A stretch of DNA of 59,538 bases from an uncultured Oscillospiraceae bacterium (lineage in GTDB: Bacteria > Bacillota > Clostridia > Oscillospirales > Oscillospiraceae), in the NCBI GenBank assembly GCA_944385665.1, contig CALWYB010000009.1:1-59538 (forward strand). The letters run 5' to 3'. The position numbers and the translations under genes were made by a program. Positions within the stretch are counted from its first letter, which is position 1, and each line of letters begins with the position of its first letter. The notes below the pieces were generated by a model, which worked only from the letters and a program-made list of their open reading frames with translations, ran no database searches and was not told the DNA's origin. Of the stretch, positions 1 to 59,538 are shown in pieces.

Positions 1-81
1 GCGGCTTGATTTTGTGTTGCCTTTTTCGCTGCTCCCAAAACCTGAAATTTCTACTTGACTTTTGTTAGCAGGTCTTTTCTT

Positions 82-2427
82 TCAAGAAAAGGAGGGGCGG
101 GAGGTGATGCGGACCACCATGGCGGTGCGGTCGTCGGTGGCCTGCTGGGGGCTGTTGGCGATGAGGTCCCGGGCCAGCTCCTTGGGGCTGTCGCCCTTAA
201 ATTGCAGGAACCGGTCCCGCAGCCACTGGTCATCCTGAGGACTGGCCACCCCGTCGCTGATCATCAGCACGCTGTCCCCGGGTGAAAGGTGAATGGGGGT
301 GCGGTCGGGGACGGCGGCGCTGCCCTGCTCCAGCCCCGCTGGGAGGGAGGCGGCGGTGATGCGCCGCACCGCGTCCCCCTTCTTGACATAGGTAGGAGCG
401 GCCCCCAGCTTGAAGATGACCCCATCCCCGGTGAACAGATCCAGCTGAAGCAGGTCCACCGTGGTAAATCCTCCCGTCTCCTCCCCACGGAGGGCCAGGG
501 CGGAGTTGAGGGTGGTGAGGGCGTGCTCCGTGTCCACCCCTGCCTGCAAAAACTGCTCCAGCAGACGCAGGGCCAGGCTGCTCTCCCGGTTGGCTGCCAG
601 ACCGCTGCCCATGCCGTCGCAGAGCAGCACATAGAGTGTGCCGTCCTCCCGCTTGAAGTAGGTGCCGCCGTCGCCGCTGACCGTCTCCCCGTCCTTTTTT
701 CGGGCGGCTACCCCGGCCACCGCCATGAGGGGCTCCTGCTGAATGAGGAGCAGCCGCTCGTCCTCCTGCTCCTCTATACGAAGCGGTACCCCCAGCAGCT
801 GAATGAGGGAGCCCAGGTGCTGGGGCTGGGCCAGCAGAGGGGCGGCGGGGCCTGTCACCTCCAGGCGCAGAAGACCCCGCCCATCCCGGAAGGCGCTGCC
901 CCGGCTCTGGTCATCCAGCAGGGCCAGGCGGCCCTGGAGCTTGCGCTGGGTCACCGGGTCGGCCATGAGCTCCTCTCCCAGCTGGGCGGCGGCCTGCTCC
1001 AGCACGTTGGAGAGCTGGGCGTACTGGCGGCACACCGCCCAGCGGCTCTCCTGAATACGGCTGTTGTACTGGCGGCGGTAGAGCAGGGCGGTGAGCTCCC
1101 GGTTCACCGCCGCCAAAAACTCGGGAAAGTGGATGCAGCGGCTGGCAAAGTGGTCGGGGAAGTCCCCCGGCTCCCCCTGACCCCGCTCCACCATGGCCGC
1201 CGTGGCGTCGTTGAGGGCGTTGAAGGTGGTCACGTAGCCCCGCTCCCAGCACTGGCTGCGCAGGGAGCAGGTGCGGCACACCTGACAGGCCGCCCGGTCA
1301 AAGACGGTGGCCACGTCGTTGTCGTTCCGGGGCGGACGAAAGGAGGAGCGCATGGTCTCGTAGAGGGTGCGGAAGGCGTGGGCGGTGTCCTCCAGGCGGC
1401 GACGGGTGCGCTGCTGGGCGGCCTGGTCGGGGTCGGCGGGTGCGGCAGGGGTGAGCCACCGCCCCAGCTTTTTTAGGGGGGCCTGGGGCAGCAGGAGAAA
1501 GACCACCGACCCCAGAAAGGCCTCATATAAAATGGAGATGGGCAGTCCCTTGTCCCAGGTCCACAAAACGGAGGCCCCATTGACCAGGACGTAGGCCAGG
1601 GCGGAGCGCAGTTTTCGCCCGCCGGAAAAGACTCCCGCTGCCAACCCCGCCAACCCCAGAGCCATGGCGTACATCGGGACTCCATTGGCGGCCAGGTCCA
1701 GGGCCAGGCCCGCTGAGATGCCCAGCACCGTCCCCGCGGCGCAGCCCCCCTGCCAGGCCACCGCCAGCACCGCCGTCACCGCCAGGCACCGGCCCAGGGA
1801 GATGTCCCGGTAGAGGTCCACGGGGGCCAGGGCCAGCAGAATGGTGCAGAAGAGCACCAGCAGGCTGGCGGTGCGGGTGGGGGTGGACAGGGTGTCGGTG
1901 CGCCCGGAGCGCATGGGGGCCAGCAGCTGCCGGTAGCACCAGCCTGCCGCGGCGCACAGGATGAGCTCGGTGGCAAAGTAGATGACGTCCACCGTGCGCC
2001 AGCCCTCCTGGGAGAGGTAGACAAACCCCGTACATCCGTTGAGCAGGGCGGCCAGCAGAGGCATGGCCCAGGGGCGGCGCAGGGCCTGTACATCATAAAA
2101 GGCGAAGCTCACCGCGAAGGTGAGGATGGCCGCCGAGGCATAGCGCAGCCCGTCGGCAAAGCCCATCTGAATAAGGTACCCCCCAAAGGCGCCCAGCAGG
2201 GCGGCTGCCCCGCAGGTGCCTGAGCCCGCCGCCCCCACCAGCGCCACCCCAAAGGGTGCGTACTTTTCAAACACCGCCGCTCCCGTCAGTACCGAGGCAA
2301 GCAGAAAGTGGATGCCCGCCTCGCTCCAGCGCAGCAGCGCCGAGGCGTTGACCGATACCGGCTCCCCCTGTTTGGAGTGCCAGCGCAGTCTGTTCAGTTT
2401 GGTTTTCACCGATTCCCTGGCCGCCAT
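82..2427 (-). CDS. spoIIE: Stage II sporulation protein E (SpoIIE), PP2C-type phosphatase
   Basis: This membrane serine phosphatase dephosphorylates the anti-anti-sigma factor SpoIIAA at the polar septum, which activates sigma-F in the forespore. The product is about 781 residues. A long N-terminal block of hydrophobic segments (roughly residues 35-310) is followed by a central region with a cysteine cluster of the form CxxCxxCxxxxxC near residue 385. A C-terminal PP2C domain carries the metal-binding DGMGSG near residue 600 and later Asp motifs (DGVAS near 725, DDRTAM near 765). The start is the ATG at 2427, which has an AAAGGAGG ribosome site just upstream. An upstream in-frame Met at 2490 lacks one. 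The gene is monocistronic here. A GC-rich hairpin followed by T5 lies just before its ribosome site. Identification is firm from size and architecture. Confidence 0.95.
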   Translation of the reverse strand: MAARESVKTKLNRLRWHSKQGEPVSVNASALLRWSEAGIHFLLASVLTGAAVFEKYAPFGVALVGAAGSGTCGAAALLGAFGGYLIQMGFADGLRYASAAILTFAVSFAFYDVQALRRPWAMPLLAALLNGCTGFVYLSQEGWRTVDVIYFATELILCAAAGWCYRQLLAPMRSGRTDTLSTPTRTASLLVLFCTILLALAPVDLYRDISLGRCLAVTAVLAVAWQGGCAAGTVLGISAGLALDLAANGVPMYAMALGLAGLAAGVFSGGRKLRSALAYVLVNGASVLWTWDKGLPISILYEAFLGSVVFLLLPQAPLKKLGRWLTPAAPADPDQAAQQRTRRRLEDTAHAFRTLYETMRSSFRPPRNDNDVATVFDRAACQVCRTCSLRSQCWERGYVTTFNALNDATAAMVERGQGEPGDFPDHFASRCIHFPEFLAAVNRELTALLYRRQYNSRIQESRWAVCRQYAQLSNVLEQAAAQLGEELMADPVTQRKLQGRLALLDDQSRGSAFRDGRGLLRLEVTGPAAPLLAQPQHLGSLIQLLGVPLRIEEQEDERLLLIQQEPLMAVAGVAARKKDGETVSGDGGTYFKREDGTLYVLLCDGMGSGLAANRESSLALRLLEQFLQAGVDTEHALTTLNSALALRGEETGGFTTVDLLQLDLFTGDGVIFKLGAAPTYVKKGDAVRRITAASLPAGLEQGSAAVPDRTPIHLSPGDSVLMISDGVASPQDDQWLRDRFLQFKGDSPKELARDLIANSPQQATDDRTAMVVRITSRPSFS

Positions 2428-2449
2428 AGCCCTTCCTCCTTTGCAAAAA

Positions 2450-2464
2450 GCCCGGACGCCGGGC
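2450..2464 (-). promoter_or_regulatory. Terminator-like hairpin in the spoIIE leader
   Basis: On the minus strand a 6-bp GC stem (GCCCGG/CCGGGC with a 3-base loop) is followed at once by TTTTTGC and then by the AAAGGAGG ribosome site of spoIIE. It resembles a small intrinsic terminator placed between the putative promoter and the start codon. It could attenuate transcription or stop read-through. The function is inferred. Confidence 0.4.
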
Positions 2465-2478
2465 CGTGTGTGAGAGCC

Positions 2479-2499
2479 ATTATATTCCATATACTGGAA
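2479..2499 (-). promoter_or_regulatory. Putative spoIIE -10 box with adjacent dyad
   Basis: The minus strand reads a TATAAT hexamer (2479-2484). Immediately upstream is a 15-bp dyad with arms TTCCA and TGGAA (2485-2499). No convincing -35 box or Spo0A box (TGTCGAA) is seen at the right distance, so the promoter may be activator-dependent. The dyad is a candidate operator. Confidence 0.4.
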
Positions 2500-2554
2500 A
2501 AATCACGTCGGAAGAGGGAGGGGCGCCCCGGCGGGGCCAGCCAGCAAATTCTAC

Positions 2555-2583
2555 TTGTAATTCCAAGGAAAATAGACTACAAT
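2555..2583 (+). promoter_or_regulatory. Vegetative promoter for the Asp23/yloV pair
   Basis: TTGTAA (2555-2560), a 17-bp spacer and TACAAT (2578-2583) form a good sigma-A promoter about 55 bases before the Asp23-family start codon. Confidence 0.6.
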
Positions 2584-2637
2584 ATAGACTATATCAGTAT
2601 AAAATCCTATCCTCAGCGAAAGGAAGGTATCGGACCT

Positions 2638-2985
2638 ATGAAACTGCAAAATGAGCTGGGCGAAATCCGCATCAGCAGCGAGGTGTTTACCGCCGTCACC
2701 GGCAGCGCTGCCACCAACTGCTACGGCGTCAAGGGTATGGCGGTACGCTCCAAGACCGACGGCCTGGTCCACCTGCTCAAGCGGGAGTCCATGGCCAAGG
2801 GCGTAAAAGTATATTATAATGAGGACGGCACCGTCTCCATCGAACTGCACATCATTGTGGAAAACGGAGTGAACCTGATGGCGGTGTGCCGCTCCATCAT
2901 GAGCGAGGTGCGCTATGTGGTCAGCAAGACCACCGGCGTGGAAGTGAAATCGGTGGACGTCTGTGTGGACTCCATGCGCTTTTAA
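2638..2985 (+). CDS. Asp23/Gls24 family protein (YloU-like)
   Basis: This small Asp23/Gls24-family envelope-stress protein is 115 residues long. Members are often found next to a DhaL-domain protein and are linked to alkaline or cell-envelope stress, but the biochemical role is not settled. The sequence starts with an MKLQNELGEIRIS strand pattern and ends with the family's typical alternating beta/alpha segment. The ATG at 2638 was chosen because an AAAGGAAGG ribosome site lies just upstream. A longer in-frame reading from 2308 runs antisense to spoIIE and has no ribosome site. The next gene starts 30 bases downstream, so the pair is probably one operon, as yloU-yloV is in Bacillus. Confidence 0.85.
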   Translation: MKLQNELGEIRISSEVFTAVTGSAATNCYGVKGMAVRSKTDGLVHLLKRESMAKGVKVYYNEDGTVSIELHIIVENGVNLMAVCRSIMSEVRYVVSKTTGVEVKSVDVCVDSMRF

Positions 2986-3015
2986 GGACAGTTTGTAGAA
3001 AGGAATTTTGCCGAT

Positions 3016-4704
3016 ATGACACAAACCATTGACGCGGCGGCCTTTCAGCAGATGGTCATCCATGCAGCCGCCTCCATCAACGCTGAAAAGCAGCAGATCA
3101 ACGACCTGAACGTGTTCCCCGTGCCCGACGGCGACACCGGCACCAATATGAGCCTGACCATCGGTGCCGCGGCCACGGAACTGAAGAAGAACCAGTACCC
3201 CACCGTGGGCCTGGCGGCCAAGGCGGCCGCCTCCGCCCTGCTGCGGGGAGCCCGGGGCAACTCGGGCGTCATTTTGTCCCTGCTGTTCCGGGGTCTGGCC
3301 AAGGCCATCAAGGAGTGCGAGACCATCGACGGCCGGGATCTGGCCATCGCCCTGGACTTCGGCGTGGCCGCCGCCTACAAGGCGGTGATGAAGCCCGCCG
3401 AGGGCACCATCCTCACCGTGTCCCGTATGGCGGCCGCCCGTGCCGCCGGCGCCGCCCGGGAGGACAATTGTCTGGAGACCGTGCTGGAGGCCGCCATTGA
3501 GGAGGGCCAGACCGCATTGGACAACACCATCAACCAAAACCCGGTGCTGAAGAAGGCCGGGGTGGTAGACGCCGGAGGGAAGGGATTCCTGGTGATCCTG
3601 CAGGGAATGCTGGATGAGATCCGGGGCGTGCCCATGCCCCAGAGCGAGCAGGAGGAGAGCGCCCCCGCGGAGAAGGCTGACTTTGTGGCCATGGCCGCCG
3701 AGGACATCACCTTCGCCTTTGACACCGTGTTCATCGTGCGCAAGCACACCGAGAATGTGGATCTGGACCCCTTCCGCAAGTACCTCAACAGCATCGGCGA
3801 CAGCCTGGTGATCGGCGAGGACGACGACGCCTTCAAGGTCCACGTCCACACCAACATCCCCGGCGCCGCCCTCACCGAGGCCCAGAAGTACGGCACCCTG
3901 GAGCTGGCCAAGATCGAGAACATGCGCACCCAGGCCGACGACCTGGCCGCGGGCAAGCATGTCCAGAGTACCGACGACCTGGAGGCCGTGGAGGCCGAGC
4001 TGGAGGCGGAGTGCGACAAGGAGCCGGTGAAGGCCGCGCCCGAGAAGAAGTACGGCTATGTGGCCGTGTGTGCCGGCGCCGGTCTGGAGTCCGTGTTCAA
4101 GGACCTGGGCGTGGATGGCGTCATCTCCGGCGGCCAGACCATGAACCCCTCCACCGAGGACATTCTCCGGGAGATCGACAAGACCCCCGCCGAGATCGTC
4201 TTTGTCCTGCCCAACAACAAGAACATTATCATGGCCGCCCAGCAGTGCCAGCGGCTGTGTGAGGACAAGAAGGTGGTGGTCCTGCCCACCAAGACGGTGC
4301 CCCAGGGTATCTCCGCCATGCTGGCGGTGGACCCGGACATGGATGAGGACGCCATGACGGCGGCCATGACCGAGGCTTTTGGGCGGGTACGTACCGCGGA
4401 GATCACCTACGCCGCCCGGGATTCCGACTTCGGCGGCTTTGCCATCCAGCAGGGGGACTACCTGGCTCTGCTGGAGCACCAGCTCTTCGGCACCGACCGG
4501 GACCTGGACGCCCTGCTGGGCAAGCTGGCCCAGTCGGAGGATCTGCAGAAGGCGGAGTTCATCTCCGTGTTCTATGGGGAGGACGTGAACGAGGAGCAGG
4601 CCCAGAAGACGGCCGACCTTATCACCGCCGCCTGTCCCAACGCCGAGGTGAGCCTGCTGCCCGGCGGACAGCCTGTCTACTACTATATGATTTCCGCCGA
4701 ATAA
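3016..4704 (+). CDS. yloV: DhaL/DAK2-domain kinase-like protein (YloV/FakA type)
   Basis: The product is 562 residues, the normal size for the YloV/FakA family. FakA phosphorylates fatty acids held by a FakB (DegV) partner and feeds exogenous fatty acids into phospholipid synthesis. The N-terminal DhaL domain (about residues 1-200) contains the ATP-Mg signature, with the PVPDGDTGTNM motif near residue 35 and GARGNSG near 78. A middle DAK1-like region and a C-terminal segment (about 340-562) complete the family layout. The start ATG is preceded by GAAAGGAA. No fakB-like gene lies in the window, so the fatty-acid role is taken from the family. A hairpin terminator follows. Confidence 0.88.
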   Translation: MTQTIDAAAFQQMVIHAAASINAEKQQINDLNVFPVPDGDTGTNMSLTIGAAATELKKNQYPTVGLAAKAAASALLRGARGNSGVILSLLFRGLAKAIKECETIDGRDLAIALDFGVAAAYKAVMKPAEGTILTVSRMAAARAAGAAREDNCLETVLEAAIEEGQTALDNTINQNPVLKKAGVVDAGGKGFLVILQGMLDEIRGVPMPQSEQEESAPAEKADFVAMAAEDITFAFDTVFIVRKHTENVDLDPFRKYLNSIGDSLVIGEDDDAFKVHVHTNIPGAALTEAQKYGTLELAKIENMRTQADDLAAGKHVQSTDDLEAVEAELEAECDKEPVKAAPEKKYGYVAVCAGAGLESVFKDLGVDGVISGGQTMNPSTEDILREIDKTPAEIVFVLPNNKNIIMAAQQCQRLCEDKKVVVLPTKTVPQGISAMLAVDPDMDEDAMTAAMTEAFGRVRTAEITYAARDSDFGGFAIQQGDYLALLEHQLFGTDRDLDALLGKLAQSEDLQKAEFISVFYGEDVNEEQAQKTADLITAACPNAEVSLLPGGQPVYYYMISAE

Positions 4705-4725
4705 CACAAAATTGCATTTGTTTTC

Positions 4726-4760
4726 AGTGCCCCCGCCCAACCAGGACGGGGGCGCTGTTC
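4726..4760 (+). terminator. Intrinsic terminator after yloV
   Basis: A 10-bp stem (4726-4735 with 4747-4756, one G-T pair) made almost only of C/G is followed by a short T-containing tail. It sits 21 bases after the yloV stop codon. Confidence 0.65.
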
Positions 4761-4801
4761 TATCCGCCGGGAGAGGCGGAGAGGGAGAGAGGAGAAACTG
4801 C

Positions 4802-5983
4802 ATGAGGAGAGGGATCGCAGGGGGACTGTCCGGGGTGATGCTGGCCGGGATGCTGACCGCAGGGGCGTGGGCCGCCCCAGCCGCAAAGCCCACCGTTTCG
4901 GAGCAGCCCACCCAGGCCATGTCGTCCATCCAGAACTTTTACGATGTGCCGGAGGACGCCTACTATGCTGCCGCGGCCTACTGGGCGGTGGGGAAGGGTA
5001 TGGTCAGCGGCGCCGGGGAGCGGCTGTTTGAGCCGGACGCCCTGTGCACCAACGCCCAGGTGGTAACCATGCTGTGGCGGGGAATGGGGTCGCCGGAGCC
5101 GGTGGGGGCAAACCCCTTCTCCGACGTGCCTGCCGGTACTTACTATGAAAAGGCCGCCCTATGGGCCTACGAGGCGGGGCTGGTCTCGGGCACGGAGTTT
5201 TATGGGGAACAGCCGTGCAGCCGGGGAAGCATTGTCACCATGCTGTGGAAGCTGGCAGGCCAGCCGGCGGCCCAGGGCCAGGCCGGGGCAGACTGGAACC
5301 TGCTGCTGGTCAACGCCTGGAACGCCGTTCCCCAGAACTTCTCCGTTACACTGGCCCCCATCCAGGGGTGCCAGTACTCCATCGACGCGCGGTGTGCCGA
5401 CGCCCTCAACCAGATGCTCACCGACTGCTGGGCGGCGGGATACTCCCCGCTGGTGTGCTCCGGCTACCGCACTCAGCAGACCCAGGAGTGGCTGTTTTCC
5501 CAGGCGGTGGACAAGTGGATGGCCCGGGGGCTGTCGCGGGCGGACGCGGAGCAGACAGCGGCCCGTTCCACCGCCGTTCCCGGCACCAGCGAGCACCAGA
5601 TGGGGCTGGCGGCCGACATCATCGACATCCACTACCCGGAACTAAACGAGAAGCAGGCCACCCGGCCCACCCAGCAGTGGCTGATGGAGCACTGCTGGGA
5701 GTACGGCTTCATCCTGCGCTACCCGGAGGATAAGTCGGAGCTCACCGGCATCATCTATGAGCCCTGGCACTACCGGTACGTGGGGGTAGAGGCCGCCCAG
5801 GCCATCCGGGAACAGGGCTTGTGCCTGGAGGAGTACCTCCAGTGGCGGGCGCAGTACCAGAGCGCCGTGGCCTGGGCCTGGGAGAAGGGGGTCACCGCCA
5901 GCGCCACGGTGGAGGGGTTTGCCCCCCAGGCCACCTGCACCCGGGCTCAGCTGGTCACCTTTTTACATCACGCGCTGACCTGA
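4802..5983 (+). CDS. Secreted VanY-family D-alanyl-D-alanine carboxypeptidase with SLH repeats
   Basis: This 393-residue exported protein has a signal peptide (MRRGIAGG start, hydrophobic core, AWAAP cleavage region). Two S-layer-homology repeats follow (about residues 40-95 and 97-150, each with xFxDVP and TMLW landmarks). A VanY/peptidase M15B domain occupies about 165-345. The expected zinc-ligand motifs are present: SEHQMGLAAD (SxHxxGxAxD) and EPWHYRYVG. A third SLH-like segment (AVAWAWEKGVT to LVTFLHHAL) comes after the enzyme domain. It probably trims peptidoglycan stem peptides while bound to secondary wall polymer. The start at 4802 has a GGAGAAA ribosome site. The gene stands alone between two terminators, and no vanS/R or other van genes are near, so a housekeeping role is more likely than glycopeptide resistance. 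Confidence 0.88.
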   Translation: MRRGIAGGLSGVMLAGMLTAGAWAAPAAKPTVSEQPTQAMSSIQNFYDVPEDAYYAAAAYWAVGKGMVSGAGERLFEPDALCTNAQVVTMLWRGMGSPEPVGANPFSDVPAGTYYEKAALWAYEAGLVSGTEFYGEQPCSRGSIVTMLWKLAGQPAAQGQAGADWNLLLVNAWNAVPQNFSVTLAPIQGCQYSIDARCADALNQMLTDCWAAGYSPLVCSGYRTQQTQEWLFSQAVDKWMARGLSRADAEQTAARSTAVPGTSEHQMGLAADIIDIHYPELNEKQATRPTQQWLMEHCWEYGFILRYPEDKSELTGIIYEPWHYRYVGVEAAQAIREQGLCLEEYLQWRAQYQSAVAWAWEKGVTASATVEGFAPQATCTRAQLVTFLHHALT

Positions 5984-6004
5984 GACCAGATTGGAACCAT
6001 CCGG

Positions 6005-6041
6005 ACTCCCCCGCTGCCGCCACAGCGGGGGAGTGGTGTTT
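6005..6041 (+). terminator. Intrinsic terminator after the VanY-family gene
   Basis: A perfect 12-bp stem (6005-6016 with 6023-6034) with a 6-base loop is followed by a GGTGTTT tail. Confidence 0.75.
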
Positions 6042-6098
6042 ACCGGAAGTTTTCCATCGTGAGACGCTGAAATGGGGAAAACTTTTTGCATTTTCCTC

Positions 6099-6129
6099 TT
6101 GACTGTATACCTGGTGGATACCTTATGCT
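6099..6129 (+). promoter_or_regulatory. MerR-type promoter with 19-bp spacer and dyad operator
   Basis: TTGACT (6099-6104) and TATGCT (6124-6129) are separated by 19 bp, the over-long spacing that MerR-family activators correct by DNA distortion. The spacer holds an imperfect dyad with ends GTATaC and GgATAC. It lies 24 bases before a MerR-family start codon, which fits autoregulation. Confidence 0.75.
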
Positions 6130-6152
6130 CCAGACAGAAGGGAGGTGGCGGC

Positions 6153-7691
6153 ATGACCATCAAGGAGCTGGAGACGCGCAGCGGGCTGCCCCGCACGGCC
6201 ATCCGCTTTTATGAGCAGCAGGGGCTCATCGCCCCGGAGCGAAAGACCAACAACTACAGAGATTATTCGGAAGAGGACGCCCGGACTCTGGAGAAGGTGA
6301 AGCTGCTGCGGCAGCTGAGCTTGGACCTGGATACCATCCGGGCGCTGAAGGAGGGGAGCCTCTCTCTGGCCCAGGCCATGGAGCACCAGGCCTGTGTGCT
6401 GGAGGGGGACCAGAAGGATCTGGAGCGGTATGCCCAGGTGTGCCGGGAGCTGAGCGCGGCCCAGGCCGACTACGACTCTCTGGAGCCAGGTCCCTGGCTA
6501 GAGGAACTCTCCCAGACCCAGCTGCCCCCCACCCGGAAGGTGGACCCGGCCCAGGAGGACGGCCTGCGGGGTCCCCACCCCTGGCGGAGGTACTGGGCCC
6601 GGTGTCTGGACCTGCTGCTGATGAGCGTGGCGGCACAGATTCTGCAGTATCAGGTGCTGGGCTGGTATGTGCCGCCGGTGTGGCTGCGGGATGAGCTCCA
6701 GGACGCGGCCAACCTGGTGCTGGAGTTGCTGCTGCTGTTTGTGATGGAGCCGCTTCTGCTGTGTACCTGGGGATACACCCCGGGCAAGTGGCTGCTGGGG
6801 CTGCAGGTGCGCCGGCTGGACGGCCGGAAGCTGGCCTGGGACCAGGGGGTGGAGCGGCTGTTTTCAGTGCTGTGGTTTGGCAATGGGATGTGCATCCCCC
6901 TCTACCGGGAGTGGCGCAACTGGACGTGCTATGAGATTTGCACAGACGGGAGACCCCTGCCCTGGGAAAAGGAGAACCGCTGTATGGCGCTGCCCATCCG
7001 CCGCAGCCGCTGGGTGATCTGGGTGGTGTGCTGGGCCGCTGCGGTGGCCCTGGCGAATGGAAGTGACATATACAGCTATGTGCCCCCCTACCCCGACGCA
7101 CCGCTGACCCCCGCCCAGGTGGTGGAGAATTACAATTTCTATGAACTGCGGTTTTCCGACGTGGACAACCACGCCAGCGTCCTGAACCCGGACGGCAGCT
7201 GGAAGACCCTGCCCGCCGTCTATCAGAACCAGGACTGGGCAGCGCTGAAGGACGAGAACTTTGGGGAGTGGTCCCCCGTCACCTTTGCCACCCATCCGGA
7301 CGGGACGGTGTCCGCCATAGAGGTGGACTTCTCCCCCAAGGGAGATCCCTACGAGGACCAGATGAATGTGGGATGGGTGATGAATGAGGTCCTGTCCCCC
7401 TTGATTCTGGCGGCGGACTCCAGCGGAGAGGCCCGCAATCCGCTCCGGGTGAATGAGAGAAATCGTCAGGCCTATGGGATATGTGACCGCCTGCTGGATG
7501 TGCCGTTTCAGGGGGCGGGGGCGGAGAGCCAGGCGGAAGGCCCCGGGGGTATGATTATGACCCTGGAGGTGACAGCGTGCAGCGGCTATGAGCCGGAGCC
7601 GGATGTGGGAGATTATTCCGTCCTCATCCAGGAGGAGCCGGGAGCGGGGACCCTCTCCTTCCATATCACCCTGACCATGCCGCAGACATGA
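6153..7691 (+). CDS. MerR-family HTH fused to an RDD membrane domain and an extracytoplasmic tail
   Basis: The 512-residue protein begins with a MerR winged helix (about 1-70, with SGLPRTAIRFYEQQGLI) and a coiled-coil dimerisation helix (about 72-125). It continues into an RDD-type membrane domain (about 150-280, beginning RRYWARCLDLLLMS and with two or three hydrophobic segments). One more strong membrane helix follows near 305-325 (IWVVCWAAAVALA), then about 185 residues of presumably external domain with no recognised family. The start at 6153 has an AAGGGAGG site and sits right behind a MerR-type promoter. It looks like a membrane-tethered one-component regulator that senses an outside or membrane signal and controls itself. 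Ligand and other targets are unknown. It ends at a shared bidirectional terminator. Confidence 0.8.
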   Translation: MTIKELETRSGLPRTAIRFYEQQGLIAPERKTNNYRDYSEEDARTLEKVKLLRQLSLDLDTIRALKEGSLSLAQAMEHQACVLEGDQKDLERYAQVCRELSAAQADYDSLEPGPWLEELSQTQLPPTRKVDPAQEDGLRGPHPWRRYWARCLDLLLMSVAAQILQYQVLGWYVPPVWLRDELQDAANLVLELLLLFVMEPLLLCTWGYTPGKWLLGLQVRRLDGRKLAWDQGVERLFSVLWFGNGMCIPLYREWRNWTCYEICTDGRPLPWEKENRCMALPIRRSRWVIWVVCWAAAVALANGSDIYSYVPPYPDAPLTPAQVVENYNFYELRFSDVDNHASVLNPDGSWKTLPAVYQNQDWAALKDENFGEWSPVTFATHPDGTVSAIEVDFSPKGDPYEDQMNVGWVMNEVLSPLILAADSSGEARNPLRVNERNRQAYGICDRLLDVPFQGAGAESQAEGPGGMIMTLEVTACSGYEPEPDVGDYSVLIQEEPGAGTLSFHITLTMPQT

Positions 7692-7725
7692 AAAAACCCG
7701 CCGTCCCATGGGACGGCGGGTTTTT
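7692..7725. terminator. Bidirectional terminator between MerR-RDD and MATE genes
   Basis: A near-perfect palindrome with A5 and T5 flanks and a GC-rich stem (CCCGCCGTCCC with its complement) lies between two convergent stop codons and can serve both strands. Confidence 0.9.
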
Positions 7726-7733
7726 GGCAGAAA

Positions 7734-9098
7734 TCAGCGGTCGGCCACCGCTTTGCGCATCCACTTGCCGCTCTTGACCCGCAGCAGGGAGACGGTGGCG
7801 CCGATGGCCCAGCCGGCGGGGATGGACCACCAGATGGAGTTGGCTCCCAGGGGGGTGAGGTAGGCCAGCACGTAGGCGATGGCCACCCGGGAGAACAGGT
7901 TGGCCATGGAACTGAAGGTGAAGGCCCCCATGTCCCCCGCGCCCCGGAGCATGCCGTTGGGCACAAAGAGCAGGCCCATGAGGATGTAGAAGAGGGACAC
8001 GGTGTGCATATAAGCCAGGCCGTAGCCCAGAGCGCCGGAGGTGTCCCCCGGGTCCAGGAACAGGGAGAGCAGCTGGCTGCCAAAGAGGAAGATGAGGATG
8101 GTGATGGCCAGGGAGAAGGTGACCACCATGAACAGGCTGGCCTTCAGACCCTCCTTCACCCGGTCGTACTTGCCCGCGCCGATGTTCTGGGCGGTGTAGC
8201 TGGACATGGCGTTGGAGAAGTTCATGTTGGGCAGCATGGCCAGGGTGTCGATTTTGGTGGCGGCGGTGTAGCCGGCCACCAGCACCTTGCCGTAGGAGTT
8301 GACCAGTCCCTGCATCATCATCATGGACAGGGAGACCAGAGACTGCTGGAGCATGGAGGGCAGGCCGATCTGGGCGATGCGCCGCACGGCGGTCATGTGA
8401 AACAGGGGGACTTTTTCGTTCTCTCGTCCCTCCTCGCAGGGCAGACGCTTCATCCGCCGGTACATGACGAGGAGGGAGGCCACCGCGCACAGGCCCTGGG
8501 CAATGAGAGTGGCCCAGGCCACGCCGGCCACCCCCATGTCAAACTGGATGACGAACAGCAGGTCCAGCACGATGTTGGTGAGGCTGGAGATCATCAGGAA
8601 GATGAGGGGGGTCTTACTGTCTCCCTGGGCGTTGTAGATGCCGTTTAACGTGTTGTAGAGGAACAGAAACACCGCACCGCCGAAGTAGATCTGCAAGTAG
8701 AGCTCCGAGTCGGCCATAATGTCCGGGTCGGTGCCCAGCAGCTGAAGCAGAGAGCCGGCAAACAGGGTGCCCAGAGCCATGATAATGAGTCCCAGAATGC
8801 CCAGGGAGATGATGGCGGTGGAGATGGTGGTCTTCATCTCATGGATGCGGCGGGCGCCAAACAGCTGGGAGACCACCACGTTACAGCCCATGGACAATCC
8901 CGAGGCCACTGCCACCGACAAAAATACGATGGGGAAGGAGGAGCCCACGGCCGCCACCGCGTCCTCGCCCACAAATTTTCCTACTACCGCGGTGTCTACC
9001 ATGTTATAAAGCTGCTGAAACAGGTTGCCCGCCACCATGGGCAGGGCAAAGAAGAACAGCAGAGGCAGCGGTTTTCCTTCCGTCAGATTTTTAACCAT
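7734..9098 (-). CDS. MATE-family multidrug/sodium antiporter
   Basis: The product is 454 residues with about twelve hydrophobic segments in two similar halves, the normal size and layout of a MATE (NorM/DinF-like) exporter. The N-terminal half starts with PLPLLFFFALPMVAGNLFQQLYN, a typical MATE opening, and contains VDTAVVGKFVGEDAVAAVG. These pumps use Na+ or H+ gradients to export cationic drugs and metabolites. Its start overlaps the end of the upstream marR gene by 8 bases, so the two are co-transcribed and translationally coupled. Regulation by that MarR protein is likely. The substrate cannot be read from the sequence. Confidence 0.92.
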   Translation of the reverse strand: MVKNLTEGKPLPLLFFFALPMVAGNLFQQLYNMVDTAVVGKFVGEDAVAAVGSSFPIVFLSVAVASGLSMGCNVVVSQLFGARRIHEMKTTISTAIISLGILGLIIMALGTLFAGSLLQLLGTDPDIMADSELYLQIYFGGAVFLFLYNTLNGIYNAQGDSKTPLIFLMISSLTNIVLDLLFVIQFDMGVAGVAWATLIAQGLCAVASLLVMYRRMKRLPCEEGRENEKVPLFHMTAVRRIAQIGLPSMLQQSLVSLSMMMMQGLVNSYGKVLVAGYTAATKIDTLAMLPNMNFSNAMSSYTAQNIGAGKYDRVKEGLKASLFMVVTFSLAITILIFLFGSQLLSLFLDPGDTSGALGYGLAYMHTVSLFYILMGLLFVPNGMLRGAGDMGAFTFSSMANLFSRVAIAYVLAYLTPLGANSIWWSIPAGWAIGATVSLLRVKSGKWMRKAVADR

Positions 9099-9522
9099 GC
9101 TCCTTCTCTCCTTGCTTGTAGTTCATAATATTTTCGGTCATCCGGGCAAACAGGCCGGTGAACTGGGCCCGCTCCTCGGGAGAAAACCCCTGGAAGCACA
9201 CCTCGTCCCACTCCTCCACCGCCTGTTGAATGGTACCGGCCAGAGCCTGACCCTCCTTGGTGGCGGAGACCAGCTTTTCCCGGCGGCAGCGGTCGCTCAC
9301 GGTCCGCTCCACCAGGCCCAGCTCCTCCAGCCGGCCCAGTGCCCGGGCTACCGCTCCCTTGTCCAGCACCAGCTGCACCACCAAGTCCTCCTGGCGGGTT
9401 TGGCCCTGACGGCCCAGCGCCCGCAGAAGCATTCCCTCCACGGTGGACAGGCCCAGCGCCCCCATCCGGTCCCGGTAATACTGCCGCTCCAGGCGGCGGA
9501 AAATATCCTTCCGGTCCTGCAA
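9091..9522 (-). CDS. MarR-family transcriptional regulator of the MATE pump
   Basis: This 143-residue winged-helix protein has the MarR pattern: a helical dimerisation start, an HTH (about 55-75, DLVVQLVLDKGAVARALGRLEELGLVER) and a wing (SDRCRREKLVSATKEG). The start is the TTG at 9522 with AAAGGAGG seven bases upstream. It is the first gene of a two-gene operon with the overlapping MATE gene. A perfect dyad just upstream (9554-9568) is a candidate operator, suggesting repression that is relieved when a pump substrate binds. Confidence 0.9.
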   Translation of the reverse strand: MQDRKDIFRRLERQYYRDRMGALGLSTVEGMLLRALGRQGQTRQEDLVVQLVLDKGAVARALGRLEELGLVERTVSDRCRREKLVSATKEGQALAGTIQQAVEEWDEVCFQGFSPEERAQFTGLFARMTENIMNYKQGEKEHG

Positions 9523-9553
9523 CCAAATTCCTCCTTTGTTGCAAGTGTTAACG

Positions 9554-9568
9554 GTTGTATTCTACAAC
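9554..9568 (-). promoter_or_regulatory. Candidate MarR operator
   Basis: Perfect 6-bp arms GTTGTA and TACAAC are separated by 3 bases. The site lies about 30 bases before the marR start in the promoter region. Binding by the adjacent MarR protein is inferred. Confidence 0.55.
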
Positions 9569-9617
9569 GATTCAAAGGAGAACGCTATCCACAAAATAGA
9601 CAAAATCGGACAAAAAC

Positions 9618-9645
9618 GGGGCGCGCTTTTGGAAAAGCGCGCCCC
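9618..9645 (-). terminator. Terminator of the mnmG-MBL transcript
   Basis: A perfect 13-bp stem (9618-9630 with 9633-9645) with a 2-base centre is followed on the minus strand by GTTTTTG. It lies 25 bases after the MBL hydrolase stop codon. Confidence 0.8.
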
Positions 9646-9669
9646 TTGGACGAGAAATGGAACAATTTG

Positions 9670-10560
9670 TTAAGGACGGCAGAAAACCACGGTGCCGTCC
9701 TGAGTCTTCATGACCAGGTCGCCCCGGTCTACCAAAAACTCCAGGAAGAAGCGGACGTTGCGCTCAAAGCGCAGAGCCCGGCGGGGCTTTTGGGTCAGGA
9801 TCTGGTGGTACTGACATACCGCCTGACACACCTCACTGGCGGTCATGGGCCGGGTGACCAGGTCGTACACCTCCCGGGTCCGCAGCAGGGCCAGCTCCTG
9901 ATTTTTGTCAATGAGGGTATCCAGCTCCGAGCCGGGGCAGATGCCCCGGTGGGCCATGATGAGGTAGTCCCAGGAGCGGCCCCGCAGCTTCTCCCGGCTG
10001 TCCATGCCCATCTGGTGGGAGAGGCAGTAGGGCAGCTTGGCATTCATCATCTCCTGGGAGAGGAGGGCGTCCCCGGCGTAGCACACATTGTCCGGGGTGA
10101 CGGTGCACACGTGGCCCGCCGAGTGGCCGGGGGTGTGGAGGATGGTGAACTCCGCCCCGGCAAAGGAGAAGGGGCCGTCCTGGGCGGGGATGATCACATC
10201 GGGGGTGTGGATGAGGTTGGAGGACTCCCGCTCCACCATGCTGGGGGGCAGGAGCAGGAAATAGCACTTGAGGGACAGGAGACTGGCGCACATCCCCGCC
10301 TCCTGGACGGTGAGGGCCACGGGGATGTGGTACTTCTCCTGAAAGTAGCGGTTGCTGCCCGCGTGGTCGATGTGGGCGTGGGAGCAGAGAATGCCAGCCG
10401 GAGTGAGTCCCGCCTCCAGAAGCGTCTGCTCGATGTCCTCCCGCTCCTCCTTGAGACCGGTGTCCAGCAGGATACAGGTGTTGTTTTCCAGGCGGTAGAG
10501 GGGGATGAGCTCAAAGCCCTCCAGCACCCAGGTGTTTCCTTTGACTTGGGTCAGTTTCAT
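9670..10560 (-). CDS. MBL-fold metallo-hydrolase
   Basis: The protein is about 296 residues with the metallo-beta-lactamase fold. The metal-binding HAHIDHAG motif lies near residue 60, with further ligands in the TPGHSAGH segment near 150 and CYAGDALLS near 165. The start is the ATG at 10560 with GGGAGG upstream. An alternative Met four codons earlier has no site. It follows mnmG with only 15 bases between, so both are probably on one transcript that ends at the strong hairpin downstream. The family includes glyoxalase II-like thioesterases, lactonases and nucleases. The exact substrate cannot be called from these motifs. Confidence 0.85.
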   Translation of the reverse strand: MKLTQVKGNTWVLEGFELIPLYRLENNTCILLDTGLKEEREDIEQTLLEAGLTPAGILCSHAHIDHAGSNRYFQEKYHIPVALTVQEAGMCASLLSLKCYFLLLPPSMVERESSNLIHTPDVIIPAQDGPFSFAGAEFTILHTPGHSAGHVCTVTPDNVCYAGDALLSQEMMNAKLPYCLSHQMGMDSREKLRGRSWDYLIMAHRGICPGSELDTLIDKNQELALLRTREVYDLVTRPMTASEVCQAVCQYHQILTQKPRRALRFERNVRFFLEFLVDRGDLVMKTQDGTVVFCRP

Positions 10561-10575
10561 GGTTCCTCCCATCCG

Positions 10576-12447
10576 TTATGTGCGCTGTTTTAAATAGACC
10601 ATCAGCACCGCCACGTCCGCCGGGGACACGCCGGATACCCGGCTGGCCTGTCCCAGGTTCAGGGGGCGGATGTGCTGCAATTTCTGCCGGGCCTCCAGCC
10701 GCAGGCCCTGGATGGCCTCGTAGTCGGTGTCCGCCGGCAGGGGCCAGCCCTCCAGCTTCTTCATCTCCTCCACCTGGCGCAGCTGGCGCTGGATGTAGCC
10801 CTGGTACTTGATGGCGATCTCCACCGCCTGGGTCACTTCGGGGGAGAGCGCCGGGCGGTGGGGGTCGAAGGGGGAGAGAGCCTCATAGCTCACCGGGGGA
10901 CGGCGTAAGAGGTCGGCCAGCCGGGCTCCGTTCTGTACGGGGGCCTGGTTCCGCTCCGCCAAAAAGGCGTCCAGAGCGGGGGAGGGGGCCACGCCGGTGT
11001 GCTCCAGGCGCTTGCACTCCCGGTCCACGGCGGCGTATTTTGCCTCCACCGCCTCCAGCTGCTCCTTGGGGACCAGCCCCAGCTCATAGCCCAGGGGGGT
11101 GAGGCGCTGGTCGGCGTTGTCCTGGCGGTGGAGCAGGCGGTACTCGGTGCGGGAGGTCATCATGCGGTAGGGCTCGTTGGTGCCCTTGGTGACCAGGTCG
11201 TCGATGAGCACCCCAATGTACCCCTGGTCCCGGCCCAGAATAAAGGGCTCCTTGCCCTGAATTTTCAAAGCGGCGTTCACGCCCGCCACAAAGCCCTGGA
11301 CGGCGGCCTCCTCGTAGCCGGAGGAGCCGTTAAATTGTCCCGCGCCGTACAGGCCGGGAACTTTTTTTACCTCCAGGGTGGGGAGCAGCTGGGTGGGGTC
11401 GGCGCAGTCGTACTCGATGGCGTAGGCCGCCCGGGTCATCTCGGCCTGCTCCAGGCCGGGGATGGTGTGGAGCATCTCAATCTGCACCTGCTCGGGCAGG
11501 GAGGAGGAGAAGCCCTGGATATACAGCTCCTCCGTGTCCAGCCCCATGGGCTCCACAAAGAGCTGGTGGCGCTCCTTGTCGGGAAAGCGGACGATTTTCG
11601 TCTCAATGGAGGGGCAGTACCGGGGACCCACCCCCTCGATGGTGCCGTCGTAGAGGGGGGAGCGGTCCAGGTTGGCCCGGATGATGTCGTGGGTTTTCTG
11701 GTTGGTGTAGGTGAGGTAGCACACCGCCCGGTTTTTCGGGTGTTCGTGGGTGGTGAAGGAGAAGGGCTGGGCGTCCGGGTCCCCCTCCTGAAGCTCCATC
11801 TTGGAAAAATCCACGCTGCGGGCGTTCACCCGGGGCGGGGTGCCTGTCTTGAAGCGGCGGATGGAGACTCCCAGCTCCAGCAGAGACTGGGTGAGGGGCA
11901 GGGCGGCGGCCAGGCCGTCGGGGCCGGAGTCCCGCACCACCTCGCCCACAATGGTGCGGCCTCCCAGGTAGGTGCCGGTGGCCACGATGGCCGCCTTCAC
12001 GGCGTACACCGCCCCGGTGTGGGTGACCACGGCGGAGACAGCCCCGTTTTCGGTACGGATGGCCACCACCTCGGCCTGCTTGACCCACAGGTTCTCCTGG
12101 CGCTCCAGGGTGTGCTTCATGATCTTCTGGTACTCCCGCCGGTCGGCCTGCGCCCGCAGCGACCACACCGCCGGGCCCTTGCCCCGGTTGAGGATGCGGT
12201 ACTGGATGCAGGCCTTGTCGGCGGCCCGGCCCATCTCGCCTCCCAGGGCGTCCAGCTCCCGCACCAGGTGGCCCTTGCCGGTGCCGCCGATGGCGGGGTT
12301 GCAGGGCATGTTGCCCACCGCGTCCAGATTGATGGTAAAACATACCGTGCGCAGGCCCATGCGGGCGGCGGCCAGAGCCGCTTCAATGCCCGCGTGGCCC
12401 GCCCCGATCACGGCAATATCATATTGTCCTGCGTTATAGTAGGTCAT
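10576..12447 (-). CDS. mnmG: tRNA uridine-34 5-carboxymethylaminomethyl modification enzyme MnmG (GidA)
   Basis: MnmG is an FAD protein that with MnmE modifies the wobble uridine of several tRNAs. The 623-residue product matches family length. It opens with the FAD dinucleotide-binding motif [21 protein letters not shown], followed by [25 protein letters not shown] (family signature), and a C-terminal MnmE-binding helical domain rich in PPVSYEAL and RQL segments. The start ATG at 12447 has AAGGAAG eight bases upstream. That start overlaps (ATGA) the stop of a short upstream reading frame that repeats the first 18 codons of mnmG, an unusual leader described separately. The partner mnmE is not in the window. 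Confidence 0.96.
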
Positions 12448-12656
12448 AAGCACGACTTCCTTTTTCTAATTGCGGGCCCCGCGGGGACCCGAGAGAAATT
12501 AAAATGCTCGGGCGAAATGAATTCGCCCTGTGCCAAGGTTTTGGCCTGGAGGCCAAAACGCTTGTACGCGCAAAGCGCGCCCCATCTGCGATGGGGCCCC
12601 ATATGCCCCGCCCCGATCACGGCGATATCATATTGTCCAGCGTCGTAATAGGTCAT
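12444..12656 (-). pseudogene. Duplicated mnmG 5' end forming an upstream open reading frame
   Basis: A second ATG at 12656 begins 18 codons nearly identical to the mnmG start ([18 protein letters not shown] versus MTYYNAG...). The frame then runs in phase through an inserted multi-hairpin segment and stops at a TGA that overlaps the true mnmG ATG. Over the 18 codons the two copies differ at six synonymous sites and one non-synonymous site (Asp/Asn). The product would be 70 residues and could not be an enzyme. It may be a scar of recombination or insertion, or a leader peptide that couples translation to mnmG. Its ribosome site is weak (AAAGAAAAGAGA). Confidence 0.75.
12469..12597. repeat. Multi-hairpin insert in the mnmG leader (family C)
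   Basis: Between the two mnmG 5' copies lie four hairpins in tandem. They are a CGGGCCCC-type stem at about 12472-12490, GGGCGAA/TTCGCCC (12510-12516 with 12522-12528), GTTTTGGCC/GGCCAAAAC (12538-12546 with 12551-12559) and GCCCCATC/GATGGGGC (12579-12586 with 12590-12597). This packing is typical of small palindromic mobile repeats. It has no coding potential of its own apart from the read-through frame. Confidence 0.65.
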
Positions 12657-12709
12657 AAGTTCGTCTCTTTTCTTTCGCAGAGCGGGGAAAACCCCAAAAT
12701 AACTCCCGT

Positions 12710-12738
12710 ATTTTATCACGTTTTTTCCTGTGGGACAA
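12710..12738 (-). promoter_or_regulatory. Promoter of mnmG
   Basis: On the minus strand TTGTCC, a 17-bp spacer and TAAAAT lie about 55 bases before the upstream reading frame and about 265 bases before the true mnmG start. The mnmG mRNA therefore carries a long structured leader. Confidence 0.6.
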
Positions 12739-12775
12739 GGGCTTGGGAGAGCAGAGGGGGGAAGTGCTTTCCCCC

Positions 12776-12805
12776 TTGTGTCTTTGCACAAAAATATGGT
12801 ATAAT
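12776..12805 (+). promoter_or_regulatory. Promoter of recJ
   Basis: TTGTGT (12776-12781), an 18-bp spacer and a consensus TATAAT (12800-12805) lie about 55 bases before the recJ start. The 413-base stretch between mnmG and recJ is filled by this promoter, the divergent mnmG promoter, the upstream reading frame and the hairpin insert. Confidence 0.65.
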
Positions 12806-12860
12806 AAGAAGTAATACTGCCGCAGTGTGCCCGCGGCAGGGTGGAAGGAGGTGACCGCCG

Positions 12861-14924
12861 GTGAAGTACAAAGAGTGGAAGATGCCCTCAGGCAGTCCCA
12901 AGGCCCGTCAGGCCTTGGAGGCAGCGGGCATCCCGCCCCTGCTGGCGGCCATTTTGTCCGCCCGAGGGATCACTCAGCCCGACCAGGCCCGGCGGCTGCT
13001 CACCCCCCGGGCGGAGCCGGTGCTGGACCCCATGCTGCTGCGGGATATGGACCGGGCGGCGGCGCGGGTGCGCCGGGCGCTGGAGACGGGGGAACATCTG
13101 GCGGTCTACGGGGACTACGACGTGGACGGCATCACCTCCACCTGCCTGCTCACCGACTGTCTGCGCAGCCTGGGGGGACAGGTGACCCCCTACATCCCCG
13201 ACCGGCTGGAGGAGGGCTACGGCCTCAACCTGGAGGCCATTCAGACCCTGGCCGCTCAGGGGGTGACCCTGATCGTCACGGTGGACTGCGGCATCACAGC
13301 GGTGGAGGAAGTACAGTTTGCCGCCGGCCTGGGGGTGGATGTGGTGGTCACCGACCACCACGAGTGCAAGGACCCCCTGCCCGCCGCCGCGGCGGTGGTG
13401 GACCCCCACCGTTCCGACTGTCCCTACCCCTTCAAGGGGCTGGCCGGCGTGGGGGTGGCCCTGAAGCTGGCCATGGCCGTGGCCGGACCGGAGAAGGGGC
13501 GGCAGGTGTTTGAGGACTACGCCGATCTGGCCGCCGTAGGCACAGTGGCCGACGTGATGCCCATGACGGGGGAGAACCGCACCATTGTCCAGACCGGACT
13601 GGCCGCCCTGGCCCATCCCAAGCGGCTGGGTCTGGCCCAGCTCATCCAGGAGGCGGGGCTGGGAGAGCGGCCCATCACCTCCGTGTCCATCGGCTACACC
13701 CTGGCGCCCCGCATCAACGCCGCCGGGCGTATGGGCAAGGCGGCCCTAGCGGGGGAGCTGCTACTCACCCACTCCCCACAGCGGGCCCAGGAGCTGGCCC
13801 AGGAGCTGTGCCAGCTCAACCGGGAGCGCCAGAGCATCGAGGGGGAGATCTTCCAGGAGAGCATCCAGCGCCTGGACCACCAGCCCCAGCAGGGGGCCAT
13901 TGTCCTGGCCGACCCGGAGTGGCACCAGGGGGTGGTGGGCATCGTGGCCTCCCGCCTGAGCGAGAAGTACGGCTGTCCCACCTTCATGATCTGTCTGGAC
14001 CAGGGAATGGGCAAGGGCTCCTGCCGCTCCTGGGGAGGTATCAACCTCTTCGAGCTGCTGATGAACTGCGGCGACCTGCTGGAGGGCTTCGGCGGCCACG
14101 CGTTGGCGGCGGGCTTTGTGGTGCGGGAGGAGAACATCCCCGCCCTGGCCCAGCGGCTCAGACAGGGGGTACTGGACCAGCAGAATGGAGAGGAGCCCCC
14201 CTCCGTGCTGGAGACCGACGGCATTGTCCAGCCCCAGCAGCTGGATGTGGCCTCGGTGGAGGCCCTGGACGCTCTGGAGCCCTGCGGCACCGGCAATCCC
14301 CGCCCCGTACTGGTCATCACCGGCGCCCACGTCCAGTCCGCCGTGCAGGTGGGCCGGGGCCGGCACCTGAAGCTGCGGCTGGAGGCCCGGGGATGTGTAC
14401 TGGACGCCATCTTCTTTTCCGCCGACGCCGCCCAGCTGGGCGTGACTCCCGGCTGCCGGGTGGACGTGGCGTTTTATCCCCAAATCAATGAATTCCGCGG
14501 CGTGCGCTCGGTGCAATTGCAGGTGGTGGATCTCCACCCCGCCCTCACCCGGGCACAGATGGAGCGCTGCGTGTATGAAAAATACCGCCGGGGGGAGCTG
14601 CTCTCCCACGACGAGGCCCAGTCCCTGCTGCCCAATCGGGCAGAGTTTGTCAGCCTGTGGCGCTATCTGGAGCACCAGAGCGCCGGGAGCGGCGCCATGG
14701 AGGACTCCCTGGCCCGCATCACCCGCAGCGTGGCCCACTCCAGCGGCCAGCGGGAGCTGCCCAACCACACCCGCATCTGCCTGGAGGTGATGCAGGAGCG
14801 GGGGCTCATCTCCCTGAGCGGACAGGCCGGACGGGTGCACATCACCCTGCACCGGCTGGAGCATAAGGTGGACCTGGAGGCGTCGGAGATCCTGCGCCGC
14901 CTGCGTGCCGCCCTGCAGGAGTAA
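12861..14924 (+). CDS. recJ: Single-stranded-DNA-specific exonuclease RecJ
   Basis: RecJ degrades single-stranded DNA 5' to 3' in recombination and mismatch or base-excision repair. The 687-residue protein has the DHH-superfamily core: VYGDYDVDGITS near residue 80 and VVTDHHECKD near 160. A DHHA1 domain (about 340-470) and a C-terminal OB-like region (about 480-590) follow. About 100 extra C-terminal residues extend past the minimal core, as in many Firmicute RecJ proteins. The start is GTG with GGAAGGAGG upstream. It heads the recJ-relA-dtd-MBL-hemZ cluster, an order common in Clostridia. Confidence 0.95.
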   Translation: MKYKEWKMPSGSPKARQALEAAGIPPLLAAILSARGITQPDQARRLLTPRAEPVLDPMLLRDMDRAAARVRRALETGEHLAVYGDYDVDGITSTCLLTDCLRSLGGQVTPYIPDRLEEGYGLNLEAIQTLAAQGVTLIVTVDCGITAVEEVQFAAGLGVDVVVTDHHECKDPLPAAAAVVDPHRSDCPYPFKGLAGVGVALKLAMAVAGPEKGRQVFEDYADLAAVGTVADVMPMTGENRTIVQTGLAALAHPKRLGLAQLIQEAGLGERPITSVSIGYTLAPRINAAGRMGKAALAGELLLTHSPQRAQELAQELCQLNRERQSIEGEIFQESIQRLDHQPQQGAIVLADPEWHQGVVGIVASRLSEKYGCPTFMICLDQGMGKGSCRSWGGINLFELLMNCGDLLEGFGGHALAAGFVVREENIPALAQRLRQGVLDQQNGEEPPSVLETDGIVQPQQLDVASVEALDALEPCGTGNPRPVLVITGAHVQSAVQVGRGRHLKLRLEARGCVLDAIFFSADAAQLGVTPGCRVDVAFYPQINEFRGVRSVQLQVVDLHPALTRAQMERCVYEKYRRGELLSHDEAQSLLPNRAEFVSLWRYLEHQSAGSGAMEDSLARITRSVAHSSGQRELPNHTRICLEVMQERGLISLSGQAGRVHITLHRLEHKVDLEASEILRRLRAALQE

Positions 14925-14969
14925 AACCGGGAGCCTGCCCCGTTACTTTTCGATTGTCGAGGTGATTCC

Positions 14970-17207
14970 ATGGACCCGATTTTGGAACGCTACCAGGCGC
15001 TGGAGGATAAAGTCAGCGCATATACCCCGAATTTGGATACCCAGCGGCTGTTTGCCGCCTTTACCTATGCCGATGCCGAACACCACGGCCAGCTGCGCAA
15101 GAGCGGTGAGCCCTATATCATCCACCCCCTGGCGGTGGCCGACATCGTGGCCGACCTGGGGCTGGATGTGGACAGCGTCATCGCCGCCCTGCTCCACGAC
15201 TGCATCGAGGACACCGACGCCACCCACGAAGAGATCGCCAAAAAGTTCGGCGAGCCGGTGGCCGAGCTGGTGGAGGGGGTCACGAAACTGACCCGGGTGC
15301 AGTATGTCTCCAAGGAAGAGGAGCAGATGGAGAACCTGCGCAAGATGCTCATGGCCATGGCCCAGGACATCCGGGTGATCCTCATCAAAATCTGCGACCG
15401 GCTGCACAACATGCGCACCATGGAGTACCAGTCTCCCAAGAAGCAGCGGGAGAAGAGCCTGGAGACCATGGAGATCTACGCTCCGCTAGCACACCGCTTA
15501 GGTATGCAGAAACTGAAATGGGAGCTGGAGGACCTGTCCCTTCGGTACCTGGACCCGGTGGGGTACAAGGAGATCGAGGACGAGATGGCCAAGCGCTCGG
15601 CTGCCCACGAGGAGTTTCTGGCCTCCATCCAGCTGCGCATCCAGCAGCGGCTGGAGCAGGAGGGCATCCGATGCAAGGTGTACGGCCGGGTGAAACACAC
15701 CTACTCCATCTACCGAAAAATGTTTACCCAGAACAAGACCCTGGACGAGATCTTCGACCTGTACGCCTTCCGGGTCATCGTGGACGACATCCCCGAGTGC
15801 TACAACGTGCTGGGCTGCATCCACGACATGTTCAAGCCGGTGCTGGGCCGCTTCAAGGACTATATCGGCACCCCGAAACCCAACATGTACCAGTCCCTCC
15901 ACACCACCGTCATCGGCCGGGAGGGCATCCCCTTTGAGGTGCAGATCCGAACCTGGCAGATGCACCAGACCGCCGAATACGGCATCGCCGCCCACTGGAA
16001 GTACAAGCAGGGCATGGCCAACAAGAAGCTGGGCACCGAGCAGGACTTTGAGTGGGTGCGCAAGCTGTTGGAGAGCCAGCAGGATACCGACGCGGAGGAG
16101 TTTGTCCGCACCCTGAAGGTGGATATGTTTGCCGACGAGGTGTTCGTCTTTACCCCCAACGGGGATGTGAAGAGCCTGCCCGCCGGAGCCACCCCCATCG
16201 ACTTCGCCTATAACATCCACTCCGCCGTGGGCAACGGCATGGTGGGCGCCAAGGTCAACGGCCGCATGGTGCCCTTTGACACCCCCCTGAAAAACGGCGA
16301 CATCGTGGAGGTCATCACCTCCAAAAACGCCAAGGGTCCCAGCCGGGACTGGCTGAAGATCGCCAAGAGCAACGAGGCCCGCAACAAGATCCGCCAGTGG
16401 TTCAAGCGGGAGCGCCGGGAGGAGAATATCGTCACCGGCCGCGCCCTGTTTGAGGCGGAGCTCAAGCATATGAAGATCCCCATGGCCGCCATCACCGCCG
16501 AGGACGTGCTGCCCCACATCCTCCACAAGGTGCGCTTCGGCACCCTGGACGAGCTGTACGCTTCCATCGGCTACGGCGGCACCACGGCGGTGAAGAGCGT
16601 GGCCCGGATCAAGGACGAGCTGGCCCGTCTGGGCCGCCTCCAGGCGGAGAAGGCGGCCGCTGCCGCCAAGACCACCGCCGAGAGCGTCATCGTCCCCGGC
16701 TCCACCGCCCAGAGCCAGACCTCCGGCCAGGCCAAGCCCAAGCACTCCGACTCGGGCATCATCGTGGAGGGGCTGGGCAACTGTCTGGTGAAGTTCGCCA
16801 AGTGCTGCACCCCCGTCCCCGGCGACCCGGTCATCGGCTTTATCACCCGGGGCTACGGCGTGTCCGTCCACCGGGCCGACTGCCCCAACGCCTCGCCCGA
16901 AAAGCGCAAGCCGGAGGAGGCCGACCGCTGGGTGAAGGTGTCCTGGGTGGAGAGCAGCCTGCCCAACTACAAGACGGCCCTGGAGCTGGCCTCCAAGGAC
17001 CGGGACGGCCTGACCCTGGACGTGGCCATGGCCCTGTCGGCGGCCAAGGTGAAGGTGGACGCCCTCACCGCCCGGGCCCTCCCCGACGGCCACGCCACCG
17101 TCAACATTGTGGTGGAGGTCAAAAACAAGGAGGAGCTGGCCACCGTCATCAACAAGCTCAACAACATCCAGGGCGTGTACCATGTGGCGCGGGCCAGTGG
17201 GAAATAA
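14970..17207 (+). CDS. relA: Bifunctional (p)ppGpp synthetase/hydrolase (RelA/SpoT homolog)
   Basis: This long RSH enzyme makes and breaks the alarmone (p)ppGpp in the stringent response. It has 745 residues. The HD hydrolase domain carries HDCIEDTDAT near residue 72. The synthetase domain (about 240-345) carries GRVKHTYSIYRKM and YQSLHTTVIG. A TGS domain (about 390-450, VFVFTPNGDVKSLPAGATPIDFAYNIH), a conserved-cysteine region with KCCTPVPGD near 613 and a C-terminal ACT domain (about 665-745) follow. Both catalytic domains look intact, so it is probably bifunctional. The start has AGGTGA upstream, 45 bases after recJ. Its TAA stop codon is the first triplet of a structured repeat shared with the groEL 3' end. 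Confidence 0.95.
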   Translation: MDPILERYQALEDKVSAYTPNLDTQRLFAAFTYADAEHHGQLRKSGEPYIIHPLAVADIVADLGLDVDSVIAALLHDCIEDTDATHEEIAKKFGEPVAELVEGVTKLTRVQYVSKEEEQMENLRKMLMAMAQDIRVILIKICDRLHNMRTMEYQSPKKQREKSLETMEIYAPLAHRLGMQKLKWELEDLSLRYLDPVGYKEIEDEMAKRSAAHEEFLASIQLRIQQRLEQEGIRCKVYGRVKHTYSIYRKMFTQNKTLDEIFDLYAFRVIVDDIPECYNVLGCIHDMFKPVLGRFKDYIGTPKPNMYQSLHTTVIGREGIPFEVQIRTWQMHQTAEYGIAAHWKYKQGMANKKLGTEQDFEWVRKLLESQQDTDAEEFVRTLKVDMFADEVFVFTPNGDVKSLPAGATPIDFAYNIHSAVGNGMVGAKVNGRMVPFDTPLKNGDIVEVITSKNAKGPSRDWLKIAKSNEARNKIRQWFKRERREENIVTGRALFEAELKHMKIPMAAITAEDVLPHILHKVRFGTLDELYASIGYGGTTAVKSVARIKDELARLGRLQAEKAAAAAKTTAESVIVPGSTAQSQTSGQAKPKHSDSGIIVEGLGNCLVKFAKCCTPVPGDPVIGFITRGYGVSVHRADCPNASPEKRKPEEADRWVKVSWVESSLPNYKTALELASKDRDGLTLDVAMALSAAKVKVDALTARALPDGHATVNIVVEVKNKEELATVINKLNNIQGVYHVARASGK

Positions 17208-17355
17208 GAAGCGCGGAGGGCAGGCGCATAGGGGCGACAGACTCCGGAGCGAATGGGCAGAGCCCAGGGGCAGCCAAGGGCTGAACCGGGTCTGCCAGGA
17301 GTCGGAGGAGTTGTCAACCCGGCCATGCGCCCAGCCCGCAGCGTGATCACAAGAC
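17205..17355 (+). repeat. Structured repeat family B, copy 1 (relA 3' region)
   Basis: This copy shares blocks with the segment after groEL (57308-57455, minus strand). The shared blocks are the start TAAGAAGCGCG, an AGGCGCA-AGGGG block and a 3' block containing ACCCGGCC, GCGCCCA and CCGCAGCGTGA. Nested stems can be drawn: 17218-17221 with 17334-17337, 17223-17229 with 17325-17331, 17236-17239 with 17312-17315, 17256-17261 with 17291-17296 and 17271-17275 with 17279-17283. Several stems have compensatory changes in the other copy. It fills most of the relA-dtd gap. Function unknown. Confidence 0.75.
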
Positions 17356-17370
17356 AAGAGGAGAAATTCG

Positions 17371-17805
17371 ATGCGAGCTGTTGTTACCCGGGTGTCCTCC
17401 GCCTCCGTCACCATCGACGGGGCGGTGCGGGGCGCCATTGACCAGGGCTATCTGGTCCTGCTGGGGATCGCACCCCAGGATAATGAGGCCGTGTGCGATA
17501 AGCTGGCCGAAAAGATCTGCAACCTGCGGGTCTTTGAGGACGAAAACGGCAAAATGAACTTGAATCTGGAACAGGTGGGCGGGGCGCTGCTGGTGGTGAG
17601 CCAGTTCACCCTCTACGCCGACACCAAGAGCCGCCGCCCCGGCTTTACCGGGGCCGCCAAGCCCGACGTGGCCATCCCCCTCTACGAGCGCTTTCTGGAC
17701 CAGTGCCGCCAGAGAGGCTTCCGGGTGGAACACGGAGAGTTCGGCGCGGATATGAAGGTGGCCTCGGTGAACGACGGCCCCGTCACCATACTGTTTGAAA
17801 TGTAA
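17371..17805 (+). CDS. dtd: D-aminoacyl-tRNA deacylase
   Basis: This enzyme removes D-amino acids (and glycine mischarged on tRNA-Ala) from tRNA, protecting translation. The 144-residue product matches family size. It starts MRAVVTRVSSASVTIDG, carries the catalytic SQFTLYADTKSRRPGF segment near residue 77 and ends with the cross-subunit motif NDGPVTILFEM. The ATG is preceded by AAGAGGAG. It follows relA after a 163-base gap filled by a structured repeat, and another repeat family follows its stop codon. Confidence 0.95.
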   Translation: MRAVVTRVSSASVTIDGAVRGAIDQGYLVLLGIAPQDNEAVCDKLAEKICNLRVFEDENGKMNLNLEQVGGALLVVSQFTLYADTKSRRPGFTGAAKPDVAIPLYERFLDQCRQRGFRVEHGEFGADMKVASVNDGPVTILFEM

Positions 17806-17807
17806 GA

Positions 17808-17937
17808 CAGGAGATACAGGTAAGATAGGAGATAGAAGATGTGAGATAGGAGTGATGGTGTTCCGCCGTTGGCGGAACGAATGAAACATGTCCGGCGGAG
17901 CCGGACACCGAAACTCCTATCTCCTCACTCCTATCCC
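17808..17937 (+). repeat. Structured repeat family A, copy 1 (dtd 3' region)
   Basis: Purine-rich arms built from AGATAGGAG units (17808-17858) face CTCCTATC units (17914-17937) and flank two hairpins: GTTCCGCC/GGCGGAAC (17860-17867 with 17871-17878) and TGTCCGGC/GCCGGACA (17889-17896 with 17900-17907). The segment between groES and groEL (59140-59264, minus strand) has the same layout and arms. The first hairpin differs completely in sequence but is kept as a stem. It fills the 162-base gap before the next gene. Confidence 0.75.
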
Positions 17938-17967
17938 AAACCGTTTCTATCTGATTTGGAGGTTTTT

Positions 17968-18585
17968 ATGAAGGTAAGTATGATGCAGGTGGGCCCCATC
18001 GGTACCAACTGCTATTTGCTCCAGGATGAGGAGAGCGGCCTGATGGCCGTCATCGACCCCGGCGACGACTGGGAGCGCATCCTCCACCAGATCAAGAAGG
18101 CGGGGGGCGCGGTGAAATACATTCTCCTCACCCACGGCCACTATGATCACACCACCGGCGTGCCCGATCTGGCCAAGGCCCTGCCCGGCGTCCAGGTCTA
18201 CATCCACCAGGCGGACGCCAACGGGGCGGGCTCCCAGCTCTTCCCCCTGGCCTCCCAGGTGAAGGACCTCAACTACTACGACGAGGGGGACACCCTCACC
18301 CTGGGTTCTCTCACCATTGAAGTACTCCACACCCCCGGCCATTCCCAGGGGTCTGTGACTCTTAAGGTAGGGGATGTGCTCTTTACCGGCGACACCCTGT
18401 TCTGCGGCTCCTGCGGCCGCACCGACCTGCGGGGGGGCAGCTATGAGGAGATCATGGAATCTCTCAAGCGGCTGGGCGAGCTGGAGGGAGACTTCCACGT
18501 CTGTCCCGGCCACGACCGCACCTCCACCCTGGAGCGGGAGCGGAAGTATAACCCCTTCCTGCGGGAGGCCATGGGGGCGCGATGA
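17968..18585 (+). CDS. MBL-fold hydrolase, glyoxalase II-like (YqgX family)
   Basis: The protein is 205 residues. It opens with the family start MKVSMMQVGPIGTNCYLLQDEESG, and the metal-binding THGHYDHTTG lies near residue 55. HTPGHSQGSVT near 117, FTGDTLFCGSCGRTDL near 130 and a final PGHD near 180 complete the binuclear metal site. This compact architecture matches hydroxyacylglutathione hydrolase-like proteins that Firmicutes carry beside dtd and relA. The true substrate is unknown. The ATG at 17968 was chosen for its TTTGGAGG site. An upstream in-frame Met lies inside the repeat. The stop overlaps the hemZ start (ATGA), so the two are coupled. Confidence 0.87.
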   Translation: MKVSMMQVGPIGTNCYLLQDEESGLMAVIDPGDDWERILHQIKKAGGAVKYILLTHGHYDHTTGVPDLAKALPGVQVYIHQADANGAGSQLFPLASQVKDLNYYDEGDTLTLGSLTIEVLHTPGHSQGSVTLKVGDVLFTGDTLFCGSCGRTDLRGGSYEEIMESLKRLGELEGDFHVCPGHDRTSTLERERKYNPFLREAMGAR

Positions 18586-20090
18586 AGCTGTATTGGAACC
18601 GGGGAGACTACGACTGGCAGCCGGAGCGGTATAAGTACTCGGTGGAGCAGATGATGCTCACCCTCTTCCCCGGAGAGCGGCCCGAGTACCCCCAGGAGCC
18701 CGCCGGGGCGGGGGAGGACTGGGCCCGCTTTGCCGTCACCCCCGGAAAGACGTGGGTGACCGTCACCGCCCAGGTGGCTCGGGAAGACCGGGAAGCCTTG
18801 GGCCGCGCCCGTTTCCCCCGACAGAAGCTGGACGAGCCGCCGGAAAAGGTGTATCATACTCTCCAGCACGGACTGAAAATGGCCTTCTACCGGGCGGGTG
18901 TGACTCTGCTGGGGAAGGAGCCCCCCTGGGGCGCCCTCACCGGGGTGCGCCCTGTGAAGCTGCCCACCCGGGCCATGCTGGCGGGCGCCACTCCGAAACA
19001 GGCCCAGCGGGAGCTGGAGCGGGACTTCCGGGTCTCCCCGGTGCGGGCGGCCCTGGCGGTGGACTGCGCCAAGGCCAGTCTGGCGGTGGACCGGGACCTG
19101 CGGGACGACCAGGTGTCGGTGTACATCGGCGTCCCCTTCTGTCCCACCCGGTGCGCCTACTGCTCCTTTGTCTCCGCCGACGTGGGCCGCACCTTAAAGC
19201 TGGTGGAGCCCTATCTGGAGGGGGTTTTGCGGGAGATCGCCGTCACCGGTGAGAGCCTGCGCCGGGCGGGCAAAACCGTCCACTCCCTGTATGTGGGGGG
19301 CGGCACACCCACCACCCTGTCCGCCGACCAGCTGAAAAAGCTGCTGGAGGCAGTCCACCGGGACCTGCCGGTGGAGGGCTGCGTAGAATACACCGTGGAG
19401 GCCGGCCGCCCCGATACCATCGACCGGGAGAAGCTGCTGGCCCTGAAGGCGGCGGGCATCGGCCGCATCTCCATCAATCCCCAGACCCTGGAGGACGAGG
19501 TGCTCCGGGCCATCGGCCGCCGCCACAGCGCCCAGGATATTCTGGACGCCTATGCCCTGACCCGGGAGGTGGGCTTTGATTCCATCAACATGGACCTGAT
19601 CGCCGGGCTGCCCCGGGACAGCTTCCAGGGCTTCTGCCGCTCCCTCAACGGAGTGCTGGAGCTGGCGCCGGAGAACATCACCGTCCACACCCTGGCCCTG
19701 AAAAAGGGCTCCCGGCTCATGGAGCAGGGCGGGGCGCTGCCCAGCGGGGAGGAGACCGCCCGGATGCTGGACTACTCCCTGGAGCGGCTGGGCGGCAAGG
19801 GCTATCTCCCCTATTACCTGTACCGGCAAAAGTATATGTCCGGCTCCCTGGAGAATGTAGGCTGGTGCCTCAGCGGCCAGGAGAGCGTCTATAATATCGT
19901 CATGATGGAGGAGCTGCAGACGGTGGTCTCCATCGGAGGCGGCGGCGTCACCAAGCTGGTGGACCGCGCCGCCGGCACCATCGTCCGGCAGCCCAACCCC
20001 AAATATCCCCACGACTATCTGGCCGCCCTGGACCGGGTCCTCTCCCAAAAGGAGGAGCTGGCGGCCCACTTCCTTCCCACCCAAGACTGA
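18582..20090 (+). CDS. hemZ: Radical SAM coproporphyrinogen III dehydrogenase HemZ-like protein
   Basis: The 502-residue protein has an N-terminal domain of about 165 residues and then a radical SAM domain with the cluster motif CPTRCAYC near residue 190. GGGTPTT near 243 and a HemN-type C-terminal segment follow. This layout is that of HemZ, named as an oxygen-independent coproporphyrinogen oxidase; many members are not proven in heme synthesis. It overlaps the upstream MBL gene by 4 bases. No other heme genes are in the window, so the heme role is a family label only. A string of five hairpins follows its stop codon. Confidence 0.85.
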   Translation: MKLYWNRGDYDWQPERYKYSVEQMMLTLFPGERPEYPQEPAGAGEDWARFAVTPGKTWVTVTAQVAREDREALGRARFPRQKLDEPPEKVYHTLQHGLKMAFYRAGVTLLGKEPPWGALTGVRPVKLPTRAMLAGATPKQAQRELERDFRVSPVRAALAVDCAKASLAVDRDLRDDQVSVYIGVPFCPTRCAYCSFVSADVGRTLKLVEPYLEGVLREIAVTGESLRRAGKTVHSLYVGGGTPTTLSADQLKKLLEAVHRDLPVEGCVEYTVEAGRPDTIDREKLLALKAAGIGRISINPQTLEDEVLRAIGRRHSAQDILDAYALTREVGFDSINMDLIAGLPRDSFQGFCRSLNGVLELAPENITVHTLALKKGSRLMEQGGALPSGEETARMLDYSLERLGGKGYLPYYLYRQKYMSGSLENVGWCLSGQESVYNIVMMEELQTVVSIGGGGVTKLVDRAAGTIVRQPNPKYPHDYLAALDRVLSQKEELAAHFLPTQD

Positions 20091-20093
20091 TGT

Positions 20094-20239
20094 AGTTCTT
20101 GATCAAACGCGTAGAACGCGTTTGATAGCGCCAAAGGTGCGTCAAGAACTGATCAGACGGCTTTTGCGGCTTTTGCCGCAAAAGGGCAGCGCCGAAGGCG
20201 ATGCCTCTCTCATAGAAAACCATGGGTTTTTATGAGAGA
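20094..20239 (+). repeat. Tandem multi-hairpin spacer with three-way junction (family D)
   Basis: An outer stem AGTTCTTGA/TCAAGAACT (20094-20102 with 20142-20150) encloses two hairpins: ATCAAACGCGT with its complement (20102-20112 with 20116-20126) and GCGCC/GGTGC (20128-20132 with 20136-20140). Three more hairpins follow: 20161-20170 with 20175-20184 (perfect, TTTT loop), 20185-20193 with 20197-20205, and 20206-20221 with 20225-20239. Almost every base of the 174-base gap can pair. It may be a mobile palindrome cluster or a non-coding RNA. Confidence 0.7.
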
Positions 20240-20264
20240 ATAGTATGAAAGGAGCGTTCCCACC

Positions 20265-21200
20265 ATGGCTTACCAGCTGCAGGAAATCAACCGCCGGATC
20301 CAGAGCGATGTGAAGGAATTTTTAGCCGAGTGTGACGAGAACTACAACCAGCGGGTCTCTCTGGCGGCGGATAAGATCCTGTCCAACATCGAGCGCAGCC
20401 CCATCGTGCTGCTCTCCGGCCCGTCCGGTTCGGGCAAGACCACCACCGCCATGAAGATCGCCGAGGAGCTGCGGCGGCGGGGGGTCAATACCCACGCCGT
20501 GGCCATGGACAACTACTTTACCACCATCAACCCCCGCACCGCTCCCCGCACCCCGGAGGGGGAGATCGACTACGAGTCCCCCCAGTGCCTGGACATGGAC
20601 CTGCTCTCCCGCCACTTTACCGCCCTGGCCAACGGGGAGGAGGTTATGATCCCCAAATACGAGTTCGTCCGCCAGATGCGCAACGACAGCCGGGGTACCC
20701 CCCTGAAGCTGGGTAAGAATGAGATCGCCATTTTTGAGGGCATCCACGCCCTCAACGACCAGATCGCCGGGCGCCATCCCCAGGCCACCAAGCTGTACAT
20801 CTCCGCCCGTTCCAATGTGAACGAGGGGTCGGTGCTCCGCTTCAAGGGCACTTGGATGCGCCTGACCCGCCGTGCCGTGCGGGACTACCACTTCCGGGGC
20901 ACCGATGTGGAGGATACCCTGGATATGTGGGCCAACGTGCGCCGGGGCGAGAAGCTGTACATCTCCCCCTATAAAAATAAGGCGGACATTATCTTCGACT
21001 CCTCCCTGCCCTACGAGGTGTCGGTGATGAAGAATTACGCTCTGCCCCTGCTGCGGGCGGTGCCGGAGGAGAATGTCCGGCGCAGCGAGCTGCTGGAGCT
21101 CATTGACGCCTTCCGCTACTTCCAGCCCATCGATCCATCGCTGGTGGCCAAGGACTCCCTGCTGCGGGAGTTTATCGGCGGAGGGAGCTACTCCTACTAA
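20265..21200 (+). CDS. Nucleoside kinase of the PRK/uridine kinase family
   Basis: The product is 311 residues. It has a P-loop LLSGPSGSGKTTTAMKIAEELRRRG near residue 50 and a uridine-kinase-like continuation (AMDNYFTTI, IDYESPQCLDMDLLSRHF, IFEGIHALND). It corresponds to the kinase part of the longer uridine kinase-related proteins of Clostridia, without the N-terminal TGS/threonyl-tRNA-synthetase-like domain those often carry. It probably phosphorylates uridine or a related nucleoside in salvage. A good ribosome site (AAAGGAG) precedes the ATG. It is followed after 36 bases by the GH13 gene. Confidence 0.82.
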   Translation: MAYQLQEINRRIQSDVKEFLAECDENYNQRVSLAADKILSNIERSPIVLLSGPSGSGKTTTAMKIAEELRRRGVNTHAVAMDNYFTTINPRTAPRTPEGEIDYESPQCLDMDLLSRHFTALANGEEVMIPKYEFVRQMRNDSRGTPLKLGKNEIAIFEGIHALNDQIAGRHPQATKLYISARSNVNEGSVLRFKGTWMRLTRRAVRDYHFRGTDVEDTLDMWANVRRGEKLYISPYKNKADIIFDSSLPYEVSVMKNYALPLLRAVPEENVRRSELLELIDAFRYFQPIDPSLVAKDSLLREFIGGGSYSY

Positions 21201-21236
21201 GCATTTTCTATCCCAAGTTTGTTTGGAGGTCCTCAT

Positions 21237-23111
21237 ATGCCAGACCGTTCCGTATACAATTCCAGAGATCCCCGCTGCAAAACCCCCTACGGCGCCGTAC
21301 CGTCGGGCACCAAGGTGCAGCTCACCCTGCGCCCCCTGCGGGCCGACGGATTTTCCAAGGCCACCATGTCCGCCCGCTTTGAGTTTCAGGACGACGCCAC
21401 CGTCACGCTGAACATGCCCTGGTCGGGGCTGGACGGGGCCCGGGATCTGTTTACCTGCACCCTGGACACCGGGGACTATGTGGGACTGGTGTGGTACTCC
21501 TTCGGTCTGGAGCGGCTGGACGGCCAGGGCCGGCAGATGCTGGGTCCCTACCAGCTCACCGTCTACGACGGGGGAGAGGCTGTGCCCGACTGGTTTGGAC
21601 AGGGGACCACCTATCAGATCTTCCCCGACCGCTTCCGCCGCACCCGGGTGCCCGATCCCCAGGGTATGGTGGGGGGACGGTGGGTCCACACCGCCTGGCA
21701 GGAGGAACCGGAGTTCCGTCCGGATCAGAACGGGGAGATCCGCAACCGGGACTTCTTCGGCGGCGACCTGAAGGGGGTCATGGAGAAGCTGGACTACCTC
21801 CAGGGCCTGGGGGTGGAGACCCTGTACTTCTGTCCCATCTTTGAGGCGGCGGAGAACCACCGCTACGGCACCGCCGATTACAGCAAGATCGACCCCATGC
21901 TGGGCACCGAGGAGGACTTTACCAAGCTGTGCCAGATGGCCCACCAGCGGGATATGCGGGTGATGCTGGACGGGGTCTTTAACCACACCGGCTATGTGAG
22001 CCGCTACTTCAACGGCGACGGCTTCTACCCGGAGCCCGGCGCCCACCAGAGCCAGCAGTCCTCCTACTACTCCTGGTTCAACTTCATCAAGTGGCCCGAC
22101 CAGTACGAGAGCTGGTGGGGCATCTACTCCCTGCCCTCGGTCAATGAGCACGACCCCTCCTACCGCAACTTCATCTTCGGCGGGAAGGACAGCGTGGTGC
22201 GCCGGTGGCTGCGTGCGGGAGCGGACGGCTGGCGGCTGGACGTGGCCGACGAGCTGCCCGACGACTTTGTCCGGGGCATCCATGAGGCCGCCCGGGCGGA
22301 GAAGCCCGACGCGGTGATCATCGGCGAGGTGTGGGAGGACGGCTCCACCAAGGTGGCCTACGGGGTGCGCCGGCGGCACATTATGGGCCGGCACTGCGAC
22401 GGCCTGATGAACTACCCCTTCCGCAACGCGGCTCTGTCCTATCTAAAGGGGGGCGACGCGGCGGACTTTGCCAACACCATGGAGACTCTGCGGGAAAACT
22501 ACCCCCGCTTTGCCTACTACTCCGCCATGAACTCCCTGGGCACCCACGACACCGCCCGCATCCTCACCCTGCTGGGGGCGGAGGAGGGCTGTGAGCACCA
22601 GAGCCGGGAGTGGCGCTCCAACTACCGCCTGAACCCCGACCAGCGCCGCCGGGCCAAGGAGCTTCTGAAATTGGGCGCGGCCCTCATGTTTGCCTTCCCC
22701 GGTTCTCCCACGGTGTATTACGGCGACGAGGCGGGCATGGAGGGCTTTGAGGACCCCTTCAACCGCCGCACCTTCCCCTGGGGGCGGGAGGACTCGGAGC
22801 TGATGGGCTGGTTCTCCCGGCTGGGCCACCTGCGCAAGCAGTCCCCGGCCCTGCGGGAGGGGGACATCCACTACCGGGTGAACAAGGGGCCGGTGCTGGC
22901 CTTTACCCGCACCTATGGGGAGGAGACCGTTCTGGCCGCCTTCAACACCGGCAGCGAGGAGGCCACCCTGCGCCTGCGGGAGCACGAGGGAGTCCAGCTG
23001 CTGCTGGGCTCCGCCCGGTTCCACATTGGGCCTGAGGGCCATCTGCTCACCTTGCAGCCCCGTACCGGCAGCCTGCTGCACATTGTGCCCATAGAGGAAA
23101 ATGAGGAATAA
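21237..23111 (+). CDS. Glycoside hydrolase family 13 enzyme (neopullulanase/cyclomaltodextrinase-like)
   Basis: The protein is 624 residues with no signal peptide, so it acts inside the cell on imported maltodextrins. An N-terminal beta-sandwich (about 1-115, CBM34-like) precedes the (beta/alpha)8 barrel. The four GH13 regions are visible: MLDGVFNHTG, the nucleophile region GWRLDVADEL, the acid/base region IIGEVWED and SLGTHDTAR. A C-terminal beta domain closes the protein. The N-terminal domain and MPKYIF-like QIFPDRFRR segment fit neopullulanase or cyclomaltodextrinase rather than secreted amylase. The ATG at 21237 has TTGGAGG upstream. An in-frame TTG at 21219 lacks a site. A shared terminator follows. 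Confidence 0.88.
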   Translation: MPDRSVYNSRDPRCKTPYGAVPSGTKVQLTLRPLRADGFSKATMSARFEFQDDATVTLNMPWSGLDGARDLFTCTLDTGDYVGLVWYSFGLERLDGQGRQMLGPYQLTVYDGGEAVPDWFGQGTTYQIFPDRFRRTRVPDPQGMVGGRWVHTAWQEEPEFRPDQNGEIRNRDFFGGDLKGVMEKLDYLQGLGVETLYFCPIFEAAENHRYGTADYSKIDPMLGTEEDFTKLCQMAHQRDMRVMLDGVFNHTGYVSRYFNGDGFYPEPGAHQSQQSSYYSWFNFIKWPDQYESWWGIYSLPSVNEHDPSYRNFIFGGKDSVVRRWLRAGADGWRLDVADELPDDFVRGIHEAARAEKPDAVIIGEVWEDGSTKVAYGVRRRHIMGRHCDGLMNYPFRNAALSYLKGGDAADFANTMETLRENYPRFAYYSAMNSLGTHDTARILTLLGAEEGCEHQSREWRSNYRLNPDQRRRAKELLKLGAALMFAFPGSPTVYYGDEAGMEGFEDPFNRRTFPWGREDSELMGWFSRLGHLRKQSPALREGDIHYRVNKGPVLAFTRTYGEETVLAAFNTGSEEATLRLREHEGVQLLLGSARFHIGPEGHLLTLQPRTGSLLHIVPIEENEE

Positions 23112-23146
23112 AAAAATCCTGCTGTCTCAGACAGCAGGATTTTTTT
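23112..23146. terminator. Bidirectional terminator between the GH13 gene and ylmH
   Basis: A 12-bp stem (ATCCTGCTGTCT with its complement, 23116-23140) is flanked by A-run and T-run on either side, between convergent genes. Confidence 0.9.
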
Positions 23147-23942
23147 AGATATAACGTTCCAAAACCAGCATGATCCGGCCCTTTTTGGACTGGCCCAGCA
23201 CTTCTTTCACCACGCACTTGCCCAGTCCCCGGCAGGAGAGCACGTCCCCCTGCTCTACGGTGCGGTCACTTTTGATGCACTCCCGGTGGTTTACCGACAC
23301 CCGCCCGGCGCTCACCAGATGGGCGGCCTTGGAGCGGGAGGTGGAAAACCCGGAGGCCAGTACCGCGTCCAGCCGCAGGGCGGCCACGGTGTCCCGAATG
23401 GTTTTCACCTGGGGCGGTTTGGGGGTGAGCTCCGAGAGGGGGATCTCCCGCAGCTTGGCCTTCCACCGTCCGGCGGACTCCCACTGGCTCAAAAGAATGG
23501 GCAGGGACTCCCGCAGGGCCAGTACCTGGCAGCGGTTTCCGTCCACCAGGATGTCGCCCAGCTTCTCCCGGGTGATGCCCAGCCCCATGAGAGAACCCAG
23601 AATGTCCCGGTGGGACAGCTCCGCCCCGTTGGGGAAGGTGGCCTCCAAAGCGGCCAGAGGTCCCTCTGGGTCAGCTATGGCGTCCTCTTCCTCCTGCCAG
23701 TCGGGGAGAAAGAGGCATACCGTGCGCTCCGCGTCCGGGTAACCGCCAAAAAACACGTGCCGGGGGTGCCCCCAGGCGGAGAGCAAATCCGATACCGACG
23801 CCCGCTCCCCCGGGGAGAGAAAGGGGGTGTGGGCGGGAATGCCCCGGTTCTGGGACAGCTCCAGCTTGTCCAGCACCCGGGAGAGGAGCACCCGCTCCTC
23901 ACCGCTGCGGGCGCAGCGGTCCAACAGTTCCGTCTTGTTCAT
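23145..23942 (-). CDS. ylmH: YlmH-like S4-domain RNA-binding protein
   Basis: The protein is 265 residues. An N-terminal region of about 170 residues (with FFGGYPDAERTVCLFLPDW, typical of the family) precedes a C-terminal S4 RNA-binding domain (about 185-250, LDAVLASGFSTSRSKAAHLVSAGRVSVNH). YlmH in Bacillus is tied to cell division clusters and to rescue of stalled ribosomes by binding peptidyl-tRNA-50S particles. Here it is 2 bases downstream of lexA and probably co-transcribed with it, which is an unusual neighbour for ylmH. If so it would be induced with the SOS response. Family identity is firm; the SOS link is inferred. Confidence 0.88.
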   Translation of the reverse strand: MNKTELLDRCARSGEERVLLSRVLDKLELSQNRGIPAHTPFLSPGERASVSDLLSAWGHPRHVFFGGYPDAERTVCLFLPDWQEEEDAIADPEGPLAALEATFPNGAELSHRDILGSLMGLGITREKLGDILVDGNRCQVLALRESLPILLSQWESAGRWKAKLREIPLSELTPKPPQVKTIRDTVAALRLDAVLASGFSTSRSKAAHLVSAGRVSVNHRECIKSDRTVEQGDVLSCRGLGKCVVKEVLGQSKKGRIMLVLERYI

Positions 23943-23944
23943 GC

Positions 23945-24562
23945 TCAGTACCGCCGGACCACCGCCACCACCTGGCCCAGGATCTGGGCCTTGGTGCCGT
24001 CAATGGGCTGATACGCGTCGTTTTCCGGCATGAGCCACACCTTACCGTCCCGGCGGCGCAGGGTCTTTACCGTGGCCTCGTCCTCAAAGAGGGCCACCAC
24101 GATCTGACCCGACTGGGCCTCGCTCTGCCGGTGGACCACCACCAGGTCGCCGGGGAGGATGCCCGCCCCCAGCATGGACTCGCCCCGCACCCGCAGGGCA
24201 AAGTGCTCTCCGGAGAGACCCTCGGTGTCAAAGGTGAGGTAGTCCTCGATGCACTCCTCGGCCAGAATGGGGGAGCCGGCGGCCACGTTGCCCACCACGG
24301 GGATCTGATTGGCGTGGGGATTGGTTTCCTCGGCCACCGGCCGGGGAGATACGCCGGGCAGGGAGATGGCCCGGGTCTTGCCCTCCGCCTTGACGATGAC
24401 CCCCGCCTCCTCCAGGCCCTTCAGATGGAAGTGGACGGTGGAGGGGGACTTGAGGCCCACAGCGGCGCCGATCTCCCGCACCGAGGGGGGATAGCCGTGC
24501 TCTGCCGTGAAATCCAGGATATAATCGTAAATTTTTTGCTGTTTCGGGGTCAACGGTTTCAT
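23945..24562 (-). CDS. lexA: SOS repressor LexA
   Basis: LexA represses DNA-damage genes and cleaves itself when RecA filaments form. The 205-residue product has the N-terminal winged helix (MKPLTPKQQKIYDYILDF, REIGAAVGLKSPSTVHFHL). It has a cleavage region with Ala-Gly in VGNVAAGSPILAEE, the catalytic Ser in RGESMLGAGI and the catalytic Lys in EATVKTLRR. The start is the ATG at 24562 with GGAAGGAG upstream. The longer reading from 24685 would cover the promoter. The promoter is overlapped by a LexA box, so the gene is autoregulated. ylmH follows 2 bases after the stop. Confidence 0.96.
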   Translation of the reverse strand: MKPLTPKQQKIYDYILDFTAEHGYPPSVREIGAAVGLKSPSTVHFHLKGLEEAGVIVKAEGKTRAISLPGVSPRPVAEETNPHANQIPVVGNVAAGSPILAEECIEDYLTFDTEGLSGEHFALRVRGESMLGAGILPGDLVVVHRQSEAQSGQIVVALFEDEATVKTLRRRDGKVWLMPENDAYQPIDGTKAQILGQVVAVVRRY

Positions 24563-24613
24563 AGCCAAGCTCCTTCCCGACACACTGGGCGGCGTGGTTT
24601 TATATTTGAGAAT

Positions 24614-24642
24614 ATTGTACCATATCCCCCTCTGGAAGTCAA
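24614..24642 (-). promoter_or_regulatory. Promoter of lexA
   Basis: On the minus strand TTGACT (24637-24642), a 17-bp spacer and TACAAT (24614-24619) form a near-consensus sigma-A promoter about 50 bases before the lexA start. Confidence 0.8.
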
Positions 24643-24652
24643 ACAGATGTTC
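24641..24652 (-). promoter_or_regulatory. LexA box
   Basis: The minus strand reads GAACATCTGTTT, which fits the Gram-positive SOS box (GAAC-N4-GTTC/T). It overlaps the -35 hexamer of the lexA promoter, so LexA binding would block its own transcription. Confidence 0.85.
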
Positions 24653-24673
24653 CAAATAAATGATATTTACTCC

Positions 24674-24687
24674 ATTTGTGAACAAAT
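24674..24687. promoter_or_regulatory. Palindrome between lexA and marR
   Basis: A perfect 14-bp palindrome (ATTTGT, GA, ACAAAT) lies 22 bases upstream of the LexA box and 23 bases before the divergent marR -35. It could be an operator for either gene. The binding protein is unknown. Confidence 0.4.
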
Positions 24688-24709
24688 TTTGAATCTGCCC
24701 CTTCCCGCC

Positions 24710-24737
24710 TTGACATTTTTTCTTCCCGTGCTAGAAT
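24710..24737 (+). promoter_or_regulatory. Promoter of the marR-ABC exporter operon
   Basis: Consensus TTGACA (24710-24715), a 16-bp spacer and TAGAAT (24732-24737) precede marR by about 60 bases. Confidence 0.75.
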
Positions 24738-24746
24738 GGTCAACAT

Positions 24747-24767
24747 GTTAATGATTAAGCCGTTAAC
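24747..24767 (+). promoter_or_regulatory. Candidate MarR operator of the ABC operon
   Basis: Dyad arms GTTAA (24747-24751) and TTAAC (24763-24767) lie 21 bp end to end, with an inner TTAA-TGA-TTAA palindrome. The site sits just downstream of the -10 box, where repressor binding would block the operon. Confidence 0.55.
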
Positions 24768-24799
24768 GAAAGTTGTCGAAGGAGAAGGGAGGGAACGAT

Positions 24800-25258
24800 T
24801 TGGCCAACCTTGCCATCGATCTGGGGATGCTGGAACACAAGCTCCACCAGGCCCACCGCAGCGCGGTGCAGGCGGAGCTGAACGCCGCCGGACTGCAGGA
24901 GGTGGGGCACCCATTGCTGCTGTGCATTCTGCGCAGTGCCGGAGACCGCTGTCCCGACGGACAGATCCAGGCCCAGCGGGAGCTGTCCACCCTGCTGGAT
25001 ATTTCCCCGGCGGCGGTCGCCACCTCGCTGAAATCCCTGGAGAAAAAGGGGTATATCCACCGGGAACCGGAGCCCGGCGATGCCCGGCGCAACCGGGTGC
25101 AGCTGACCCCCAAAGGGCAGCAGGCGGTGGATGACTGCTTTGCCTGCCTGCAGCGGGTGAGCCGGCGGATGTACGCCGGCTTTACCACCCAGGAGCAGAC
25201 CCAGCTGCACAGCTACTATATGCGGGCGCTGGACAATCTCCACCTGGAGCCCCAATAA
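24800..25258 (+). CDS. MarR-family regulator of the ABC exporter operon
   Basis: The product is about 152 residues with a MarR winged helix (about 55-100, RELSTLLDISPAAVATSLKSLEKKGYIHRE, then wing PGDARRNRVQLTPKGQQAV). The TTG at 24800 is taken as start because GGGAGG lies at the right distance. A TTG nine codons earlier (24773) has no ribosome site. It is followed after 52 bases by two ABC exporter half-genes, and an operator-like dyad lies over its transcription start. It is probably a repressor of the exporter, released by a drug or metabolite. Confidence 0.88.
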   Translation: MANLAIDLGMLEHKLHQAHRSAVQAELNAAGLQEVGHPLLLCILRSAGDRCPDGQIQAQRELSTLLDISPAAVATSLKSLEKKGYIHREPEPGDARRNRVQLTPKGQQAVDDCFACLQRVSRRMYAGFTTQEQTQLHSYYMRALDNLHLEPQ

Positions 25259-25310
25259 TCCCCGGTCCATCCCGCCCGCTGGGCGGCGGGGAAAGAAAGG
25301 ATGATTTGAC

Positions 25311-27050
25311 TTGCTTCAACTGTTTTTGACCCACCTCCAGGGATATAAACGGCAGGCCATCAAGGCCCCGATCCTGATTATCCTGGAGGTCATCTGCGAG
25401 CTGCTGCTCCCTCTGGTCATGTCGGAGATCGTGGACACCGCCATCCCCAGCGGCGATGTGAACTACATCTTCAAAATGGGCCTTCTGATGCTGGCCCTGG
25501 CCGGGGTGTCCATGACCTGCGGTGTGCTGGCCTCCAAGTATGCGGCCTTTGCCAGCCAGGGCTTCGGCGCCAACCTGCGCCAGTGCCTCTTCGACAAGGT
25601 ACAGGAGTTCTCCTTTGCCGACATCGACCGCTTCTCCTCCGCCTCCCTCATCACCCGCATGACCAACGACGTAAACGCCATGACCATGATGCTGGCCATG
25701 GGCCTTCGGATGCTGGTCCGTGCCCCGGTGATGCTGGTGGCCGCGTTGTGCATCAGCTTTACCCTCAACGCCAAGCTGGCGCTGATCCTGGTGGTGGTCA
25801 TCCCCCTGATGCTCATCGCCGTGGGCGGCCTGATGTTTATGTGTACCCGCCTGTTTGAGGCCATGCAGAAAAAGATCGACAACCTGAACAACACCCTCCA
25901 GGAGAACCTGGTGGCCATCCGGGTGGTGAAGATCTTCGTGCGGGCGGATTTTGAGCGGAAAAAATTCAAGAAATCCAACGACGAGCTGATGAACGCCGCC
26001 CTGGCGGTGGGCCTGCGCATCATTGCCATTTTGCCTATTATGATGCTGGCTATGAACGGCGCCACCGTGGCGGTGCTGTACTTCGGCGGCCGGATGGTCA
26101 TGGGCGGCACCTTCCTGGTGGGTGATCTCCAGGCTTTCATCAACTACATCGTCCAGATCCTTATGAGCGTAATGATGGTGGCCATGTCCCTGCTGCAGCT
26201 CTCCCGTGCCCAGGCCTGCGCCCACCGGATTAACGAGGTGCTGAACACCGAGCCCTCCGTGGAGGATAAGCCCAACGCCAAGGAACAGGCCCTGCCCGCC
26301 CCTCGCGGTGAGGTGGAGTTCCGGGACGTGTCCTTCCGGTATGTGGCCACCGGCACCGGGGATGACGTGCTCTCCCACATTAGCTTCCATGTGAAGCCCG
26401 GGCAGTTTGTGGCCCTGGTGGGGGGCACCGGCACCGGCAAGTCCTCTCTGGTGAATCTGATCCCCCGGTTTTACGACGTCACCGGCGGCGCGGTGCTGCT
26501 GGACGGCGTGGACGTGCGGGACTACCCCCTGGAGGAGCTGCGCAGCCGCATCGGCATGGTGCTCCAGACCAATGTGCTCTTTACCGGCACCATCCGGGAC
26601 AATCTGAAGTGGGGCAAGGAGGACGCCACCGAGGAGGAGATCATCCAGGCGGCCAAGGACGCCCAGGCCTACGACTTCATCATGGCCCTGCCCGACGGCT
26701 TTGACACCCTGCTCACCCAGGGGGGCACCAACGTCTCCGGCGGCCAGAAGCAGCGGCTTTGTATTGCCCGGGCCATGCTGAGAAAGCCGGCGGTGCTCAT
26801 CCTGGACGACTCCACCTCCGCCGTGGACTCCGCCACCGAGGCGGCCATCCGGGAGTCCTTCGCCAAGAACCTGAAGGACACCACCGTCATCATCATTGCC
26901 CAGCGCATCTCCTCGGTGCAGTACGCCGACGAGATCCTCATCCTGGAGGACGACCACATCGCCGCCCAGGGTACCCACGACGAGCTGCTTCAGAGCAGCC
27001 CCATTTATCAGGAAATCTATCAATCTCAGCAGGAAGGGGTGGGTGAATAA
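25311..27050 (+). CDS. ABC exporter subunit with degenerate ATP site (BmrC/LmrC/TM287-like)
   Basis: The 579-residue half-transporter has a six-helix membrane domain (about 1-320) and a nucleotide-binding domain. The latter contains Walker A GGTGTGKSS near residue 370, signature VSGGQ near 474 and Walker B LILDDSTS near 495. The catalytic Glu after Walker B is Asp, and the H-loop histidine is Gln (IIIAQRISS near 527). These are the marks of the non-consensus half of a heterodimeric exporter. The start is TTG with AAAGG upstream, after a GC hairpin. The partner begins at the last base of its stop codon (TAATG). It probably exports drugs or lipids. Regulation by the upstream MarR protein is inferred. 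Confidence 0.9.
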   Translation: MLQLFLTHLQGYKRQAIKAPILIILEVICELLLPLVMSEIVDTAIPSGDVNYIFKMGLLMLALAGVSMTCGVLASKYAAFASQGFGANLRQCLFDKVQEFSFADIDRFSSASLITRMTNDVNAMTMMLAMGLRMLVRAPVMLVAALCISFTLNAKLALILVVVIPLMLIAVGGLMFMCTRLFEAMQKKIDNLNNTLQENLVAIRVVKIFVRADFERKKFKKSNDELMNAALAVGLRIIAILPIMMLAMNGATVAVLYFGGRMVMGGTFLVGDLQAFINYIVQILMSVMMVAMSLLQLSRAQACAHRINEVLNTEPSVEDKPNAKEQALPAPRGEVEFRDVSFRYVATGTGDDVLSHISFHVKPGQFVALVGGTGTGKSSLVNLIPRFYDVTGGAVLLDGVDVRDYPLEELRSRIGMVLQTNVLFTGTIRDNLKWGKEDATEEEIIQAAKDAQAYDFIMALPDGFDTLLTQGGTNVSGGQKQRLCIARAMLRKPAVLILDDSTSAVDSATEAAIRESFAKNLKDTTVIIIAQRISSVQYADEILILEDDHIAAQGTHDELLQSSPIYQEIYQSQQEGVGE

Positions 27051-29206
27051 TGCCGGGACCCAATCGCGCCCCCCGAGGGGGATATCAAAAGCCCAAGAAT
27101 ATGGGCAAAACCATCAGCCGTCTGCTGGGCTACCTCACCCGCAGCAAGCTGCCGCTGCTGGCGGTGCTGGGCTGCCTGCTGGTGTCGGTGTGCACCAACC
27201 TGGGCGGCTCCTATATGATGCGAGGCATCATCAACGACTTTATCTGGTTGGGCTGTACCGATGTGGCCGGTCTGGCCCAGTCCATTGCCATGCTGGTAGG
27301 CGTTTACCTGCTGGGCTGTCTGGCCACCTACGGCCAGGCCGCGGTCATGGTGCGCCTGGCCCAGCGGGGCGTCAACCGCCTGCGCAAGGACCTGTTCGAC
27401 AAGCTCCAGGACCTGCCTCTGAGCTACTTTGACCAGCATCCCCACGGCGAGCTGATGAGCCGCTTCACCAACGACGCGGACAACGTGCAGCTGGCCCTAG
27501 AGCAGAGCGTGGTCTCCCTGTGCTCCAGCTGCCTGATGTTTGTGGGGCTGGTGCTGCTCATGCTCTTCATCAACTGGAAGCTGTTTATCGTCACCGCTCT
27601 GCTGCTGGTGGTGACCATCCAGCTCTTCAAGCGGCTGGGCGGCCGCAGCCGCAAGTTCTATCAGCAGCAGCAGGCTGCTCTGGGCGATGTAAACGGCAAC
27701 ATCCAGGAGATGATCGAGGGTCTGAAGGTGGTCAAGGCCTTTACTCACGAGGAGAAGGCCAAGGAGGAGTTCCAGAAGCTCAACGAGACCTACCGGGACG
27801 CGGCTCAGAAGGCCAACTACTACTCCACCATGATCATGCCCGTCTCGGGCAACCTGATGAACATCAGCTACGCCCTCACCGCCGCCTTCGGCGGACTGCT
27901 GTCCGTCCTCCAGGGCTTTGACCTGGGCGGCCTGGTGGTCTACCTCAACTACTCCAAGCAGGTGGGCCAGCCCCTCAACCAGATCTCCCAGCAGATGACC
28001 ACCCTGCTGTCCGCCCTGGCCGGCGCTGAGCGGATCTTTGAGGTCATGGACACCCAGCCTGAGGTGGATCAGGGCACCGTCACCCTGGTGGGGGCGGAGA
28101 AGGACGCCAACGGCACTCTGCGGGAGTATACCGGCACCGGCCGGCCCCACACCTGGGCCTGGAAGACCCCCCGCAACGCCGGGATGGCTCTGGTGCCCGT
28201 GCTCATCGGCCCGGGGGACACCCCCATTGAACTGGGCCAGGCGGTGCGGGAGAAAAAGGGCCTGAAGCTGCTGCCTCCCCACCAGGAGTCCGACCAGGGC
28301 ATCTGGGTGCGGGTGGAGCCCGACGGTACCCTCACCCAGGTCACCGACATGGCCGCTCTGGCCAACCACGGCTGGGCCTGGAAGTACCCCGACCGGGAGG
28401 GGAAGAGCACCCTGCACATCATCCGGGGCACGGTGCGCAACGTGCCCGGGGAGGACTGCTACCTCACCGAGCTCAAGGGCGCGGTGCGCTTTAACCACGT
28501 GGACTTCTCCTACGTCCCCGGCAAGCGGATTTTGAAGGACGTGTCGGTGTATGCCAACCCCGGCCAGAAGATCGCCTTCGTGGGCTCCACCGGCGCGGGC
28601 AAGACCACCATCACCAACCTTATCAACCGCTTCTACGAGATCGAGGGCGGCCTCATTACCTACGACGGCATCGACGTGAAGGCCATCCGCAAGGACGACC
28701 TGCGCCGCTCTCTGGGCGCGGTGCTCCAGGATACCCACCTGTTTACCGGCACCATCATGGATAACATCCGCTACGGCCGCCTGGACGCCACCGACGAGGA
28801 GTGCATCGCCGCCGCCAAGAGCGCCAACGCCTACTCCTTCATCCGCCGCCTGCCCGACGGCTACAACACCATGGTTACCGGCGACGGCGCCAACCTGAGC
28901 CAGGGCCAGCGGCAGCTGCTGGCCATCGCCCGGGCCGCCGTGGCTGATCCCCCGGTGATGATCCTGGACGAGGCCACCTCCTCCATCGATACCCGCACCG
29001 AGCGGCACATCGAGCAGGGCATGGACGCCCTGATGGAGGGCCGTACCGTCTTTGTCATTGCCCACCGCCTGTCCACCGTGCGCAACTCCAACTGCATCGT
29101 GGTCATCGAGCACGGCGAAATTCAGGAGAAGGGCAACCACCAGCAGCTGCTGGACCAGAAGGGCCGCTACTACCAGCTGTACACCGGCCAGTTCCAGCTT
29201 ACCTGA
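27050..29206 (+). CDS. ABC exporter subunit with consensus ATP site and a linker insertion (BmrD/LmrD-like)
   Basis: The partner half-transporter is 718 residues, about 130 longer than a standard half. The membrane domain (about 50-335) and the nucleotide-binding domain (about 478-718) are separated by a hydrophilic insertion (about 345-475). The insertion holds a twice-occurring aromatic motif, HTWAWKTP near 366 and HGWAWKYP near 439. Walker A GSTGAGKTT lies near 510, signature LSQGQ near 615, Walker B VMILDEATSSID near 636 and the H-loop VIAHRLST near 668. All catalytic residues are present, so this subunit supplies the active Walker site. The LSQGQ signature replaces the usual LSGGQ. Translation is coupled to the upstream subunit. 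Confidence 0.9.
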   Translation: MPGPNRAPRGGYQKPKNMGKTISRLLGYLTRSKLPLLAVLGCLLVSVCTNLGGSYMMRGIINDFIWLGCTDVAGLAQSIAMLVGVYLLGCLATYGQAAVMVRLAQRGVNRLRKDLFDKLQDLPLSYFDQHPHGELMSRFTNDADNVQLALEQSVVSLCSSCLMFVGLVLLMLFINWKLFIVTALLLVVTIQLFKRLGGRSRKFYQQQQAALGDVNGNIQEMIEGLKVVKAFTHEEKAKEEFQKLNETYRDAAQKANYYSTMIMPVSGNLMNISYALTAAFGGLLSVLQGFDLGGLVVYLNYSKQVGQPLNQISQQMTTLLSALAGAERIFEVMDTQPEVDQGTVTLVGAEKDANGTLREYTGTGRPHTWAWKTPRNAGMALVPVLIGPGDTPIELGQAVREKKGLKLLPPHQESDQGIWVRVEPDGTLTQVTDMAALANHGWAWKYPDREGKSTLHIIRGTVRNVPGEDCYLTELKGAVRFNHVDFSYVPGKRILKDVSVYANPGQKIAFVGSTGAGKTTITNLINRFYEIEGGLITYDGIDVKAIRKDDLRRSLGAVLQDTHLFTGTIMDNIRYGRLDATDEECIAAAKSANAYSFIRRLPDGYNTMVTGDGANLSQGQRQLLAIARAAVADPPVMILDEATSSIDTRTERHIEQGMDALMEGRTVFVIAHRLSTVRNSNCIVVIEHGEIQEKGNHQQLLDQKGRYYQLYTGQFQLT

Positions 29207-29220
29207 GATTCCAGAGCATA

Positions 29221-29250
29221 AAAAAAGACCGCCGAGAGGCGGTCTTTTTT
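29221..29250. terminator. Bidirectional terminator between the ABC exporter and mntP
   Basis: A GACCGCC/GGCGGTC stem with a GAGA loop is flanked by A6 and T6, between convergent stop codons. Confidence 0.9.
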
Positions 29251-29810
29251 TAAATCAGTCCCAGGTGCTCCACCAAAATCTTGCAGCCCATGAGGATCAG
29301 GACAATGCCTCCGGCCAGCTCGGCCCGGGACTTGCCCCGCTCACCCACGATGCCGCCCGCCTTTACCCCGATGGCGGAGAGCACGAAGGTGGTCACGCCA
29401 ATGAGGGCGATGGCCCAGTAGATGTTGACCTGGAGAAAGGCGAAGGTGATGCCCACGGTGAGGGCGTCGATGCTGGTGGCCACCGCCAGGGGCAGCATGG
29501 CCTTGGGGGAGAAGGATGCCCCCACCTCTTCCTCCTCCTGACTGCGGGACTCCCGCACCATGTTGGCGCCGATGAGGCCCAGCAGCACAAAGGCGATCCA
29601 GTGGTCGATGCTGGTGATGAAGCTCTGGAACCGGGAGCCCAGCAGCCACCCCAGAAAGGGCATCAGGGCCTGAAAGCCGCCAAACCAGATTCCGGCGGTG
29701 AGGGCATGGCCCACACGCACCCGCCCCGCCGACAGCCCCTTGCACACCGACACGGCAAAGGCGTCCATGGACAGCCCCACCGCAATGAGAAACAGCTCCC
29801 AAATACTCAT
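29250..29810 (-). CDS. mntP: Manganese efflux pump MntP
   Basis: The product is 186 residues with six hydrophobic segments, the size of the MntP (YebN) family that exports Mn2+. The first helix has the family pattern AVGLSMDAFAVSVCKGL with its acidic residue, and the fourth has VATSIDALTVGITFAF. A central charged loop (ESRSQEEEE) lies in the cytosol. GAGAGGAG precedes the start. A manganese-sensing yybP-ykoY riboswitch with a terminator lies directly upstream, which independently supports a Mn2+ export role. Confidence 0.93.
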   Translation of the reverse strand: MSIWELFLIAVGLSMDAFAVSVCKGLSAGRVRVGHALTAGIWFGGFQALMPFLGWLLGSRFQSFITSIDHWIAFVLLGLIGANMVRESRSQEEEEVGASFSPKAMLPLAVATSIDALTVGITFAFLQVNIYWAIALIGVTTFVLSAIGVKAGGIVGERGKSRAELAGGIVLILMGCKILVEHLGLI

Positions 29811-29830
29811 AAAAACTCCTCTCCGCCGGC

Positions 29831-29956
29831 AAAAAAACGAGACTTATCCGCTCTCACGGATAAGTCTCGTCATGTAAAACAAAGCCAGAGGGTCCGAACC
29901 CCCAGTATGTTGACCTTGCTACGCGGGAACCCCGCGCCGACTACTCCCTTATGTGT
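29831..29956 (-). ncRNA. yybP-ykoY manganese riboswitch with terminator expression platform
   Basis: On the minus strand the leader has conserved landmarks of this class: GGGAGTAGTC, GGTCAACATAC, GGCTTTGTTTTACATGACGAGAC. A 14-bp terminator stem (29837-29850 with 29857-29870) and a T-run at 29831-29836 follow. Mn2+ binding by such aptamers prevents termination and turns on efflux genes. It lies just before mntP. Confidence 0.88.
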
Positions 29957-29962
29957 AGGGGG

Positions 29963-29992
29963 ATGGTATCACGGTTTTGGGGGATTAGTCAA
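29963..29992 (-). promoter_or_regulatory. Promoter of the mntP riboswitch transcript
   Basis: On the minus strand TTGACT (29987-29992), an 18-bp spacer and TACCAT (29963-29968) precede the riboswitch. Confidence 0.65.
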
Positions 29993-30022
29993 GACAAACT
30001 GTGTCGAAGAGGCCGGATTTTC

Positions 30023-30382
30023 TTAAAATTTTTCCAGCTTCTCCAGGTCCATCACAAACACGGTCACGCCGCCCAGCTCCACATTGACAGGCACTGAGGG
30101 CATGGCGGCGGCATACTGGTTGCCGGTGGGCATGGCCACGTTGGAGTAGATGGTCTGCTTGCGCTTGCCGGCGCACTGCTTTAAGATCTCCAGGGCCCGG
30201 TCCAGCTGGTCGGCGGGCACGCCCAGCATAATGGTGATGTTCTTTTTCTTCCAGAAGCCGCCGGTGGAGCTGAGCATAGTGACAAAGAAGCCGTTTTTGT
30301 TCAGCTGGCTGACGGTGGTGTCGTAATCGTCCTCCTGGACCACGGCCAGAATAAGCTTGCTGTGGGCATTGACAGTATCCAT
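30023..30382 (-). CDS. darA: Cyclic-di-AMP receptor protein DarA/PstA
   Basis: This PII-like trimeric protein is 119 residues and binds c-di-AMP. The sequence has the family landmarks: KLILAVVQEDD at the start, the TGGFWKKKNITIMLGV segment, KQCAGKRKQT and a C-terminal VELGGVTVFVMDLEKLEKF. The downstream target of DarA is unknown even in model species. The gene is alone between the sigma-factor promoter region and the mntP leader. The c-di-AMP phosphodiesterase GdpP is encoded about 17 kb away in the same window. Confidence 0.9.
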   Translation of the reverse strand: MDTVNAHSKLILAVVQEDDYDTTVSQLNKNGFFVTMLSSTGGFWKKKNITIMLGVPADQLDRALEILKQCAGKRKQTIYSNVAMPTGNQYAAAMPSVPVNVELGGVTVFVMDLEKLEKF

Positions 30383-30535
30383 CGCTAGGACCTCGCTCTC
30401 GTGAAGATGTAACCGTCCTGTGGTAGATTGCCGGACGGCGGGATGGTATCCTTAGGACATATGATACAACATTCGCCGGGAAAAGAAAAGCGGGAATTGC
30501 CGCAGACCTTTCCCGGTGAAAAATTGATTCCAATT

Positions 30536-30562
30536 TGTAACCTTTTTCCTCGCCGTACCGTC
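30536..30562 (+). promoter_or_regulatory. ECF-type promoter before the sigma-factor gene
   Basis: TGTAACC (30536-30542), a 16-bp spacer starting with a T-run, and CGTC (30559-30562) match the AAC/CGT pattern read by group-1-like ECF sigma factors. It lies about 55 bases before an ECF sigma gene, which suggests autoregulation. Confidence 0.75.
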
Positions 30563-30619
30563 TTAAGAGGTGATCAGCTGGATCACCCCAAGCCAAGAGA
30601 AAGGAGCCCGTCCCCAACT

Positions 30620-31108
30620 ATGGCCACCCAGCTCATGGACAAGGAAACCTTCTGCACGCTGATCTTAGAGCACCAGAACGCCATGTACCGCGCCGCCCGT
30701 TCCATCCTGAACCGTCCGGAGGATGTGGAGGACGCGGTGCAGGAGGCCATCTGCGCCGCCTTTGCCCACCGGGGAGACCTGCGGGACCCCCAGCGCTTCA
30801 AGCCCTGGCTGCTGCGCATCGTGGTCAACACCTGCTATGAGACCTGCCGCAAGCAGAAGAAGGTCATTGACCTGAGCCAGGTGGAGGGGGTGCTGGAGGC
30901 CCCCAACGCCGACCCCACCGAGTCCATCTCCCTGTGGCAGGCGGTACTGGCCCTGCCGGAGTCCCTGCGCACGGCGGTGACCCTGTTTTACTACGAGGAC
31001 TGTACGGTGGCTCAAATCGCCCAGATCTTGCACATCTCCCAGGGGGCGGTGAAACTGCGGCTGAGCCGGGGACGGGCGCGCCTGCGGACGATTTTGAACG
31101 AGGATTGA
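30620..31108 (+). CDS. ECF-family RNA polymerase sigma factor
   Basis: The product is about 162 residues with sigma region 2 (about 15-80, AARSILNRPEDVEDAVQEAICAAF, FKPWLLRIVVNTCYE) and region 4 (about 105-155, LPESLRTAVTLFYYEDCTVAQIAQILHISQGAVKLRLSRGRARLR). The start at 30620 is the first ATG of the conserved frame. The AAAGGAG site is 15 bases away, a little far, and an ATG five codons later is possible. An RsiV-like anti-sigma gene follows after 9 bases. Together with the ECF promoter upstream this forms a self-controlled stress module, probably for cell-envelope damage. Confidence 0.9.
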   Translation: MATQLMDKETFCTLILEHQNAMYRAARSILNRPEDVEDAVQEAICAAFAHRGDLRDPQRFKPWLLRIVVNTCYETCRKQKKVIDLSQVEGVLEAPNADPTESISLWQAVLALPESLRTAVTLFYYEDCTVAQIAQILHISQGAVKLRLSRGRARLRTILNED

Positions 31109-31117
31109 GGGATCGCC

Positions 31118-31960
31118 ATGAACCATTTCGACGAACAACTGAGACAGCGAGCCAGGCAGGAGCCCTCTCCGGTGCCTGAGAGCTTCCGACGCCGGGTCCA
31201 GGCAGCCTGCGACGGACTGGAGGAGGACGAAACGGCCCGAAGCGGACGGCACCGCAGGCGGGGAGCCTGGAAGGCCTGGTCGGCGGCGGCTGTGGTCACC
31301 CTGTTTGTGGCCCTGCCCAACGTGTCCGTCTCGGCGGCCAGTGCCCTGGAGCAGGTGCCGGTACTGGGCAGCCTGGTGCGGGTCATTACCCTGCGCAACT
31401 ACTTCTATGACGACGGCCACAGCACCGCCCACGTGTCGGTGCCCCAGGTGGAGGGGGCGGGCACAGCGGGCCAGCAGGTGAACCAGGAGGTTCAGGCCAA
31501 CATCCAGAGTCTGCTGGACCAGTTTTATGAGGACGCGGACCTGCTGGCCCAGACCGGGGGCTATCAGGACCTGAGCGTGTCCTACGACGTGGTCACCGAC
31601 AACGACCACTGGTTCACCCTGCGGGTGTGCGCCGTCCAGGCCCAGGGCAGCGGCAATCAGATCCTGCGCTACTACCACATGGACAAGGATACCGGCTGGC
31701 AGGCCACTCTGTCCGACCTGTTTCCGGAGGACAGCGACTACGTGACGGTGCTGTCCGGGCAGGTGCGGGAGCAGCTGGAGGGGGAGCCGGACTTCTTCCA
31801 GGACTTTTCCGCCATCGACCCGGAACAGAGCTTCTACTGGGGGGAGGACGGCAGTCTGGTGCTGGTCTTTGATGAGGCCAGCGTGCTGCCCGCCTCCTAC
31901 GGAAACCCGGAGGTGGTCATTTCCGCCCAGGTGGTGGAGCAGCTGAGGCAGGAGAGCTGA
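31118..31960 (+). CDS. RsiV-like anti-sigma factor (DUF3298/DUF4163)
   Basis: The 280-residue membrane protein has a cytosolic N-terminal segment (about 1-55, rich in Arg and acidic residues) and a single membrane helix (about 57-75, AWSAAAVVTLFVALPNVSV). Its extracytoplasmic part has the DUF4163/DUF3298 fold (YYHMDKDTGWQATLSDLFPEDSDYV, FYWGEDGSLVLVFDEASVLP). In RsiV this external part binds lysozyme and is then cut to free the sigma factor. The position right after the ECF gene supports the anti-sigma role. Whether lysozyme is the signal here cannot be seen. Confidence 0.82.
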   Translation: MNHFDEQLRQRARQEPSPVPESFRRRVQAACDGLEEDETARSGRHRRRGAWKAWSAAAVVTLFVALPNVSVSAASALEQVPVLGSLVRVITLRNYFYDDGHSTAHVSVPQVEGAGTAGQQVNQEVQANIQSLLDQFYEDADLLAQTGGYQDLSVSYDVVTDNDHWFTLRVCAVQAQGSGNQILRYYHMDKDTGWQATLSDLFPEDSDYVTVLSGQVREQLEGEPDFFQDFSAIDPEQSFYWGEDGSLVLVFDEASVLPASYGNPEVVISAQVVEQLRQES

Positions 31961-31993
31961 CCGGGGGGCCGGGAAGAATTTCCCCGAGGTGTC

Positions 31994-32022
31994 TTGACAA
32001 TGCGGGAGGGGACTGCTATATT
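31994..32022 (+). promoter_or_regulatory. Promoter of the MarR-family gene
   Basis: Consensus TTGACA (31994-31999), a 17-bp spacer and TATATT (32017-32022) lie about 30 bases before the start codon. Confidence 0.8.
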
Positions 32023-32054
32023 CGTAGTACCCCGGAAAAGGAGGTTTTGGCGTT

Positions 32055-32489
32055 ATGGCCTGGGACTTTTTTGCCCATATGCGCACGCTGGAGCTGCTCT
32101 ACCATAAAATGCAGGTCCCTGTGCTGGAACAATATCAGCTCACCCAGATCGAGCTGGATGTGCTGCTCTTTCTCTCTCACCACCCCCAACAGGACACGGC
32201 CAAGGACATTGTGGAGATCCGCCGTCTGACCAAGTCCCATGTCTCCGCGGCGGTGGAGGGCCTGGTGCAGCGCAACTATCTCCAGCGCCTGCGCCGCCCC
32301 GACAACAAAAAGCTTATTCACCTGGTGCTGCTCCCCGACGCCGCCCCCGCGGTCCAGGACGGCCAGGCCCAGCAGCGGGCCTTTTTCCAGACCCTGAAAG
32401 AGGGCTTTACCCCCGAGGAGGTCCAGGTGCTCAACGCCATGCTCACCCGCATCAGTGAAAACGCCAAAGAGACCTACAATCAGCTATAA
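32055..32489 (+). CDS. MarR-family transcriptional regulator
   Basis: The product is 144 residues with a MarR winged helix (LTQIELDVLLFLSHHPQQDTAKDIVEIRRLTKSHVSAAVEGLVQRNYL, wing PDNKKLIHLVL). The start has AAAAGGAGG. It has its own strong promoter and terminator and is therefore a single-gene unit, unlike the two other MarR genes here, which are coupled to transporters. Its target is unknown. Confidence 0.87.
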   Translation: MAWDFFAHMRTLELLYHKMQVPVLEQYQLTQIELDVLLFLSHHPQQDTAKDIVEIRRLTKSHVSAAVEGLVQRNYLQRLRRPDNKKLIHLVLLPDAAPAVQDGQAQQRAFFQTLKEGFTPEEVQVLNAMLTRISENAKETYNQL

Positions 32490-32490
32490 G

Positions 32491-32528
32491 AAAACCGGCC
32501 CGTCTCAATCTGGAGACGGGCCGGTTTT
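32491..32528. terminator. Bidirectional terminator after the MarR gene
   Basis: A 16-bp perfect stem (32491-32506 with 32513-32528) rich in GC, with A and T flanks, lies between convergent genes. Confidence 0.9.
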
Positions 32529-32530
32529 TG

Positions 32531-32734
32531 CTAGGTGCCCGAGTCTCCCGAGTCGGGGAGCCGGGTCTGAGTTCCGAAGTAAAAGGCGATGACCACGGAA
32601 AAAATGGTCAGAAAACTCTGGGCATCCACCAAGCCGTTGGCGGTCATGTGGCCAAACACGCCGGTGAGCATCAGGGTGACCAGGCTTTTTACGTCCAGCA
32701 GCTGGGCCAGAAGCCTGCGAACAAAGGCGCCCAT
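32531..32734 (-). CDS. Small holin-like membrane protein
   Basis: The 67-residue protein has a hydrophobic middle: about 17-35 (SLVTLMLTGVFGHMTANG) and 40-55 (FLTIFSVVIAFYFGTQT). The KSLVTL...FLTIFSVVIAFYFGTQ pattern is common in small putative holins of Firmicute phages. The start has a very good GGAAGGAGG site, so it is likely expressed. No endolysin or other phage gene is near. It may be a phage relic or a small membrane protein recruited by the host. Confidence 0.6.
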   Translation of the reverse strand: MGAFVRRLLAQLLDVKSLVTLMLTGVFGHMTANGLVDAQSFLTIFSVVIAFYFGTQTRLPDSGDSGT

Positions 32735-32781
32735 GGCGTTCCCTCCTTCCCGGCTATTCTATGCCGGGAAGAGGGGAGGGG

Positions 32782-33507
32782 TCACTGGGGCACGGGAGCC
32801 CGGAGCAGATACCAGATCGCCCACACCAGGGCCAGAAGGAGAGCTACCCCGCCTGCGCTGCCCACGATCGTCAGATCGGGCAAAAATTCCAGGTAAGAAT
32901 CCAGAATCTGGGGGGCAAAGCACACCGCCATCCACAGGGCCCACAGCACCCACATCCCCTTTTTGCCGAAGCGCTGGAGGATGGTGCCGCACAGAGTGCC
33001 CGCCGCCACCGTCCCGATGGCGATGGCAAACCAGCCCCACAGGGGCAGGGAGAAAACCTCCACAAACAGGGCGTTGGGGGAGGTGTCGTTCAGAGAGACC
33101 CATCCATCCACGCCATAATAGACGCCGTCACTGCCGGTAATCGCCTGCCACAGCGCCGGGGCGGCCAGCCGCTCCAGGCCGGTAAGCAGGGCGGACAGGA
33201 CCATGCAGAAAAGGGAGGCGGTCCCCTCCAGCCCCAGGGTCAGGGCCAGCGCCCGGCGGCGGGTGCAGCCGAAGCGCACCAGATGGGAGAACTGAAAACC
33301 GGAGTAGCTGATGGAATAGATGACGACGAGAAAGGCGCTGATAATGGGCAGGAGCGTGCCGGAGAGCATCAGGGAGGTACCGTCAGAGAAGAAGGCCAGT
33401 ACTACCGCTGTAATGATGTGGGCTCCCAGGAAGAAGCCGGCCAGCACCCCGGCGCACACGGCGAAATCGTCCCAGCAGCTGCGCAGTAATTTCACGTACA
33501 TTCCCAT
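32782..33507 (-). CDS. Multi-pass membrane protein of the GntR-ABC operon (permease-like)
   Basis: The 241-residue protein has six or so hydrophobic segments: about 15-38, 45-65, 85-110, 150-175, 183-200 and 213-235. There is no recognised signature. Its place after an ABC ATPase and another membrane protein suggests it forms the membrane part of an ABC-2 type transporter, as in the YtrA-regulated clusters. The start is preceded directly by the stop of the previous gene, so the two are coupled. Its role is inferred from context only. Confidence 0.65.
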   Translation of the reverse strand: MGMYVKLLRSCWDDFAVCAGVLAGFFLGAHIITAVVLAFFSDGTSLMLSGTLLPIISAFLVVIYSISYSGFQFSHLVRFGCTRRRALALTLGLEGTASLFCMVLSALLTGLERLAAPALWQAITGSDGVYYGVDGWVSLNDTSPNALFVEVFSLPLWGWFAIAIGTVAAGTLCGTILQRFGKKGMWVLWALWMAVCFAPQILDSYLEFLPDLTIVGSAGGVALLLALVWAIWYLLRAPVPQ

Positions 33508-34176
33508 TCACCTCACAACATACCGGCGGATGGACCGCCACAGGAGAAATTCCCCTGCCAGAAACACGGCCAGCAAAACGACCACCGTGATGGGCAGGAA
33601 CAGGGGCGTAAAGCCCAGGTCAAACAGTCCCGTTCCCGCCAGAGCCAGTACCGCCACGCCCACAATGCCCACCAGCATGGCCAGAAACATCACGAAGATG
33701 CCCAGGGCCTTGGAGCGGGCCATCAGCAGCCCGTCCAGACCGCCTACCACCAGAATGGCCAGACACAAAAGGGGATAGAGGAGGCCATACCGGCCGGTGA
33801 CCAGCAGGAGAATCTGGAGCCGCTCATTGGAAGCCCAGTTGCCCATCTGAGGGATGAGAGGCAGCAGCAGGGTCAGTCCCCAGCCCACCAGGGCGTACAC
33901 CACCAGCATAAATTGCATGCACCAGAAGTAAAACTGCCGGGTGGAGCCCATGGATACCGCCAGGTGGAGGCATGCGGTGGAGAGAGAGACACTGTACATA
34001 AAGAGAAACAGCAAAATCAGCAGAGGCATGGCATAGAAGTAGGTGGCAAAGAGGCCGTCGTTTCCCTGGGGCACCCCGGAGACCACCGCCAGCAGCACCA
34101 CAACCGCCTCAAAGACCACCATGGCGGACACATTGGGCCAGAGGTAGGGCCAGAAGAATTGCAGACACTTTTTCAT
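33508..34176 (-). CDS. Multi-pass membrane protein of the GntR-ABC operon (permease-like)
   Basis: The 222-residue protein has about five to six hydrophobic segments, starting with a short cytosolic MKKCLQFFWPYLWPN and ending in a strong helix followed by LWRSIRRYVVR. It has no recognised enzymatic motif. It lies 15 bases after the ABC ATPase gene and abuts the next membrane-protein gene, so all are likely one transcript. It is probably a membrane subunit of the same transporter. Confidence 0.68.
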   Translation of the reverse strand: MKKCLQFFWPYLWPNVSAMVVFEAVVVLLAVVSGVPQGNDGLFATYFYAMPLLILLFLFMYSVSLSTACLHLAVSMGSTRQFYFWCMQFMLVVYALVGWGLTLLLPLIPQMGNWASNERLQILLLVTGRYGLLYPLLCLAILVVGGLDGLLMARSKALGIFVMFLAMLVGIVGVAVLALAGTGLFDLGFTPLFLPITVVVLLAVFLAGEFLLWRSIRRYVVR

Positions 34177-34191
34177 GGGAGTCTCCCCTCC

Positions 34192-35079
34192 TTATCCCTC
34201 GTCCCCGTGGCCGCACAGGGCTACAAACACATTTTGCAGGTTCATGGGGGCCACGTCCACGTCGAACTGCTCCGCCTGGGCCAGCTGGGTCGCCCCGCCC
34301 CGGACGGCGCAGCTCTTGTGGCGGCCGGTCTCCCGGCTGGAGAGCACCTCCAGCCCCTGGCAGGCCCGGTCCACCTCCTCCTGGTGGCCGGAGATGTAGC
34401 GGAACTGATCCACCAACTCGTCGGTCTCGGCGTTTTCGATGATCTTCCCCTCATCCAGGATCATGACCCGCTCAAAGACAGAGGCGGCCTCCTCAATGAT
34501 GTGGGTGGAGACGATGAAGGTGCGGCCCGTTTTGGCGTAGTCCTCCAGCAGCAGCTGGTAGAACCGCTCCCGCATCACTACGTCCAGCCCCGCCGCCGGC
34601 TCGTCCAGGATGGTGATGTCCGACCCGCTGGCCAGAGCCAGGAGGATGGTCACCATGGACATCTGCCCCTTGGAGAGCTGGGAGATCTTCTTTTTGGGGT
34701 TGAGCTTGAACTCCTGGAGCAGCCGCTGGGCGTACTCCTGGTCCCAGTTGGGGTAGAAGATGGAGGCGGTGTTCAGGTAGTATTTGATTTTCATGTTGTT
34801 GGGGCCGGTAAAGAGGGTGGGCTGGAGCTCCCGGGAGAAGCAGATGTGGCTCAGGGCGTCCTGGTTTTCCCACACCGGCTTGCCGTTGTAGGTCACCTCG
34901 CCGCTGTCCTTGGTGTTCTGGGCGGTGAGGATGGACAGCAGAGTGGTTTTGCCCGCCCCGTTGCGGCCGATGAGGCCGTAGATCTTGCCCGGCTGGATGT
35001 CCAGGTCCAGGTCCTGGAGGACCTGGTTGTTGCCATAGGATTTGCACACGCCTTTGGCGGATAATACGCCTGTGTTCAT
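34192..35079 (-). CDS. ABC transporter ATP-binding protein (YtrB/YxlF type)
   Basis: The 295-residue ATPase has Walker A GLIGRNGAGKTT near residue 37, signature LSKGQ near 137, Walker B ITILDEPAAGLD near 158 and H-loop IVSTHI near 190. A C-terminal extension of about 80 residues follows. The start at 35079 has GGAAGGAG upstream and overlaps the GntR stop (ATGA). Together with the two membrane proteins downstream it makes an ABC-2 type exporter. Homologous GntR-linked systems respond to cell-wall antibiotics, but the substrate here is unknown. Confidence 0.88.
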   Translation of the reverse strand: MNTGVLSAKGVCKSYGNNQVLQDLDLDIQPGKIYGLIGRNGAGKTTLLSILTAQNTKDSGEVTYNGKPVWENQDALSHICFSRELQPTLFTGPNNMKIKYYLNTASIFYPNWDQEYAQRLLQEFKLNPKKKISQLSKGQMSMVTILLALASGSDITILDEPAAGLDVVMRERFYQLLLEDYAKTGRTFIVSTHIIEEAASVFERVMILDEGKIIENAETDELVDQFRYISGHQEEVDRACQGLEVLSSRETGRHKSCAVRGGATQLAQAEQFDVDVAPMNLQNVFVALCGHGDEG

Positions 35080-35456
35080 GATGGTTCTCCTTCCCCGATG
35101 GCCTTGCGCACCATCGTCAGCAGCTCTTCCCCGGTGAGACCCAGGGAGCGTCCTTCTTCGATCATGGGCTGGATATAGCCCTGGCAAAATGCCGCTTTCC
35201 GCTTTTCCCGCACTTTTTCCACCCCTCCCGGAGAGACAAACATGCCGATGCCCCGGCGCTTGTACAGAATTCCGTCGGCCACCAGGAGGTTGATGCCCTT
35301 GGCGGCGGTGGCGGGGTTGATGTTGTAGCAGCGGGAGAGCTCGTTGGTGGAGGGCACCTGCTCCTCCTCCCGGTAGACTCCCCGGAGGATGTCGTCCTCC
35401 AGCATGCGGGCAATTTGCAGATAGATCAGGGCCTGGTCGCCCAGCGCACCCCGCAT
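35076..35456 (-). CDS. GntR-family regulator (YtrA subfamily)
   Basis: The 126-residue protein has a GntR winged helix (about 10-75, IYLQIARMLEDDILRGVYREEEQVPSTNELSRCYNINPATAAKGINLLV) and a short helical tail, as in the YtrA subfamily that lacks a large ligand domain. AAGGAGG precedes the ATG. It is the first gene of the GntR-ABC-membrane operon and overlaps the ABC gene. A 24-bp dyad directly behind its promoter is a likely operator, so it is probably an autorepressor. Confidence 0.9.
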   Translation of the reverse strand: MRGALGDQALIYLQIARMLEDDILRGVYREEEQVPSTNELSRCYNINPATAAKGINLLVADGILYKRRGIGMFVSPGGVEKVREKRKAAFCQGYIQPMIEEGRSLGLTGEELLTMVRKAIGEGEPS

Positions 35457-35477
35457 GAGATCGCCTCCTTGTTCGTT

Positions 35478-35501
35478 GGTTCATTACTTGTGTAATTAAC
35501 C
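35478..35501 (-). promoter_or_regulatory. Candidate operator of the GntR (YtrA-like) repressor
   Basis: Arms GGTTaATTAC and GTAATgAACC are separated by 4 bases (one mismatch pair). It overlaps the end of the -10 box and the transcription start of the operon. Confidence 0.65.
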
Positions 35502-35527
35502 ATATCACTAACCACCCTGTTTGTCAA
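35499..35527 (-). promoter_or_regulatory. Promoter of the GntR-ABC operon
   Basis: On the minus strand consensus TTGACA (35522-35527), a 17-bp spacer and TATGGT (35499-35504) precede the operator dyad. Confidence 0.78.
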
Positions 35528-35528
35528 G

Positions 35529-35573
35529 AAAAAATCCCGGCGGGAGAACGAATTTCTCCCGCCGGGATTTTTG
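35529..35573. terminator. Terminator after ogt
   Basis: A 15-bp perfect stem (35534-35548 with 35554-35568) is flanked by A- and T-runs. On the minus strand it lies downstream of nothing else, so it mainly isolates the GntR promoter from upstream ogt read-through. Confidence 0.85.
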
Positions 35574-36035
35574 TCAGAATGTGTGTCCCTCCAGGGCCAA
35601 CAGGGCCTGCTTGAGCTCCAGCCCCCCGGCGTAGCCGGTGAGGGAGCCGTCGGCCCCCACCACCCGGTGGCAGGGAATAAAGATGGGGATGGGGTTATGG
35701 TGGTTGGCCATGCCCACCGCCCGGAAGCCCCGGGGGCTGTCTACCGCCTGGGCGATGTCCCGGTAGGTCCGGGTCTCGCCCCATGGGATGGCCTCCAGGG
35801 CCTGCCATACCCGCTTTTGAAAGGGGGTGCCCTGGGGATTCAGGGGCAGGTCAAAGGTTTTCCGCTGGCCGCTGAGGTACTCCAGCAGCTGCCGTTCCCC
35901 CTCCAGCAGCAGGGGCGTGGGATGGGAGACCAGCCGGGGGGTAGGACGGCCGGGGAGATACAGATGGGTGATGGCCCCGGCTTCCCCGGCCAGAGCCATG
36001 GGGCCGAAGGGGGTGGAAAAGGAATAAAAGTCCAT
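35574..36035 (-). CDS. ogt: Methylated-DNA--protein-cysteine methyltransferase
   Basis: This suicide enzyme removes alkyl groups from O6-alkylguanine in DNA. It is 153 residues. The active-site motif IPCHRVVG lies near residue 120 and is followed by GSLTGYAGGLELKQALLALE. Upstream helix-turn-helix contacts (GTPFQKRVWQALEAIPWGETRTYRDIAQAV) are intact. It follows the DUF3048 lipoprotein gene after two bases and is probably co-transcribed with it. Confidence 0.94.
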   Translation of the reverse strand: MDFYSFSTPFGPMALAGEAGAITHLYLPGRPTPRLVSHPTPLLLEGERQLLEYLSGQRKTFDLPLNPQGTPFQKRVWQALEAIPWGETRTYRDIAQAVDSPRGFRAVGMANHHNPIPIFIPCHRVVGADGSLTGYAGGLELKQALLALEGHTF

Positions 36036-36037
36036 GG

Positions 36038-37126
36038 TTAAGACACCTCCACGGGGGTGGATTTGCCCACCAGATTCACGTAGCTCTTGCCCACGCCCAG
36101 CTTAAGGGGCTGGCCGTCGGCGGTGTAATAGGTGAGGGGAGAGAAGTTTTTCTCCTTGGACCAGGTGATGGCCTGCACGGTCCCGTCGCAGAAGAACAGC
36201 CCCTCCCCGGTGCCGGTGGTGCGGATGGCCTGCCGCCCGGCGTCATCTCCCTCCAGATTGGACACGCTGGTGCGCAGCACCAGGACATTTTTCACCCCCA
36301 CCTGCTCCCCGGTGTTGCCGTCCACGTAGGGCTGGCCGTATTCCGACACCAGGTAGAGCCCGCTGTCCGGGTCGTAAGTAAACACGCCGGTCTTATAGGT
36401 GGAGAAGGTGATGGTCACCTGCTGGGCGCTGTCCCCCTGGGCCTTCTGGCCCTCCTCCAGGAAGGCCTGGGGGTAGGTGTAGCCCTCCTTGTGCTCCAGC
36501 CGCAGCCAGGAGTAGGAGGGGAGCAGCTTCTGGATAGTCTCCCCCGAGGTGAGCACGCTGTGCTCCAGCCCCATGCTCTTCCGCCGCTGCTGGTCCCGCC
36601 AGAACAGGGTGCCCTCGTAGGGGCCGTTGACGCAGTCGAAGGCGCTCACGCCCCAATTTTCAATGGCGGTGTAGGCTCCCGGGCTGCCTCCCGCGTGGAG
36701 GAAGATGGCGTCGTGGCCCAGGGCCAGGGAGACGTAGTAGTCCCGGGCGGAGCGCACCGAGCCGATGTCACCCACGCCGTCCACCGACTGAAATACCCCC
36801 AGCATCCGGGTGATGCCCCCCTCGGCCAGAGCCTCATAGATGATGTCCGCCTGGGACACCCCCAGCTGAGGCAGGGATTTTTTCAGGTTGTTGAGCATGA
36901 TGGCCACCGGCCGGTTTTTCCCGATGTCCTGCTCACAGCCCTCCCCGGTGAGGGGATTGACATAGGGGAGGACAGGCTCCGGGTCGGGCTCTGTCGGAGC
37001 CAGCACCGACACGTCGGCGGGGGCGGAGGAGGCCTCCGGGGTAGGCTCCTCCTTTGGGCCGCAGGCGGTGAGGGAGAGCAGCAGAAGGCCGCTGAGGAAG
37101 AGGGAAACCAGTGGTTTGCCGGACAT
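36038..37126 (-). CDS. DUF3048 (YerB-type) lipoprotein
   Basis: The 362-residue lipoprotein has a type-II signal peptide with lipobox LSLTAC (Cys near residue 22) and then a Pro/Glu-rich linker. The DUF3048 domain (about 50-360) has the landmarks NPLTGE, RPVAIMLNN, QADIIYEALAEGGITRMLGVFQ, SVRSARDYYVSLA and FLHAGGSPGAY. Members are surface lipoproteins of unknown function in Firmicutes. The start at 37126 has AAAGGAGG upstream. It forms a likely two-gene operon with ogt. Confidence 0.87.
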   Translation of the reverse strand: MSGKPLVSLFLSGLLLLSLTACGPKEEPTPEASSAPADVSVLAPTEPDPEPVLPYVNPLTGEGCEQDIGKNRPVAIMLNNLKKSLPQLGVSQADIIYEALAEGGITRMLGVFQSVDGVGDIGSVRSARDYYVSLALGHDAIFLHAGGSPGAYTAIENWGVSAFDCVNGPYEGTLFWRDQQRRKSMGLEHSVLTSGETIQKLLPSYSWLRLEHKEGYTYPQAFLEEGQKAQGDSAQQVTITFSTYKTGVFTYDPDSGLYLVSEYGQPYVDGNTGEQVGVKNVLVLRTSVSNLEGDDAGRQAIRTTGTGEGLFFCDGTVQAITWSKEKNFSPLTYYTADGQPLKLGVGKSYVNLVGKSTPVEVS

Positions 37127-37297
37127 GGGACATTCCTCCTTTGGATCCATTATACCTTGCCGCTTCTGGGGAGACAAGGCCAGTTTCTTCCGGTACTTCC
37201 AGGTGCTTTCACAAAATGTTTACCACTCTTTCAGGAAAACTTCAGGTCCGTGGGGTAACATGGTTGCGACTCAACAAGCAGCAAGGAGGTCTGTGTT

Positions 37298-38380
37298 TTG
37301 ATCGAAGTACGTGATCTGGTCAAACAGTACGGAAATCGCCTGGCGGTGGATCACCTCAGCTTTACCGTACCCGACGGCCAGATTTTTGGTTTTCTGGGTC
37401 CCAACGGGGCGGGCAAGTCCACCACCATGAACCTGATGACCGGCTATCTGGGCCCCACCTCCGGGGAGATCCTGGTGGATGGGGTCAGCGTGACCAAGGA
37501 GCCGGAGAAGGCCAAGCAGCAGATCGGCTATCTGCCCGAGCTGCCTCCCCTCTACATGGATATGACGGTGGACGAGTATTTACGCTTCGCCGCCCAGCTG
37601 AAAAAGGTGCCGAAAAAGGAGCGGGACGCCCAAATCGACCGGGTAGCCGGGATGACCGGGGTGGACCAGGTGCTGGGCCGCCTCATTCGCAACCTGTCCA
37701 AGGGCTACCGCCAGCGGGTGGGCCTGGCCCAGGCGCTGCTGGGCTTCCCCAAGGTGCTCATTCTGGATGAGCCCACCGTGGGCCTGGACCCCAAGCAGAT
37801 TTTGGAGATGCGCACCCTCATCCGGCAGCTGGCCCGGGAGCACACCGTCATCCTCAGCTCCCATATTCTCTCCGAGGTGCAGGAGGTGTGCGACCATCTC
37901 CTCATCATTCACCACGGCAAGAAGGTGGCCGCCGGGGAGCCCGCCGAGCTGGAGCGCTCCCTGTCGGGCAACCCCGCCCTGGAGGTCGTGGTCCGGGGGG
38001 AGGGGGAGCTGGTGCGCTCCCAGCTGGCCCTGCTCTCCGGCATCACCGCCCTCACCCGGCACGACTGTACCGAGGACGGCTGCTGCGCCTTCCGCCTGGA
38101 GAGCGCCCCGGAGACCGACCTGCGGGAGGCGGTGTTCCAGACCTGTGCCCAGGCGGGGCTGCCCCTGCTGGAGCTGCGCCGGGACACCCTGACCCTGGAG
38201 GACATCTTCCTAAAGCTTACCTCCGACGACGTGGAGCGGGAGCCCGCCAAGGAAAAACCCACCAAGCGCGGCGGGAAAGACCGGGCCCGGCTGAGCCAGG
38301 CCGACCAGGTCAAGCTGGGGGAGGACATCCAGGTCCAGCTAGATGAGCCTCAGCCTGAGGAAGAGGAGGAACAGCCATGA
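37298..38380 (+). CDS. ABC transporter ATP-binding protein (GldA-like)
   Basis: The 360-residue ATPase has Walker A FGFLGPNGAGKST near residue 35, signature LSKGYRQR near 132, Walker B LILDEPTVGLD near 153 and H-loop ILSSHIL near 188. A C-terminal domain follows, then a charged tail (EEEEEQP). The sequence resembles GldA, the ATPase of an ABC exporter first known from gliding bacteria but widespread in Clostridia. The start is TTG with AAGGAGG upstream. The stop overlaps the permease start (ATGA). It heads a four-gene operon. Confidence 0.88.
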   Translation: MIEVRDLVKQYGNRLAVDHLSFTVPDGQIFGFLGPNGAGKSTTMNLMTGYLGPTSGEILVDGVSVTKEPEKAKQQIGYLPELPPLYMDMTVDEYLRFAAQLKKVPKKERDAQIDRVAGMTGVDQVLGRLIRNLSKGYRQRVGLAQALLGFPKVLILDEPTVGLDPKQILEMRTLIRQLAREHTVILSSHILSEVQEVCDHLLIIHHGKKVAAGEPAELERSLSGNPALEVVVRGEGELVRSQLALLSGITALTRHDCTEDGCCAFRLESAPETDLREAVFQTCAQAGLPLLELRRDTLTLEDIFLKLTSDDVEREPAKEKPTKRGGKDRARLSQADQVKLGEDIQVQLDEPQPEEEEEQP

Positions 38381-39081
38381 CAGCCATCTATAAGCGGGAG
38401 CTGAGCTCCTATTTCAATTCCATGATCGGCTATGTCTTTGTGGCGGTGCTGATCTTCTTTACCGGCATCTATTTTATGGCCTACAACCTCTATAACGGCC
38501 TGCCCCAGTTTTCTTACACCCTGTACAGCCTGATGAGCATCCTGCTCATCACCATCCCCATTCTCACCATGAAGTCCATGGCGGAGGAGCGCCACAGCCG
38601 CACCGACCAGCTGCTGCTCACCTCCCCCGTCACCCTCACCGGGATCGTGCTGGGCAAGTATCTGGCCATGGTCACCGTGCTGCTCATCCCGGTGGCCCTG
38701 ATAGCCTTCTGTCCCCTTATCATCGCTATGAACGGGGAGGCCCGGCTGCTCTCCGACTACGCCGCCCTGTTTGCCTTTTTCCTCATGGGCTGCGTGTTTT
38801 TGGCCATCGGCATGTTCCTCTCCTCCCTCACCGAGAGCCAGATCATCGCCGCGGTGAGCACCTTTGCCGTGCTGCTCATCCTGTACCTGTGGGACGACCT
38901 CACCGGCTTTCTGCCCTCCGCCCTGGGAGACCTGCTGTCTGCCTTCTCCTTCACCCAGACCTTCTATAACTTTGTGCAGTACAGCGTGTTCGACCTGGGC
39001 GGCGTGGTGCTCTACCTGTCGCTGACGGGCCTGTTTTTGTTCCTCACCATCCAGGGGCTGCAAAAGCGCCGCTGGTCTTGA
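38377..39081 (+). CDS. ABC-2 type permease (GldF-like)
   Basis: The 234-residue protein starts MTAIYKRELSSYFNSMIGYVF, the GldF/ABC-2 opening, and has six hydrophobic helices (about 18-40, 52-68, 98-122, 130-152, 160-178 and 208-228). It is translationally coupled to the ATPase upstream and is followed by a GldG-like gene. Together they form the exporter core. The substrate is not known. Confidence 0.86.
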   Translation: MTAIYKRELSSYFNSMIGYVFVAVLIFFTGIYFMAYNLYNGLPQFSYTLYSLMSILLITIPILTMKSMAEERHSRTDQLLLTSPVTLTGIVLGKYLAMVTVLLIPVALIAFCPLIIAMNGEARLLSDYAALFAFFLMGCVFLAIGMFLSSLTESQIIAAVSTFAVLLILYLWDDLTGFLPSALGDLLSAFSFTQTFYNFVQYSVFDLGGVVLYLSLTGLFLFLTIQGLQKRRWS

Positions 39082-39096
39082 CGGGAGGTGGAAACC

Positions 39097-40479
39097 ATGA
39101 AGAACAAAGCAAAGATTTCCCGCTCCCTGCGCCAGGGGGGCTATCTGGCAGGGGTCACCGCCGGCGTGCTGGCGGAGGTCATCCTGCTCAACCTGATGGT
39201 GGGCCAGCTGCCCTCCAACTGGAAGGAATTTGACCTCACGGACAACAGCCTCTATGAGATCACCGACACCTCCAAAGACTTCCTCTCGGGCCTCAGTCAG
39301 GACGTGCAGATCGTGGTGCTGGCAGAGGACGGCACCACCGACGCCCGGATTGAGAAGTTTCTGGACCGGTATGTGGCCCTGTCCTCCCACCTGTCCCTGA
39401 GCTATGTGGACCCGGTGGCCCATCCCCAGGCGGCCAGCCAGTATGACGCCGACAGCGACAGCGTGGTGGTGCTGTGTGAGGATACCGGCAAGTCCCGGGA
39501 CATCCCCTTCTCCGACATCATCACCACCTCCTACACCAGCTACTTCTCCATGACGGAGAGCAGCTTTGACGCGGAGGGTCAGCTCACCTCCGCGGTGGAC
39601 TATGTCACCAGTGACGCCAACCACACGGTCTATACCGTCACCGGCCACGGGGAGGAGGACCTGTCCGACCCCATCACCTCCGCCATTGAAAAGGCCAACC
39701 TGAACCTGGAGAGCGTCAGCCCCGCTCTGGAGGGGGGCGTGCCGGAGGACTGCGACGTGCTGGTGGTCAACGGCCCCTCCACCGACCTGTCCGAGAGTGA
39801 GCGCACCCTGCTGGAGGACTACCTGGCCGGCGGCGGCCACATGGTCTTCCTGCCCGGCGACACCCTCACCTCCCTGCCCAACTGGGAGGCCCTGCTGGAG
39901 GGCCGGGGGCTGAAGCTGGTCAGCGGCTACATCGCCGACCCGGGCAGCTACTACCCCCAGCTGGGCTCCGCCTTCGCCATCTGCGGCGTGCTGTCCACGT
40001 ACAGCCCCGTCACCGACGGCTGTGACAGCAGCTCTCTGACCCTGCTGACCAACTCCCGGGGCTTTGAGGCCCTGGACCCCGGCACCGATGAGGACTGGAC
40101 CATCACCACCTTCCTGTCCACCACCAGCCAGGCCCTGGCGGTGACCGAGGACGACCAGCAGACTCAGGGCACCTACGTGCTGGGGGCGGTGGCCGACGGC
40201 TCCGACGGCGGACGGCTCACCGTCTTCGGCAGCTCGTCCCTGCTCAACGGCCAGATCATCTCTCAAAACCCCAGCCTGGTGAACCAGACCCTATTCATGA
40301 ATGCTTTGACCGCCACCTTTGACGATACCAGCACCATGTCCATCCCCGCCAAGAGCCTGGAGACCACCTACAACACCATCCAGAATCCCGGCCTGTGGAG
40401 CACCACCTACCTCATCATCCTGCCGGTGGGCATCCTGCTGTGCGGCTTTATCTTCTGGATGAAGCGGAGGAAGCTATGA
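39097..40479 (+). CDS. GldG-like auxiliary component of the ABC exporter
   Basis: The 460-residue protein has one N-terminal membrane helix (about 13-38) and a large extracytoplasmic ABC_transp_aux (GldG) domain. Landmarks are the FDLTDNSLYEI start motif, VLAEDGTTDARIEKFLDRY, VYTVTGHGEEDLSD and DVLVVNGPSTDLSESERTLLEDYLAGGGHM. A second helix lies at the C-terminus (about 435-455, YLIILPVGILLCGFIFWMKRR). The ATG at 39097 follows GGGAGG. A GTG three codons earlier is less likely. The stop overlaps the next start. It probably assists the GldA/F exporter from outside. Confidence 0.83.
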   Translation: MKNKAKISRSLRQGGYLAGVTAGVLAEVILLNLMVGQLPSNWKEFDLTDNSLYEITDTSKDFLSGLSQDVQIVVLAEDGTTDARIEKFLDRYVALSSHLSLSYVDPVAHPQAASQYDADSDSVVVLCEDTGKSRDIPFSDIITTSYTSYFSMTESSFDAEGQLTSAVDYVTSDANHTVYTVTGHGEEDLSDPITSAIEKANLNLESVSPALEGGVPEDCDVLVVNGPSTDLSESERTLLEDYLAGGGHMVFLPGDTLTSLPNWEALLEGRGLKLVSGYIADPGSYYPQLGSAFAICGVLSTYSPVTDGCDSSSLTLLTNSRGFEALDPGTDEDWTITTFLSTTSQALAVTEDDQQTQGTYVLGAVADGSDGGRLTVFGSSSLLNGQIISQNPSLVNQTLFMNALTATFDDTSTMSIPAKSLETTYNTIQNPGLWSTTYLIILPVGILLCGFIFWMKRRKL

Positions 40480-41579
40480 CAAAACAAGGAAAGACTCTCA
40501 TTGCCCTGGCGGCAGCCATCGTAGTGTGCGGCGGCTGCTATACCGGCCTGCGGGCCTGGAACCAGGGCCAGAGCGAGACGGACGACACCGTCTATGTTAC
40601 CCAGCTCAGCAATCCCACCGCCCTGACCTTTACCAACCAGTACGGCACCTACTCCTTCGCCAAGGGGGAGGACGGGTGGACCCGGGATGACGACAGCGAC
40701 TTCCCCGCCGACCAGGACGCCCTGGACGATCTGGCCGGCCAGGCGGGGACGCTGGCGGCAGTGCGTACCATCTCCGACCCGGAGGACCTGTCCTCCTACG
40801 GCCTGGATGCTCCCTCTATGGAGGTGAGCGTCACCGGAGAGGACGGGACCCAGGTGGAGCTGCTCATCGGCAGCACCGTGGACAGCGGCGACTACTACGC
40901 CAAGGTGGAGGGCGGCGACACCGTCTACACCATTGCCAGCACCCTGCCCGAGGCCCTGGATATCCAGGTGGACGACCTCATCGCCCTGGCCCAGTTCCCC
41001 AGCCTCAGCGAGGACAACATCGTCTCTGTCACCTGGACCAGCGGGGACAACACCCTAACCCTGACCAAGGAGGAGAGCGCCAGCGGGGATTCCGACAGCG
41101 ACTCCAGCGCCGATTCCAGCTCGGACACCAGTTCCGACTCCAGTGAAGAGGAGACCCCCGTCTGGACGGTGGACGGCCAGACCGTGTCCGACGACAACAC
41201 TACCTTCATCAGCCTCATGGCCCAGCTGTCTGAGCTGGAGTTCTCCGGCTGCTACGACTACCACAAGCAGGCCCAGACCCGCACCGACTGCGGTCTGGAC
41301 ACTCCCACCGGCGTGCTCACCGTGGTGTACACCGACGGGGATGAGGAGAAGACCATGACCCTCACCCTGGGCGCTCTGGCGGAAGGCGGGGAGAGCTACT
41401 ACGCCATGCTGGATGACGATGCTGTCATCTACCTCATCGATACCGACCAGATCGGGTCCTTCTTCTCCCTCACCGCAGACAATCTCACGGCGGTGGAGGA
41501 GAGCGACACGGAGGAGAACTCCGATGCCGACAGCGGCGCTGAGACCGATACCAGTACGGCGGATACCTCCGCGGAATAA
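40476..41579 (+). CDS. DUF4340-domain protein of the Gld-type operon
   Basis: The 367-residue protein has an N-terminal membrane anchor (about 5-25, LIALAAAIVVCGGCYTGL) and an external DUF4340-like domain in two parts (about 30-190 and 225-335). A linker made almost only of Ser, Asp and Glu separates them (about 195-222), and another Asp/Ser/Thr-rich tail ends the protein. DUF4340 proteins commonly accompany GldG-type transport genes. The function is unknown. It is coupled to the gldG-like gene by ATGA overlap and ends at a strong terminator shared with ftsH. Confidence 0.8.
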   Translation: MTKQGKTLIALAAAIVVCGGCYTGLRAWNQGQSETDDTVYVTQLSNPTALTFTNQYGTYSFAKGEDGWTRDDDSDFPADQDALDDLAGQAGTLAAVRTISDPEDLSSYGLDAPSMEVSVTGEDGTQVELLIGSTVDSGDYYAKVEGGDTVYTIASTLPEALDIQVDDLIALAQFPSLSEDNIVSVTWTSGDNTLTLTKEESASGDSDSDSSADSSSDTSSDSSEEETPVWTVDGQTVSDDNTTFISLMAQLSELEFSGCYDYHKQAQTRTDCGLDTPTGVLTVVYTDGDEEKTMTLTLGALAEGGESYYAMLDDDAVIYLIDTDQIGSFFSLTADNLTAVEESDTEENSDADSGAETDTSTADTSAE

Positions 41580-41581
41580 AG

Positions 41582-41623
41582 AAAAAACGTCAGACCGGAA
41601 GAAATTCCGGTCTGACGTTTTTT
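41582..41623. terminator. Bidirectional terminator between the Gld operon and ftsH
   Basis: A 19-bp perfect stem including A6/T6 (41582-41600 with 41605-41623) with a GAAA loop lies between convergent genes. Confidence 0.92.
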
Positions 41624-41633
41624 ACACGTTATT

Positions 41634-43514
41634 TCAGGATTCCGCGGGGGTCAGGCCCTCAAAGACCTCGTCGTCGGGGTCGGTAAAGACCTTCTGGAAG
41701 GTCTCGCCGCTCATCACCTCGTGGGTCAGCAGATACTGGGCGGTGAGCTCCAGCTGGCTGCGGTGTCGGGAGAGAATGTCCTCACAGCGCTGGTAGGCCG
41801 CGTCCACAATGGACTTGACCTCCTCGTCGATGAGGCCGGCGATCTCCTCAGAGTAGCTGCGGGACTGGGCCATGGTGCGGCCGATGAACACCTCGTTGCT
41901 CTCGCTGGTGTAGGCAATGGTGCCCAGCTTCTCGCTCATGCCGTACTTGGTGACCATGTTCCGGGCGATGGAGGAGGCCTTCTGGATGTCGCTGGAGGCG
42001 CCGGTGGAGATGTCTCCCAGCACCAGCTGCTCGGCCACCCGGCCGCCCAGACACACGGCGATGTGCTCCTCCAGCTCCCGGCGGGACAGGTAGGAGCGGT
42101 CCTCCTGGGGCAGGGAGATGGTCATGCCGCCCGCGCCGCCCCGGGGGATGATGGTGATCTGGTGCACCGGGTCCTGGGTATCCAGCTCGTGGATGACCAC
42201 GGCGTGGCCCGCCTCGTGGTAGGCGGTGAGGCGCTTGGCGTGGGGAGTGACCACCCGGCTCTTCTTCTCCGGGCCGGCAATCACCTTCATCATGGCCTCG
42301 TGGAGGTCGGCCATGGAGATGAACCGCTGTCCGCCCCGGGCGGCCAGCAGGGCCGCCTCGTTGAGGAGGTTCTCCAGATCGGCGCCGGTAAAGCCGGCGG
42401 TGGCCTTGGCGATGTCGCTGAGGGACACGTCCTCGGCCAGGGGCTTCTTCCGGGCGTGGACCTTCAGAATCTCCTCCCGGCCCTTGATGTCGGGCAGGCC
42501 CACATAGATCTGCCGGTCAAACCGGCCGGGACGGAGCAGGGCGGGGTCCAGAATGTCCTGGCGGTTGGTGGCTGCCATGACGATGACGCCCTCGTTGCTG
42601 GCAAAGCCGTCCATCTCCACCAGCAGCTGGTTCAGGGTCTGCTCCCGCTCGTCGTGGCCGCCGCCCAGACCGGCGCCGCGCTGACGGCCCACCGCGTCGA
42701 TCTCATCGATGAACACGATGGCCGGGGCGTCCTTCTTGGCCTGGTCAAACAGGTCCCGGACCCGGCTGGCGCCCACGCCCACATACAGCTCCACAAAATC
42801 GGAGCCGGAGATGGACAGGAAGTGGACCCCGGCCTCCCCCGCCACCGCCTTGGCGATGAGGGTTTTGCCGGTGCCCGGAGGGCCTACCAGCAGTACGCCC
42901 TTGGGGATGCGGGCGCCCAGAGCGGTAAAGCGCTGGGGGTCCCGGAGAAACTCCACAATCTCCTGCAGCTCCTCCTTCTCCTCGTCGGCCCCCGCCACGT
43001 CGTTGAAGGTGACCTTCTTTCCCTGGTCGGCCAGAGTGCGGGTGCGGGCGTGGCCGAAGCGGTTGGGGCCGGGGCCGCCTCCGCCGCCGTTGGCGGCACT
43101 CTGCCGCAGAAACAGCATGTAGGCCAGCCCCGCCATCACCAGGATCACCAGCAGGTAGGGCAGATACTGGTACCACCAGGAGCCCTGCACGCCCAAGGGG
43201 TAGTCGTAGTCCTCAATGATCCCCGCCGAGCGCTGCTGGTCGATGAGGGTATGCAGGTCGTTGTAGAAGACATAGAAGTTGGACAGCTCGTAGGTGACGG
43301 TAGAGGTCTCGTCGCCCTCTCCCCGCACCGTCATGGTGAGCACATTGTCCTTGACGGAAAAGTTTTTCACCTTTTCCTGCTCAAACAGGGTGCGGACCTG
43401 GCTGTAGGAGGGATCATCGGCCCGGTTCATCTGCTGCAGGGTGTTCACCGCGAAGATGGTCAACAGCAGAAGCAGCAGATACAGGGCCAGATCCCTTGGA
43501 CTAAAACGCTTCAA
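41634..43514 (-). CDS. ftsH: ATP-dependent zinc metalloprotease FtsH
   Basis: This membrane AAA+ protease degrades misfolded and regulatory membrane proteins. It is about 626 residues. Two membrane helices (about 8-26 and 118-136) flank an external domain. The AAA module has Walker A GPPGTGKT near residue 210, Walker B IVFIDEID and the SRH. The zinc-protease motif HEAGH lies near 433. The TTG at 43514 is chosen as start because AAAGGAAG lies eight bases upstream, while the GTG at 43523 abuts that site. It is the last gene of the gdpP-rplI-dnaB-tilS-hpt-ftsH series. Confidence 0.95.
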
Positions 43515-43540
43515 GGGACTCACTTCCTTTCCGGCGGTGG

Positions 43541-43619
43541 GGCGGCCGATCCGCCAACCGGGACGCCCGGGAGCGATGGGATTCCGCCGTCGTTGCGAAT
43601 TTCAAAGGGGCTCAGCCCC
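43541..43619. repeat. Tandem-hairpin spacer between hpt and ftsH (family E)
   Basis: Three short GC hairpins follow each other: GGCGG/CCGCC (43541-43555), CCGGG/CCCGG (43558-43570) and GGGGCT/AGCCCC (43607-43619, overlapping the end of hpt). They fill most of the 97-base gap inside the operon. They could lower ftsH read-through or stabilise the upstream mRNA. No second copy was seen in the window. Confidence 0.5.
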
Positions 43620-44154
43620 CGTAGACTTCGGGTTTCAGAATGCCGATGTAGGGCAGGTTGCGGTAGTGCTCGGCGTAGTCCAGGCCGTAGCCCACCACAA
43701 AGGCGTCGGGGATGGTGAAGCCGGAGTAGTGGACCTCCACGGGCTTCACCCGGCGCTCCGGCTTGTCCAGCAGGGTGCACAGGCGAATGGAGGCGGGGGC
43801 GCGCTGCTCCAGCAGCTTGAGCAGGTAGCTCAGGGTGTTGCCCGAGTCCAGGATGTCCTCCACCACCAGGATGTGCTTGCCGGAGATGTCGCCGGACAGG
43901 TCCTTGGTGATCTGCACCTGGCCGGAGGAGGAGGTGCCCTTCCCGTAGGAGGAGACGGACATAAAGTCGATGGTGCAGGGCAGGTCGATGCGGCGGCACA
44001 GGTCGGCCATGAACACAAAGGAGCCCCGGAGCACGCTGATGAGCACGATCTCCTTGCCGGCGTAATCCCGGGTGATCTCCTGGGCGATCTGGTCTACCCG
44101 CTCGGCCAGCTGCTGCTGGGAAAACAGGACTTCCTGGATGTCTTTTTCTAACAT
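43612..44154 (-). CDS. hpt: Hypoxanthine phosphoribosyltransferase
   Basis: This enzyme converts hypoxanthine and guanine with PRPP to IMP and GMP in purine salvage. The 180-residue product has the PRPP-binding motif ILVVEDILDSGNTLSYL near residue 95 and the upstream VLRGSFVFMADL loop. YSGFTIPDAFVVGYGLDYAEHYRNLPYIG near the end is typical of bacterial HPRT. AAGGAAG precedes the ATG. It lies between tilS and ftsH, the classic Firmicute order in which Hpt and TilS are coexpressed with FtsH. Confidence 0.95.
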   Translation of the reverse strand: MLEKDIQEVLFSQQQLAERVDQIAQEITRDYAGKEIVLISVLRGSFVFMADLCRRIDLPCTIDFMSVSSYGKGTSSSGQVQITKDLSGDISGKHILVVEDILDSGNTLSYLLKLLEQRAPASIRLCTLLDKPERRVKPVEVHYSGFTIPDAFVVGYGLDYAEHYRNLPYIGILKPEVYGG

Positions 44155-44224
44155 AGTTTTCTTCCTTCCTCACAATACAGTAGAGTAGCAGATTCCCCTG
44201 GGGAAAGGGGGCGAAATCCGGCGC

Positions 44225-45637
44225 TCAGCGGGCCAGATAGTCGGGGGGTACAAAGGTGATGTGCCAGCTCAGCTGGCCCGGTTGGGGCAGAAAATCCCGG
44301 TGAGGACCCAGCATGGCTACCGCCGCGGCCCTGCCCGCCCCGTCCACCACAGGGACGCCGTCCCGGCAGCAGGCGGGGATCTTCTGGTCGATCATCCATT
44401 TTTTCACGCTTTTTTCGTGCCGCCCCGGGGGGGCCAGCACATCTCCTGTGCGCCGGGGGCGCAGGGAGGGCATGGGCAGCTTGTCCTGGGCCAGCCAGCA
44501 GTCCAAAGCGGTCTGCCGCTCCCCCTGGTAGGCGGCGGGGAGACAGCGGACGATCCAGTCTCCGGCCCGGGTCTCTCCCGCCAGGTTCATAGCCATTGGG
44601 GAGAGGGGAGTGGGGGCGGAGCGGGTGAGCACCAGCTCTCCGTAGCGCCGCCGGGCGGTGAGTCCGCCGGGTAGGTCCAGCCGGGCGGAGGGGTCGCTCC
44701 CCCGGCAAAGGTGCAGCAGCCCCTCCAGATGGGGGGCGGCGCAGTTGTCGTTGCCTGCCGTCATGGAGCCGATGAGCATCCGGGCGCCCCGGATGGCCAC
44801 GCTCTCCGGCTGATTGGCCAGGGCAGCGGCAGGGAGGACCAAGTCCTCCCCCTCCCGCCGGGCACAGGCCACGGCCTGGGCGGCCAGAGAGGAGAGGTAG
44901 TCCTCGTCCTGGCGCAGATGGGCGCAGGTCTGGCTGATGCGGGAGAGAAACCCGGGGAACAGGTCCTCCAGCACGGGCAGCACCTGGTGGCGCAGCCGGT
45001 TGCGGGCGTAGGCATCGTCCCGGTTGCTCACGTCTTCCCGCCAGGGGAGGCCCCGGTAGCGGAGATAGTTCTCGATCTCCTCCCGGGAGGTGGTGAGCAG
45101 GGGGCGGATGAGATTGCCCCGCTGGGGGGGCATCCCGGCCAGACCCCGCAGCCCGCTGCCCCGGCCTAAGTGGAGCAGCACCGTCTCGGCGTTGTCACTG
45201 GCGTTATGGGCAGTGGCGATGCGGTCGGCTCCCGCCTCTTGAGCGGCAGTTTGGAGAAAGGCGTAGCGCATCTGCCGGGCGGTCTCCTCCAGCCCCTGGC
45301 GAAGCCGGGCCGCTTCCCCGGCCACGTCGCCGCCGCCGGTGATAAGTCTCACCCCGGGCAGCTCTTTCCCGGGACCCTCCGGGGTGTAGAGCCGCTCGGC
45401 GGGACAGCACAGCCGGACAAATTCTTCCACAAATTTGGCGTCCTGTGTGGATTCATTTCCCCGGAGACGGTGGTCGTAGTGGGCGGCCACCAGGGTGAAG
45501 TCCAGCTCCCGCCGCAGGGTGTAGAGCCGGTGGAGCAGGTACACCGAGTCTGCCCCTCCGGACACGGCGCACAGCACCGTGCTGCCGGGGGGGATGAGGC
45601 GGTATTCCCGGATCAGTTGTTCCATACGGTCGCTCAT
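44225..45637 (-). CDS. tilS: tRNA(Ile)-lysidine synthase TilS
   Basis: TilS puts lysidine on C34 of the AUA-reading tRNA-Ile and is essential in most bacteria. The 470-residue protein has the ATP-pyrophosphatase P-loop VLCAVSGGADSVYLLHRL near residue 22 and the conserved HYDHRLRG near 53. ATAHNASDNAETVLLHLGRGSGLRGLAGMP near 141 follows, and the C-terminal TilS domains (about 230-460) complete the family. TTTGGAGG precedes the ATG. It follows dnaB after 27 bases. Confidence 0.95.
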   Translation of the reverse strand: MSDRMEQLIREYRLIPPGSTVLCAVSGGADSVYLLHRLYTLRRELDFTLVAAHYDHRLRGNESTQDAKFVEEFVRLCCPAERLYTPEGPGKELPGVRLITGGGDVAGEAARLRQGLEETARQMRYAFLQTAAQEAGADRIATAHNASDNAETVLLHLGRGSGLRGLAGMPPQRGNLIRPLLTTSREEIENYLRYRGLPWREDVSNRDDAYARNRLRHQVLPVLEDLFPGFLSRISQTCAHLRQDEDYLSSLAAQAVACARREGEDLVLPAAALANQPESVAIRGARMLIGSMTAGNDNCAAPHLEGLLHLCRGSDPSARLDLPGGLTARRRYGELVLTRSAPTPLSPMAMNLAGETRAGDWIVRCLPAAYQGERQTALDCWLAQDKLPMPSLRPRRTGDVLAPPGRHEKSVKKWMIDQKIPACCRDGVPVVDGAGRAAAVAMLGPHRDFLPQPGQLSWHITFVPPDYLAR

Positions 45638-45664
45638 AGTCCCTCCAAACGGGAAGCGTTGGGC

Positions 45665-47017
45665 TTACTCCTCGTGCTGCCACTCCATGTTGCCGAAGGT
45701 GGTAAACTCGGGCAGCCACTGCAATTCCACGGTGCGGGTCTCGCCGTGGCGGTTTTTGGCGATGATGCACTCGGCCAGGTTGGGGTTGGGGGTGTCCTTG
45801 TCGTAGTAGCCCTCCCGGTAGAGGAACATGACGATGTCGGCGTCCTGCTCGATGGCGCCCGACTCACGCAGGTCGGAGAGCATGGGCCGCTTGTCGCTGC
45901 GGCTCTCGTTGGCACGGGAGAGCTGGCTGAGGCAGAGAACGGGGACGTTCAGCTCCTTGGCCATGATCTTCAGGGCCCGGGAGATGTCGGAGACCACCTG
46001 CTGGCGGTTTTCTCCATTATACTGCCGCCCGCCGGCGGACTGCATGAGCTGGAGGTAGTCGATGATGACCAGCCCCAGGTTGTCCACCCGGCGGCACTTG
46101 GCGTTGATGTCGGCCACCGTGACCGAGGAGTCGTCGTCAATGAGGATCATGGAGCGGTTGAGGGAGTCAGCGGCCACCGCCACCTTCTCCCAGTCCTCCT
46201 CGGTGAGCTTGCCGGTGACCAGCTTTTTGTTGTCCACAAAGCACTCGCTGGAGATGAGACGAAGAGCCAGCTGCTCCCGGCTCATTTCCAACGAGAAAAA
46301 GGCCACGTTTTTTCCCGACTTCTTCCCCGCCTCCAGGAGAATGTTCAGCGCCATGGAGGTCTTGCCCATACCGGGACGGGCGGCCAGGAGGATGAGGTCG
46401 GATTTGTTGAGGCCGGAGATGGCCCGGTCCAGGTCGGTGAGGCCGGTGGACAGGCCGGGGATGGCGCTCTCGCTCTCGGCCAGCTCGGTGAGACGGTCGT
46501 ATACATCCAGCAGCACCGAGGAGATGGGGGTCAGCCCCCGGGAGGCCCGGCCCTGGCGGATGGCGTAGATGCGCTGCTCGGCGGCCTCCAGCACGTCCTG
46601 GCCGGTGTCGGTGCCCTGCTGGATGAGGGCGGTGAGCTCACCAGCCGTCTCCGCCACCCGGCGCAGCAGGGTCTTGTCCTTGATGATGCCGATGTATTCC
46701 TTTACATTGGCGGCGGTGGGGGTGGTGTCCATGAGTTGGAGCAGATACCCCCGGGAGTTGTTCTCGTCGTAGACCCCGTTTTGCTTCATGTTCTCCAGCA
46801 CCGTCACCGGGTCGATGGTGAGGGAGTAGTTGAACATGGAGTAGATGGTCTCGTAAATGTCCCGGTTCTGCTTGAGATAGAAGTCGTCGGGGCGCAGCTG
46901 GTCGATGACCTCGGGGACGCACCGGGGGTCGATGAGCATGGAGCCCAGCACCGCCTGCTCCGCCTCCACACTGTGGGGCAGCTGCCGCAGCAGCAGTTGT
47001 TCGTCGTCCAGCGCCAT
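45665..47017 (-). CDS. dnaB: Replicative DNA helicase DnaB
   Basis: This hexameric helicase unwinds DNA at the replication fork. It is 450 residues. The N-terminal domain (about 8-110, LPHSVEAEQAVLGSMLIDP) and linker are followed by the RecA-like motor with Walker A LAARPGMGKTSMALNI near residue 208. LVIIDYLQLM near 312 and the final ECIIAKNRHGETRTVELQW motif are typical. AAAGGGGG precedes the ATG. It lies between rplI and tilS. Confidence 0.96.
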   Translation of the reverse strand: MALDDEQLLLRQLPHSVEAEQAVLGSMLIDPRCVPEVIDQLRPDDFYLKQNRDIYETIYSMFNYSLTIDPVTVLENMKQNGVYDENNSRGYLLQLMDTTPTAANVKEYIGIIKDKTLLRRVAETAGELTALIQQGTDTGQDVLEAAEQRIYAIRQGRASRGLTPISSVLLDVYDRLTELAESESAIPGLSTGLTDLDRAISGLNKSDLILLAARPGMGKTSMALNILLEAGKKSGKNVAFFSLEMSREQLALRLISSECFVDNKKLVTGKLTEEDWEKVAVAADSLNRSMILIDDDSSVTVADINAKCRRVDNLGLVIIDYLQLMQSAGGRQYNGENRQQVVSDISRALKIMAKELNVPVLCLSQLSRANESRSDKRPMLSDLRESGAIEQDADIVMFLYREGYYDKDTPNPNLAECIIAKNRHGETRTVELQWLPEFTTFGNMEWQHEE

Positions 47018-47074
47018 GTCACAATCCCCCTTTGATCCGCTTCATTGTACCGTTTCTGGGTGCTTGGGGGGCGA

Positions 47075-47521
47075 TTAAGCCTCCACCACCATCACATTGA
47101 CGGTGCCCACGATCTCATAGCCCAGCTTGGCCTTGATCTGGTAGCCGCCGCAGGCCTTGATGGGCTCGTCCAGCACCAGCTTGGTCTTGGCGATGTTCAG
47201 TCCGAACTGGGCGGAGAGAGCCTCGGAGATCTCCTTGGCGGTGACGGCGCCGAACAGACGGCCGCCCTCGCCGGCCTTGGCGGGGATCTTCACCATCAGA
47301 CCCTCCAGCTTCTTGGAGAGAGCCTCGGCCTCCGCCTTCTCGGCGGCCTGCTGGGCCTTGCGGGCCTTCTCCTGCTGCTTCATGGTGTTCAGGTTCTCGG
47401 CGGTGGCGATGACCGCCAGCTTCTTGGGAAGCAGGAAATTGCGGGCGTAGCCGTCGGACACGTCCACCAGCTGGCCCTTCTTGCCCTGGCCTCTCACGTC
47501 CTGCTGTAAAATCACTTTCAT
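47075..47521 (-). CDS. rplI: Large ribosomal subunit protein bL9
   Basis: The product is 148 residues, normal for bL9, which binds 23S rRNA and helps keep reading frame. The N-terminal domain has the signature MKVILQQDVRGQGKKGQLVDVSDGYARNFLLPKKLA, and a long central helix leads to the C-terminal domain. GCGAGGAA precedes the ATG. It sits between gdpP and dnaB, as in Bacillus and many Clostridia. Confidence 0.97.
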   Translation of the reverse strand: MKVILQQDVRGQGKKGQLVDVSDGYARNFLLPKKLAVIATAENLNTMKQQEKARKAQQAAEKAEAEALSKKLEGLMVKIPAKAGEGGRLFGAVTAKEISEALSAQFGLNIAKTKLVLDEPIKACGGYQIKAKLGYEIVGTVNVMVVEA

Positions 47522-47596
47522 GGTAACATTCCTCGCTTTCTTGATTTTAAACGAAATGGATAGGAAATCAGCCGAATTTGGCTGAAATAAGTGGGA

Positions 47597-49579
47597 TCAG
47601 CCCTCCAGATACTGGTCAATGGCCCGGCGCAGCTCGCTGGAGACCTGGGTGAGGGATTTGCCGGCGATCTGTCCGCCGGCGGCTGCGGCATTGCCGCCGC
47701 CCCCCAGCTTCTCCAGGATGACCTGCACGTTGGTGTCCCCCATGGAGCGGGCGGAGATGATGACCCGCTCGCCGTCGGGGTAGAGGACAAAGGAGGTGTC
47801 GATGCCGATGATGTTCAAAAGCTCGTCGGCGGCCTGGGCGGCCACCACCCGGCCCACGGTGTGGTCCACCACGGCAATGGCGATCTTCTCCTTATAAAGT
47901 TTGGCGTTTTGAATGATGGCATACTTGGCGATGGTGCCCTCCAGATCGTTCTGGAAGAGCTTTTTCACCTCGGCGGTGTCGGCCCCGGCCCGGCGCAGGA
48001 AGGCGGCGGCCTCAAAGGTGCGCCCGCCGGTGCGCATGGTAAAGTTCTTGGTGTCCAGCACGATGCCCGCCAGCAGGGCCTCCGCCTCCGCCCGGGTCAG
48101 ATCGGTGGGGTCGGCGATGTACTGCAAAAGCTCGGTGACCAGCTCGCTGGCCGAGGAGGCGTAGGGCTCGTGGTAGTTGAGGGCGGCGCCCTCGATGTAG
48201 GTGGCGGCCCGGCGGTGGTGGTCGATGACGGCCACCCGGTTGCAGGACTGGAGCAGGTCGAGAGACTGGACCTGTTCGGGCCGGTTGGTGTCCACTACCA
48301 CCACCAGGGAGCGGTTGTCCGCCAGCAGGAGGGCCTCCTGGGGGGAGAGGAAGCAGTCGTGGTACTCCTCCAGGCGGCCCAGCTTGTCCATCAGCACTTT
48401 GGCGGGGGGAGAGCCGGACTCCCGGATGATGTGGGCGTGGACCCCCTTCTTCCGGGCGATGGCACACACGCCGGCCGCGGCGCCCATACAGTCGTTATCC
48501 GGGGCTTTGTGGCCCATAATAAACACCTGGGAGGAGTCGGCCACCAGGGCGGACAGGGCGTTGGCCATAACTCGGCTTTTTACCTTGGTGCGCTTCTCCG
48601 TCTCCTTGGAGCGGCCGCCGTAGAATTCAAAGGTGAACCGGTTGCGGACCACCGCCTGGTCGCCGCCCCGGGACAGGGCCATCTCGATGGACAGGTTGGC
48701 AAACTGCATCAGCTCCTGGAAGGAGTCCCCGTCCTTACCCACGCCGATAGACAAGGTGGCGGCAATGCCGCTGGGGTTGGAGACCTGGCGGATGGTGTCC
48801 AGAATGTCAAATTTTTTCTCGATGAACCGGGCCAGGTATTGTTCCTCAAAAATGTAGTAGTACCGGTCCCGCTCCACCCGGCGGAGCATGCCGTGGGTGT
48901 TGGCCACCCAGGCGTCCAGGCGGGCGTTGATCTCGGAGTAGATGGCGGAGCGCTCATTTTCCGTGAGGTTCTTCATGAGATCCTCATAGTTGTCCAGCAG
49001 CAGCACCGCCATCACCGGCCGGGTGGCCAGATACTTGTCCTGAACCTCACACAGCTCGGTGACATCCACCCAGTAGGTGGTGGCCAGAAAGCCGCTGCCC
49101 TTGTCGCCGGTGCGCACCAGGTGGCCGTAGACGATGAAGCGCCGGCCGCAGAAGGTGATGTGGTTGGGACACTCATTTTTGCCCTCCAGAAGCCACCGGG
49201 TGTCAAAGCCGGGGACCACGGAGGACAGCTTGGCGTCAAACAGATGCTCCCGGTCGCCGGTGAGGCGGAGAAAGCGGTCGTTGGTCCAAATGATGTCGTC
49301 GCTCTCGGGGCGGAAAATGACCATGGGCAGAGGGGAGTTGACCATGGTATCTTTGGTGGCCACATCCACGTTGCCGGTAATATTTTCAATGTACTTGGTG
49401 ATCTCCCGGCGCCGCTTATGGCCGCTGGTGCGGGTGTAGAGCCCCAGGATCAGCACCACCACTGCCTCCAGCACCGCCAGGGGGAGAGAGAACAGGGCGG
49501 AGGCCAGAGCGAAGAGAATGAGGATGACAAAATACATCTCCACCCCGGGCTGAAGGAGCTTGGATATTTTCCGATTCAA
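47597..49579 (-). CDS. gdpP: Cyclic-di-AMP phosphodiesterase GdpP
   Basis: GdpP hydrolyses c-di-AMP to pApA and so tunes potassium and osmolyte uptake and wall stress. The protein is about 660 residues. Two membrane helices near the start (about 15-55) are followed by a PAS-like domain (about 80-170), a degenerate GGDEF domain (about 170-300) and a DHH-DHHA1 phosphodiesterase (about 335-655) with HKAPDNDCMG and VAVIDHHRRA. The TTG at 49579 has GGAAGGGAGG nine bases upstream. The TTG at 49606 has none. It heads the operon running to ftsH. The receptor gene darA lies elsewhere in the window. Confidence 0.93.
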   Translation of the reverse strand: MNRKISKLLQPGVEMYFVILILFALASALFSLPLAVLEAVVVLILGLYTRTSGHKRRREITKYIENITGNVDVATKDTMVNSPLPMVIFRPESDDIIWTNDRFLRLTGDREHLFDAKLSSVVPGFDTRWLLEGKNECPNHITFCGRRFIVYGHLVRTGDKGSGFLATTYWVDVTELCEVQDKYLATRPVMAVLLLDNYEDLMKNLTENERSAIYSEINARLDAWVANTHGMLRRVERDRYYYIFEEQYLARFIEKKFDILDTIRQVSNPSGIAATLSIGVGKDGDSFQELMQFANLSIEMALSRGGDQAVVRNRFTFEFYGGRSKETEKRTKVKSRVMANALSALVADSSQVFIMGHKAPDNDCMGAAAGVCAIARKKGVHAHIIRESGSPPAKVLMDKLGRLEEYHDCFLSPQEALLLADNRSLVVVVDTNRPEQVQSLDLLQSCNRVAVIDHHRRAATYIEGAALNYHEPYASSASELVTELLQYIADPTDLTRAEAEALLAGIVLDTKNFTMRTGGRTFEAAAFLRRAGADTAEVKKLFQNDLEGTIAKYAIIQNAKLYKEKIAIAVVDHTVGRVVAAQAADELLNIIGIDTSFVLYPDGERVIISARSMGDTNVQVILEKLGGGGNAAAAGGQIAGKSLTQVSSELRRAIDQYLEG

Positions 49580-49624
49580 GAGGGAAGACCTCCCTTCCGT
49601 GAACAATTACAAAATTAGAAATAA

Positions 49625-49653
49625 ATTATATCAGATTGCCGAAGGAATTACAA
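49625..49653 (-). promoter_or_regulatory. Promoter of the gdpP-rplI-dnaB-tilS-hpt-ftsH series
   Basis: On the minus strand TTGTAA (49648-49653), a 17-bp spacer and consensus TATAAT (49625-49630) lie about 45 bases before the gdpP start. Confidence 0.75.
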
Positions 49654-49749
49654 CAAAAACCAGCGAAGAAACGGCGTGCCATCCTAAGCCGGAGGGAAGA
49701 AACGAAAGGAAATTTACAAAAAAATCCGTTTTTCCGGGGAGTAGAGCCA

Positions 49750-49778
49750 TTGCAAGGGGCGGGGAAGGCTGGTATAAT
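49750..49778 (+). promoter_or_regulatory. Promoter of ilvE
   Basis: TTGCAA (49750-49755), a 17-bp spacer and consensus TATAAT (49773-49778) lie about 100 bases before the ilvE start. The leader between them has short palindromes (CCGGCCGG, TGACGTCA) but no clear attenuator or T-box. Confidence 0.75.
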
Positions 49779-49879
49779 AGGAAAACAAGCGTGGTCCCCG
49801 CCTACTGCGGCCCCACCGGCCGGAATGACGTCACGTGAACCAAAGCCTGTTAAAAATGAACCTTAGGAGGCTAATGTAT

Positions 49880-50947
49880 ATGGAAGAGATCAAGATTACC
49901 CGCGCCCAAACTCTCAAGGAAAAGCCCGACCCCTCCACCCTGGTGTTCGGCAAGGCCATGACCGATCATATGTTCATCGTGGACTATGACGCCGGCCAGG
50001 GCTGGCATGATCCCCGCATCGTGCCCTATGGCCCTCTGGCCATTGACCCCGCTGCCAAGGTGCTCCACTATGCTCAGGAGATCTTCGAGGGCCTGAAGGC
50101 CTACCGCACCGCCGACGGCTCCATCCAGCTGTTCCGTCCCCGGGACAACGTGCGCCGCATGAACAACTCCGCCGAGCGTATGTCCCTGCCCCAGATCCCC
50201 GAGGAGCTGGCTCTGGCCGGCATCACCGAGCTGGTCAAGCTGGAGCAGGATTGGGTTCCCTCCGCCAAGGATACCTCCCTGTACATTCGCCCCTTCATGA
50301 TCGGCCTGGACGCCGCTCTGGGCGTGCACAGCTCTCACCACTGCCAGTACATCGTCATCGTCTGCCCCGTGGGCGCCTACTATCCCGAGGGCCTGGACCC
50401 CGTGAAGATCTACGTGGAGGACCAGGACGTCCGCGCCGTCAAGGGCGGCACCGGTACCGCCAAGACCGGCGGCAACTACGCCGCTTCCCTGCGCGCCGGC
50501 GACCGGGCTGAGGCCAAGGGTTACAGCCAGGTGCTGTGGCTGGACGGCGTGCACCGCAAGTACATCGAGGAGGTCGGCTCCATGAACGTGATGTTCAAGA
50601 TCGCCGGCAAGATCCTCACCCCCGACCTCAATGGCTCCGTGCTGGACGGCATCACCCGTCGCTCCTGCATCCAGCTGCTGAAGGACTGGGGCTACGAGGT
50701 GGAGGAGCGCCGCATCTCCGCCGAGGAGCTCTTCGAGGCCGCTGAGAACGGCACTCTGGAAGAGGCCTGGGGCACCGGCACCGCCGCGGTCGTCTCCCCC
50801 ATCGGTGAGCTGGCCATGGGCGACAAGAAGGTCACCGTGTCCAACAACCAGATCGGCGAGATCACCCAGCGCCTGTACGACGCCCTCACCGACATCCAGT
50901 GGGGCCGCGCCGCCGATCCTCATGACTGGATCATGAAGCTGTGCTGA
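49880..50947 (+). CDS. ilvE: Branched-chain amino acid aminotransferase
   Basis: This PLP enzyme makes or breaks down Leu, Ile and Val by transamination with glutamate. The 355-residue product is the long bacterial/eukaryotic type. Landmarks are LHYAQEIFEGLKAYR near residue 58, SLYIRPFMIG near 132 and TGTAKTGGNYAASLRA near 192, which holds the probable PLP lysine. YIEEVGSMNVMF near 230 and WGTGTAAVVSPIGEL near 300 follow. The ATG at 49880 is nine bases after AGGAGG; the ATG at 49874 is too near. Codon use is biased to C-ending codons, as expected for a highly expressed gene. A strong terminator follows. Confidence 0.95.
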   Translation: MEEIKITRAQTLKEKPDPSTLVFGKAMTDHMFIVDYDAGQGWHDPRIVPYGPLAIDPAAKVLHYAQEIFEGLKAYRTADGSIQLFRPRDNVRRMNNSAERMSLPQIPEELALAGITELVKLEQDWVPSAKDTSLYIRPFMIGLDAALGVHSSHHCQYIVIVCPVGAYYPEGLDPVKIYVEDQDVRAVKGGTGTAKTGGNYAASLRAGDRAEAKGYSQVLWLDGVHRKYIEEVGSMNVMFKIAGKILTPDLNGSVLDGITRRSCIQLLKDWGYEVEERRISAEELFEAAENGTLEEAWGTGTAAVVSPIGELAMGDKKVTVSNNQIGEITQRLYDALTDIQWGRAADPHDWIMKLC

Positions 50948-50968
50948 TTCTTTCAGGAAATCATTTCC

Positions 50969-51000
50969 AAAAGCCGCCCGCGAGTCCGCGGGCGGCTTTT
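50969..51000 (+). terminator. Intrinsic terminator after ilvE
   Basis: A 14-bp perfect stem (50969-50982 with 50987-51000) with loop AGTC is followed by GCTTT. The AAAA/TTTT ends make it usable in both directions. Confidence 0.88.
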
Positions 51001-51025
51001 GCTTTACCCTGGACAGGAACGGTGC

Positions 51026-51031
51026 TATAAT
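51026..51031 (+). promoter_or_regulatory. Putative -10 box of the NUDIX-walRK transcript
   Basis: A consensus TATAAT lies about 60 bases before the NUDIX start codon. The best -35 at 17 bp (TTTACC) is weak. Confidence 0.5.
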
Positions 51032-51090
51032 AATACCATCTGTACCCTCGCCCAGGCGGGGAGGCGATACGTAAGGGAGGAAGCAATCAC

Positions 51091-51627
51091 ATGGATTTGA
51101 CCGAGCGTACGGTAGAGAGCAAGACCCTGTTTGACGGGATCATTGTGAAATTAAAGGTGGACCAGGCCCGGCTGCCCGACGGAAAGACGGCGGTGCGGGA
51201 GGTGGTGGAGCACCCCGGCGGGGTGGCCATCCTGGCCCTGGATGAGGAGAACAACGTCACCCTGGTGCAGCAGTACCGCTACCCCTTCCACCAGGTGCTG
51301 CTGGAGCTGCCCGCAGGCAAGCTGGACCCGGCGGAGGACCACCGGGTGGCCGCCGCACGGGAGCTGAGCGAGGAGACCGGCCTGGAGGCGGAGGAGCTCA
51401 CCTATCTGGGCTGCCTGCTGGCCTCCCCCGGCTTCTGCACCGAACGGCTCCATATGTATCTGGCCCGGGGTCTGAGCCGGAAGAAGAGCCACCCGGACGA
51501 GGATGAATTTCTGAATGTCATCGCCATGCCCTTCCAGCAGCTGCTGGGACAGGTGATGGACGGCACCATCGAGGATGCCAAAACAGTGGCCACGGTGCTG
51601 AAAACCAAGGTGCTGCTGGGGCTTTGA
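51091..51627 (+). CDS. NUDIX hydrolase, ADP-ribose pyrophosphatase type
   Basis: The 178-residue protein has the NUDIX box near residue 72-95 (GKLDPAEDHRVAAARELSEETGL) and the VVEHPGGVAILALDE and QQYRYPFHQVLLELPAG segments of ADP-ribose pyrophosphatases (NudF type). It splits ADP-ribose into AMP and ribose-5-phosphate. GGGAGGAAG precedes the ATG. It is 14 bases before walR and may share its transcript, which is not the usual walRK neighbour. Confidence 0.9.
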   Translation: MDLTERTVESKTLFDGIIVKLKVDQARLPDGKTAVREVVEHPGGVAILALDEENNVTLVQQYRYPFHQVLLELPAGKLDPAEDHRVAAARELSEETGLEAEELTYLGCLLASPGFCTERLHMYLARGLSRKKSHPDEDEFLNVIAMPFQQLLGQVMDGTIEDAKTVATVLKTKVLLGL

Positions 51628-51641
51628 GAGGGGGCGGTACC

Positions 51642-52355
51642 GTGGGAAAGACCGTACTCATTGTAGAAGACGAGCAGAATATCGTGGACATCCTCTCCTT
51701 TAACCTGGAGCGGGAGGGATACAACACCCTGGAGGCTTACGACGGCAACACCGGCTTGCAGCTGGCCCTGGAGCAGAACCCAGACCTGGTGCTGCTGGAC
51801 CTGATGCTGCCCGGCATGGACGGCTTTGAGGTGTGCCGCCGTATCCGGGAGACGGGCAGCGCGGTGCCCATCCTCATGCTTACCGCCCGGGAGGAGGAGG
51901 CCGACAAGGTGCTGGGCCTGGAGCTGGGGGCCGACGACTATATCACCAAGCCCTTCGGCATGCGGGAGCTGCTGGCCCGGGTGAAGGCCAACATCCGCCG
52001 CTCCTCCATGGCCCCGGCCCAGGGCGATCCGGCCCAGCTTGACCCCAGCCGCCGCCTGGAGCTGGGACGGGTGACGGTGGACCTGGAGAAGGCCACCGTC
52101 TACAAGGACGGCAATCCCCTGGAGCTCACCCAGCGGGAGTACGACCTCATCTGCTATCTGGCCTCCCAGCCGGGAAAGGTGTTCTCCCGGGAGGCCCTGA
52201 TGGAACACGTGTGGAACTACGAGGGCTATGTGGGCGACGTGCGGGCCGTGGACGTGGCGGTGCGCCGCCTGCGGGAAAAAATCGAGGACGATCCAGCCTC
52301 CCCCAAGTTTATCGTAACGAAGCGGGGCATGGGCTACCTGTTTGCCGGGGAGTAA
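51642..52355 (+). CDS. walR: Response regulator WalR (YycF) of the OmpR/PhoB family
   Basis: WalR controls peptidoglycan hydrolase genes and is essential in many Firmicutes. The 237-residue product has a receiver domain (acidic pair near residue 9-10, phospho-acceptor Asp in VLLDLMLPGMDGFEV near 53, switch Lys in YITKPFG). A winged-helix DNA-binding domain follows (about 130-235, LTQREYDLICYLASQPGKVFSREALMEHVW). The GTG at 51642 has GAGAGGGGG upstream. The name rests on the following walK-type kinase, yycH and yycI genes. Confidence 0.88.
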   Translation: MGKTVLIVEDEQNIVDILSFNLEREGYNTLEAYDGNTGLQLALEQNPDLVLLDLMLPGMDGFEVCRRIRETGSAVPILMLTAREEEADKVLGLELGADDYITKPFGMRELLARVKANIRRSSMAPAQGDPAQLDPSRRLELGRVTVDLEKATVYKDGNPLELTQREYDLICYLASQPGKVFSREALMEHVWNYEGYVGDVRAVDVAVRRLREKIEDDPASPKFIVTKRGMGYLFAGE

Positions 52356-52394
52356 CGGGCAAGTTCAAGAGCAAGAAAAAGGGGGGAGTGTGCC

Positions 52395-54164
52395 GTGCTG
52401 CGCAGCCTGCACATGAAGCTGGTGATGATCATGGTGCTGCTCATCCTGTCGCTGATGACAGTGGTGGGGGCCTTTCTCATCAACTCCGTCATGGCCTTCT
52501 ATCTGGAGGACTTTTATAACCAGATGTCCGACGTCTTTTCCCGGGAGTCCCTCACCCGGGATCTGACCACTGAGACCCCGGGGGAGGAGGACGGCGCTCA
52601 GGCCATCCTGGCCATTCTGGAGGCCTACTCCGGCGAGCTGGGTCTGGACGGCTACTCCCGCACCCTGTTCATCCTGGACGGGGAGACGGGGGAGTACCTG
52701 GCCGGCAACAACGACGAGGCGGGCAAGAACCTGTCCTATGACTCCTCCAACCTGACCCACGCCCTGGCCACCGGGGAGGACTCCAGCAGCCCCAACATGG
52801 CCGCCGACTACATGGACGTGGCCGTCACCCTGGAGCGGGGCGGCTCCCCCTATGTCATCTATGTGCTGGACAACAAAAGCACGGTGAACAGCCTCATCAG
52901 CCAGATGTTTGTCCTTATCCTGGAGTCTCTGGTCTTTGGTCTGGTCATCTCTATCCTCCTGTCCTTCCTGCTGTCCAAAACCATGATCATTCCTATCCAG
53001 CGCCTCACCGAGGGAGCTATCCGGGTGGCCCACGGGGACTTTTCCCGCAAAATCCAGGTGGCCTCCCGGGATGAGATCGGCGTGCTCACCGACACCTTCA
53101 ACGACATGGCCGGCCAGCTGCGGGACACTCTGGCCCAGGTGGAGAACGAGCGCAACAAGCTGGACACCCTGTTCCTCCACATGACCGACGGCGTGGTGGC
53201 CTTCTCCCGGGATGGGGCGGTCATCCACTCCAACCCGGCGGCCGAGGAGATGCTGGGCCGGTCCATCACCGGCGAGGCCACCTACGGGGAGCTGTTCGGC
53301 GACCTTGTTCCGCTGGAGAGCGTTCTCCAGGCCCCCGACTACCTGGAGGAGGAGCGCCGGGAGGGGGAGCGCTTTTTGCAGCTGCTGCTGGCTCCCTTTG
53401 ACCGGGACCGGCAGGGGGGCGTGCTGGTGGTGCTCCACGACGTGACCCAGCAGCGGAAAAACCAGGAGATGCAGCGGGAGTTTGTGGCCAACGTATCCCA
53501 CGAGCTGCGCACCCCCCTTACCAACATCCGCAGCTACGCCGAGACCCTCTCGGACAGTGCGGGAGAGCTGCCCGCCGCCACCGAGAAGAAATTTTTGGGA
53601 GTCATCCTCAACGAGAGCGACCGCATGACCCACATCGTCCAGGATCTGCTCACCCTGTCCCGGTTCGATTCCGGCAAGGACGACCTGCACTTGGTGCGCT
53701 TCCCCTTTGATGTGGCGGTGCAGGATCTCTACAACGCCGTGTACATGGAGGCCCAGCGCCACGACCACAAGATCAAGCTGAAGCTGGAGCCCAATCTGCC
53801 CAGCATCGTGGCCGACCGGGAGCGGGTGGTCCAGGTGATGATGAACATTGTCTCCAACTCCATCAAGTACACCCCCAACGGGGGACACATCCTCATCTCC
53901 GCCGGACGGGAGGGGGACAGGGTGTGGATGCAGGTGGACGACGACGGCATCGGCATCCCCCAGAAAGACCGGCCCCGGATCTTCGAGCGGTTCTACCGGG
54001 TGGACAAGGCCCGCTCCCGCCAGTCCGGCGGCACCGGCCTGGGCCTGTCCATCGCCAAGGAGATCGTGGACCGCCACGAGGGCGTGCTGGAGCTGGTGGA
54101 CCGGGACGGCCCCGGCCTGTCGGTGCGCATGGAATTGAAGATCGAGGGACCCAGCCATGTTTAA
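52395..54164 (+). CDS. walK: Sensor histidine kinase WalK (YycG)
   Basis: The 589-residue kinase has a first membrane helix (about 10-33), an external sensor domain (about 35-170) and a second helix (about 172-196). A HAMP domain (about 197-250), a PAS domain (about 260-350) and HisKA with the phospho-His in FVANVSHELRTPLTNIRS near 369 follow. The ATPase domain has N-box NIVSNSIKYTPNGGH, DDDGIGIP and GGTGLGLSIAKEIV. This layout is that of WalK. It senses lipid-II or wall status in relatives. The start is GTG with GGGGGGAG upstream. The yycH-like gene overlaps its end by 8 bases. Confidence 0.9.
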   Translation: MLRSLHMKLVMIMVLLILSLMTVVGAFLINSVMAFYLEDFYNQMSDVFSRESLTRDLTTETPGEEDGAQAILAILEAYSGELGLDGYSRTLFILDGETGEYLAGNNDEAGKNLSYDSSNLTHALATGEDSSSPNMAADYMDVAVTLERGGSPYVIYVLDNKSTVNSLISQMFVLILESLVFGLVISILLSFLLSKTMIIPIQRLTEGAIRVAHGDFSRKIQVASRDEIGVLTDTFNDMAGQLRDTLAQVENERNKLDTLFLHMTDGVVAFSRDGAVIHSNPAAEEMLGRSITGEATYGELFGDLVPLESVLQAPDYLEEERREGERFLQLLLAPFDRDRQGGVLVVLHDVTQQRKNQEMQREFVANVSHELRTPLTNIRSYAETLSDSAGELPAATEKKFLGVILNESDRMTHIVQDLLTLSRFDSGKDDLHLVRFPFDVAVQDLYNAVYMEAQRHDHKIKLKLEPNLPSIVADRERVVQVMMNIVSNSIKYTPNGGHILISAGREGDRVWMQVDDDGIGIPQKDRPRIFERFYRVDKARSRQSGGTGLGLSIAKEIVDRHEGVLELVDRDGPGLSVRMELKIEGPSHV

Positions 54165-55461
54165 GAACAGACGGATGGTGGAGCGGGTCAAGACCCTGCT
54201 CATTGTGCTCCTGAGCTGCTCGGCGGTCTATCTGGCGGTGCGCACCCAGATACCGGTGTCCCTCCACAGCCTGCTGCCCACCCGAACCACCCAGAGCGGC
54301 AGCCAGACCACCCAGGAGAGCCGTATCCAGGCCGCCCAGCCCCTGCGCATGGCGGTAACACTCCGGGGCGGGGAGGAGAGCCTGCGCTATGGGGTGCAGT
54401 ACGACCAGGAGGCCCAGGATATTCTGTTTCAGCAGATGTACAGCCTGCTGGTGGAGGCCCTGAGCAGTGCAGAAGCCCCGGCGGCGGTGGATGAGACGTC
54501 CTGGCGGGAGGCGCTGAATACTTCCCCGGGGATCTACTTTGACTGGCAGGACAACCTGCCGTTCTCCGTGCTGGTGGGCTGGCTGTCGGTGGAAAATGGG
54601 CAGCTCACCGGTTCGGTGCGCCGCCTGGTGCTCACTGCCCAGGAGGGCCAGGCGGTTATCTATTACTGCGGCCAAGAGGAGACCTACTACCGGGCTGTGT
54701 GTCCCATGGTGGACGTCAGCCGTCTGAGCGAGGCGGTGGCCGGGGTCAAGGACAACGGGGCCCAGTTTGCCTTTGAGCAGGAGGAGTTTGACGGTCTGGC
54801 ACCCTACACCCTGCTGCTGGGGGAGAACCTGACCCCCAAGATCTATCAGGCCTCCAACCCCCTGGAGCAGGAAGAGATCCGAGAGCAGGTCCGGCAGACG
54901 CTGGACTTCTCCGACGACTCCAGCGTGTCCTATGTGACCTCCAATGAACAGGTTATCCGCAACGGCAATGACACCCTGCGTCTGGCTGCCGACGGCAGTA
55001 CGGTGACCTTTACCGCCGCCGATGGAGGCAGCCGCTATCTGGTGACCAGCTCGGGAGTCTACGGGGCGGTGGAGCGCTGCCGCCAGCTGGCAGTAGATAC
55101 CCTGGGCGACCTGTGCGGTCAGGCCCGGCTCTACCTGATGTCGGTGGAGGAGAACGGGGAGGAGAGCTGGCAGATTGAATTCGGCTACCTGCTGGATGGA
55201 GTGCCGGTGCGCCTGGGGGACGAGGGCTATGCCGCCCGGTTCCAGGTGTCCGGCGGCCGGGTGGTCAGTTTCACCCTGTGTCTGCGCAGCTATACGGACA
55301 GCGGGACCACCTCGGTGGTGCTGCCTCAGCGTCAGGCCATGGCGGCCATGGAGGCCAAGGGACACCAGGGGGAGGAGCTGCTGCTGGTATATCTGGACAC
55401 GGGCATCCAGCAGGTGAGCGCCTCCTGGGCGGCGGCGGGCCAGTGGAAGACAGGAGGGTGA
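54157..55461 (+). CDS. yycH: YycH-like regulator of WalK
   Basis: The 434-residue protein has a short cytosolic start (FKNRRMVERVKTLLIV), one membrane helix (about 12-28) and a large external part. The position between walK and yycI, the size and the membrane topology fit YycH (WalH), which binds WalK through its helix and restrains it. Sequence similarity of this family is low, so the name rests partly on gene order. Its ATG lies inside the end of walK (8-base overlap) and its stop is 4 bases before yycI, so the three are coupled. Confidence 0.75.
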   Translation: MFKNRRMVERVKTLLIVLLSCSAVYLAVRTQIPVSLHSLLPTRTTQSGSQTTQESRIQAAQPLRMAVTLRGGEESLRYGVQYDQEAQDILFQQMYSLLVEALSSAEAPAAVDETSWREALNTSPGIYFDWQDNLPFSVLVGWLSVENGQLTGSVRRLVLTAQEGQAVIYYCGQEETYYRAVCPMVDVSRLSEAVAGVKDNGAQFAFEQEEFDGLAPYTLLLGENLTPKIYQASNPLEQEEIREQVRQTLDFSDDSSVSYVTSNEQVIRNGNDTLRLAADGSTVTFTAADGGSRYLVTSSGVYGAVERCRQLAVDTLGDLCGQARLYLMSVEENGEESWQIEFGYLLDGVPVRLGDEGYAARFQVSGGRVVSFTLCLRSYTDSGTTSVVLPQRQAMAAMEAKGHQGEELLLVYLDTGIQQVSASWAAAGQWKTGG

Positions 55462-55465
55462 GGGC

Positions 55466-56314
55466 ATGGAGTGGTCAAAAATCAAAACCATCATTCTCAT
55501 CATCCTGGCCGGAACCAACCTGCTGCTGTTCTCCTTTGTCATGCGTCAGGATCTCCAGACCCGGTCGGCTCAGCGGCAGGCCCGGCAGGAGGCCATCTCC
55601 TTTCTGGAGAATAACGGCGTTTCGGTGGCGGAGAGCGTGATCCCCCAGGAGATGTCTTTGCAGCCCCAACAGGTGGAGCGGGACCGGGAGAGCGAGCCCG
55701 AGCTGGCCCAGGCTCTTCTGGGCAGCCAGGTGGAGGAGCGCAGCCTGGGCGGCGAGGTGTACCGCTACCACAACCAGCAGGGCTATATTCAGTTCCACGC
55801 CGACGGCGCTTTCCAGGGCGAGTTTGTGGAGGGGGCGTTTCCCCTGGATACCATGAACATCCGGGACTACTCCGTGGAGATTATGAAGCGCTTGCAGTTC
55901 CAGGGGGAGATCCAAACGGTGACGGGGGATACCGATGCCGGCGGCGACGCCACGGTGGTTCTGCGGCAGGTCTGGAACGGCGTTCCTCTCTTTGACCGCC
56001 AGGTGACCTTGACCTACCGGGGAGGGAGCCTGGTGTCCATGACCAGCGGCCGGCGGCTCACCGGAACGCCCCAGGCAGATGAGAGCCGCCAGAGCATGGA
56101 GGTGCCCACCGCCCTCATCCGCTTTTATCACGGTCTGACCGCCATGGGCGATGTGTGCAGCCGCATCGACAGCATTACCCAGGGCTATGTGGGGGGCAGC
56201 TATTCCCCCGGTCCCTCCTCCCTGGTCCCGGTGTGGCAGATTGTCACGGATACCGGGACCTATCTGCTGGACACCATCACCGGAGAGGTCACCCGCATGG
56301 AGAGCGGAGCCTAA
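55466..56314 (+). CDS. yycI: YycI-like regulator of WalK
   Basis: The 282-residue protein starts MEWSKIKTIILIILAGTNLLLF, which is the typical YycI opening (xxWSKxKxIxI followed by a helix). An external YycI/YycH-like domain of about 240 residues follows, ending in VPVWQIVTDTGTYLLDTITGEV. YycI (WalI) works with YycH to dampen WalK. The operon ends here: no walJ (MBL) or htrA gene follows, and murI is next after about 100 bases. Confidence 0.82.
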   Translation: MEWSKIKTIILIILAGTNLLLFSFVMRQDLQTRSAQRQARQEAISFLENNGVSVAESVIPQEMSLQPQQVERDRESEPELAQALLGSQVEERSLGGEVYRYHNQQGYIQFHADGAFQGEFVEGAFPLDTMNIRDYSVEIMKRLQFQGEIQTVTGDTDAGGDATVVLRQVWNGVPLFDRQVTLTYRGGSLVSMTSGRRLTGTPQADESRQSMEVPTALIRFYHGLTAMGDVCSRIDSITQGYVGGSYSPGPSSLVPVWQIVTDTGTYLLDTITGEVTRMESGA

Positions 56315-56413
56315 AGAAACCGCGATTTTTGGAGAAGTTTCCCCTTGTTTTTTTCCGGAGAGCTGTGTATCATATTCCGTACGTGACCGCAATCAAGAAA
56401 AGTGGGTGATGCT

Positions 56414-57238
56414 ATGGCCAAACAGAATAATCCCATCGGGATCATTGACTCCGGGATCGGCGGGTTCAGTGTGGCCCGGCGGGTACAAAAGCAGCTGCCC
56501 CATGAGAATATCATCTATTTCGGGGACGGCGCCAATACCCCCTATGGAAACCATGACGCCAAGGACATCCTGGCCCTGACCCGGTATATGCTGGCCTTTA
56601 TGCGCCAGCGGAAGATCAAGGCTCTTCTGATCGCCTGCAACACCATCTCCTGCCTCATTGACGAGTACCGCCGGGAGATGGACTGCCCTGTACTCAGCGT
56701 GGTGCAGGCGGGGGCGGAGTCGGTGGCTCAGCTGCCGGTGGAGCGCATCGGCGTCATTTCCACCTGCTTTACCGCCTCCACCGGCTGTTACCCCGCCCTC
56801 ATCGCCCAGCTTGCTCCGGGCAAACAGGTGTTTAGCCACGGGGCCAAGCACCTGGCCGATCTGGTGGAGCACGGAGCCAGCGAGCAGGCCATTGACGCGG
56901 AACTCAAGGAAAATCTGGACGGTCTGGTCCACCGGGACCAGGTGGATTGCTGCCTGCTGGCCTGCACCCACTATCCCCTGGTGGAGGACAACATCCGCCG
57001 CCTGTATCCCCAGCTGCACCTGGTGGACCCGGCCCAGCGCATGGCAAGCGAGCTGGAGCGCTGTCTGAAGGAGACCCGGCAGATGAGCCGCCGTACCACT
57101 CCGGGTACGGTGGAGCTCTATACCACTGGAGATCCCAAGGAGTATATCCGGGCGGCCCGTCGGGCTGGCCTGGAGGGCGTCATCACCGCCCAGTCCTGGC
57201 CGGCCATGAAACTGGAGAAGAAAAAAGAGGACGCCTGA
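56414..57238 (+). CDS. murI: Glutamate racemase
   Basis: This enzyme makes D-glutamate for peptidoglycan. The 274-residue product has IGIIDSGIGGFSVARRV near residue 8. The two catalytic cysteines lie in IACNTIS near 78 and LLACTHYPLVE near 188. The usual PYGxKS site reads TPYGNHDAKDI. The ATG at 56414 was chosen; the ribosome site (GGGTGAT) is weak and a GTG at 56402 is an alternative. It follows the WalRK operon, which also serves cell-wall control. Its TGA stop lies inside the stem of its terminator. Confidence 0.92.
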   Translation: MAKQNNPIGIIDSGIGGFSVARRVQKQLPHENIIYFGDGANTPYGNHDAKDILALTRYMLAFMRQRKIKALLIACNTISCLIDEYRREMDCPVLSVVQAGAESVAQLPVERIGVISTCFTASTGCYPALIAQLAPGKQVFSHGAKHLADLVEHGASEQAIDAELKENLDGLVHRDQVDCCLLACTHYPLVEDNIRRLYPQLHLVDPAQRMASELERCLKETRQMSRRTTPGTVELYTTGDPKEYIRAARRAGLEGVITAQSWPAMKLEKKKEDA

Positions 57239-57256
57239 GAAGGCGTCCTCTTTTTT
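57221..57256 (+). terminator. Terminator of murI, overlapping its stop codon
   Basis: A 16-bp stem (57221-57236 with 57241-57256, A6/T6 ends) with a GAGA loop contains the last codons and the TGA of murI. Confidence 0.9.
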
Positions 57257-57265
57257 GCAATTGGG

Positions 57266-57297
57266 AAGAAAAAGTCCACGGCCTCGTAGGCCGTGGG
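57266..57297 (-). terminator. Terminator of the groESL transcript
   Basis: An 8-bp stem CCACGGCC/GGCCGTGG (57276-57283 with 57289-57296) is followed on the minus strand by ACTTTTTC. It lies downstream of the repeat that follows groEL. Confidence 0.75.
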
Positions 57298-57307
57298 CTT
57301 TCAGCAT

Positions 57308-57452
57308 GTTTTGTTGTCACGCTGCGGATTGGGCGCGCGGCCGGGTCGATAACTCCGTCGTCTTCGCCGCCAAACAGAAGGCCGCTTGGCCTTCTTGGTT
57401 TGCCGGCATCCGCTCTGTCGTTATCTCCCCTGTGCGCCTATCCTCGCGCTTC

Positions 57453-57455
<3 letters not shown>
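57308..57455 (-). repeat. Structured repeat family B, copy 2 (groEL 3' region)
   Basis: On the minus strand it starts with the groEL TAA and the same TAAGAAGCGCG block as the relA copy. Stems matching copy 1 are GGAT/ATCC (57440-57443 with 57326-57329), a GGCGC/GCGCC stem (57434-57438 with 57332-57336), GATAAC/GTTATC (57420-57425 with 57348-57353) and a long inner hairpin (57366-57383 with 57388-57407). The 3' block ACCCGGCC, GCGCCCA, CCGCAGCGTGA is shared. Confidence 0.75.
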
Positions 57456-59087
<1,632 letters not shown>

Positions 59088-59139
59088 TTACCTCCAATAT
59101 TTGAGAAAATTGCATTTTTAAAAAGATGGAAATAAGTCA

Positions 59140-59264
59140 GAGATATGAGTTAGGAGTAATGAGATAGGAGTAATGGTGTCCGGCAGAGCCGGACGATCTT
59201 TTGATTGGTGCGCCTTCGGCGCACTCCTTCACTCCTATCTTCTATCTGCTATCTCCTATCTGCC
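59140..59264 (-). repeat. Structured repeat family A, copy 2 (between groES and groEL)
   Basis: On the minus strand AGATAGGAG-type arms are followed by hairpins GTGCGCC/GGCGCAC (59208-59214 with 59218-59224) and GTCCGGC/GCCGGAC (59178-59184 with 59188-59194), then CTCCTATC-type arms. The order and spacing match copy 1 after dtd. The second hairpin is conserved except for its loop, while the first is replaced by another stem. Confidence 0.75.
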
Positions 59265-59274
59265 GTTGTGGAGT

Positions 59275-59538
59275 TTACTCCACAATGGCCAGAATGTCGC
59301 TCTGACGCACGATGGTGACCTCGTCGCCGTCCAGCTTCACCTGAGTGCCGGCGTACTTGCTGGTGATGACCTTGTCGCCCACCTTCACGTTCATGACGAC
59401 TTCCTTGCCGTCCACCATGCCGCCGGGGCCAACAGCCAGAACCTCAGCCACTTCGGGCTTCTCCTTGGCGGCGCCGGTGAGGATGATGCCGCCCTTGGTG
59501 GTCTCCTCGGCCTCTACCAGCTTGACAACAACGCGGTC
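59275..59538 (-). CDS. groS: Co-chaperonin GroES (5' end beyond the window)
   Basis: The last 87 residues are present, starting DRVVVKLVEAEETTKGGIILT, with the mobile-loop region and the typical GPGGMVDGKEVVMNVKVGDKVITSKYAGTQVKLDGDEVTIVRQSDILAIVE end. GroES caps the GroEL ring. About seven N-terminal residues and the promoter (where a CIRCE operator for HrcA would be expected) lie outside the window. The stop is at 59275-59277. Confidence 0.96.
   Translation of the reverse strand, partial: DRVVVKLVEAEETTKGGIILTGAAKEKPEVAEVLAVGPGGMVDGKEVVMNVKVGDKVITSKYAGTQVKLDGDEVTIVRQSDILAIVE

Follow-up and report, generated by a model that had tools for sequence, protein, structure and literature searches.

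The window analysed here, a stretch of 59,538 nucleotides from an uncultured Oscillospiraceae bacterium, carries two copies of a structured element (family B), one behind a relA/spoT-type gene and the other behind groEL. The features concerned are as follows.

14970..17207, + strand: relA/spoT-type gene whose stop codon abuts copy 1 (ORF; Pfam RelA_SpoT, TGS and ACT_4)
17205..17349, + strand: family-B element copy 1, between relA and dtd (sequence, fold and covariance model R1)
17371..17805, + strand: dtd, the next gene 3′ of copy 1 (ORF; Pfam Tyr_Deacylase)
57269..57301, - strand: terminator-like hairpin and T-run 3′ of copy 2 (AAAGCCCACGGCCTACGAGGCCGTGGACTTTTT; by eye)
57312..57455, - strand: family-B element copy 2, between groEL and the groEL terminator (sequence, fold and covariance model R1)
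57453..59081, - strand: groEL, whose stop codon abuts copy 2 (ORF; Pfam Cpn60_TCP1)

Copy 1 opens with the TAA at 17205-17207, the relA stop codon, and continues with a body at 17208-17346 (model coordinates) and three flank bases; its body stops 24 nt short of the dtd start codon. Copy 2 opens with the groEL stop codon (TAA, 57455-57453), continues with a body at 57452-57317 and five flank bases, and is followed by the terminator-like hairpin, while many of the examined groEL relatives have a similar stop-terminator arrangement without the element. The scores with covariance model R1 were 112.5 bits for copy 1 and 120.3 bits for copy 2, both of which are also members of the model seed. When aligned, the copies share their ends and differ in their middles, the common segments being TAAGAAGCGCG, ACCCGGCC, GCGCCCA, and CCGCAGCGTGA. 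A sequence-only reading of this DNA had claimed that the element begins at the relA stop codon and has a second copy after groEL, that the two copies have start and 3′ blocks in common, and that between them GGGC/GCCC becomes GGAT/ATCC and GACA/TGTC becomes GATAAC/GTTATC; the relA and groEL ORFs do end at these points, and the blocks as well as both replacements were found in the alignment. It had also held that the differing middles fold alike, and each copy was indeed predicted to form one long imperfect hairpin far more stable than shuffled sequence, with -77.4 kcal/mol for copy 1 (z of -5.34) and -65.7 kcal/mol for copy 2 (z of -5.82), energies reached by 0 of 200 shuffles in either case.

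Nucleotide searches detected further family-B copies in the window's genome and in its genus. With a second covariance model (R2), copy numbers were 8 for the window's genome, 12 for a complete relative (G012), and 0 to 14 for ten other genomes, and a carrier genome holds about ten. Matches occurred in at least 41 of 64 genomes of the genus (with a covariance model from 36 copies), in at least 12 of 295 sampled genomes of the order (ten from the same family as the window, two from others), and in at least 2 of 391 sampled genomes of the class (the own genome and one of the same family), the window's genome being included in each count; these numbers are lower bounds, since a limited number of first-look candidates was scored, and the same limit applies to the 23 of 64 genus genomes with no match. 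The dispersed family foreseen from the two copies was thus recovered by both nucleotide and covariance-model searches. A pattern scan of one genome per species returned 26 stretches titled Flavonifractor, Pseudoflavonifractor capillosus, Candidatus Enterenecus, uncultured Clostridium, uncultured Oscillospiraceae, or uncultured bacterium, and the exact 3′-end pattern had 0 matches in viral contigs. Family B is a family of hairpin repeats of gut bacteria related to Flavonifractor; we know of no paper that describes it, which is a weak indication, the literature search having seldom been aimed at Flavonifractor. The copy sample consisted of 30 loci from the genus search and 100 stretches around the matches listed, with some listed matches left out. 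It yielded 171 distinct copies, among which 165 of at least 120 nt served for position, 164 for modules and alignment, and 156 for flanks.

A full-length copy measures about 135 nt (126 to 142 nt for 163 of the 165 copies used). In the commonest type, five short outer helices (AGCG/GCGT, GGAT/ATCC, GGCGCGC/GCGCGCC, GGG/CCC, and GCTT/AAGC) enclose purine-rich internal loops and then an exchangeable inner hairpin, and non-canonical spots recur in the outer helices, namely a G.U closing pair that hardly varies, a common GA/GA tandem, unpaired single A bases, and an asymmetric GGCC bulge. Most of the 165 copies have the termini GA, TA, or AT plus AGCG at one end and GTGA plus CA, TA, or AT at the other. 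The gene-sense strand was more stable than the antisense strand in 159 of 164 copies, with a mean difference of 9.4 kcal/mol, and the outermost pair is G.U in 156 of 164, both of which fit an RNA or a single-stranded DNA of the gene-sense strand. As a strand test, counts of G-U versus A-C gave 211:139 for pairs voted by sense folds (outermost pair left out) and 89:212 for pairs voted by antisense folds, and covariance-model-based alignments gave 317:57 and 154:25 but are fitted to the sense model; these counts are suggestive only, and more weight rests on the energy comparison and the outer G.U pair. An intrinsic terminator was rejected, since a T-run directly 3′ of the hairpin (at least 5 T in the next 12 nt) follows few copies (11/165).

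We then located the copies relative to genes called with a codon model for which relA and groEL served as seeds. None of the 165 copies lies inside a called gene, and 136 have a same-strand upstream gene. As many as 89 of the 116 first-in-row copies with such a gene start no more than 6 nt after its stop codon or overlap the stop, six of them overlapping the gene by more than 3 nt, and the other 27 lie at other positions. Uniform placement in the gap would put 13.2 (SD, 2.6) of the 111 scorable first copies near the stop, versus 85 observed. The preference for gene 3′ ends, which the sequence-only reading had proposed to check, is therefore pronounced. The 89 stop-anchored copies fall behind 43 clusters of upstream genes (single linkage; one cluster, with L169, looks mixed), and with each offset counted once per cluster, -3 occurred 14 times, 0 10 times, +3 13 times, and all others 21 times; at -3, the element's own TAA or TGA serves as the stop codon. 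Upstream genes include groEL, rpoA, tpi, EF-P, and S15, and there are neighbor genes that we take to be hisS, miaB, uvrB, rplQ, DnaK, GrpE, and similar. When the flanking genes are co-directional, 127 copies lie in sense and 13 in antisense orientation. Where the downstream gene is antisense, 3 of 17 copies have their 3′ end within 8 nt of that gene's stop, indicating that the orientation bias is not absolute. Several copies away from a stop codon are preceded by one of two recurring sequences, CTCGTCCAAGC (L141, L200, L206, L220, and L236) or TAGCAGTTGAATATG (L114, L132, L159, L194, and L231).

Occupancy of individual genes is patchy. After relA, the element is present in 4 of the 30 genus genomes examined (62 with a match), namely the window's genome (G000), G001, G040, and G058, as well as in a locus from another collection (L074). 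The carriers are scattered over the relA tree and the insertion is always exactly at the TAA, while the near neighbors G012, G019, and G060 are empty after relA. The relA loci of G000 and G058 have the 3′ flank TCACAA(G/T)ACAAGAGGAG in common, but their elements differ in type, suggesting that one element was replaced by another in situ. The rpoA 3′ gap, compared over 30 genomes, held five intact copies (G066, G077, G061, G064, and G067), one split copy (G063), shortened copies (by eye), and empty sites, the offsets running from -3 to +2. After groEL, the element was found in the window and in G049 (L120) and was absent from all 18 relatives whose groEL end could be read. Moreover, the same gene in different species carries different inner modules. 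Nested insertions, with a different hairpin repeat (GGAGGAGGAGGCACAGCG...TTGTGCCGACGAG) interrupting a family-B copy, were seen at L186:802-1048 (G008 C64), L062, and L333 (G063).

Covariation was evaluated on a MAFFT alignment of 36 copies that was built without structure information. In this alignment, 83.8% of cells pair versus 71.6% in shuffles, changes occur on both sides in 35 of 48 pairs, and the covariation score reached 0.340 versus 0.151 in shuffles (0 of 500 as high), the best slid version scoring 0.136; further pair types were not above shuffles (104 of 500 as high). We also applied a home-made tree-aware test in the manner of R-scape, which reshuffles substitutions along a FastTree tree under a null without conversion. 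It revealed 7 of 8,515 column pairs at an E of <0.05, 7/7 in the proposed helices (44 pairs), and, for 164 copies, 20 significant pairs, with 15 on or at most one column from the consensus structure and 5 elsewhere. The paired compensatory changes noticed in the two window copies thus hold up as significant covariation across many copies. Outer-stem swaps from GC to AU occurred in the 36 copies almost without G-U intermediates, e.g., 26 GC, 10 AU, and 0 GU at columns 18-129 and 22 CG, 14 AU, and 0 GU at columns 31-113, so part of the co-change may stem from whole-stem conversion or replacement.

Among the 164 copies, 14 pairs combine the same core (≥85%) with a different shell (≤65%; one such pair depends on the split copy L186), and 7 pairs combine the same shell (≥93%) with a different core (≤50%); these pair numbers have no chance level behind them, and several pairs involve the same copies. 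As read from these sequence comparisons, inner hairpins and outer shells recombine between copies, and the two middles in the window are not a single hairpin that has drifted under compensation. Together with the patchy presence, module exchange leaves strong host selection unsupported, and the earlier verdict that the paired changes mark selection on an RNA structure rather than mere decay of a repeat was too strong. Stop-codon anchoring, the recombination of shell and core, presence at the same nucleotide of relA in scattered species, and the lack of target duplication in single copies are new here.

The flanks were then inspected for target duplications. For 52 single copies, 8-nt flank similarity was 0.284 versus 0.288 in shuffles (SD, 0.016) and nothing exceeded shuffles at 8 to 10 nt, so target duplication as a general rule was rejected for single copies. 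Row copies (104 of 156 under a permissive rule) share an 8-nt flank motif (0.442 versus 0.363 shuffled; SD, 0.013), which could be a hidden target duplication. The 8-nt linkers were rejected as target duplications, since similar linkers recur at unrelated loci.

We next asked how family B compares with RAYT-associated and other known repeats. RAYT genes occur in the genus, and 17 loci were examined. Covariance model R1 gave no match at an E of ≤1 in 44,315 bases around the 17 RAYT genes, and R2 gave two weak matches there (E of 0.076 and 0.86); a cognate RAYT gene would be flanked by copies of its REP, but no convincing family-B copy lies beside these genes, and RAYT as a direct partner is not supported. 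No cognate mobilizing enzyme was found at the 17 loci, nor was transposition seen. The element is present in 15 of 17 RAYT genomes (chosen by eye) versus 26 of 47 others (Fisher P = 0.019, uncorrected for kinship and completeness), a weak co-occurrence. Mobilization by a Y1/RAYT enzyme is a plausible hypothesis. Several RAYT genes start at or overlap the stop of the upstream gene, as in L305, L306, and L307 (TGATGG, TAATGG, and TAAGTG), as if translationally coupled.

REPs occur in both orientations, whereas family-B copies lie mostly in one, at about ten per carrier genome. The REP tag, an unpaired GTAG or CGTC at one end of the hairpin, has by eye no counterpart at family-B termini. In PMC3733652, REP repeats are palindromic, intergenic, and very close to the upstream stop, and their termini often give the stop codon; family B is likewise palindromic, intergenic, and stop-adjacent, with RAYT genes in the same genus, but measures about 135 nt against the 20 to 40 bp given there. 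The BOX element of S. suis is described (PMC3049150) as a modular, predicted RNA hairpin with two outer families (boxE/boxF) around the same boxB modules. Shells and cores of family B recombine in a manner like that of streptococcal BOX (boxA-boxB-boxC), a likeness at the level of description; the inner module of family B is replaced rather than tandemly multiplied, and family B abuts stop codons. The bcr1-bcr18 repeats of the Bacillus cereus group, also Firmicute intergenic repeats and likewise compared by description, are often located in UTR or intercistronic positions, some being MITE-like and some having a conserved secondary structure (PMC3446304); they belong to another clade, and the sections of that text that were seen mention no stop-codon anchoring. 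Rfam gave no gathering match in the window and no match at an E of ≤1 in 4 element loci. The sequence-only reading, which had recognized no named class, was therefore right at the level of the family, but the behavior matches that of REP and BOX repeats as described.

We reasoned that family B is probably a long, modular variant of the REP/BOX type of palindromic repeat, mobile but non-autonomous, which sometimes forms head-to-tail rows (probability of roughly 0.68), and that it is probably transcribed as a 3′-UTR hairpin. The mobile palindromic element and the 3′-UTR RNA suggested earlier are thus both likely and compatible. Structure, covariation, stop-codon anchoring, module exchange, patchy presence, and shortened copies are supported directly, while the strong orientation bias, the missing REP tag, the missing partner enzyme, and the lack of observed movement count against a mobile repeat. 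Copies would land mostly in one orientation, just after or over a stop codon, single ones without target duplication, and an inserted copy would become the first part of a 3′-UTR or intercistronic mRNA, sometimes in head-to-tail rows. Copies would be remodeled by recombination with one another and lost by deletion. The element would be transcribed, might move in trans via a single-stranded hairpin with the help of a Y1/HUH (RAYT-like) enzyme, and could incidentally affect mRNA decay or the cistron downstream. A more daring version, which we hold to be quite improbable, is that a mobile hairpin has translation stop sites themselves as its target, insertion or survival being coupled to an exposed ORF 3′ end, so that relA, rpoA, and some forty other gene families would be hit mostly at -3, 0, and +3, with the inner hairpin as a swappable cartridge between constant ends.

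Would a host-selected, cis-acting 3′-UTR RNA account for the data as well, i.e., a stability or processing hairpin that guards the upstream mRNA from 3′ exonucleases or tunes the next cistron? Its position at the stop codon would be kept because ribosomes would otherwise unfold the hairpin, and the more stable sense strand (159/164), the G.U closing pair (156/164), the significant covariation in the tree-aware test, and upstream genes such as groEL, rpoA, tpi, EF-P, and S15 are in its favor, as is bcr3, a structured repeat of another Firmicute that goes with a longer transcript half-life (3.6 versus 2.5 in a published table; PMC3446304). However, presence is patchy gene by gene (4/30 at relA; the window but 0/18 relatives at groEL), 23 of 64 genus genomes have no match, and one gene has different inner modules in different species; patchy presence does not support a conserved host function, and we consider this explanation unlikely. 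About equally unlikely is a mutational rather than selective origin of the paired changes, by template switching between arms or conversion by other copies that rewrites both arms. Module exchange and double changes from GC to AU that nearly bypass G-U, as at columns 18-129 and 31-113, agree with it, but arm correction should erase unpaired spots, whereas an unpaired A occurs at the same two positions in all 36 copies, the GA/GA tandem and the GGCC bulge being mostly kept as well, and the covariation is significant under the tree-aware null, which contains no conversion.

Movement of family B as a classical MITE, by a DDE transposase that acts on terminal inverted repeats and leaves a target duplication of fixed length, fits least and is very improbable. 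The end dinucleotides do correlate, and TA...TA (22/32) and AT...AT (6/6) could reflect a 2-bp duplication in some members of the family; exact repeats of 6 to 9 nt also flank 8 of 156 copies, seven of them in rows (by eye). In contrast, the largest end class, GA...CA (95/115), is not a duplication, the flanks of the 52 single copies stay at the shuffled level, and the termini form a short imperfect stem instead of long inverted repeats.

On the mobile-repeat reading, the elements look like genome passengers that may also shield mRNA ends; a host role in mRNA stability is possible as a side effect and need not be selected. A gut genus thereby gains a family of hairpin repeats that land by a sharp rule and whose inner parts can be exchanged. 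Should these elements shape mRNA ends, relA, groEL, and rpoA with and without them in sister species would be natural experiments on 3′-UTR function and operon balance. The stop-codon precision also raises the question of target choice by the mobilizing enzyme versus selection after insertion.

Two further arrangements were observed. At L057:2228-2360 and L064:457-589, a family-B copy stands between an upstream AGGGTGGAACCGTGG motif that we take to be T-box-like and a downstream terminator-like hairpin, and may thus be part of a T-box leader; neither locus had a T-box match in Rfam. A second structured repeat (GGGGAGAGGAGGAGCGACAAAG...GACGACGAAG and variants) separates an intact gene from a duplicate of that gene's 3′ tail, at groEL in L266 (G060) and L269 (G019) and at another gene just upstream of the RAYT gene in L311 and L317. 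This repeat looks like an insertion with duplication of the gene tail, and L262 and L304 have a tail copy too, with a different intervening sequence.
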